DNA of 30,986 bases, taken from the IMG/VR virus record IMGVR_UViG_3300046520_000060, positions 1-30,986 of that record. The stretch is one strand, 5' to 3'. Positions within the stretch are counted from its first letter, which is position 1. Each line of letters starts with the position of its first letter. A program made the translations under genes and the position numbers. The notes under the pieces were generated by a model. The model saw only the letters and a list, made by a program, of their open reading frames with translations, made no database searches and was not told where the DNA came from. The stretch is from a virus. Shown one piece after another: positions 1 through 30,986 of this stretch.

Positions 1-616
1 AAGGACCAACGATGATCTCGGCGTCGATGTAGGCAGCATAGGCTTTCAGGTTGACCCAGAACTCCTCGTGCAGGAGCGCATCGTTCTGCGCGCCCGTGAA
101 GATGAAGTTCTTGCCGCGGGGGTCGCGGTACGGCGCGACGCGCAGGGTCTCGACCATCCAGGTCCGGGGCTTGCCTTCCTTCTCCACGTAGCGGTGGTGC
201 TTGGCAGACCAGCTCCGCAGCATTGGCGTGTCGACGATGACGGCTTCCGGATTGATGACCGGGTATTTCGATCGGGTGATGAGTTCGGTAACCTCGGCCG
301 AGAGCGTCTTCGCCCGGATCAACGGGTCGACTTCTTCGGCGGACAGTTCTTCGCCACCAGAGGTGACGGTAGCCTTGGGTGTCGGCGGAACGTACAGCGA
401 CCAGTCGATCGCGTAGTTCTCTTTGCGCTTGCGCTTCAGCGCCTCTTCGGCGCGGACCCAGTTCGGATAATTGATGTTCTCACGGCGCTCCGCCGTCTTC
501 GTCGCGGACGCGATGCCGCCGCGCTGCCCCTGGGGGTGATACCCCTGCTTCAGCAGATCTTCGATGACCTGTTTTCTGCGGGCGCGTTCAGCGGATGGCG
601 TTTGCGGCGGAGCCAT
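1..616 (-). CDS. Unrecognised phage protein, 3' end beyond the window
   Basis: Reading the minus strand from the ATG at 614-616 gives an open frame of 205 codons to the window edge, so the C-terminus is missing. An AAGGA ribosome site lies just upstream of this ATG. The first ~45 residues are basic and begin ERARRKQVIEDLLKQGY, which could be a helix-turn-helix-like segment. The later part contains FIFTGAQNDALLHEEFWVNL followed by AYAAYIDAEIIVGP. I have an impression of similar segments in uncharacterised phage proteins but cannot name a family. No enzyme motif is visible. The gene follows the lysis module in the same direction, separated by a short plus-strand gene, so it may start another transcription unit. 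A copy of the 16-bp repeat lies 49 bp upstream of the start. Confidence 0.72.
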   Translation of the reverse strand, partial: MAPPQTPSAERARRKQVIEDLLKQGYHPQGQRGGIASATKTAERRENINYPNWVRAEEALKRKRKENYAIDWSLYVPPTPKATVTSGGEELSAEEVDPLIRAKTLSAEVTELITRSKYPVINPEAVIVDTPMLRSWSAKHHRYVEKEGKPRTWMVETLRVAPYRDPRGKNFIFTGAQNDALLHEEFWVNLKAYAAYIDAEIIVGP

Positions 617-664
617 GGGGTCCTTCAGGAGCTGTGGATTTCTTCCTGAGGGACTACCATAACT

Positions 665-680
665 TTTGCTTGAATGCAAA
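665..680. promoter_or_regulatory. 16-bp imperfect palindrome, copy A
   Basis: TTTGCTTGAATGCAAA, with 5-bp arms TTTGC/GCAAA. The same 16 bases occur at 26907-26922 and 29355-29370 in the other orientation. Copy A lies in the gap between the divergent starts at 616 (minus) and 776 (plus), so it could serve either gene. A protein-binding site is the likely role. Confidence 0.55.
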
Positions 681-775
681 TGAGCTTCGGGATAATGCAA
701 ACGGTTGGTCGGAAAGTCGGGTTGCAACCTCCGGCCGATCGGGATATTGGAACCGCCCACATTGGGGAGGATTCT

Positions 776-1000
776 TTGGATAAACGGATTTTCGTTCTCG
801 GCGGTGTGCTCGCCGTGCTCGGCATTGCCTATGGGATTTTCACGACGATGAACCCGCCTGATCTTGCGACACGCGCTGAACGGGCTTGCCAAAAGGAATA
901 CGGCAACGGGCCCGGCGTCGGCTCCTGCACGGTCGATCTGATCATGCGAGGCTCAAGCGATCGAGAAAAGGTCAACAACGCATATCGTAACATGCGCTAA
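776..1000 (+). CDS. Small single-span membrane protein (plus strand)
   Basis: This is the only plus-strand gene I accept. I start it at the TTG at 776 because a strong GGGGAGGA ribosome site (764-771) lies directly upstream; the frame stays open further upstream to 674 but no ribosome site supports that. The 74-residue product starts MDKRIFVLGG, has one hydrophobic segment at about residues 5-21, then a charged region with two cysteines (AERACQKEYG and GVGSC) and a basic C-terminus. One membrane pass with a soluble tail is the visible architecture. Its place beside the lysis genes allows a lysis-control or superinfection role, but nothing shows this. It converges with the minus-strand lysis operon, and the gap between them holds two palindromes. 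Confidence 0.6.
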   Translation: MDKRIFVLGGVLAVLGIAYGIFTTMNPPDLATRAERACQKEYGNGPGVGSCTVDLIMRGSSDREKVNNAYRNMR

Positions 1001-1021
1001 TGCCGGGCTTTCACCGGCTGC

Positions 1022-1037
1022 CCCTGAGGCCTCAGGG
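1022..1037. repeat. Perfect 16-bp palindrome between convergent genes
   Basis: CCCTGAGGCCTCAGGG is perfectly self-complementary with no loop. It lies just after the stop of the plus-strand gene and before the 3' end of the minus-strand lysis operon. With no loop or T-run it is a poor terminator but could be a binding site. Confidence 0.45.
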
Positions 1038-1066
1038 TCTGCGTGTGCGGTTTGGTGTCGGTAGAT

Positions 1067-1084
1067 GGCCGGGGCGTCCCGGCC
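1067..1084. terminator. GC-rich hairpin at the 3' end of the lysis operon
   Basis: GGCCGGG and CCCGGCC form a 7-bp stem with a 4-base loop, 14 bases beyond the stop codon at 1098. There is no T-run on either strand, so intrinsic termination is uncertain; it may act as a 3'-end stabiliser. Confidence 0.35.
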
Positions 1085-1097
1085 CGCACAGGGCTTA

Positions 1098-1427
1098 TCA
1101 GGTCGATTTCAGATTGAGGAACTTCGTGATGCGGTCGACCACCGCGTCCGGCATGGCCATGACCTGATTCGACAGTCCGTCCATCCGCTCGGTCAGACGG
1201 GTCTCGATCGAGCGCACGGTGTCCCAGGAGGCGTACTCCTCGACGACCTTCATCTTGAAGTTGGACAGTTCCTTCTCGACCGCGTGGACCGAGTCGGCGG
1301 CATCGCGGCGGACGCTCTCCACCTTCGTCTCCATCCGGTACCAGACGCCGGAGATGAGGCCGGTGGCGGCGATGAGGGGGCCGGCGAGGCTCAGGACAGC
1401 GTCCAGAGTAACGTCGGAAAGAGCCAT
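1098..1427 (-). CDS. Membrane-anchored coiled-coil protein, candidate holin or lysis accessory
   Basis: The 109-residue protein starts MALSDVTLDAV and has one hydrophobic segment at about residues 10-29 (LSLAGPLIAATGLISGVWY). It is followed by a long charged, heptad-like helix with VESVRRDAADSVHAVEKEL and further Glu/Lys-rich turns. Its start overlaps the stop of the Rz1-like gene by one base (TAATG), so it is translationally coupled to the lysis genes. Small proteins with an N-terminal membrane segment in lysis cassettes are often holins, but I see no family-specific motif. A structural accessory is the alternative. The stop at 1098 is the last of the late operon before the convergent plus-strand gene. 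Confidence 0.65.
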   Translation of the reverse strand: MALSDVTLDAVLSLAGPLIAATGLISGVWYRMETKVESVRRDAADSVHAVEKELSNFKMKVVEEYASWDTVRSIETRLTERMDGLSNQVMAMPDAVVDRITKFLNLKST

Positions 1428-1720
1428 TAGAATTTACCGTCCTGTTCTGCCCGGTCGAGCAGGGCCATGCAGGCCTTGGTGTCGTGAATGTTGGCGTTTG
1501 CCGCCACGAGGGCGGCCCGGTAGCGCGCGATCACGATGCGGGCATCCATACCCGCCTTGATCGGGGGAAGCTCCACGGCATTCGCCAGGCGCATGCAGGA
1601 CTGGATGTCCATCTGCTCCTGGGGCGTCGCGTCACCGAATGTTTTGCAGGCTGCGAGCGTCAGCGGGAGACAGAGCAAAACTGCCGCCCTTCGCAGGCCG
1701 GTGAGCCAGCTGCGTTTCAT
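1427..1720 (-). CDS. Rz1: Outer-membrane spanin subunit, Rz1-like lipoprotein
   Basis: The 97-residue product has a lipoprotein signal: a basic N-terminus (MKRSWLTGLRR), a hydrophobic stretch, and the lipobox L22-A23-A24-C25, so C25 should be lipidated and carry the protein to the outer membrane. The ATG at 1720 lies inside the upstream Rz-like gene in another reading frame, giving an 89-bp overlap, the classic Rz/Rz1 arrangement. In Gram-negative hosts these two proteins bridge the envelope and fuse the membranes at the last step of lysis. The mature part (about 73 residues) is larger and less proline-rich than lambda Rz1 and has two further cysteines (SCMRLAN and KACMALL). Function is assigned from lipobox, overlap and position. 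Confidence 0.75.
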   Translation of the reverse strand: MKRSWLTGLRRAAVLLCLPLTLAACKTFGDATPQEQMDIQSCMRLANAVELPPIKAGMDARIVIARYRAALVAANANIHDTKACMALLDRAEQDGKF

Positions 1721-2060
1721 AGTCCTTGACCTTCTTCTGGAGAGCGGCGTTCGCCGTTTCAGCCTGCTTCAGCTTGCCGGCCTGATCGGCTTCGGCGTCC
1801 TCGTCCCGGCAGTTGGGGTGGCGGGTCTCTTTGGGACCGTTGCACTCCCAGTACGGGGGCTCCTGCTGAACAGGCTTCGCTTGCGCGTCGGCGAGCTGCT
1901 GCTTCAGCTGCTCCACCTGCGCGGTGAACTTTGCGGAGGTCGAGACGACTCCGCGGTGATGGGCGTAGGCGATGATCGCCGCCAGGATGGACAGGGCAAC
2001 AAGTGCCCTGCCTGCCGTGGTCGCGAAGAATGCCCTGGCCTTTTCGATGGCCTTATCCAA
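1632..2060 (-). CDS. Rz: Inner-membrane spanin subunit, Rz-like
   Basis: This 142-residue protein has a short cytoplasmic N-terminus, one membrane segment at about residues 19-34 (ALVALSILAAIIAYAHH), and a periplasmic region rich in heptads (VEQLKQQLADAQ and LKQAETANAALQKKVKDYE). That is the layout of an i-spanin. I keep the TTG start at 2060 because an AGGAG ribosome site lies six bases upstream and the reading begins MDKAIEKARAFF. The gene overlaps the endolysin stop by eight bases and contains the start of the lipoprotein gene, consistent with a spanin pair. Two cysteines between the helical parts (YWECNG and HPNC) could form a disulfide. Confidence 0.75.
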   Translation of the reverse strand: MDKAIEKARAFFATTAGRALVALSILAAIIAYAHHRGVVSTSAKFTAQVEQLKQQLADAQAKPVQQEPPYWECNGPKETRHPNCRDEDAEADQAGKLKQAETANAALQKKVKDYETQLAHRPAKGGSFALSPADARSLQNIR

Positions 2061-3219
2061 GGTGAACTCCTGTCTGGTGATCTTCGAGGCGACGCTTGAT
2101 CACGTCGCCGTAGAGCCGCCACATGACGAAGCCGACCACGATCACGCCGACCCACCAGTACGGCGCGAGGCCGGAGGCGAGGTCTTTGACGGAGTCGAGG
2201 ATGGCCTTGGCGGTCTGCGCGTGGCCGACCATGTCCTGGGCCTGATCGAGGATGCCGGTCTGCTGCGCGCCGCCGAGGGCGCCAGCACCAACCAGAACCT
2301 TCGACACCAGGGATCCCTTGTCGGCAGCTTCGACCGTCTGGGAGCCAGCAGCGCGGAGGTCGTCGACTGTCGCGGTCTGGCGCTCCGGCGCGGGCTGGCG
2401 GGCCTGCTCGGAGCCGACGCTGTCGAGGTGCCCGGTCGTTTCATCGTTCGGATGGCCCGTGATCTTCAGGCCTTCCTTGCGCTGGAACGCGGACGTGGCG
2501 CCCGTGGTCAGATCGCCCCAGTCACCGTCGATCTTGCCGATCGGGTAACCCAGCTCCTTGAGCTTGCTCTGGTAGACCAGCGTGATGGTCTTGCCCGGCT
2601 TGGCTTCGAAGCCGTTGACCAGGCGGCGAGCCCAGACAGCGTCTGCGTTGCGCATCCGGACGTCGTAGTTGTTCTGCTTGTAGCCGGCGCCGTTGTAGCC
2701 GCGGGCGAACGAAGCGAAGTCCTTGGCTTTCAGGAAACGATCCAGCTTGCTGGTCTTGATCTCCCGGACGAGGGCGTCGATCTGCTCGGCGATGCCCTTC
2801 GACAACTCGTCCACCATGGCGGTGGCGTTGTCGTAGTGCAGGCGTTCGGCATTGAAGCCCATGGTCTGGCCAAGGCCCCAGGACGCCGCTCTGTTGGCGA
2901 CTTCCTCGTCGATCTGCCTCGCTTTTGCGATGACATTCAATCGACCGGCCGAGGTGCCCTGGTCCTTGTACTGGGTATTCCGGCTCCACTTCGGGATGGC
3001 GAGGCCCGCCTTGATGGCGTCCTTCAGCTTCAGCGGCTTGTGCGACTGAAGCTCGGAATAAAACTTGTGCCGCTCGAAGAGCAGCGACGGGGTGTGGTTG
3101 TCCTGTTCGAACGGCTTCCCCGAAGTCTCGCATTCGACAACGGCGAGCAGCGCGGACGCCGGCCAGCCGTTCTCGTTCGCCGCCGCCACGATGGCGTCGA
3201 CAATTTCCTTACTGAACAT
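2053..3219 (-). CDS. Endolysin: N-acetylmuramidase with peptidoglycan-binding domain and C-terminal membrane anchor
   Basis: The protein (388 residues) cleaves the glycan strands of peptidoglycan. Residues ~1-205 match the phage N-acetylmuramidase family (PF11860): the start MFSKEIVDAIVAAANENGWP, then LLAVVECETSGKPF with candidate catalytic Glu29 or Glu31, LLFERHKFY, SWGLGQTMGFNAE and FARGYNGAGYKQNNYD. A peptidoglycan-binding-like repeat follows (LKELGYPIGKIDGDWG, TTGATSAFQRKEGL). After a Pro/Gln/Ala-rich linker the protein ends with a hydrophobic segment (YWWVGVIVVGFVMWRLYG, about residue 354 on) and a short basic tail, which would anchor it in a membrane. I chose ATG 3219; the frame is open to 3258 but that would overlap gpD. 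The ribosome site is weak. The anchor is unusual for an endolysin. Confidence 0.85.
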   Translation of the reverse strand: MFSKEIVDAIVAAANENGWPASALLAVVECETSGKPFEQDNHTPSLLFERHKFYSELQSHKPLKLKDAIKAGLAIPKWSRNTQYKDQGTSAGRLNVIAKARQIDEEVANRAASWGLGQTMGFNAERLHYDNATAMVDELSKGIAEQIDALVREIKTSKLDRFLKAKDFASFARGYNGAGYKQNNYDVRMRNADAVWARRLVNGFEAKPGKTITLVYQSKLKELGYPIGKIDGDWGDLTTGATSAFQRKEGLKITGHPNDETTGHLDSVGSEQARQPAPERQTATVDDLRAAGSQTVEAADKGSLVSKVLVGAGALGGAQQTGILDQAQDMVGHAQTAKAILDSVKDLASGLAPYWWVGVIVVGFVMWRLYGDVIKRRLEDHQTGVHLG

Positions 3220-3233
3220 GGTGGGGTCTTTCG

Positions 3234-4346
3234 TTAGAGGTCGTCCGGGAAGTTCCACTTCTCTGGCAGCACGGTGCCCATGGGTTCTCCCGGGAGAGGT
3301 GACAGCAGCAGGTCGTCAGCGCGGTCGCTGACATCGACGCCGTTGCCAGGCGCTCGGCATTCCAGCGTGGTGCGGATACCGGTGCTCTTGATGTACGTGT
3401 GGATCGCGCGGTTCACGATGTACGAGCCGTTGATACGGTCCCGCATTCCTTCGACCGCGATGGCCTGAGTGTCGCGGATCCACGGATCGCCCTTCGCAAG
3501 ATCGAACGTCGCCTCGACCGAGGCTCGGTTGAAGGCCTGCATCTTGGAGTCGGCCGCCGCTTGCGCTTCGCCGGCAGACTTGAACCAATCGCCGATCGGA
3601 AACTCGCCGCCTGATCCGCTGCCAAACGCCTGGACGCCAGACTGGACCCATTTGCGGACCTTGTCGTGCTCATCCCACCAGAACGCCTTCACGCCGCTGT
3701 AGTCGTTGCGCTGTGAGTAGCGAACCGACCAGTCGCCGAAGTGCTCCGGTTTCAAGACCAGCGTTGGGATGTCCGTTCCGTTGGCGCTCTGCAGCGAGTC
3801 CCGCGGAACGAACATCAGCTTTCCGTCCACGACCTTCGCGACGGCGCCGTAGCGGCGCTCCAGCTCGTGGATCAAGTGGTAGTTGCTGGTGATCTGGTTT
3901 TTGGTGGTGACTTCCTGATTGGCCAGGTTGCCGGAGATGGCGGTCAGGACGTCGGTGTCCTTGCCCATGCTCTTGAGGATGTCTCCGACCGTCATGTTGA
4001 TGTATTCGGTCGTGGTCGGCGTCTTGTTGAGATCGGCGAACTTGGTCGACGTGCCGGTCAGCTGGACGCTGCGGGGCTTACCCTTCCAGGTGACGTCGAT
4101 GAGATTGTAGGTGCCGAGATAGGCGAGACCGATCTCTTTGTAGCCGAGATAAAGCCCGATCTGATCACCAGGATCGACCGCCTGAATTGCCCAGTCACGG
4201 TCGTCCAAGGTGATGGTGCAGTTGTCGCCTTCGCCGCCGCCAGCGATCAGCTCAACTTTGATTTGGGTGCATCGGTCGTTGAAGTTGCCCGTGATATCGA
4301 TGCCGCCCTTCATGATCCGATAAATCGGCGTGTAGCCGGTGGCCAT
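3234..4346 (-). CDS. D: Baseplate hub protein, P2 gpD-like (late control D)
   Basis: This 370-residue protein belongs to the P2 gpD / T4 gp27 hub family, which forms the trimeric hub that holds the spike beneath the tail tube. Recognisable features are the opening MATGYTPIYRIMKGG, the early beta-rich part with NCTITLDDRDWAIQAVDPGD and LYLGYKEIGLAYLGTYN, and the middle QITSNYHLIHELERRYGAVA with KLMFVPRD. The C-terminal region reads INGSYIVNRAIHTY, the usual gpD end. I start at ATG 4346 because CGGAG precedes it; an in-frame GTG at 4361 sits in the terminator region. The order U, X, D followed by lysis genes is that of P2-like tails. Confidence 0.88.
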   Translation of the reverse strand: MATGYTPIYRIMKGGIDITGNFNDRCTQIKVELIAGGGEGDNCTITLDDRDWAIQAVDPGDQIGLYLGYKEIGLAYLGTYNLIDVTWKGKPRSVQLTGTSTKFADLNKTPTTTEYINMTVGDILKSMGKDTDVLTAISGNLANQEVTTKNQITSNYHLIHELERRYGAVAKVVDGKLMFVPRDSLQSANGTDIPTLVLKPEHFGDWSVRYSQRNDYSGVKAFWWDEHDKVRKWVQSGVQAFGSGSGGEFPIGDWFKSAGEAQAAADSKMQAFNRASVEATFDLAKGDPWIRDTQAIAVEGMRDRINGSYIVNRAIHTYIKSTGIRTTLECRAPGNGVDVSDRADDLLLSPLPGEPMGTVLPEKWNFPDDL

Positions 4347-4360
4347 ATTCACTCCGCACA

Positions 4361-4389
4361 AAAGAAAAAGGCCGCCCCGAAGGGCGACC
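4361..4389 (-). terminator. Intrinsic terminator between gpX and gpD
   Basis: On the minus strand GGTCGCCC-TTCG-GGGCGGCC is followed by TTTTTCTTTT, an 8-bp stem with a stable tetraloop. It lies 15 bases before the gpD start codon. Confidence 0.85.
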
Positions 4390-4420
4390 TGTCTGGCGAG
4401 ACATGCTCGTCAGGAGAGAG

Positions 4421-4642
4421 TTATTTCCAGAGGAAGACCTGCTTGAGCACCGGAGGTGCGTCGAGCTTCTTCGGAGCGTCTGGAAGGTTGATGGTGATGC
4501 CCAACGGCAGCACGATGCCGTAGAGCTCGATGCCTGGGTTCTGCTCGATCACCCACTCCACGATCTGGTTCGACGAGTTGCCGTACCGCGAGTAGCAGAT
4601 GCGATCGAGCCGATCGAAAAGCTTGGTGACATAGGTGGACAT
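4421..4642 (-). CDS. X: Tail protein X, P2 gpX-like
   Basis: The 73-residue protein is a LysM-like tail protein of the gpX family, thought to act at the tail tip or in tail completion. It has the family pattern: VTKLFDRLDRICYSRYG, then VVEWVIEQNP-type reading IVEWVIEQNPGIELYG, and VLPLGITINLPD. Its ATG overlaps the gpU stop as ATGA, so the two are translationally coupled. Length and position between U and D are typical of P2-type tails. Confidence 0.88.
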   Translation of the reverse strand: MSTYVTKLFDRLDRICYSRYGNSSNQIVEWVIEQNPGIELYGIVLPLGITINLPDAPKKLDAPPVLKQVFLWK

Positions 4643-5193
4643 CAGGCCTCACCGAGCTTCGAGTTGTCGACGACCCTGGGCGTCGAGTCTTCAGGGATCA
4701 CCACGCCGCCCGTGTACAGGTCATCCCCGTACTTCGTCAGCTCAACGGTGAAGTCGATCTTGTGGGCGATGCCGATCGCGCCGATCTTCTGCTCGACGGT
4801 GCGCACGCGCTTGAGCGCGTAGTTTCCGACGAACTCGGCCGCGTATCCGGCAGGATTTTGCAGGGGATAGAACCGCACCATCTGCATCGGCTTGCCTCGT
4901 TTGCCGGCCGCGCGCAGACGCGCAATCGTGTCGAGACCGCCGAAGTGATAGGGGTACATCTTGCCGTCGATCGAGACGTTCTCTTCGCCAGGTCCGACGA
5001 ACTGCATCGCGGGATCGCGCGAGAGACGATCGTTCGACACCCAGGTGAACTGGTGGTCGCGTTGGATCGTCTCGAAGTTCGGGGTCTCGTGGTTCGGAAG
5101 AGGAACGTAGAAGAGGATCATGTCGCTGCCGTCCTTGGCAGGCGTCTCCCCTTTGTTCAGGACCGGGGCAAGCCCCAGCAGCATGAATGCCAT
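4642..5193 (-). CDS. U: Tail protein U, P2 gpU-like
   Basis: The 183-residue protein resembles gpU, a tail completion/terminator-type component of P2-like phages. It begins MAFMLLGLAPVLNKG and contains RDHQFTWVSNDRL and the family-typical segment KMYPYHFGGLDTIARLRAAG followed by GKPMQMVRF and GNYALKRVRTVEQ, ending with a strand that reads KIDFTVELTKYGDD. GAGG lies five bases before the ATG. It sits directly after the tape measure and shares an ATGA overlap with gpX, as expected. It is somewhat longer at its N-terminal half than I remember for P2 gpU. Confidence 0.82.
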   Translation of the reverse strand: MAFMLLGLAPVLNKGETPAKDGSDMILFYVPLPNHETPNFETIQRDHQFTWVSNDRLSRDPAMQFVGPGEENVSIDGKMYPYHFGGLDTIARLRAAGKRGKPMQMVRFYPLQNPAGYAAEFVGNYALKRVRTVEQKIGAIGIAHKIDFTVELTKYGDDLYTGGVVIPEDSTPRVVDNSKLGEA

Positions 5194-5218
5194 GGGTGCC
5201 TCTCAGTTGTTGAAGGAG

Positions 5219-5242
5219 AGCCCGGCCCCGTAGGGCCGAGCT
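5219..5242. terminator. Strong hairpin between tape measure and gpU
   Basis: AGCCCGGCCC and GGGCCGAGCT form a 10-bp stem (one G-T pair) around a 4-base loop. On the minus strand it is followed by CTCCTTC rather than a T-run, so it may be a weak terminator or an RNA stability element. Confidence 0.45.
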
Positions 5243-5247
5243 GTTTC

Positions 5248-8200
5248 TTAGGTGTATTCGGACTCGCTGTCGTGAGCGCGCCAGTTCATTCCCTCGTCGA
5301 CGCGGCGCTGGACCAGGTTGGCCAGAGCTTCCGGATCGTGGCTGTTGCCATTGATGTGGATCGCGACAGAGCCGCGACCGCCGCCACCAAAGTCACCCTT
5401 CATCGGGACGCCAGACATGGGAGCAGCAGGAACGTTCCTGATCGACTCGGCCGGCGACGGAACCTTGTTGACCGGCGAGTCTCCGCTGCCGGCGATACCG
5501 TTCTCCAGGAACTTACGGAAGTTGATCGCCTTCTGACGGCCTGCGCCTGCCCAGTCGGTGAACTCGTTGCCGTCGATCTTTCCGGTCTTCGGGTCGCGGA
5601 GCCGGAGCCCCGGGATGCCGGTGCGCGCCGATCCGTTGGGATCGGTCGGCAGACCTTGGTCGGTGTAACCACCAATGACATGGCTTCCCGCGAGAGCACG
5701 CTGCGTGTAGGCGTCGTACTTCGCAAAGAGCTTCGGGTCGCGCTTCAGCTGCTCGATCGCAGGTCCAAGTTCGCCTCGACGGATGGGACCGTAGAAGCTC
5801 TTCGGATTGATCCTGCCATCAGCCGAGTAGCCGAGCATCGATCGCATCGACTTGCCTTGCATATCCGAGCGGTTCATGAGGCTTTCGATCGTTCCGCCAC
5901 GGCTCGCACCCTCGGTCATTTGCATGGCCGCGAGATGCAGGCGAAGGTTCGGATCGTTCTGCAGCTCCTCCGCGAATTTACCACGACGAGCCTGAAGGAA
6001 GGCGTTGCCGCTGAGACCCTCGCCGACACTCATGTCGGCAGGCCCGCCAGACGGAACGCTGGTCCCAACGTCGGGGCTGCTGTATCCCATGCCGACCTTG
6101 CCGCCGCGCCTGATGATGCCGCCAGAACCAACGCCGAAGTTGGGGAGCAGGCCGCCAGGCGTGGCGCCGTTGATCAGAGCATCGGGAGTGCCGACTCCAC
6201 TGAGGAGTCGACCCATGCCGCCGCCAGCGCTTCCGCCGCCACCGGATGAGCCGGCGCCTGCGTAGGCGTTGCTGAGCCCGCCGCCGCGCCGCATGGCACT
6301 GATGTCAGTGCTCATGAGGCTGGCCCGTTCGATCTTTCCGCCGAACTTGTCGAGCTTCTCGCCCAGATAGTTCATCGGGTGAACGTCTGAGGGGTTGAAG
6401 CCCGAGCCGGACTGCTTGTGGTACAGCTTGTTCTTGGCTGTGCTCTGGCGAGCGCGCCACTCGCTGGTCGTTTCCATTGTGCCGTCCGGCTTCCTCATCT
6501 TGCGAGAGGTGTCAGACGTTCCGACGTCGTTCATGGCCGTGGCTGCGAGAGCCATGGTCGCGGGACCTCCGAGGATCGCAGCCAGGCCTGCCACGAGGGT
6601 AACCAAGGTCGAGAAGACCGAGATAACCGGAGACAGTGCCGTGAGCGCAGCCACCAGGGCGACGATCTTGGCGGTGAACTTTCCGAGTGCTTCCGCATCC
6701 GAGCCGCCGCCGAAGTACTTCGACAGGGTCGTGAAGATGTCGCCGATCGTGGAGGCAACCTCTCGCAGACCGGCCGCGAAGCCGCGAGCGAACTTGAAGT
6801 AGTTGTCGGTGTTTCCTGCGCTGCCCTCACCGGGCTTGCCGAAGATGTTCTCAAGCAGGTCACGGAACGTGCCCTTCTTGCCGAGGAAGCCCTCGGTGAG
6901 ACCATCCAGGATGGCCTTGAACTTCTCCTTGAGTCCGCCAGTCTTGACAGCGTTGTACCAGTCAGTGACGTACTGGCTGAGCTGCTCCACGAACGGCTTC
7001 ATCGTGTCGCCGAGTTCGGTCTTGACGACCTTCCACACGGCGCTGATGCGATCCATCAGGAACTCAAGGCTCTTGGCGTATTCGCTCCAAGCCTCGCTGA
7101 TGAAGTCGTTGCCTTCCTTCTGGTTTGCGGCTTCCTCTGCCAGCTCCTGCGTGCGCTTCAACATGTCAGGCGACGCGATCATGTTCGCCAGGAAGCGCGA
7201 GAAGTCCTCGCCGAAGATCTGCGACATCGCCTTCTTGCGGTCGAGCGGCTCCTTGATCTTGCCGAACGACTTGATCAGGTCGAAGATTGCCGTGTTCGGG
7301 TTCTTCTTGATCCGCGCTTCGATGTCCTGATACGAGCCATAGCCCAGCTGACCGGGCAGGCCCATGAAGAGGTTGTCTTCCTTGGAGCGGTGATGCTTCT
7401 TGGTGATCTTGTCCGCTTCCATCGTCAGCTCGGCCAGATTGGTACCGAGGCTGCCAAGGAATCGGGCTGCCTGCTGACCCTGAGCACCGGCCTGGATGGC
7501 CGACGCGCCGAAGGCCAGAGTCGACTGCTGGTTCATACCCAGCATCGCACCAGAACCCATACCGGTGCGGAGGAACGAGAACATCTGATCGGGACGCGCG
7601 GCGGTCTTGGCCGAGAGGAAGGCGGCGATGTTGCCGAGCCGGCGGACGCCGGTCATATCCTTCAGTCGCCCTGCACCGTGCTCCTGCGCGATGGCGTAGC
7701 CCATGCCGTCCATGGCCTGATCGACCTCGACGCCAAACGTCTTGGCGAGCATGGTGACCATCTCACCAGTGGCTTCGGCCATGCTTTCCGGAACGCCGGC
7801 CTTGGCAGCTTCGACGACGGTCTGCATGTAGCGAGCCGGGTCTTGACCCAGCTGAACGGCCTTCGGAAGGATGCGGCTCCGCAAGCCGCCGAAGCCGCCC
7901 GCGATCTGCTTCTCGTCCATGTTGATGCGAGCGTTCGCCTCAGCACGGTCCATGTCGGTTGCCGACCGGATCGAGGACGAGACCGCCCGGCCGCCGCCGT
8001 ACGCGAGGGCGCCGCCCACGAGCGCGGCCTGATAGCCTCCGCTTCGCACCGAGCCGGCAACGTTCTGCAGAGAACGGGTGAAGGCCGCTCGCGACCGCAG
8101 CGCTGATGCGCGGGCCTGACGATCCAGCCTCTCCTGCTGCCGGAATCTGGCGAGCGTCAGAGCGCTCTCAGCCTTGTCCCTGGCCGCTACGGAGCGAAGA

Positions 8201-8619
8201 TAGGCCTGATGCTCCCTGTTGTAGATCGAGCGATAGGCCTGCGCGTACTTGACCTTTTCCTTCAGGTCGTCGGCGTACCGCCGCTTGTCTTCGCCGCTGG
8301 ACTTTCGCCACAGCTTCTGGGTCTTTTCGATGTCACGGCGCATGCCGTCCCAGACACGGGCGTTCATCTGGCCCAGTTCACGGGCCTCTTTCGCCATGTC
8401 GGTGTATTTCTTGGTCAGGCCGTTGATGGCCTTACCGGTCCCCTGAAGATCCTTCATGATCTTGGGGGAGATGATCCTGTCCTGGATCGCGTTGGGCGCG
8501 AAGGACTTGTTGATCTGGTCCTTGAGCGCCTTAATCTTTGCTTGCAGAGCTGCGATGGTCGCCGAACCGCTGGCGCGAAGCTCCAGCTCGGCTATGACCT
8601 TCAAGTGTTCGTCAGACAT
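5248..8619 (-). CDS. T: Tail tape measure protein, P2 gpT-like
   Basis: At 1123 residues this is the longest gene, in the usual place after the frameshifted tail chaperones. It sets tail length and fills the tube lumen before injection. The N-terminal ~190 residues are basic and coiled-coil-like, followed by a TP901-like core with GGGRAVSSSIRSATDMDRAE and several KTFGVEVDQAM- and QMFSFLRTGMG-type helices. A hydrophobic stretch at about 650-700 (KIVALVAALTALSPVIS onward) may insert in the host membrane. A Gly/Ser-rich linker follows near residue 790. The last ~200 residues form a separate globular part (LRLHLAAMQMTEGASRGGTI onward) that could be a wall-degrading domain, but I see no decisive motif. 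AGGGAG precedes the ATG. Confidence 0.9.
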   Translation of the reverse strand: MSDEHLKVIAELELRASGSATIAALQAKIKALKDQINKSFAPNAIQDRIISPKIMKDLQGTGKAINGLTKKYTDMAKEARELGQMNARVWDGMRRDIEKTQKLWRKSSGEDKRRYADDLKEKVKYAQAYRSIYNREHQAYLRSVAARDKAESALTLARFRQQERLDRQARASALRSRAAFTRSLQNVAGSVRSGGYQAALVGGALAYGGGRAVSSSIRSATDMDRAEANARINMDEKQIAGGFGGLRSRILPKAVQLGQDPARYMQTVVEAAKAGVPESMAEATGEMVTMLAKTFGVEVDQAMDGMGYAIAQEHGAGRLKDMTGVRRLGNIAAFLSAKTAARPDQMFSFLRTGMGSGAMLGMNQQSTLAFGASAIQAGAQGQQAARFLGSLGTNLAELTMEADKITKKHHRSKEDNLFMGLPGQLGYGSYQDIEARIKKNPNTAIFDLIKSFGKIKEPLDRKKAMSQIFGEDFSRFLANMIASPDMLKRTQELAEEAANQKEGNDFISEAWSEYAKSLEFLMDRISAVWKVVKTELGDTMKPFVEQLSQYVTDWYNAVKTGGLKEKFKAILDGLTEGFLGKKGTFRDLLENIFGKPGEGSAGNTDNYFKFARGFAAGLREVASTIGDIFTTLSKYFGGGSDAEALGKFTAKIVALVAALTALSPVISVFSTLVTLVAGLAAILGGPATMALAATAMNDVGTSDTSRKMRKPDGTMETTSEWRARQSTAKNKLYHKQSGSGFNPSDVHPMNYLGEKLDKFGGKIERASLMSTDISAMRRGGGLSNAYAGAGSSGGGGSAGGGMGRLLSGVGTPDALINGATPGGLLPNFGVGSGGIIRRGGKVGMGYSSPDVGTSVPSGGPADMSVGEGLSGNAFLQARRGKFAEELQNDPNLRLHLAAMQMTEGASRGGTIESLMNRSDMQGKSMRSMLGYSADGRINPKSFYGPIRRGELGPAIEQLKRDPKLFAKYDAYTQRALAGSHVIGGYTDQGLPTDPNGSARTGIPGLRLRDPKTGKIDGNEFTDWAGAGRQKAINFRKFLENGIAGSGDSPVNKVPSPAESIRNVPAAPMSGVPMKGDFGGGGRGSVAIHINGNSHDPEALANLVQRRVDEGMNWRAHDSESEYT

Positions 8620-8642
8620 CCCAGCTCCCTAGAGATCCAAAT

Positions 8643-8673
8643 GAAAAGACCCAGGGCTATCTCCCGCCCTGGG
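8643..8673 (-). terminator. Intrinsic terminator overlapping the E' stop
   Basis: Minus strand: CCCAGGGC and GCCCTGGG form an 8-bp stem, followed by TCTTTTC. The stop codon of the frameshift product (8657-8659) lies within the hairpin, and the tape measure starts 24 bases further on. Confidence 0.75.
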
Positions 8674-9096
8674 CATTCTTGAGCGCTTCAGCGTCTCGTG
8701 TGTTCAGTGCTTGGACGCCGTCAGCGACGAGCATGAAGTCATCGAAGTCCATGCGATCCACGTCTTCGAGCGTCCATCCGAAACGCTCGAAGATCGGGAA
8801 TGCATCGACGATGATGTTGCTTACTCGCTCGCCATGGGCTTCAAAAAATCTTCGAACCACTTCTTCATGGGCGCGAAGTCTTCGATGTCCATCTCGGAGA
8901 TCACCTTCTCGTCGACCTCGCACAGGTCGGACAGAACCTTCTCCATCGCGGCGATGGCGTCCTTCTCCATGCCCTTGATGAAGTTGCGGAGGTCGCGCAC
9001 CTTGGGGCGGCGAGCCTTCATCTCGGAGTACGTCGCGCCGCGGTACTCGAAGGGCTGGGAGAGCGTGAAGATTTCGGTCTTGATTTCGGTCGTCAT
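8657..9096 (-). CDS. E': Tail assembly chaperone E+E' made by -1 frameshifting
   Basis: This is the extended product of gene E. A canonical heptamer T TTT TTG at 8842-8848 lies six codons before the E stop. A -1 shift there leads into an open frame that reads EAHGERVSNIIVDAF, then IFERFGWTLEDVDRMDFDDF and ends at TAG 8657-8659. No start codon with a ribosome site precedes the second frame, so it should be made only as a fusion. P2 E/E' uses the same heptamer and -1 shift; the two products are chaperones that coat the tape measure during tail assembly. The gene sits immediately before the tape measure, as expected. The coordinates cover both frames; the part before the heptamer is shared with E. 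Confidence 0.85.
8821..9096 (-). CDS. E: Tail assembly chaperone E
   Basis: The unshifted product has 91 residues, starts MTTEIKTEIFTLSQPFEYRG and ends MKKWFEDFLKPMASE. It contains the P2 gpE-like pattern YSEMKARRPKVRDLRN, where the helical middle is rich in Lys and Glu. I start at ATG 9096; an in-frame GTG at 9108 has less support. It is a non-virion chaperone by analogy with P2 and is expected in excess over the fusion. A strong terminator lies upstream between the tube gene and this one, so its transcription may be reduced relative to the tube. Confidence 0.85.
   Translation of the reverse strand: MTTEIKTEIFTLSQPFEYRGATYSEMKARRPKVRDLRNFIKGMEKDAIAAMEKVLSDLCEVDEKVISEMDIEDFAPMKKWFEDFLKPMASE
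8842..8848 (-). other. -1 ribosomal frameshift site
   Basis: Minus-strand T TTT TTG in the E frame (codons GAT TTT TTG) fits X XXY YYZ. Both A- and P-site tRNAs can re-pair after a one-base backward slip. The E stop lies 18 bases downstream of it. Confidence 0.85.
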
Positions 9097-9118
9097 TGGT
9101 TTGCACACCTATTTCGAA

Positions 9119-9152
9119 AAAAGAAAAAGGCCCCGCCGGGTTGACGGGGCCT
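9119..9152 (-). terminator. Intrinsic terminator between tube FII and E
   Basis: Minus strand: AGGCCCCG and CGGGGCCT pair over 8 bp around a 9-base loop, followed by TTTTTCTTTTTTC. This is one of the strongest terminators in the window and lies about 20 bases before the E start. Confidence 0.9.
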
Positions 9153-9175
9153 CGTAGTTGGGAGCCTGGCTGACC

Positions 9176-9700
9176 TTAGTAGGTGAAGCCGAGGATCCGG
9201 CGAGCGCTGGCGCTCTTATCAACGCCACCGATCATGGTGACCTTGTTGAACACGTCGATTTCGGCAACGGTGTTGCCCTCGACAACGTGCTGGTAGTAGT
9301 TGGCGACGACGTTGATCGTCATCTCGACCTTCTTGCCGGCTTCCGCCTTGGAGGTCTTGATCGCCTTCACCAGACAGAACGTGGTGATCATCACGCCCTT
9401 CTCGCCGCCGCCCGGGGAGAGCAGGTAGCCACGGAACGTGATCGGCACGTCGAGCGAACCCGGGCCGTAGCCGAGCTTCGTCCAGATCTGCTCGTCCCAC
9501 GTATGAAGCGTGAAATCGAACTCGATCTTCTCGATGCCGAAGGGGATTTCGACCGTGCCGTCCATGCCGCCACCGCGGAACTCTTCGATGGACATGTTGA
9601 TCTCGGGCGGCTGGAAGTTCGGCGCTTCGCCGATCTTGCCGACACCGTCGATCCAGACGGTGAAGTCTTGCAGAATGTTGGAGTCGCGAAGGTTGCTCAT
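9176..9700 (-). CDS. FII: Tail tube protein, P2 FII-like
   Basis: The 174-residue protein matches the P2 FII tube family: ILQDFTVWIDGVGKIGEAP near the N-terminus, then PEINMSIEEFRGGGMDGTVE, IPFGIEKIEFDFTL and a long beta-rich C-terminal part with ITFRGYLL, then KVEMTINVVANYYQ. It polymerises into the inner tube through which DNA passes. GGAG lies six bases before the ATG. It follows the sheath gene and is followed at once by a strong terminator, which fits a gene for an abundant protein. Confidence 0.93.
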   Translation of the reverse strand: MSNLRDSNILQDFTVWIDGVGKIGEAPNFQPPEINMSIEEFRGGGMDGTVEIPFGIEKIEFDFTLHTWDEQIWTKLGYGPGSLDVPITFRGYLLSPGGGEKGVMITTFCLVKAIKTSKAEAGKKVEMTINVVANYYQHVVEGNTVAEIDVFNKVTMIGGVDKSASARRILGFTY

Positions 9701-9720
9701 TTAGTTCTCCGGCCATGCCG

Positions 9721-9753
9721 AAGCGCGCCCGGTCACGAAGGACCGAGCGGCTT
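9721..9753. repeat. Long hairpin between sheath and tube genes
   Basis: AAGCGCGCCCGGTC and GACCGAGCGGCTT pair over about 13 bp with one bulge and one G-T pair around loop ACGAAG. No T-run follows. It may pause or process the FI-FII transcript. Confidence 0.5.
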
Positions 9754-9792
9754 GGTAGGCTCATTGTTGTTGGTGAGGGTGAGCGTCCGGCC

Positions 9793-11229
9793 TTAGCCGT
9801 TGCTCGCGATCGCCCGCGAGAACTCCTCGATGAAGTCCACGTAGTACTGCGGGTTGCGGCGAGCGCGGAACTGCAGGTGCTCCAGGAGCGCCGGGGGTTC
9901 GAGGTCGAAGTCGACCGACAGCTCACCCGCGGAGAAGGTCGCCGGGGTGTTGATGTTCGGGTCGATCCAACACTTGCCGCCGATCAGCGCGCCGCGGGAG
10001 CGGAGCAGACGGAGGTAGGAGTTGACGTCTCCCTGGATGTCGGCGAGCAGCTGGTAGCTGAACGGCTTGTCCATTCGGCTGCGCTCGGCGCGCTCCAGGC
10101 TCTCGTACACCATGTCCGCGGTGCGGCGAACCGAGAGGTGCGCCCAGAGCGGGTCGGTGCCGGTGCCGCGCACACCCCAGAAGCGGAAACCATCATCGTG
10201 GATGATGGTCGTCACCTGGGAGGCGTTGAGCATGTTCGCTTCGCAGTCGCGGTCGTTCGGCATGAAGTCGACCGGACGGGCGGGGCCGCCGATGTTCTGG
10301 ATCAGCTCGTTCGAGAACGAGTACCAGAAGCCCTTCTCCTCATCGACGCGCGCCTGGATGCCCGCCGCGTAGGCGGAGGCCGGCTTGTTCACGTAGACGG
10401 AGTTCTCGGTGTCCCAGCTCAGAACGCCGGGGTCGACGATCGAGATGCGCTGGCTGCCGTAGTCGCCGCGGTACTCGACCGCGTCTTCGTACGAGGTGCC
10501 GGGGCCGTCGAGGAAGGCGACCGCGCGGAGGCGATCGACGATCGAGGCGAACGACACGCCGACCGGATTGGCGACGTGGCCGAGGGTGACGGTGGCCGCA
10601 GCGCCCGTGCCCGCGCCCGTGATGGTCACGGTCGGGACTGCGTCGTAGCCGTAGCCGGGGTCGGTGATGATGAGCGCGCTCACCTTGCCGCCGATGACGG
10701 AGGCAACTGCCGTGGCCTGGCGTCCGCCGGTCGCGGGAGCGGAGATCGCGACGTTGGTCGTGGCCTGCACGTAGCCGGTGCCCTGGCTGCCGAGAACGAG
10801 GTTCTTGACGCCGTTGGTCGGGCGACCTCCGGTCAGACCGGGGGCGATGAGCAGCTTCGGAACGACGCGGAGCATCGGACGCGCCTTGAGCAGCGACCAG
10901 ACGCCGGTCTTGCCGGACGGCGAGCCGACCGCAGCCGACCAGCTCTCTTCCTGGCTCTCGCCCTCGGCGACACGAACCACGACGATGACAGCCGACTTCT
11001 GGCTGTAGATGGCGTCGACCGCGTCGAGCAGCGTACCGGTGGACTTGAGCTGACCCGCCTTCAGTGCGTCGGCGAAGACCGGCACCGGAGTGTTGAGCGG
11101 GAAGAGATCGGGGTCAGCGTCCGGCGCCGTGCCGACGAGGCCGATCACGTTGGACTTGACGGTCTCAACCGGGCCGGACGGGCTGTCCAGTTCGATCGTT
11201 TCGAGACCGTGGAGGTATTGAACAGTCAT
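9793..11229 (-). CDS. FI: Contractile tail sheath protein, P2 FI-like
   Basis: The 478-residue protein forms the contractile sheath. It begins MTVQYLHGLETIELDSPSGP, then VKSNVIGLVGTAP, the standard sheath N-terminus, and ends with the family pattern RRTADMVYESLERAERSRMD, LLADIQGDVNSYLRLLRSRG and YYVDFIEEFSRAI. Between, a Gly/Ala/Val-rich segment (VAISAPATGGRQATAVASVI, about residues 140-210) looks like an inserted beta domain that would sit on the outer sheath surface. I use ATG 11229 because GGGAG lies five bases upstream; a TTG at 11241 is in frame but overlaps that site. The gene follows a strong terminator and precedes the tube gene. Confidence 0.93.
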   Translation of the reverse strand: MTVQYLHGLETIELDSPSGPVETVKSNVIGLVGTAPDADPDLFPLNTPVPVFADALKAGQLKSTGTLLDAVDAIYSQKSAVIVVVRVAEGESQEESWSAAVGSPSGKTGVWSLLKARPMLRVVPKLLIAPGLTGGRPTNGVKNLVLGSQGTGYVQATTNVAISAPATGGRQATAVASVIGGKVSALIITDPGYGYDAVPTVTITGAGTGAAATVTLGHVANPVGVSFASIVDRLRAVAFLDGPGTSYEDAVEYRGDYGSQRISIVDPGVLSWDTENSVYVNKPASAYAAGIQARVDEEKGFWYSFSNELIQNIGGPARPVDFMPNDRDCEANMLNASQVTTIIHDDGFRFWGVRGTGTDPLWAHLSVRRTADMVYESLERAERSRMDKPFSYQLLADIQGDVNSYLRLLRSRGALIGGKCWIDPNINTPATFSAGELSVDFDLEPPALLEHLQFRARRNPQYYVDFIEEFSRAIASNG

Positions 11230-11244
11230 GGGTTCTCCCAAACG

Positions 11245-11270
11245 AAAAAAGCCGCCCGGGAGGGGCGGCT
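11245..11270 (-). terminator. Intrinsic terminator at the end of the modification cassette, before the sheath gene
   Basis: Minus strand: AGCCGCCC and GGGCGGCT pair over 8 bp around GGGAG-type loop bases, then TTTTTTCG. It separates the enzyme cluster from the highly expressed sheath/tube genes. Confidence 0.88.
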
Positions 11271-11292
11271 GAGGGGGTTGGTTGTGGCGATG

Positions 11293-11715
11293 TTACGGTC
11301 GAAGGATCAGCGGATAGTGGGTCCACTTCTCCTGGCCGGGGATATTGGTGACCCCCTGCTCGACGGTGATGGTGCCTGAGACCAGGCGGTAGATGCCATC
11401 GCCAGCAACGAGGACGATGTCATACGAATAGGACCCGGGCGGGATCTGGGCGGCGTCCGCTTGCTTCAACCTGAGGCCAAATTTGCCGGCTTGCCGATCG
11501 ACGACCGCGAGGCGACCGTTATCGGTGGAGCACGTTACAGAGAGGTCGCCGGTCGATTTCTTCTGGAGCTGCATGTACAGCTTCCAGCTTTGGTCGAGGG
11601 GGATGGTCTCGCCGTCGTTGATCAGCTGCCAGTCGCGAACCCAATCTTCGTTCGTGGCAGCGTGAAAGTCATCCATGAGCACCTGAGGAGGGCTCGCGGA
11701 GAGAATGGTTTGCAT
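11293..11715 (-). CDS. Baseplate-associated beta-sandwich protein, BppU-N-like
   Basis: The 140-residue product has the look of the small all-beta domains that open phage baseplate upper proteins: NEDWVRDWQLINDGETIPL, DQSWKLYMQLQKK, LRLKQADAAQIPPGSYSYDI and RLVSGTITVEQGVT. The assignment is from this pattern of strands and not from a strict motif. It is probably a virion protein near the baseplate. The ATG at 11715 is two bases from the upstream stop; an internal ATG at 11676 has a better ribosome site (AGGTG), so the true protein may lack the first 13 residues. It is the last gene before the terminator at 11245-11270, so it belongs to the same unit as the modifying enzymes. Confidence 0.65.
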   Translation of the reverse strand: MQTILSASPPQVLMDDFHAATNEDWVRDWQLINDGETIPLDQSWKLYMQLQKKSTGDLSVTCSTDNGRLAVVDRQAGKFGLRLKQADAAQIPPGSYSYDIVLVAGDGIYRLVSGTITVEQGVTNIPGQEKWTHYPLILRP

Positions 11716-11717
11716 GG

Positions 11718-12449
11718 TCAGAGCCCTGTCAGGAGTGGCCCCTCGTAGCTCTCGACCGCCTTCGACACGATGTCGAACGTCTTCCTCATCCTGATGTCGA
11801 GCGTCAGCATGATGGCGTAGCGGTCTTCGGTCTCGGAGCGGTTGAAGACGTTGTGGTAGTGGGCACCGTTGAACGCCCAGGCCTGCGCCTGCGGGTAGTT
11901 CTTGCGGTGGATCTCCAGCTTACCGGCCGAGTAGTCCGCCAGCTCATAGACCTGAGTGTCGATGACCTCGTAGCTGAAGTCCAGATTGGTGCGGATAGGG
12001 ACGTGGACGATCAGCTCGTACCAGTTCGGCCGCCGGCCGCCGGCACCCATGATCATCGAAAGCTCTGATCCGTGGCGGTGCCAGGTCAGACTGCCGCCTG
12101 CCTTGACGCACATGAGCCGGGCGCGCTGCCCCTCGCCACCAAGCTCGGTCACGACCTGCTTGATGTACGGGCTGCTGTCGGCGACCGGCGTCCACACGTA
12201 GCCTGTGCGGCCTTCGTATGGAACCTCGGTCAGGTCGTCATGGATGGACCCGTTCTGTGCGACAAGCGAAAGCCCCCGCCAGAACTTGGCGATGTGGTCG
12301 GCGTTTCGGCTTTTGGAACGGAAGGGCACGAAAAGTGCCGGATCGATGGCATCAAGTTCGACTTGCAAACGTTGCGCATCGTATGCCTTTTCCAACCACA
12401 AATGGGGGATTTTGTCAAGGGATCGAGCCAGTTCAGCGAACTTCGACAT
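11718..12449 (-). CDS. Aspartyl/asparaginyl beta-hydroxylase-like Fe(II)/2-oxoglutarate dioxygenase
   Basis: The 243-residue protein has the features of the Asp/Asn beta-hydroxylase family (PF05118), a jelly-roll dioxygenase that needs two iron-binding histidines. Visible are LTWHRHGSEL (His124, His126), YELIVHVPIRTN (His149), and the C-terminal signature AWAFNGAHYHNVFNRSE, with His197/His199, then Arg210 in EDRYAIMLTLDI, a likely 2-oxoglutarate contact. Members hydroxylate Asp or Asn in proteins. It overlaps the radical SAM gene by 17 bp, so the two are probably translated together. The substrate is unknown; a tail or fibre protein is my inference from the context. The first ~80 residues have no recognised fold. 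Confidence 0.78.
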   Translation of the reverse strand: MSKFAELARSLDKIPHLWLEKAYDAQRLQVELDAIDPALFVPFRSKSRNADHIAKFWRGLSLVAQNGSIHDDLTEVPYEGRTGYVWTPVADSSPYIKQVVTELGGEGQRARLMCVKAGGSLTWHRHGSELSMIMGAGGRRPNWYELIVHVPIRTNLDFSYEVIDTQVYELADYSAGKLEIHRKNYPQAQAWAFNGAHYHNVFNRSETEDRYAIMLTLDIRMRKTFDIVSKAVESYEGPLLTGL

Positions 12450-13731
12450 CGCGATCCTTCTTCAGTTTCGGACGCACAATGTCGCCGCTGAAGCCGACCA
12501 TCCACCGGCCCGTCAGGACGAACAGTGCCGCCCTGAAGAAGGCCAGGTTGTAGAAGAACTCCGCGTTGCAGCTGTGCGTCCAGTTGTCTCCGCCCTGGTA
12601 CATGCAGGCGCCCTGGCAAAGCTGCAGCACGGGGCAGCTCTGGCACTCTGGGCGCTTGCTCCAGTGCTTGGAGGTGTTGAGTGCGATATTGTCGAAGTCG
12701 TCGACGTGCCCGATCTTGTGGTTGCCGTTGGCGCCCACGTTCTGGCAGGTCATGACGTTGCCCTTCAGGTCGACCGCCAGATACTCCGGCATGTCCATGC
12801 CGCACTTCTGGAACAGGTTCTCCGAGGTGTGCTGGTTCACGATCGACTTCACGGCCCGCTGGAGCTTCTGCATCAGCATCGGCGAGCGCAGCGCGCTTCC
12901 GTCTGCCAGCTGGCGCGAGAGCGTGTCGCTGAAGGCGGCCAACTGCTCGATCGAGAAGATCGAGGACGGGTCGCTCGCATAGCTGTGGACCACACCCTCG
13001 AAGCCGACGTTGCAGCCCGGGAAATAGTCCTGAAACCAGTCGATGACCTCGTTGACGTTGTGGCTCTTGGGCGTCAGCACCGCGTTGAACGAGAAGCGCG
13101 GATGAAAGGTCTGCTGCGCGTACTGGATCATCGCGAACTTGGCGGGATCCTCGAACGGGTCCTCGCCGCGGATCGAATGCCCGGGGCCGTCATGGCTCAT
13201 GGTGACCGAGAAGTCCCAGGCCTTGAGCTGATCGATGATCTCGCGGGTGAAGAGCGAGCCGTTCGTGATGATCGAGAACCGGGCGTTCGGGAACTTCTCC
13301 TTCAGCGCCGGCACGAGGATCTCGATCTTCTTCCAGTAGAGCAGCGGCTCGCCGCCCCACAGCTCAACCTTCTGCATCCCTTCCGGGCTGGCGATCCAGT
13401 TGTCGATGTTGGCGATGAACTCGCTGGCGTCCCGGGTGCTCGATGCCGCGGCCATCTGCACTTGGAGGGCCTGGAGGCAATAGGAGCACGAATAGTTGCA
13501 GCCGAGGCCGAGCTGAATCTTCAGCTTGGTGATCTCCCGGACCTTGCGGCCGGGCTGATCGTAGTCCACGGCGATGAAGGGGCGGGCCTGGCCCGGAGTC
13601 GGATCGTAGAACGGGTTGCTGGTGAGGTCGACGGCCTGGAAGCCGTCCTGGCCGAGCAAGCGTGAGGTGTGCTGATCGTAGAACAGAGGCACGACCTCTC
13701 CGTCCTTACCCAGCATTTCCAGTCTGATCAT
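12433..13731 (-). CDS. Radical SAM/SPASM peptide-modifying enzyme
   Basis: The 432-residue protein carries the radical SAM motif LGCNYSCSYC (Cys78, Cys82, Cys85, CxxxCxxC), which binds the 4Fe-4S cluster that cleaves S-adenosylmethionine, and WGGEPL (126-129) for SAM binding. The C-terminal part has a full SPASM cysteine set: Cys310, Cys329 in GNVMTC, then Cys363, 366, 372, 376 (CQSCPVLQLCQGAC) and Cys388, which would hold two auxiliary clusters. This layout is that of anaerobic sulfatase-maturase and RiPP maturases, which act on ribosomal peptides or proteins. An N-terminal ~70 residues could be a peptide-recognition part. It overlaps the GNAT gene (26 bp) and the hydroxylase gene (17 bp). 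Its presence among tail genes is unusual; target inferred, not shown. Confidence 0.9.
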   Translation of the reverse strand: MIRLEMLGKDGEVVPLFYDQHTSRLLGQDGFQAVDLTSNPFYDPTPGQARPFIAVDYDQPGRKVREITKLKIQLGLGCNYSCSYCLQALQVQMAAASSTRDASEFIANIDNWIASPEGMQKVELWGGEPLLYWKKIEILVPALKEKFPNARFSIITNGSLFTREIIDQLKAWDFSVTMSHDGPGHSIRGEDPFEDPAKFAMIQYAQQTFHPRFSFNAVLTPKSHNVNEVIDWFQDYFPGCNVGFEGVVHSYASDPSSIFSIEQLAAFSDTLSRQLADGSALRSPMLMQKLQRAVKSIVNQHTSENLFQKCGMDMPEYLAVDLKGNVMTCQNVGANGNHKIGHVDDFDNIALNTSKHWSKRPECQSCPVLQLCQGACMYQGGDNWTHSCNAEFFYNLAFFRAALFVLTGRWMVGFSGDIVRPKLKKDRDVEVR

Positions 13732-14335
13732 TTTCGCTTTCGAGATAGGCTGCCAGCGGCAGCGGGTCCTTGAACCGGTAGATCATCGAGTCGTCTCCCA
13801 CACAGACCCACGAGACCCTTCGGTATTCGATTGGCGCTCCCTGACCTGCCGGAATGAAGCACATTCGCTCCGGGTGGTAGCTGTTCAGCAGGCAGTTCGG
13901 GTGGCTGAACGGATGCCGGTCCTCCCTGCCCGCGTAAACACGGGACCAGAAGCACTCGACTCCCTCAGACCAGAAGTGACCGACGCCCCAGTTCACGACG
14001 TCAATGAGCGCGTCAGACCAGACGCATCCGCTCCCGCGCGGAAGGTTGGCGTCCGGGTCTTCTATGAAAGTGGCGACGGTGATGTTGGTGTTGTCGACCC
14101 ATCGGTAAAAGCCGGCCCATGCGACGAGCTGGTCGCTGTGGTCGAAGTAGCCGAAGTAATGAGCCATCGCCTGGGGGAACAGCTGGTCGATGTGGTCCTT
14201 GGCGAAGCGCCTGAAGTCCGATCGCACCGGAGCGCTTGGATCGTTGCACCACGCTCCTACGCCGCTGCTGTGCTTCTCGATGATGGCATGCATCTCGTCC
14301 AGATCGGCAGGCGTTAGATGTCGGATCTTCGGCAT
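13706..14335 (-). CDS. GNAT-like acetyltransferase
   Basis: The 209-residue protein starts MPKIRHLTPADLDEMHAII, the usual first strand and helix of GNAT N-acetyltransferases, and has a central strand pair YFGYFDHSDQLVAWAGFYRW and later SDALIDVVNWGVGHFW, where the acetyl-CoA helix would lie. A canonical R/Q-x-x-G-x-G/A loop is not clear, so catalysis is uncertain. AAGGGAG lies just before the ATG, a strong ribosome site. The gene overlaps the radical SAM gene by 26 bp. Members often acetylate amines on proteins or small molecules; here a role in modifying a tail protein is suggested by context only. Confidence 0.62.
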   Translation of the reverse strand: MPKIRHLTPADLDEMHAIIEKHSSGVGAWCNDPSAPVRSDFRRFAKDHIDQLFPQAMAHYFGYFDHSDQLVAWAGFYRWVDNTNITVATFIEDPDANLPRGSGCVWSDALIDVVNWGVGHFWSEGVECFWSRVYAGREDRHPFSHPNCLLNSYHPERMCFIPAGQGAPIEYRRVSWVCVGDDSMIYRFKDPLPLAAYLESENDQTGNAG

Positions 14336-14345
14336 GGTGCTCCCT

Positions 14346-14891
14346 TCAGCGCCAGAGCTTGGCGCCCATCACCGGCTCGGTGATCTTGGCCGTATGCGGA
14401 TTGGTGATCTCCAGCATCGTGGGGCCGACGAAGGTCTGGTGAGCCAGCTCGATCTTGCCCTCTGCGATGTAGAGGAAACTGTTTGGCTCCACCTCGAACG
14501 TGTCGCCGGCTTTGCCGCCAACGAATGAGCGCTGCCAGAAGACCGGCTCCTTACTCTTCGGGGTGATGCAGTGATACTCGCTGTCCGGCGCGGTGGCGCG
14601 GAGCTTGTAATTGTCGATGCCTCGCACGATCTGCGTGGCGCCGCTTCCAGCTGGACGAGGGTCTGGCGCGTGGTCGCCGCCGAGAGCCTCGAAGCCGCCC
14701 TTGGTGTAGACGGGGATGGTGTGGAGCGGCCTGGCGTCGTCCTTGCCTTCCAGCAAGTGGGCGATAGCCGGCGCGTCCGCCGCAGTCATGCCGCGGGTCA
14801 GTTCAGACGGGGGACAAACCCTCTCCTCGCCGGCATGCGCCGTGAAGATCGTGATCGTGAAATTCTCGAAGCGGATGCGCCTGAACTGCAT
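14346..14891 (-). CDS. Cupin-like protein
   Basis: The 181-residue product has a C-terminal all-beta part that reads EPVFWQRSFVGGKAGDTFEV and then PNSFLYIAEGKIELAH, resembling the second half of a cupin barrel. Possible metal ligands are His107 (EYHCITPK) and His151, but the usual cupin 1 motif is not complete, so it may be non-catalytic. The N-terminal part opens MQFRRIRFENFTITIFTAHA. I use ATG 14891 because AAGG lies seven bases upstream; a GTG at 14897 would overlap the previous stop. It sits between the small unknown gene and the GNAT gene. It could be a dioxygenase, a binding protein or a structural part. Confidence 0.55.
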   Translation of the reverse strand: MQFRRIRFENFTITIFTAHAGEERVCPPSELTRGMTAADAPAIAHLLEGKDDARPLHTIPVYTKGGFEALGGDHAPDPRPAGSGATQIVRGIDNYKLRATAPDSEYHCITPKSKEPVFWQRSFVGGKAGDTFEVEPNSFLYIAEGKIELAHQTFVGPTMLEITNPHTAKITEPVMGAKLWR

Positions 14892-14893
14892 CG

Positions 14894-15214
14894 TCACACC
14901 TTGTGGGTTTCCATGGGCAGACCGACCGGATCTTCCATGGGACGATCGATGCGGTGCGTGAATTGTCCTTCCAAGGCGGCGGGGGCCGGTGAGGCCTCCC
15001 GCGCCAGAGTGTCGAGGTACCTGGCGTGGAAGGATTGCCAGGGGAACTGCATGACGATTGCGCCACGCTGCTCCTCTTCAGAATGGTTCAGAGGAATGAA
15101 GACGCGCTTGACCAAGCTGCCGAGCGTCTCGTGTCGATATTCGACCTGAGCCCAGCCATCCTTGCTCCAGATGTTGATCTTGTAGCTGAAGGTGGTGCTC
15201 AGCGGCGTGGTCAT
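14894..15214 (-). CDS. Small protein of unknown function in the modification cassette
   Basis: I do not recognise this 106-residue protein. It opens MTTPLSTTFSYKINIWSKDG and has a beta-rich first half, then WQSFHARYLDTLAREASPAP and a charged, proline-containing tail ending PMETHKV. It has no cysteine. GAGG lies four bases before the ATG. It is located between the cysteine-tailed protein and the cupin-like gene, six bases from the former's stop, so it is cotranscribed with both. It could be a leader-binding or carrier partner for the enzymes, or a small virion protein. Confidence 0.6.
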   Translation of the reverse strand: MTTPLSTTFSYKINIWSKDGWAQVEYRHETLGSLVKRVFIPLNHSEEEQRGAIVMQFPWQSFHARYLDTLAREASPAPAALEGQFTHRIDRPMEDPVGLPMETHKV

Positions 15215-15220
15215 TGATCC

Positions 15221-15457
15221 TCACTTACTGCACGCACACGCGCAGTCGCACGCGCAGGCACAGTTCCATTCGTCGTGGTTCGATTTCCCGTAGAACATGG
15301 ACATGGGGAAGTTCGAGCCAGGGAATGTCCCTGTGCCCGTTGGTCCGCCATTCAGGAAATAATAGGTTCGGCCGACGTAGCTGCTCATCGCAATGCCGTA
15401 GCCGAAGACGGAGTTGACGGTCGAAAAGGCGACCGCTCCTGATCCAGGAACGGCCAT
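15221..15457 (-). CDS. Fibre-tip-like protein with alternating-cysteine C-terminus, candidate modified peptide
   Basis: The 78-residue product has two parts. Residues 1-59 resemble the short repeats found in many phage tail-tip proteins: GSGAVAFSTVNSVFGYG, then SSYVGRTYYF and NFPMSMFYGKS. Residues 60-78 are NHDEWNCACACDCACACSK, with cysteines at 66, 68, 70, 72, 74 and 76 alternating with Ala or Asp. Such a run is not expected in an ordinary fold; it suggests thioether or disulfide cross-links, metal binding or post-translational modification. The gene starts three bases after the fibre stop and is followed by a cluster of modifying enzymes including radical SAM/SPASM. I propose that the tail is their substrate; this is inference. 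Bases in the tail are a repeat of Cys and Ala codons, so slippage could vary its length. Confidence 0.8.
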   Translation of the reverse strand: MAVPGSGAVAFSTVNSVFGYGIAMSSYVGRTYYFLNGGPTGTGTFPGSNFPMSMFYGKSNHDEWNCACACDCACACSK

Positions 15458-15460
15458 CTC

Positions 15461-17140
15461 TTAGATCCCCAACTTTGCTTCGATCGCCGCGAGGCGCGCT
15501 TCGAGTGCATCGCTCCTGTCAGCCAACTCCTTCACAGCCTCGACCAGGAGGCCGGAGAGCTGCTCGTAGTAGATGTTCAGGAGATCGAGGCCCGACTTGC
15601 TCTTGCCGAACTTGTCGGTGTCGAACGGCGCGAGACCAACGGCTTCCGGCAGAACCCTCTGCAGATCCTGCGCCAGCAGACCGGCCTTGCGACGCGGTTG
15701 CTCGGGAGCTTTCAGTTCCTTGGCCAGATCACTCTGATCCCAGGTGACGCCACGCAACTGCCGGATCTTCTCCAGCGCGTTGGTGATGATCTCGATGTCC
15801 TTCTTCAGCCGCACGTCTGAGACGCCGTAGACGATGTCGCCAGCGGCTCGAACCTGGTTTGCGACCGGGGTCGTGGCTGCGCCGTAGCCGTTGCTGTAAA
15901 GCAGACCAGCCGCCGTACACTGCATTCGCACAGCCGCGCCATCCGACCAACCGCCCCACTTGAAGGTGTTGTCGGTGTCGAGACCCATGTGCATCGCGTA
16001 CGCAGTCCGATGGAACGTGATGAACGCCGATCCACTGTCTGTGGCGTAGACGTTCACGAATCCAAAGGTCGCGCGGTTGATGAAGCTGGCGCCGATGTTG
16101 CTGGTCCAGGTGTGAGCACCAGTCCAGGTCGGAGCAATCGCAGCATCGATCGCGGGGGCCGCGTCCGATCGCATGTAGGTGACGGCAGAGCCGTTCTGCA
16201 CCACCATGGTCGACTTGCTGGTCGGGTTCGCGAAGGTGACGCCGAGGTTGATGCGAGCCTGCGCCTTGTCGGTCAGGTCGCTCAGGTTGTTCGAAGCACC
16301 CAGCTTTCCAGAGACCGTGGTGGACAGCGCGGTGAACCCGCTTTCGTCCGCCGCCATCTGGGCAGCGAGTTCCTGGAACGTATCCAGACTCGACGGCGCG
16401 GTGCCGATCAGAGCTTGGATCTTTCCGTCCACATACGACTTGAGGGCGTAGTTGGTCGGATCCCAGGTGCCGGCGAGCGCAGCCGAAGCCGCGGCAGCAG
16501 AAGCCGAGGTAGAGGCGGCATTGCGATCCGCGCCTGTCTGGACTCGGTCGAGACCAGTCTGAACGCGATCGGCAGCGGTGGCCACCTTCGAAGCGTTGAC
16601 TTGGGTACGAGCCGTGTCGATCTGGCCGAAGTAGGCCATGGCAGCGATGGTGCTCGCCGCACAAGCGCCGATCTGCCAGTCCGTGTGTGGACCGGGGTTG
16701 CCGGTGATCGACTTGACCTGCACCATCAGCGTGCCGGTGGCTGCCTCGTACGAGATCAACTGAGCGATTGCAAAATCATCGACCGTCGAGGAGCGCGTCA
16801 GCGCCAGGAATGGAGTCGGCGTGAACAACGACTTCTGCGTCTCATCGTCGATGACGAAGGTCGCAGTCATGTCGTTGGTGAGAGTGACCTCGCTGGACGA
16901 GCCAGCGAAGAGGAAGCCGAGCGTGGACAACAGCTGGATGCGGTTGTACGCCGGCAGGATGGCGTCGTTCAGACGAGAGAGGCCGACGTCACGCAGGTCG
17001 TTGACCGCCTGCTGCCAGGACGGCGTGAACGGTTCGAGGGAACGCAGGCGCTGATCCAGCACCTGCATCGCCGCGTTCAAACGATCTGCCGTGAAGTCTT
17101 CATCCTCGCTGAATACAAGCTCAGGAAAGTTGCTTGACAT
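15461..17140 (-). CDS. Tail fibre protein with C-terminal S74 intramolecular chaperone
   Basis: The 559-residue protein is a tail fibre. Residues ~1-170 form a basal part that would attach to the baseplate. Then come an alanine-rich coiled segment (~180-225), a fibre repeat of the type YALKSYVDGKIQALIG with TFQELAAQMAADESGFTALS and NNLSDLTDKAQARINLG, and a beta-rich receptor region (330-430). The C-terminus is an S74 chaperone domain, opening VSDVRLKKDIEIITNALEKI with Ser441 at the expected autocleavage site, and ending in a coiled coil. S74 domains trimerise the fibre and then cut themselves off. The start overlaps the preceding gene by 20 bp. The receptor is unknown. Confidence 0.9.
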   Translation of the reverse strand: MSSNFPELVFSEDEDFTADRLNAAMQVLDQRLRSLEPFTPSWQQAVNDLRDVGLSRLNDAILPAYNRIQLLSTLGFLFAGSSSEVTLTNDMTATFVIDDETQKSLFTPTPFLALTRSSTVDDFAIAQLISYEAATGTLMVQVKSITGNPGPHTDWQIGACAASTIAAMAYFGQIDTARTQVNASKVATAADRVQTGLDRVQTGADRNAASTSASAAAASAALAGTWDPTNYALKSYVDGKIQALIGTAPSSLDTFQELAAQMAADESGFTALSTTVSGKLGASNNLSDLTDKAQARINLGVTFANPTSKSTMVVQNGSAVTYMRSDAAPAIDAAIAPTWTGAHTWTSNIGASFINRATFGFVNVYATDSGSAFITFHRTAYAMHMGLDTDNTFKWGGWSDGAAVRMQCTAAGLLYSNGYGAATTPVANQVRAAGDIVYGVSDVRLKKDIEIITNALEKIRQLRGVTWDQSDLAKELKAPEQPRRKAGLLAQDLQRVLPEAVGLAPFDTDKFGKSKSGLDLLNIYYEQLSGLLVEAVKELADRSDALEARLAAIEAKLGI

Positions 17141-17336
17141 CAGCGATCACCCCCGCAGCCTCCATCGCATCGAAGACGGTCTTGTCGACGATGTGATGGT
17201 CCCTGGGCAGGTAATTGAAGTCGAGCCAGGTGAACCTGGCGTTCAGCTTCACGTCGTAATAGACGGGATCGGCCGGCACGGGCGCAGGCTCAACCGCGAC
17301 CACCTCGGGGGTGGCCGCGTTCGTGTTGTCGGTCAT
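17121..17336 (-). CDS. Small protein between DUF4815 protein and fibre
   Basis: The 71-residue protein has a Pro/Ala/Val-rich N-terminus (VVAVEPAPVPADPVYYDVKL) and a compact rest, ARFTWLDFNYLPRDHHIVDK then AMEAAGVIADVKQL. This last pattern resembles small phage proteins in which two beta strands are followed by a helix ending in hydrophobic 'AAGV'. No function is known to me. It overlaps the fibre gene by 20 bp, so it is translated before it, and could be a fibre connector or chaperone. Confidence 0.7.
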   Translation of the reverse strand: MTDNTNAATPEVVAVEPAPVPADPVYYDVKLNARFTWLDFNYLPRDHHIVDKTVFDAMEAAGVIADVKQLS

Positions 17337-17357
17337 GTTGGTGTTGTCCTTTCCGCC

Positions 17358-19613
17358 TTAGACGGCGTAGTCCTTTTGCCAGCCGACGTGGAACACACGC
17401 TGGTTGGTCGAGGTGTCGAGACGGGTCAGCTTGCGGAACTGCGTGATCGCGGCGCCGAGATTGAAGACGTAGGTCTTCTCGGTCGCGCCATCGTCCGGAT
17501 CGATCCAGGTCGTCACCGAGGACGGAGCCACCTGAGTCGTGAAGGTCGCACCAGTGAGCAGCTTGCAGCTCGCGGTGTGATAAGCCGGATCGAAGTACTC
17601 GTAGCGCTCGATCACTCGGATCGACGTGGAAGCCGCCGGCAGCGTGCGCGTCTTGGAGACGTGCTGCGCATAGACGTCCGGCCGGGACACGTAGACCGAG
17701 CTGTCAGCCAAGTTGATGCAAGGCATGCAGTCGACCGAGCCCATGAAGACCGCGCGGAGCGGCAACAGCGGCGGGATCGTGCCGCCCTGGCCCAGCATGT
17801 ACTTGTCCACGTCGAGGAAGTTGTACCAAGTCGATCCGACCTGGATCTCGTACGTGAGCGAGGTGCCGTCCGGGACGATCGTGCCGGTGAGCAGATCGAT
17901 CGCCAAGATACCGCCAGCCAGCTGCAGCGGGTTCAACGTGATGACCGCACGGGCCGTGTTGAACTTGCAGCGGTAGAGCCGCATCCACAGATCCTTGAAC
18001 GCATCGCCCTGAGCGTATGCGCCGTCGAGCACGTAGAAGAACGTACCGGACGTGAACTGCTGACCCGGGACCGTAGCGACCCAGTGGTCGGCTGCCGTGG
18101 TCACGACGATCGCGTACCGCTTGCCGGCCTGGAGGAAGGTCGGCTGGAACGAGACCTTGGTCTCGCCCTGGAGAACGAGGTTCTCGCGGAGCACCGTGGT
18201 CTGAGCGATACACGCCTTGAGGTTCGGCAGACCGTAATCGGAGACCTCGACGATGGCGAAGTGGGCCGAGCCGGAGGCCGCGAGACGGGTGAACCAGACG
18301 CCAACGGCGTCGAGCCACATGTTCTGGCCTTGGAGCCAGGTCTCGGCGATCTGGGTGCCGGTGACCGTGGTCGTGGTCGTTACCTTCTCCCAGTAGGGCT
18401 CATCCCACCTGTCGATCCAGATCTGGCGCAGACGGATGAACGCATGGTAGGGCGTGTCCTGCGGGTTCTCGACCTCGTAGGTCTGACCGTCGCGGAAGAA
18501 GAGGCCGGCTCCGTTGTACTGGCCGGTCTGCCAGAACAGGCTGTTCGTACAGACGTAGAACTCGTCGCCGTACCGGATGCGGGTCTTCGACATCATCTTC
18601 TGGACCATGTCGAACGACTGGACCGAGTAGGCTGCGACCTGCAGCTCACCGTTGATGGTGCCGGACTGGAGCCAGGCTTCCCGCGTGTAGGCGGGGAACA
18701 TGATCCCGTTCTTGATCGTCGCGTTCGGATCGAGCGGGTTGAAGATCTGGAGGGCCGCGGCGCCTTCGGCGGCGTGCGGCATGCGGATGCCCTCTTCCAC
18801 CTTCACATGCGACAGCGGGTCATCCAGCTGCGACTTGACGGTGTCGAGGAAGAAGTTCGCGTCCGAGTCGATCGCGTTGTAGACCACGCCGTTCTTGGAC
18901 TCGAGCACTGCCAGACGGACCAGCGTGCGGCCCATGGTGGCCTGGTCGACGTCGCCCTTCGAGCCCGCGGCCTTCAGAGCCGCGATGTCGGAGGCCAGCG
19001 TCTTGATCTGGAGACCGGCGGTCTCCTCGAACTGTTCGAGGTCGTCGATCCGCTGCTCGTGCGCCTGGACGCTCGGCAGCTGGTTGTCGATGTTCATCGT
19101 GATCAAGTCGACGCCGGTCGGCGTCAGGACCACGTTGGCGATGACCGTGTAACCGGCGTCCACCAGCGGGGCGGACGGGTCCGGAGCCTCAGCGCCGAGA
19201 ACGACGTTCAGATTGGCGACGCGGGAATGAACCAGCGGCACGGCCTGCGGCTCGGCCTGGCGGGTCTCAGCGTTGATCAGGAACTGACGCGGGCGGATGT
19301 CCGTGTCCGTCTCCTGGCCCCAGGTAACGACCGAGGCGATACGCTTGCCGGCGACGGGCAGCTGCGTGATGAAGTCCTTGCTCCAGGCGGTGTCGGACGA
19401 GGAGTAGACCTTGCCGGCAGAGTAGAGACGTCCGGTCTGAACCTGGATCTGCGTCACCGCGACCTTCGTGACGCCGAAGCCGACGTACTTGGTGAGGTTG
19501 CTGATGCCGTCGAGCACGACGTGGTCAAGCGAAGCTTCGGCGAAATCCTGCAACCGCGTGAAGTCGGTCGGATCATCGTCGATGTTCGCATGGAAGATGA
19601 TTTTGTTTTCCAC
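17358..19613 (-). CDS. Large tail/baseplate protein, DUF4815
   Basis: This protein (751 residues) opens with ENKIIFHANIDDDPTDFTRL, followed by DGISNLTKYVGFGVTKVAVT, the start of the DUF4815 phage family. Members lie between gpI and the fibre genes, as here, and are thought to build the baseplate-fibre connection. A helical segment near 170-230 (VQAHEQRIDDLEQFEETA) suggests trimeric coiled coil, then beta-rich domains follow to the end. I chose the GTG at 19613 because a TTGGGA site precedes it at the distance seen for the sheath gene; a TTG at 19625 is in frame but sits next to the terminator. Function is inferred from family and place. Confidence 0.82.
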   Translation of the reverse strand: MENKIIFHANIDDDPTDFTRLQDFAEASLDHVVLDGISNLTKYVGFGVTKVAVTQIQVQTGRLYSAGKVYSSSDTAWSKDFITQLPVAGKRIASVVTWGQETDTDIRPRQFLINAETRQAEPQAVPLVHSRVANLNVVLGAEAPDPSAPLVDAGYTVIANVVLTPTGVDLITMNIDNQLPSVQAHEQRIDDLEQFEETAGLQIKTLASDIAALKAAGSKGDVDQATMGRTLVRLAVLESKNGVVYNAIDSDANFFLDTVKSQLDDPLSHVKVEEGIRMPHAAEGAAALQIFNPLDPNATIKNGIMFPAYTREAWLQSGTINGELQVAAYSVQSFDMVQKMMSKTRIRYGDEFYVCTNSLFWQTGQYNGAGLFFRDGQTYEVENPQDTPYHAFIRLRQIWIDRWDEPYWEKVTTTTTVTGTQIAETWLQGQNMWLDAVGVWFTRLAASGSAHFAIVEVSDYGLPNLKACIAQTTVLRENLVLQGETKVSFQPTFLQAGKRYAIVVTTAADHWVATVPGQQFTSGTFFYVLDGAYAQGDAFKDLWMRLYRCKFNTARAVITLNPLQLAGGILAIDLLTGTIVPDGTSLTYEIQVGSTWYNFLDVDKYMLGQGGTIPPLLPLRAVFMGSVDCMPCINLADSSVYVSRPDVYAQHVSKTRTLPAASTSIRVIERYEYFDPAYHTASCKLLTGATFTTQVAPSSVTTWIDPDDGATEKTYVFNLGAAITQFRKLTRLDTSTNQRVFHVGWQKDYAV

Positions 19614-19626
19614 TGGTGTTCCCAAA

Positions 19627-19657
19627 ATGAAAAAGCCGCCCCGGTGAGGAGCGGCTT
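19627..19657 (-). terminator. Intrinsic terminator between gpI and the DUF4815 gene
   Basis: Minus strand: AAGCCGC and GCGGCTT pair over 7 bp (extendable), followed by TTTTTCATTTT. It lies between the gpI stop and the next ribosome site. Confidence 0.85.
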
Positions 19658-19676
19658 GTGGTTGATCCTTAGATCG

Positions 19677-20906
19677 CTATGCGACCTTCTTGATTTCGCC
19701 GAGCTTGAACGTTCCGAGTCGACGCCTGTCCTTGAGACGCACGACCCGGTGGTTGACCGTGTCGACGAGAACAGTGTCGCGCAGAGGCTTGGCAGCGACG
19801 ATCGCCCCGCAGGCGTCGTCGAGCTTCTTCATGTCGGTCAGGACGCGGAAGCCATTGCGGAAGCGGCCACCAAAGCCTTGAGCCGGGGACCGTTTCAGCG
19901 GGATGCTGACTTTCGCTTCAGCCGTGAAGGGCTGAATGCCGTACCGCATATGACCGCGATAAGACTTGACGGCCAAACCTGCGGGCAGGTCAGCCTTGTT
20001 GTGCAGTGCCACTCGATCGTAGATCCAGCGGGCCGCATCCGTCTCGCAGCGGAAATTCTTACCTCGGAACGAGGCGTTGTAGTCGTGGAAGTGCTGATCC
20101 GCGTAGGCGGTATGCACTTCGGCGATCTGCGTCGGTCGAACATCCTGGGGTGTGAGCCCCGGCGTAACGGACGTCAGCTGGGATGAGGCTTGGCTGAGCC
20201 GCACCGTCACGATGTTGTTGGCAGCGTCAGTCGGCTGATAGAACTTCTCGCCGCGAAAGCCCGTGCTGTGATAGTCGCGCGCTGAAGTGTTGGCGAACGA
20301 GACGCGCTCTATGATCTGGCCGCCAAGCTCAGTCATCGCTTCGAGCTTAACGAAGGTCTCAGCCCCATTATTGACGATCGACGCCTTGCGGCCATAGAGG
20401 TTCGGGCCGTTGCTGGGCTCACGGAAGTTGATGTTCCGGAAGTAGACGTCCTTCGTCCGAAACTCACGCTCGCCGGCAGGATCGCGAATGATGTACGGGT
20501 ACAGCCGGATCTGCGGCAGATGCAGCAGCCACGACATGAACTCGTCGTTGGTCATCGCAGGGATGCGATAGCCGCGCGCAGGTGGCACGATCAGGTTTTC
20601 GAGATTACAGTCGACCAGATCAAGGTAGGTGGCCATGCCGGCCTTCGTACCCTTGATGCGGTGGTGTGCGACGGCGTCGGCGACGACCTTGCGCTTCTTG
20701 GCTTCAGGCCATTCCGTGTCCCACAAGTCCACCGAGAACGACCAAGCCAGATACGGCAGGTCGTCGATGTGACATCGATAAGGATCCCAGAGTCGCCGCA
20801 GTCGATCGGTGTCCAGAGACAGGAGCCGATCGACCTGAGAGGCGAGAGTGCGCTCGTAGACCGTAGCGTTCGGCGCCAGGATTTGGTCCATCAGGCGCTG
20901 AGCCAT
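19677..20906 (-). CDS. I: Baseplate protein I, P2 gpI-like with repeat extension
   Basis: The first ~180 residues are a gpI domain, with LRRLWDPYRCHIDDLPYLAW, SVDLWDTEWPEAKKRKVV and AVAHHRIKGTKAGMATYLDL, all typical. It helps form the baseplate wedge. The protein is 409 residues, longer than P2 gpI. The extra C-terminal part contains a repeat: DYHSTGFRGEKFYQPTDAAN (211-230) and DYNASFRGKNFRCETDAAR (275-293), and a weaker third, GRFRNGFRVLTD. These may be surface beta modules that hold the fibre. The ATG is five bases after the gpJ stop, with GAGGAA inside gpJ. Confidence 0.88.
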   Translation of the reverse strand: MAQRLMDQILAPNATVYERTLASQVDRLLSLDTDRLRRLWDPYRCHIDDLPYLAWSFSVDLWDTEWPEAKKRKVVADAVAHHRIKGTKAGMATYLDLVDCNLENLIVPPARGYRIPAMTNDEFMSWLLHLPQIRLYPYIIRDPAGEREFRTKDVYFRNINFREPSNGPNLYGRKASIVNNGAETFVKLEAMTELGGQIIERVSFANTSARDYHSTGFRGEKFYQPTDAANNIVTVRLSQASSQLTSVTPGLTPQDVRPTQIAEVHTAYADQHFHDYNASFRGKNFRCETDAARWIYDRVALHNKADLPAGLAVKSYRGHMRYGIQPFTAEAKVSIPLKRSPAQGFGGRFRNGFRVLTDMKKLDDACGAIVAAKPLRDTVLVDTVNHRVVRLKDRRRLGTFKLGEIKKVA

Positions 20907-20910
20907 TTGG

Positions 20911-21780
20911 TTATTCCTCGCGTACGTTGGACACGTTCACGCTGGCGGAATTGATCCAGACGACGCCGCTGTTCCCGACGTTGATATCCTGAAACTCCGT
21001 GTCGACGTTCTGCACACCCTCCTGATTGAGGGCGGCGAGCACCGCGGATCGCTTCAGGTCGCGGCCGATCTGAGAGACGCGGGCGCGCAGCGCGGTCAGC
21101 GCCTTGTTGACGTCGGCGATGACAAGCGATGCGTCAGGGCCAGGGTAGAGCGTGAGGTTGGCGGTGATGTCCGCCGGGATCTTGGTCACCGGCAGCACGG
21201 AAATGTCGTCGGTCAGAGGCTTGATGCCGTCTGACATCAGGCGGTCATAGACCGCATCGACCAGAGGTCCAGTCGGAACCGGATCGGCCCCGTCCGCCAT
21301 GATGGTGACGGTGACCCTGCCCGTGCCGCGCTCGGCGACTGCTGTGGCGTCCCTAACACTCAGTGAGGTGCTCAGCGCATGGAAGATGTAGGCGCCTGGG
21401 CTGCCGGCCGTGGAGAAAGACTCCATCGAAAGCTGGATGCGCCTCCGCAAGCGGGGGTCCAGCTCGCCGTCCATGCGCGCCACGTTGAAGCGGGCGCCGA
21501 TAACTTCTAGGTCAGAACCGGTGGCGAAGGGCAGCATGGAGGCTCGCGCCGCGGCGTTGATGCGCTCGCGGACGATCATCTCGCCGTAGGCTTCAGCCTC
21601 CAGGACGATGTTCGTGGGTGACTGCTCAAGCGCTACCGCACGAGCGAGATCGCCGTTCTTCGCAACCACCTGGTCCTGGTAGACCTTGAGGAGGACTTCG
21701 TAGTCGATCTCCTCGATGACCTTCGGCGGCGGCAGTCGCGCAAAGTCGATGTACAGCGCGGGTGACTCAAAACTCGGCAT
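20911..21780 (-). CDS. J: Baseplate protein J, P2 gpJ-like
   Basis: The 289-residue protein belongs to the baseplate J family (PF04865), a wedge protein at the edge of the baseplate. It has the typical sequence PPPKVIEEIDYEVLLKVYQD, RERINAAARASMLPFATGSD with LEVIGARFNVAR, then LRRRIQLSMESFSTAGSPGA and YIFHALSTSLSVRDATAV. The GSD(L)E(V)IGARFNV segment is a good family marker. The ends lie 12 bases after gpW and just before gpI, the order W-J-I of P2. Confidence 0.93.
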   Translation of the reverse strand: MPSFESPALYIDFARLPPPKVIEEIDYEVLLKVYQDQVVAKNGDLARAVALEQSPTNIVLEAEAYGEMIVRERINAAARASMLPFATGSDLEVIGARFNVARMDGELDPRLRRRIQLSMESFSTAGSPGAYIFHALSTSLSVRDATAVAERGTGRVTVTIMADGADPVPTGPLVDAVYDRLMSDGIKPLTDDISVLPVTKIPADITANLTLYPGPDASLVIADVNKALTALRARVSQIGRDLKRSAVLAALNQEGVQNVDTEFQDINVGNSGVVWINSASVNVSNVREE

Positions 21781-21792
21781 CGGGCCCTCGCC

Positions 21793-22149
21793 TTAAACGG
21801 TGGTTTTTGTGCGCTTGAGGCTCGCGTCGATCAGGTCGACACCCTCAATGGTGATGGTGATTTCGCCGGAAGAGTCGAACGCATCGATCGACACGCGGGT
21901 GACCTTGAACTCGGGCTCATAGGTGTTGATGGCGGAGATCGCTGCCATCATGCCGCTCATGATCGTTTCTTCGTTGCCCGGTTTGTCCTGCATGTTGATG
22001 AAGTTCGAACCCCACCAGAGGCGCATCAGGCGAACGCCAATGCGCGTGGTGAGGATCGTTTCGATGCTCTGCTTGATGCGCGGCCAGCCCTGAACGTAGT
22101 CGCCCGTCTTACGGTCGATGTCGATCAGATGCTCAGTTGCCAGCGCCAT
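21793..22149 (-). CDS. W: Baseplate protein W, gp25-like
   Basis: The 118-residue protein is a gpW/gp25 lysozyme-like baseplate component (PF04965). It has WPRIKQSIETILTTRIGVRL with MRLWWGSNFINMQ, the expected start, and a C-terminal beta part FKVTRVSIDAFDSSGEITIT. It forms the inner baseplate with gpJ. Its ATG overlaps the end of the preceding small gene by 17 bp, indicating coupled translation. Despite the family name, gp25-like proteins here are structural and have no proven lysozyme activity. Confidence 0.92.
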   Translation of the reverse strand: MALATEHLIDIDRKTGDYVQGWPRIKQSIETILTTRIGVRLMRLWWGSNFINMQDKPGNEETIMSGMMAAISAINTYEPEFKVTRVSIDAFDSSGEITITIEGVDLIDASLKRTKTTV

Positions 22150-22369
22150 TCGCAGTTGCCTCCGGCTGCTCGGTCACGACCGCGCCCGCGGCGTCGGCCT
22201 TCTTGGCAGCCTTCTTCGTGACGGGAGCGGCTTCGGCCGGCTTGTCTTCGACCTTGCTCAGCGCGTGGCCCCAATACTTGGCCTGCGCCTCGGTGAGGGT
22301 GACAACCGAGCCGGCATCCTGCTTGAGACCGCCGAGCCAGATCGCTTTTTCGACGTTGTACTTGGGCAT
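22133..22369 (-). CDS. Small lysine/alanine-tailed protein of the baseplate operon
   Basis: The 78-residue protein begins MPKYNVEKAIWLGGLKQDAG, then SVVTLTEAQAKYWGHALSKV, and ends in a low-complexity Ala/Lys/Pro tail (APVTKKAAKKADAAGA). The first half resembles small phage proteins with a beta-hairpin and helix. I read it from ATG 22369, preceded by AAGGAACAAGAAGAAA; a longer upstream frame runs into the gpV gene and is rejected. It has no assigned function; its place between V and W suggests a tail or baseplate minor component. Confidence 0.72.
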   Translation of the reverse strand: MPKYNVEKAIWLGGLKQDAGSVVTLTEAQAKYWGHALSKVEDKPAEAAPVTKKAAKKADAAGAVVTEQPEATANGAGN

Positions 22370-22386
22370 TTTCTTCTTGTTCCTTG

Positions 22387-23859
22387 TTAAGCGATGTTGG
22401 CCCAGACTCGGTTCGAGGGACCGGCCTCGGTCATGACGCGCATTTGCGCCATCTCCTTGGGACCGGAAACGCCGAGGTTGACGCGGCCTTGATTGATGTA
22501 GACCCAGCGACCATCGACGCCGACAGAGCACTCAGCGGCGCCCTTCACTTCGACGTAGTCTTCCTGGATCGTGACGCGCGAAGCGTCCTCGCCCTGCGAC
22601 ACCACGATCTCGTGGTCTGTCATGAAGATCTTGGAAGCATCCTCGCCGCCCTGGGTGATCGTGATGTCCTCGTCGGTCATCACCATCTTAGCGTTCTCGT
22701 CCTCACCAAACTGGACCGTCAGGTCTTCCTCGGTCAGGGTGATCACCGCCTTCTTGTCCTTGAACTGGACCTTGAGCTTGCCGTCCTCCATGAGGATGTC
22801 GGCCTTCTCGTCCTGTTCGCCGAAGCGGATGTGGACCTTCTCTTCGTCCTGCCGGTAGAACGACTTCTTGTCGCCGACCGTCTTGACGATCTTTTCCTTG
22901 TCCGCCAGCACCTGCGTGGTGTCGGAGTGACCGTCCTCCTGGATCTCGGGGATCTTGCGGGAGGACTGTTGCTTCTGGCCTGCGCCCTGCCCGTCCGAGC
23001 CAGCGTCGCCGCCGGGCGCCTGAAGACTGCCGCCGCCGAGGACCGTTTGCACGGTCTGCATGATGTTGCCGACCGAGGTCAGGTGCGTCATGTTCTGCAA
23101 CTGCGCGATCTGTCCGAGGTTGGCGAAGTTCTGCAGGTTGCTGATGTTGATCATGCTGCTGATCTGGCTGAAGTCCGCCATATTGGCGAGGTTCAGGTTG
23201 CCCAGATTGCCGATGTTGCCGAGGCCGCCCATCGCGCTGGTGAAGTTCGACATGTCCAGCCCGTTGAGGCCGGCCATTCCAGCGAGGCCGCCGAGATCAC
23301 CCATGGCGTCCATGTTGGCGCCCTTCTTCTGGATGATCAGGTGGTGCAGATCCTTCGTGATCCGCTGCCAGGTGTTGTACTTTCCGCCTCCGCCGCCCTC
23401 GCCGCCACCTTCAGACATGGCAGACATCGAGCCGCCGCCGGCCTGGCCACCTTGGCCGCCCTGCTGCTGCTCGTTCTCGTCGTCCTCGATCAGGTGGACG
23501 ATCTCGTCCGGCTTGTCGTGAGGCGACGGGTTCTCGGGGCCGTAGTGGTACGGCTCTGCGGTCGCCAGCTCCATCATGCCGTTCACGCCGCGGAGCAGCG
23601 CGTACTGGCCTTTCTTCGGAGGGACGGACGACTTGATCGTGCCGTGGGAGAAGCTCTTCCACGGCTGCCAGTCGCTCTTGACGGTGTCGCCGCGCTTGCC
23701 GCCCGATCCGCTCGGGCTTTCGTCCTGCCCATCGTTGAGCTTGACGTACCAGCGATTCTTCTCGAACTTGACGTCGACGATTTTGCCGAGCCGCTCCTTG
23801 CCTTGGATCTTGCGTTCAAGATCCTGCAGTCGCCGCTCCATGGCGTGTACAGCGCGCAT
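22387..23859 (-). CDS. V: Baseplate spike/assembly protein V with triplet-repeat insert
   Basis: The 490-residue protein has an OB-like start (LGKIVDVKFEKNRWYVKLND then SVPPKKGQYALLRGVNG), as in gpV/gp5-type spikes that pierce the outer membrane. After a Gly/Gln-rich linker (131-160) comes a region (~182-272) built of triplets of the type N-hydrophobic-x, best at 226-267 (NMADFSQISSMINISNLQ). After a second linker, residues ~340-440 show beta-helix-like pairs such as VTIQEDYVEVKG, KLKVQFKDKKAVITLTEEDL and DEDITITQGGEDASKIFMTD, the C-terminal needle. The insert is not a feature I know in this family. The gene lies at the usual place before W. Trimeric spike is the likely role. Confidence 0.85.
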   Translation of the reverse strand: MRAVHAMERRLQDLERKIQGKERLGKIVDVKFEKNRWYVKLNDGQDESPSGSGGKRGDTVKSDWQPWKSFSHGTIKSSVPPKKGQYALLRGVNGMMELATAEPYHYGPENPSPHDKPDEIVHLIEDDENEQQQGGQGGQAGGGSMSAMSEGGGEGGGGGKYNTWQRITKDLHHLIIQKKGANMDAMGDLGGLAGMAGLNGLDMSNFTSAMGGLGNIGNLGNLNLANMADFSQISSMINISNLQNFANLGQIAQLQNMTHLTSVGNIMQTVQTVLGGGSLQAPGGDAGSDGQGAGQKQQSSRKIPEIQEDGHSDTTQVLADKEKIVKTVGDKKSFYRQDEEKVHIRFGEQDEKADILMEDGKLKVQFKDKKAVITLTEEDLTVQFGEDENAKMVMTDEDITITQGGEDASKIFMTDHEIVVSQGEDASRVTIQEDYVEVKGAAECSVGVDGRWVYINQGRVNLGVSGPKEMAQMRVMTEAGPSNRVWANIA

Positions 23860-23865
23860 GGCGGG

Positions 23866-24447
23866 TTAGTCCTCTGGGGTGATGTCCAGCGTTTCTTCTG
23901 CGTGGGCGCCGCTTGCCAGGGTGACCTGGCCGAGCGCCGTGACGCGGCTGCGAGGCACCTGTGTGACCTGCTGGCCGTTGAGATAGACGTACTCGCGCTC
24001 GCGTGACCGGTTTCGTCCGATCATCAAGTCGCTCTGCCATTCAACGATGCCGACAGTGATGCCTTCTCGACGCAGCTCAGGCTGGCTGATGCGCTTGAAG
24101 TCGATCTTCGTGGCGGGTGCGGCGTTTGGGTCGCCGAAAGTGTTCAGGTTCGCCAGGATGGCGACCTGTTCGACCAGGTTCCACGCATCTTCGTCTCCGT
24201 CCAGAAGGACGTGGCGGTTCTCGTCGATGATGACGACGACCACCTTGAGACAGGCGTTCAACTCACCGGTCGTGTGATGTTCTGCTGGGACCTTCATGAC
24301 AGCGACGCGAGCTGCGGGAGTCTTCAGCGTCCAGTCAGCAACGTCCTTCTCATCGAAGAGACCATCGTACCAGTCGACGTCCACATTGGGAGCCGCGGCC
24401 TTGATGGTCTCGATGATCTTGTTGCGGAAATTTACGATCGCACTCAT
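23866..24447 (-). CDS. Mu gp37-like protein (DUF1834)
   Basis: The 193-residue protein resembles the DUF1834 family of Mu-like phages, which lies beside gp36 and gpG-like genes. It has IVNFRNKIIETIKAAAPNVD with VDWYDGLFDE, then TPAARVAVMKVPAEHHTTGE and LKVVVVIIDENRH, and ends in a beta-rich tail. It is probably a tail-terminator or head-tail joining protein. Its ATG overlaps the preceding stop as ATGA. I cannot decide the exact role from sequence. Confidence 0.72.
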   Translation of the reverse strand: MSAIVNFRNKIIETIKAAAPNVDVDWYDGLFDEKDVADWTLKTPAARVAVMKVPAEHHTTGELNACLKVVVVIIDENRHVLLDGDEDAWNLVEQVAILANLNTFGDPNAAPATKIDFKRISQPELRREGITVGIVEWQSDLMIGRNRSREREYVYLNGQQVTQVPRSRVTALGQVTLASGAHAEETLDITPED

Positions 24448-24938
24448 CAGGTTCTCTTCAGGTGATCGCGGATCATCTTGCTGATCCGGGCCACGTTCTC
24501 CTTCGAGAAGCCCATGAACGGACGAGCCGGAGAGTGCGGCTGGGTTTTCTTCTTGTACTTGCCCTTGCTGCGGCGAACGCCCTTCTGGACCCAGTTCGAA
24601 TAGTTCTGGCCGTCCTCATTCGTCGCGGTCGACTGAATGGTGAAGCCGGCGCGGTTGACTTGTCCGACCTGGATGCCATTGACCAGCTTGCCGGTGGCAT
24701 AGAGTGGCCAGTCGTTGCCCTTCAGCTTGACCGTGAGATCGGCCAGGCGAGCCCAAGGCGTTCCGTCCGGACCTTTGTGCGTCTGGTTGATGCGGTTCTG
24801 CGTCGAGCGCACCATGTACTCGGCTGCCTGATCCCAGACCGGCCGCAGATTGTCGGCGTCGTGCAGCAGCTCGGCGATGCGTTTGTTCAGCTCGGCGAGA
24901 CCTTTGACGGTCATCCGAGACTTGAGTTCGGCGGGCAT
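24447..24938 (-). CDS. Virion morphogenesis/tail completion protein, Mu gpG-like
   Basis: The 163-residue protein matches the phage virion morphogenesis family (PF05069; Mu gpG, P2 gpS): LRPVWDQAAEYMVRSTQNRI, then GPDGTPWARLADLTVKLKGN with LYATGKLVNGIQV, and at the end PARPFMGFSKENVARISKMI. It helps complete the tail or join it to the head. It overlaps both neighbours as ATGA, forming a tightly coupled trio with the gp36- and gp37-like genes. Confidence 0.88.
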   Translation of the reverse strand: MPAELKSRMTVKGLAELNKRIAELLHDADNLRPVWDQAAEYMVRSTQNRINQTHKGPDGTPWARLADLTVKLKGNDWPLYATGKLVNGIQVGQVNRAGFTIQSTATNEDGQNYSNWVQKGVRRSKGKYKKKTQPHSPARPFMGFSKENVARISKMIRDHLKRT

Positions 24939-25366
24939 CAGGCCCTCCCGCAGTCGAACGACCCTCCGGAACGCTTGACGTTCGGGTTGGTCGTCACCGG
25001 GTCTCCGTTCTCGTCGGTGCCGGTCGTGGGCGGTAAGCCAAGGCCCACCTTGCCGGTCGAGATCTTCTCCAGCAGGGCAAGAGCGTCTTCGTACCGGACG
25101 CGCATTTCATCCGTTCGCCCGCCGCGGCCGAGCGCGATCTTGTAGACCGCGATGTCGATCGCGCAGTTCTTCACCACGCCGGGCGTGGGGACCACCGGGA
25201 TGGTGTACTGGGCAGACAGGTAGGCGTCGCAAATCTCGTCGGCAGCCTGGAGCCCCTTGTCAACAACGAGGGGGTCCGGCGTGCCGTCACGGTCGTAGTC
25301 AGCGATCTTGACGAGGAGGTCGGTGCCGTAAAGCTCGTCGATGTCTTCCTTCGTCGCGTATCCCAT
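24938..25366 (-). CDS. Mu gp36-like head-tail connector (DUF1320)
   Basis: The 142-residue protein has the DUF1320 pattern MGYATKEDIDELYGTDLLVK, then ICDAYLSAQYTIPVVPTPGV, CAIDIAVYKIALGRGGRTDE and VRYEDALALLEKISTGKVGL. This family is equivalent to a head-tail connector/adaptor ring. It is the first of the ATGA-coupled trio and follows the acidic protein. The C-terminal ~25 residues (TDENGDPVTTNPNVK) are polar and probably flexible. Confidence 0.85.
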   Translation of the reverse strand: MGYATKEDIDELYGTDLLVKIADYDRDGTPDPLVVDKGLQAADEICDAYLSAQYTIPVVPTPGVVKNCAIDIAVYKIALGRGGRTDEMRVRYEDALALLEKISTGKVGLGLPPTTGTDENGDPVTTNPNVKRSGGSFDCGRA

Positions 25367-25381
25367 GACTACTCCTGCCGC

Positions 25382-25786
25382 TTACTTGGCGGACTTCTTC
25401 TTGGCCTTGCCGGCCTTCTTCTTCGGGGCGGTCTCGCCTTCCGTGGGAGCGGCGTCAGCCTCGCCCTCGGCGGCATCCTCGCCGGCATCTTCGTCGCCAG
25501 CGTCCTCGGCGTCTTCGTCACCAGCCTCGTCGGCAGGCGCGTCGCCGTTCTCACCGGCTTCGTCGGCGGGCGTCTCCGGCGCGGGGGCGTCGGTCGTCGC
25601 GGGCTGGGTCTCCTCGGTCACTTCGACCTCGGCAGGCTCCACCGCTTCCGGCGCAACGGCCGGCTCGGCATTGCCGTGCAGATTGGCGAAGCGAACGGCG
25701 CGGACCTCGTCGGTCTGAAGCTTTTTGATGCGACGCTTGTAGTTCGCAGTCGCTTCCTTGGCGCGGAAGCCTTTCGATCCAAACAT
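25382..25786 (-). CDS. Acidic, low-complexity capsid-adjacent protein
   Basis: The 134-residue protein has a short basic head (MFGSKGFRAKEATANYKRRI), then a long stretch made of Ala, Glu, Asp and Pro, e.g. GDEDAEDAGDEDAGEDAA, and a Lys-rich tail (APKKKAGKAKKKSAK). I start at ATG 25786 because CTGGAG lies upstream; a GTG at 25804 is in the terminator. The codons remain in one frame with no stop, so it is not a decayed gene. It may be a head-decoration or capsid-interior protein; such charge-segregated proteins could bind DNA or the capsid, but I recognise no family. Confidence 0.68.
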   Translation of the reverse strand: MFGSKGFRAKEATANYKRRIKKLQTDEVRAVRFANLHGNAEPAVAPEAVEPAEVEVTEETQPATTDAPAPETPADEAGENGDAPADEAGDEDAEDAGDEDAGEDAAEGEADAAPTEGETAPKKKAGKAKKKSAK

Positions 25787-25803
25787 GAATTTCTCCAGAG
25801 TCA

Positions 25804-25840
25804 CAAAAAACCCTCCCCAGCTTCGAGAGCCAGGGAGGGT
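25804..25840 (-). terminator. Intrinsic terminator after the major capsid gene
   Basis: Minus strand: ACCCTCCC and GGGAGGGT pair over 8 bp with a 15-base loop, then TTTTTTGTG. It directly follows the capsid stop, so most transcripts of the abundant capsid gene could end here. Confidence 0.9.
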
Positions 25841-25875
25841 CCTGTGTTTCAGCTCACCGTCTGAGGGTCAGACGA

Positions 25876-26856
25876 TTAGGCCGCCAGCATGTGCTTGAAG
25901 GCGACGATGCGGACGATCTTGGGATCGTACACGCGCTGCCAGTTCGTCGCGGTGGCCAGCTCGCTGTTGGCCGGCGTGACGCCAGCCTGCGTTCCGCCCA
26001 GCCACTTCACGCCGCGCGGATGCATGACCCACTGCCGGCGGTTGACGATGTACTCCTGGCCCATGCCCTTCAGAGCCTGGCGCTCGACCTCCACCGGGAC
26101 CTTCGGGGAGCGTTCGCCGTAGCCGATCGCGCCGGGGCCGAAGATGTAGGTGGTGAAGATGCGGGTCGCGCCCGCGCCGCTCACCGGCATGCCGTCGTCG
26201 ACGATCACGGACTTGCCGAGATAGGTCGGGATGGTCAGCTTGCCCTGGCTGTCGGGGATGTAGTCGATCAGGTCGGCCTTCACCATCGCCTTCAGGGTCA
26301 GCGAGTGGACGGCGACACCGGTCAGACCACCCTGCTCGTCGCCGAGCAAGAAGGCCGAGTCGATGAACGAGTCGGCGTCGAAGTACTGAGCACCACCGGT
26401 CAGCGCGGAGATGTCGTTGACGTTCGCCGCCATGCTGGCCGCGCCCATCGCGCCCGCGAGGGCCGAGAGCAGAGCGGTCTGCATGCGCTTGTTCCACCAG
26501 TCGGCGAAACGGTTGGCGATGGCGTCGATCGGGTCAGCACCCGACAGGTCGGCGGCGAGGTCGGTCGAACCGAACGCCTTACCGCGCAGAAGCTTCACGG
26601 CCACGTCCTGGCCGGTGGAGATCTTGCTGACGGTCAGGTCGGAGTTGTCGTCGAGCACCTGCTCGGCGTCCGAGGCGTCGAGGTCGTTGAAGAACGGCAT
26701 GTTGACCGTCTTGCCTTCGATCTCGGCGTCGATGACGCTGGACAGGTCCGTGATGATGCCCGACTGAAACAGCTCGGACTTCTGCGTCGAGAGAACCTGG
26801 ACGTACTTGTTGAACTTGGTCGGGACGATCATGTCCGCGAGTGCGGTTGCAGTCAT
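25876..26856 (-). CDS. Major capsid protein
   Basis: The 326-residue protein has the features of a phage coat protein of HK97-type fold: an N-terminal arm (MTATALADMIVPTKFNKYVQ), then VNMPFFNDLDASDAEQVLDD and SGADPIDAIANRFADWW, KRMQTALLSALAGAM, VHSLTLKAMVKADLIDYIPD and ending GQEYIVNRRQWVMHPRGVKW. It forms the icosahedral shell. The region before it (26857-26972) is non-coding and holds a copy of the 16-bp repeat and a hairpin. The gene follows a scaffold-like gene and is followed by a strong terminator, consistent with high expression. Confidence 0.88.
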   Translation of the reverse strand: MTATALADMIVPTKFNKYVQVLSTQKSELFQSGIITDLSSVIDAEIEGKTVNMPFFNDLDASDAEQVLDDNSDLTVSKISTGQDVAVKLLRGKAFGSTDLAADLSGADPIDAIANRFADWWNKRMQTALLSALAGAMGAASMAANVNDISALTGGAQYFDADSFIDSAFLLGDEQGGLTGVAVHSLTLKAMVKADLIDYIPDSQGKLTIPTYLGKSVIVDDGMPVSGAGATRIFTTYIFGPGAIGYGERSPKVPVEVERQALKGMGQEYIVNRRQWVMHPRGVKWLGGTQAGVTPANSELATATNWQRVYDPKIVRIVAFKHMLAA

Positions 26857-26906
26857 ATCTCACTCTTGAGTTTTGACTGGCCTTTGCCCCTCTTCGGGTG
26901 CAGCTT

Positions 26907-26922
26907 TTTGCATTCAAGCAAA
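26907..26922. promoter_or_regulatory. 16-bp imperfect palindrome, copy B
   Basis: TTTGCATTCAAGCAAA, identical to copies at 665-680 and 29355-29370. It lies in the leader of the capsid gene, about 50 bp before the ATG. A GC hairpin (26923-26946) lies directly upstream in the direction of transcription. I see no convincing -10/-35 here. Confidence 0.55.
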
Positions 26923-26946
26923 CGCCGGGGCGCGAACGTCCCGGCG
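26923..26946 (-). terminator. Possible terminator between scaffold and capsid genes
   Basis: Minus strand: CGCCGGG and CCCGGCG pair over 7 bp with a 10-base loop, then TTTGCTT, which belongs to copy B. The T-rich part is short, so termination may be partial. Confidence 0.5.
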
Positions 26947-26972
26947 GTGCAATTGAATGAGCGTGTTGGAGG

Positions 26973-27884
26973 TTAGTCCGTGACGCCGGCTGCAGCCTTG
27001 AGCTGCTTGGCCAGTTCGGGTTTGGTATTTTCCAGCACCATCTGCTGGGTGAGGTTGCGCGTCTCAGCGGCCCAGGGGTTCACGACCCCGCCGGCCGGCT
27101 GTACGCCAGTGCTTCCGGGCTGAGTGCCCAGTCCGCGCTTCTCGTCAGGCTTGAAGAGAGCGGCGCGGCTTTCGCGGATCTCAGCGACGAGATCAGCGAC
27201 GGTGACCGGAGTGCCATTCACGTCCTTGATGCGGGGGTTGCCGTTGGTGTCGAGCACCTCGACGACGACCTTGCCGTCCTTCATGGACGTCTTGACGAAC
27301 TTGGACACCAGGAGTTCGACGGCATCCCGCGCGTCGTCCAGTGGGTTGGCTTTTGCGACTTCGGCCTGGATCGCGTTGTCACGCATCAAGGTCTGAAGCT
27401 GCCCCGTCAGGCTGGCGTTCGTGTCCTCCAGGCCCTTGACCTTCAGGTTGAACTCGGTCTCCTTGGTCGCGTACTGCGCGGAGATCTGTCCCTTGAAGGT
27501 TTCGAGCTTGGTGTTCGCGATCGTCTCAGCCTCTTTCTGGGGATCGAGTGCTTGCAATCGTGTCGCCGTTTCGACCGCCGTCTTGGCGGCTTCCGGCGTG
27601 ATGTCACCGAAGGCGGTGATGCGTTCGATCGCGGTCTTCGCCGCGGTCACATCGAGGCCTTCGTAGGGCTGCAGCTGCGCCTTCAGGATCGAAACGTTGT
27701 TGCGTTCCGCGCCGAGAGCGTTCTTCAGGCCCTGCACGTTGTCGAGTTCGAAACCTTCGGTCGGCGTCACGTTCAGGAAGAACTTCCCGTCCTTCGAAAC
27801 GTAGTAGCCACGCAGGCTCTCATCGAGCTGGTTGAGATCAGTAACGACTGCTTTGAGCATATCCATCCCGGAAATGCGGGGCAT
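26973..27884 (-). CDS. Scaffold-like capsid assembly protein
   Basis: The 303-residue protein is mostly helical and charged. It begins MPRISGMDMLKAVVTDLNQL, with VSKDGKFFLNVTP near the front, then coiled-coil segments (VQGLKNALGAERNNVSILKA and FNLKVKGLEDTNASLTGQLQ). Its C-terminus is VNPWAAETRNLTQQMVLENT with a last helix KPELAKQLKAAAGV, which may bind the capsid. It sits directly before the capsid gene, the normal position of a scaffold. I use ATG 27884 (GAGGGGCGGG upstream); ATG 27917 is open too and would add 11 residues. No protease motif is seen. Confidence 0.78.
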   Translation of the reverse strand: MPRISGMDMLKAVVTDLNQLDESLRGYYVSKDGKFFLNVTPTEGFELDNVQGLKNALGAERNNVSILKAQLQPYEGLDVTAAKTAIERITAFGDITPEAAKTAVETATRLQALDPQKEAETIANTKLETFKGQISAQYATKETEFNLKVKGLEDTNASLTGQLQTLMRDNAIQAEVAKANPLDDARDAVELLVSKFVKTSMKDGKVVVEVLDTNGNPRIKDVNGTPVTVADLVAEIRESRAALFKPDEKRGLGTQPGSTGVQPAGGVVNPWAAETRNLTQQMVLENTKPELAKQLKAAAGVTD

Positions 27885-27939
27885 CCCGCCCCTCGTGATA
27901 AGAGGCCCGCCAAGCATCCCGCTCGAAGGGCCGGTGATA

Positions 27940-27958
27940 TCCCCGAGGGTCTCGGGGA
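27940..27958. repeat. Perfect hairpin between monooxygenase and scaffold genes
   Basis: TCCCCGAG-GGT-CTCGGGGA, an 8-bp stem with a 3-base loop in the ~140-bp gap between the two genes. There is no T-run on the minus strand. It may be an RNA-stability element or a weak terminator. Confidence 0.5.
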
Positions 27959-28026
27959 ATCGAAGTTGCCAGCAGCGATCGGTCGAGGTCCGTCCCGGAT
28001 GCTCGGTTGATCGGTGCTGGCGAATT

Positions 28027-28848
28027 TCAGTGGAGCCCGAACTCTCGGGCGAGAAGCCCGTAGGCTTCCAGGCGCCGCTGCCTGTTGAAGAGCGGCGCCG
28101 TGACGATGATCCTTGGATCCCCCAAGGACTGAGCCAGTTCTTCGATGCGACACTTCACATCGGCTGGCGTGCCGCGCATGAAGTTGCAGCGGCTGTTGAA
28201 GTAAAACATGTGGCTCGGCTGCGTCAGCAGATCTGCCTTCGCCTGCGTCTCAGCGCAAACCGCCGGCACCATCACCATGAGGTGCGGCTGCGCGCTGGCC
28301 TCTCGGTAGGCCTCGATCGCCGGCAGGCTTTCAGGCCCGAAGTAAGCTGTGATCAGACCGAGTCCCATCTGACCGGCTAAGCGACAGCGGTCGATGCCGG
28401 TGGTCACCTGATAGAGCGGCGGCGAAGGAAAGTTCGGCGAGCCGGCCTTGTAGATGTCCACCATCTCCGCGACCGCATCCCGCGAATTGTGAGCGACGTG
28501 GTGCTTGTCGATGCCGGCGATCGTGTCAGCCCAAGTGAAGGCGACGTCGATGCGACCGGGGAACAGGGCCGATAGATAGAGCGTGCGCTGGAAGACCGAG
28601 AACGGGTCCATGGCGCGAAGGTTGAAACCGGCGATACCGAAACGGAGCTGCGGGACCTGCGCAGCGAAGGCTGCGACAAATAGGTCCGGCGCGGCCATGA
28701 GCGAAGGCTCCCACGCCACGCTGTGCGGAAAGAAGACTTGCGAGTAGCCGAGCTGCGCGATCTGGTGGAGGTACCCGGGGTACTCCTTCAAGAACCGAGC
28801 GTAGTCCGATTGGCGAGGGACGACCGGCTCGAAGGTGGCGAGCTGCAT
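28027..28848 (-). CDS. Luciferase-like flavin-dependent monooxygenase (LLM family)
   Basis: The 273-residue protein has the features of the LLM/bacterial-luciferase fold: LGYSQVFFPHS (strand 2), then MAAPDLFVAAFAAQVPQLRF-GIAGF, and AMDPFSVFQRTLYLSALFPG followed by RIDVAF, which matches the 'alf(P)GR(I)D(L)' motif of this family. Later VCAETQAKADLL and RGTPADVKCRIEEL occur in the usual order. Members use reduced FMN and oxygen to oxidise small organic molecules or release light. It is shorter than most (about 330) but not visibly truncated. It is in line with head genes. I know of no structural role. Whether it is active cannot be seen; the flavin-binding residues are not verifiable by eye. 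Confidence 0.8.
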   Translation of the reverse strand: MQLATFEPVVPRQSDYARFLKEYPGYLHQIAQLGYSQVFFPHSVAWEPSLMAAPDLFVAAFAAQVPQLRFGIAGFNLRAMDPFSVFQRTLYLSALFPGRIDVAFTWADTIAGIDKHHVAHNSRDAVAEMVDIYKAGSPNFPSPPLYQVTTGIDRCRLAGQMGLGLITAYFGPESLPAIEAYREASAQPHLMVMVPAVCAETQAKADLLTQPSHMFYFNSRCNFMRGTPADVKCRIEELAQSLGDPRIIVTAPLFNRQRRLEAYGLLAREFGLH

Positions 28849-28992
28849 GTCATGACCCCGGCTGAAATGTTCGGCGGCGGCGCGGGCGTGCGGCGCGCTC
28901 TTGGGTATCCCTGCTCGTCTTGTGCGGGATGCGAGCTAGGACCGCCGATCTCGCGCTCTACTGGTGGTACCCAGGAGCGCGAACCCACGACG
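28849..28992. other. Non-coding gap upstream of the monooxygenase gene
   Basis: About 145 bases between the terminator at 28993 and the ATG at 28848. No convincing gene is seen on either strand. A TAGAGC-type stretch resembles part of a tRNA but does not fold as one. A promoter for the monooxygenase gene is not clear. Confidence 0.45.
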
Positions 28993-29028
28993 CAAAAAGC
29001 CCGCCAGGAGGTTTGATCCTGACGGGCT
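28993..29028 (-). terminator. Intrinsic terminator after the PGDYG-like gene
   Basis: Minus strand: AGCCCGTCAGGA and TCCTGGCGGGCT pair over 12 bp (one G-T) around a 7-base loop, then TTTTTGCG. It ends the short unit that begins at the promoter 29371-29400. Confidence 0.92.
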
Positions 29029-29059
29029 AAGTTGAGTGAGGATAGGAAGTAGCGGCGCC

Positions 29060-29344
29060 TCAGGCGGCCTGCTGAAGATCCTGAACGGGCTCGAAGTCCC
29101 GTTCAAACGTCTCGGGCTTCTCGAATCCGATCGAGTTGTCCGGGTAGAAGACCACGATGTCGCCCGCGACGCAGGACTGCGCACCGAACGGCGTGCCCAT
29201 GGTGAGGCCGCCAAGGCTGTTCATCTCCAGCTCTCCGGCTTGGATCCGGGCCACCAGCCATTGCGGCGGCGTCTCGTCAGCGGTGCGGCCCCAGAGAGGC
29301 AGGCGGAAGGCTTGGACGAGGGATTTGCTGAGGAAGAGCTGCAC
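29060..29344 (-). CDS. Small PGDYG-like protein
   Basis: The product (94 residues) has the segment VAGDIVVFYPDNSIGFEKPE then TFERDFEPV, like the PGDYG family of small phage or bacterial proteins of unknown function. The front is MQLFLSKSLVQAFRLPLWGR. I start at GTG 29344, seven codons after a TTG at 29365, because GGAG is five bases upstream and the TTG lies inside the repeat. It is the first gene after the only clear sigma70-like promoter and is followed by a strong terminator, so it forms its own unit. A copy of the 16-bp palindrome lies between promoter and gene. Confidence 0.72.
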   Translation of the reverse strand: MQLFLSKSLVQAFRLPLWGRTADETPPQWLVARIQAGELEMNSLGGLTMGTPFGAQSCVAGDIVVFYPDNSIGFEKPETFERDFEPVQDLQQAA

Positions 29345-29354
29345 GGTCACTCCA

Positions 29355-29370
29355 TTTGCATTCAAGCAAA
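29355..29370. promoter_or_regulatory. 16-bp imperfect palindrome, copy C (operator position)
   Basis: TTTGCATTCAAGCAAA, identical to the other two copies. It directly follows the -10 element of the promoter at 29371-29400 and covers the predicted start of transcription, the place where a repressor would block the polymerase. Confidence 0.65.
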
Positions 29371-29400
29371 TCTATACGCATGATATGGGGGTTCTGTCAA
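29371..29400 (-). promoter_or_regulatory. Sigma70-like promoter
   Basis: On the minus strand TTGACA (29395-29400) and TATAGA (29371-29376) are 18 bases apart, close to consensus. It would start transcription near 29364 and read the PGDYG-like gene. Confidence 0.7.
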
Positions 29401-29424
29401 CCCCTCCCCCTAGAAAAATGCAAA

Positions 29425-29706
29425 TCAGTGGCGGAAGAAGAGCAGCCAGATGAAACCGAGGGCAAACAGCCCCGGAACCATGCGACCGAGCAGGAATGCG
29501 AGGCCAATATTCCGGGTCATCCGGACGTCATCAGCGATCTGCCGCACGCTCTCGGCGGCGGTCGGCGGCGCCAAGACCTCGGGGTGAGGCAAGGCGCCGA
29601 ACCTTATGGAGGGCTCCGCGTCAGGACTTGACGAGTACGGGGCCGGAAGGCCTTTTGCCGCGGCCTCCAGGTTCAGGATTTCCTGCCACTTCTCCAATTT
29701 TGCCAT
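29425..29706 (-). CDS. Small C-terminally anchored membrane protein
   Basis: The product (93 residues) has a soluble N-terminal part beginning MAKLEKWQEILNLEAAAKG, with TAAESVRQIADDVRMTRN before one hydrophobic C-terminal segment (LLGRMVPGLFALGFIWLLFF). It is likely an inner-membrane tail-anchored protein. The ATG at 29706 is inside the preceding gene in another frame (86-bp overlap); the upstream TTG at 29748 has no good ribosome site. I am less sure of its start than of its frame. Function unknown; it may have a role in host control. Confidence 0.6.
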   Translation of the reverse strand: MAKLEKWQEILNLEAAAKGLPAPYSSSPDAEPSIRFGALPHPEVLAPPTAAESVRQIADDVRMTRNIGLAFLLGRMVPGLFALGFIWLLFFRH

Positions 29707-29911
29707 CTTTGATCTTCTTTTTGCCCTTAACCGTGAACTTGGGCTCAAAGCAGATCGGACAGCAATAGTACTCGTCGCCGACCAGCTTATCGAACAGGAC
29801 CACGGACCTCGGAATCATCCGCACCAGCTCGCGCACCAGCGTGCCCTGCTGCAGTGAGCAGGGCTCGCAATGGTACGGTTCCGCTTTCAATTCGAGGATG
29901 ATCTCAGCCAT
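29621..29911 (-). CDS. Small CxxC (zinc-ribbon-like) protein
   Basis: The 96-residue protein has two CxxC pairs, CEPC (in EPYHCEPCSLQQGTL) and CPIC (in DEYYCCPICFEPKFT), so it may bind one zinc. The start MAEIILELKAEPYH follows AGGA. The C-terminus (KGKKKIKDGKIGEVAGNPEP on) is basic and may be flexible. It lies 35 bases after the portal gene. I see no family. It could be a DNA- or protein-binding accessory. Confidence 0.68.
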   Translation of the reverse strand: MAEIILELKAEPYHCEPCSLQQGTLVRELVRMIPRSVVLFDKLVGDEYYCCPICFEPKFTVKGKKKIKDGKIGEVAGNPEPGGRGKRPSGPVLVKS

Positions 29912-29946
29912 CCGATCCTGCTACCAGTTGCGTTTGCACCGGTCAA

Positions 29947-30986
29947 TCAGATTTGCTTTTTGGGCCGATCCTGACCGTTGGGGAAGTCAAACGTCTTCGG
30001 GGTGGTCCCGGTTCCGTTTGCAGGATCGTTGCTGTTCGCGGCAGCCGGGTCGGCGGGTTTCGCCGGGTCGGCGGCCGGCGCCGTTGCGCTGGCATTCGGA
30101 TCTGCGCTGCCGAGGGCGGCGTCGATCGCAGCGAGCGCGGCCAGCTCGTTCTGCATGTTGAAGTCGTCACCCAGCAGGTTCCGCTTGTAGACTTCGCGCA
30201 AGAGGGTCTCTCGCGAGATGCCACGCTTCTCGTACATGGCGACGAGCTGCTTGACCTCCTCGATCCGGTCCTTGGTGTTCGAGAACTCCGTGTTCAGGAT
30301 CACCTGGACCTGGCTGTAGTCCTTGCCGGTCCACTGGCCCATGAACTTGATGGCCTTTTCGATCGCGTCTTGGCAGTTGATCGCCATGTCGTGGACGACC
30401 GAGTGGACCCGGGTCTCCTGGATGTCGCGCTCGTTCTGCGGGACGTACTGACGATGCGTGCCCGTGACCGGGTTCAGCGCCATCATGTCCATCTGCATTT
30501 CGAGTTTGTCGAGATCCTTGGCGCCGGACTCGATCGCCGTGCCGCGGGGCTCGACGTAGTACCAGCGGCCATTGGCCTCCGGCGCGTAGAGCACCTTGTA
30601 CGGGCCGATCGCGAACTGCTTCTCGTCTTCCGGGTCGATCTGGACGCCGGAGCAGGCCAACATCGGGAAGCGGGCCGCCGACAGGATCGACCGCTGGTCC
30701 GAGCTGGAGATCCAGTGCTCGATCTGCTTGTAGGCGAGATCGATGAAGATCGGCCGGGCGAGATAGTCGGATTCCTTTTCGCCGGCATACATGGTCACGA
30801 AGGGGACCTCGGCCATGTTCTGGATCGGGGTCTCTTCGATGAAGTCCCAGTTCGAGCCGCCGGACGTCGCCTTCTGCTCCCAGAGCTGGACGATGCCGGA
30901 GGTCTTGCCGGGGTCGATCTCGATGACCCGCATTTGATTGTAGAGCACCTCCTTGAAGCCGTCGCGCTCAGCGCGCTGGCCACGGA
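29947..30986 (-). CDS. Portal protein, DUF4055 type, 5' end beyond the window
   Basis: The frame is open to the window edge, so the N-terminus is missing; about 345 residues are visible, and the GTG at 30948 is internal, because RAERDGFKEV precedes it in frame. Segments typical of DUF4055 portals: PIFIDLAYKQIEHWISSSDQ with RSILSAARFPML, then EPRGTAIESGAKDLDKLEMQ and IEEVKQLVAMYEKRGISRET. The portal forms the ring through which DNA is packed and released. The C-terminal ~75 residues are Ala/Pro/Asp-rich and likely disordered. It is first in the visible order, with terminase expected beyond the right edge. Confidence 0.9.
   Translation of the reverse strand, partial: RGQRAERDGFKEVLYNQMRVIEIDPGKTSGIVQLWEQKATSGGSNWDFIEETPIQNMAEVPFVTMYAGEKESDYLARPIFIDLAYKQIEHWISSSDQRSILSAARFPMLACSGVQIDPEDEKQFAIGPYKVLYAPEANGRWYYVEPRGTAIESGAKDLDKLEMQMDMMALNPVTGTHRQYVPQNERDIQETRVHSVVHDMAINCQDAIEKAIKFMGQWTGKDYSQVQVILNTEFSNTKDRIEEVKQLVAMYEKRGISRETLLREVYKRNLLGDDFNMQNELAALAAIDAALGSADPNASATAPAADPAKPADPAAANSNDPANGTGTTPKTFDFPNGQDRPKKQI

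Follow-up and report, generated by a model that had tools for sequence, protein, structure and literature searches.

Across phages, a gene for a radical SAM/SPASM enzyme and a neighbouring gene whose product carries an alternating-Cys tract form a genomic pair. We propose, with a probability of roughly 0.7, that the cassette containing this pair is a virion-maturation module, in which the SPASM enzyme would modify the tract on the tail tip. The preliminary description had suggested a modified tail protein; the two-way association reported below supports this idea as far as the pairing is concerned, and from it we infer the modification itself.

The gene group and its surroundings

The window, i.e., the whole stretch of DNA analysed here, comprises 30,986 bases of an IMG/VR virus record and belongs to a contractile-tailed phage, as judged by its recognised sheath, baseplate and other tail genes. 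On the minus strand, seven closely spaced genes run from 15457 to 11293, with gaps or overlaps of 2 to 26 nt. They are flanked directly upstream by a gene for a tail fibre with a C-terminal S74 chaperone (15461..17140, minus strand; PF13884 E 5e-15 and PHROG tail fibre matches) and downstream by the tail-sheath gene (9793..11241, minus strand; phrog_23 E 1e-99).

The first ORF of the group (15221..15457) encodes a 78-aa Cys-tailed protein, the putative substrate, whose C-terminal alternating-Cys tract NCACACDCACACSK (15224..15265) is like the tracts found near the SPASM gene elsewhere. After a gap of 6 nt follows a 106-aa protein without family match (14894..15214), which overlaps a 183-aa protein (14346..14897) by 4 nt. 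A gap of 10 nt separates the latter from a 209-aa GNAT-fold protein (13706..14335), whose gene shares 26 nt with that of the 432-aa radical SAM/SPASM enzyme, the putative peptide modifier (12433..13731). The enzyme gene in turn overlaps by 17 nt the gene of a 243-aa relative of aspartyl/asparaginyl beta-hydroxylases (11718..12449), and 2 nt further on a small fibre-associated protein of 140 aa (11293..11715; phrog_1084, E 7e-13; weak L-shaped tail fibre assembly match, 5e-8) completes the group. An intrinsic terminator with an 8-bp stem and T5 (11250..11270, minus strand) lies directly after this last gene. Gene positions, the occurrence of several overlaps, the closing terminator and the setting between fibre and sheath are all in agreement with the preliminary description.

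Co-occurrence of enzyme and tract

The identity of the 432-aa protein as a radical SAM/SPASM enzyme, as assigned beforehand, is certain: it matches PF04055 (1e-11), phrog_1802 (7e-58) and TIGR04085 (39.9 bits vs. a cut-off of 27) and carries the invariant cysteines. As a genome query, phrog_1802 matched 13 of 14 control genomes and is thus too general; an alignment was used for the genomes instead. In IMG/VR, the alignment of the SPASM family led to at least 251 confirmed stretches, of which 79 distinct loci were kept. Four or more alternating Cys were encoded on the same strand in 62 of the 79 loci, whereas the opposite strand encoded them in 3 of 79. In the 44 loci with sufficient flanking sequence (4 kb or more on the upstream side, 1.6 kb or more on the downstream side), a same-strand neighbour bears an alternating-Cys tract in 40 cases. 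The remaining four have a shorter or diverged version, in L031 an NCNCNC end and otherwise an ORF rich in Cys and Asn. In these loci, found by way of the enzyme, the residues between the cysteines are predominantly Asn (48%), followed by Ala (23%), Lys (15%) and Asp (6%), and Asn precedes the first tract Cys in 47 of 56.

Searches starting from the tract lead to the same pair. The pattern CxCxCFPxGT, which combines the tract with the start of a Hint domain, yielded 16 true tract-Hint loci; 12 include the enzyme, and the remaining four end soon after the tract. The pattern NCNCNCxC occurred in at least 120 stretches. Among the matches listed, 51 tracts lie at the C-terminus of a real ORF and are followed by 2.7 kb or more of sequence; 49 of these are accompanied by a same-strand enzyme, and both exceptions (L192 and L227) have enzyme matches of approximately 57 bits, just below the threshold. 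Opposite-strand counts and the tract-first search served as controls for the association; a collection of S74-fibre loci gave just two stretches. The enzyme itself is rare: among 50,697 records of cultured phages it was found in three, representing the two distinct phages JWF and 2-1, and it is present in 2 of 397 genomes of the order containing the Bradyrhizobium genome. Common occurrence can thus not explain its link to the tract. The SPASM gene and the alternating-Cys tail protein, whose joint occurrence had been named earlier as the point to check, are almost always together in both directions. A ribosomal precursor-type protein adjoining a modifying enzyme, one of the arrangements typical of RiPP systems, is what this two-way association reveals.

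Proteins that carry the tract

Alternating-Cys tracts are borne by nine gene families, and several of the carriers match PHROG tail-fibre families. The 78-aa protein of the window has no PHROG match; by family profile search, its N-terminal part is common to larger tract proteins of lake phages (L036-L088). The tract is not a product of chance: its orthologs differ in the number of repeats and in codon use but retain the Cys alternation. The tract either is the native C-terminus itself or directly precedes a Hint, S74 or SKIIC-starting domain, S74 being the domain that follows in L033 and L051. Self-cleavage is a general property of S74 domains and, by analogy, of Hint domains. Should it take place in these carriers as well, their mature C-terminus would be the tract. 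Among cultured phages, homologues of the JWF fibre with a comparable full length were found in JWF and 2-1 only.

Could the tract rather serve a trimeric fibre as a metal-binding column, with CxC in the role of the HxH motifs of T4 gp37, and the SPASM enzyme act elsewhere or on some residues only? Alternating residues point inward in trimeric beta-structure, the HxH motifs of gp37 hold iron (PMC11705849), and in L028 the tract is preceded by collagen-like repeats. Metal binding, however, does not need a radical SAM enzyme, yet such an enzyme nearly always accompanies the tract, and we consider this explanation improbable.

In many loci, a recurrent non-enzymatic gene lies immediately upstream of that of the enzyme, which could point to another partner as substrate, e.g., a protein of approximately 300 aa with an Ig end (F13/F68/F48/F81) or a secreted small molecule, the tract being linked by operon history only. 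We give this little credence: the Ig-ended protein was not found in the window lineage or in that of the lake phages, where the Cys tract is present, and nine different gene families bear the tract beside one and the same enzyme.

Active site and predicted chemistry

The SAM-cluster motif CxxxCxxC of the window enzyme (C78-C82-C85) is invariant and occurs in 132 of 132 family members. Seven SPASM cysteines follow (C310, C329, C363, C366, C372, C376 and C388), and the motif C-x2-C-x5-C-x3-C..C is found in 126 of 132 members; the invariant Cys of the family thus amount to exactly ten, three of the SAM cluster and seven of SPASM. The Aux I ligands of anSME are Cys255, 261, 276 and 330 (PMC6231123). 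A counterpart of Cys261, the fourth ligand, is missing in 113 of 114 family members, which have no extra Cys. Aux I is hence expected to offer an open coordination site of the kind reported for CteB (PMC6231123). Directly behind the second Aux I Cys, 116 of 132 members have Gln, in the form CQN, whereas none of the motifs read has Asp there. In anSMEcpe this position is occupied by Asp277, which we take to be the base.

Both features bear on the question whether the enzyme is an anaerobic-sulfatase-maturase-like dehydrogenase that converts the tract Cys to formylglycines, such that an aldehyde-studded tip could react with host amines. The JWF homologue is annotated as an anaerobic sulfatase-maturating enzyme, and anSMEcpe is a relative with solved structure (E 8e-12). 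Nevertheless, with Gln at the Asp277 position and the Aux I ligand Cys261 (PMC6231123) lacking its counterpart, formylglycine formation is disfavoured; moreover, the window tract is devoid of the sulfatase motif C-x-P/A-x-R. We therefore regard this conversion as quite unlikely. The missing Cys261 counterpart and the Gln in place of Asp favour Cys binding and a thioether product instead.

Thioether formation on the tract is probably the underlying reaction. Neither the window enzyme nor other family members score above a curated equivalog cut-off; the best curated match of the window enzyme is the PapB ranthipeptide maturase NF047865 (82.5 bits vs. a cut-off of 340). PapB is a thioether maturase that accepts Cys-Xn-Asp with n=0-6, even adjacent Cys and Asp (PMC9413430). 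Short-range links within (N/D-C)n would therefore be chemically reasonable. Ala or Lys spacers are atypical as PapB acceptors, which counts against a thioether. The same applies to the layout, since we know of no thioether RiPP with alternating (xC)n.

Accessory genes and their variation

Beyond enzyme and tract, the composition of the cassette varies strongly. The GNAT-like character ascribed to the 209-aa protein is backed by its fold: the AlphaFold model (pLDDT 84) aligns with GNATs in Foldseek (E 7e-8, prob 1.00, TM (query) approximately 0.5), which supports a GNAT fold with putative catalysis. The assignment of the 243-aa protein as an Asp/Asn hydroxylase relative is supported by way of its orthologs. 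The window copy matches PF05118 weakly and below the cut-off (13.9 bits, E 0.05), whereas the ortholog in L009 exceeds it (25.8 vs. 22.6 bits, E 1e-5), and the alignment reveals a conserved WHRHG and H199. A structure prediction from eight close relatives reached a pLDDT of 34, and the identity was taken from ortholog homology. The 183-aa protein had been called cupin-like, for which we found no support, as neither Pfam nor PDB profiles of any cupin matched. Profile searches of PDB sequences with the 183-aa, GNAT and hydroxylase proteins matched nothing.

The genes of the 106-aa, 183-aa and GNAT proteins are found only in near relatives of the window phage. Lake-phage loci encode PF05118 and PF13759 oxygenases (F5, F3), and other distant loci related 2-oxoglutarate oxygenases, desaturases (F23, PF00487) or a tryptophan halogenase (L035, PF04820 E 7e-42). 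A tandem pair of hydroxylase genes occurs in L007, L008 and L013; in L008 and L013 two tandem Cys-tail genes are present as well, so that both are doubled together. Counting SPASM loci alone, an oxygenase family with Pfam support is present in 50 of 79, and any oxygenase-like family in 62 of 79. 2OG enzymes are common in phages generally, which counts against reading the oxygenases as linked.

A reduced version is seen in L244, a genome of the same order as the Bradyrhizobium genome, with an S74 fibre, a 92-aa protein ending in SACACGDCA, a 188-aa protein, the SPASM enzyme and a 412-aa protein. The 412-aa protein stands in the place of the sheath; fibre and sheath identities were judged by eye at this locus. 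As hhalign gave a probability of only 9% for the window 209-aa protein against the 188-aa protein, we do not claim a GNAT common to both.

The conserved unit is thus not the exact gene set emphasised at first, but a core of Cys-tract protein and SPASM enzyme, and hydroxylase and GNAT are best explained as lineage-specific extras. The idea of a modified tail protein stands and is wider than first stated, the six-gene set being its lineage-specific version.

Proposed maturation of the tail tip

According to our model, a tail fibre or small tail protein would have the (x-Cys)n tract as its C-terminal tip, either from the outset or once a C-terminal domain has been removed. Substrate Cys may bind the open Aux I site of the SPASM enzyme, and the enzyme would then join the Cys sulfur by thioether bonds to carbon atoms of the residues in between, which are mostly Asn, Ala, Lys and Asp. 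The linked tract would represent a rigid, non-reducible tip, possibly modified further by the 2-oxoglutarate hydroxylase and, in the window lineage, by the GNAT-fold protein. Such a tip probably contributes to attachment to the host or to its own stability.

Rather than a cleaved RiPP product, the substrate resembles a structural protein of the virion that would be modified in situ. Neither a leader peptide nor a recognition domain (RRE) was identified. That the 78-aa protein is the precursor of a free RiPP toxin or signal, cleaved, exported and unrelated to the virion, would fit a small separate gene with several tailoring enzymes but is very unlikely, given that the same tract elsewhere ends full-size tail fibres with PHROG tail matches, that the N-terminal part of the 78-aa protein recurs in the larger lake-phage proteins, and that no protease or exporter gene is seen in the cassette.

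Significance

Host range is decided by phage fibre tips, which are thought of as plain protein. Our findings suggest that many uncultured phages, among them that of the window, chemically rebuild a virus part that may touch the host. In its most general form, to which we would give even odds, the proposal is a novel class of post-translational modification in virions: in many phage lineages, a dedicated SPASM enzyme with interchangeable oxygenases would turn the alternating-Cys C-terminus of a fibre into a cross-linked and chemically novel tip in contact with the receptor, which in some cases would be exposed when Hint or S74 domains cleave themselves off. Within the open-access literature, i.e., outside subscription journals and most preprints, we found no description of enzyme-modified Cys tail tips. 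If true, a widespread enzyme-substrate pair would add a new layer of virion maturation and a new natural substrate class for radical SAM enzymes, namely structural proteins in their folded state; it might also provide a novel means of adhesion. The two cultured phages JWF and 2-1, both infecting Achromobacter, make the idea directly testable.

Comparison with known systems

PapB and the ranthipeptide maturases (NF047865), the best curated match, share the combination of a SPASM enzyme with a Cys-rich ribosomal substrate. PapB joins Cys to Asp/Glu side chains (PMC9413430). In contrast to its Cys-X3-Asp precursor peptide, the putative substrate here is a phage tail protein with alternating Cys, and the score remains far below the cut-off (82.5 vs. 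340 bits). With the SCIFF maturase CteB (TIGR03974) and other thioether SPASM enzymes, the family has in common the predicted open Aux I site and a Cys substrate; it differs from CteB in score (43.5 vs. 425 bits) and substrate layout, and no SCIFF peptide is present. Anaerobic sulfatase-maturating enzymes (TIGR03942) resemble it in fold and cluster layout and lend their name to the JWF homologue, but the score is low (45.9 vs. 349), the positions of Asp277 and Cys261 are not kept, and the eight-Cys cluster ligation is absent.

On the side of the fibre, the HxH iron column at the T4 gp37 tip is likewise built of alternating residues that can bind metal, whereas here Cys takes the place of His and a radical SAM enzyme dedicated to the system is encoded alongside. 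Fibres with S74 (endosialidase-type) chaperones have a removable C-terminal domain behind the functional fibre end; in L033 and L051, such a domain follows the tract. In contrast to these fibres, Hint and SKIIC domains take the same place here, and an alternating Cys tract precedes them.

A partner protein of approximately 270-310 aa, whose C-terminal end looks Ig-like, repeatedly sits directly upstream of the radical SAM/SPASM enzyme; it was recorded at L020:2004-2939, L029:5057-5980, L048:5530-6342, L053:3887-4696, and L024:6096-6983 (L-numbers denote the surveyed loci, mostly uncultured phage stretches). Pfam searches with the members tested returned no significant match. This partner is possibly a substrate carrier or a chaperone. 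In a single locus of an isolate genome, L029:5057-11246, repeated Ig-ended partners occur together with two SPASM-type genes and three oxygenases.

Tract proteins of the lake phages (L058:2517-3401 and its relatives in L036-L088) are rich in Asn-Cys dipeptides, and their C-terminal domain begins with SKIIC. (Lys-Cys)n tracts of great length, with 25-27 alternating Cys, are found at L033:113-910, where the tract precedes an S74 chaperone, and at L035:790-1518; oxygenase-like genes occur in pairs close by, as does a relative of tryptophan halogenase. A different small-protein family (L127-L130, L135, L146, L160, and L176) carries CKNCNCNCHC close to the N-terminus, with the SPASM enzyme absent from the neighbourhood; this looks like an unrelated Cys motif.

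Fatty-acid-desaturase-like genes are included in the cassette region at L087:3886-4605, assigned by PF00487, and at L013:6663-7394, judged by eye from His-box motifs.
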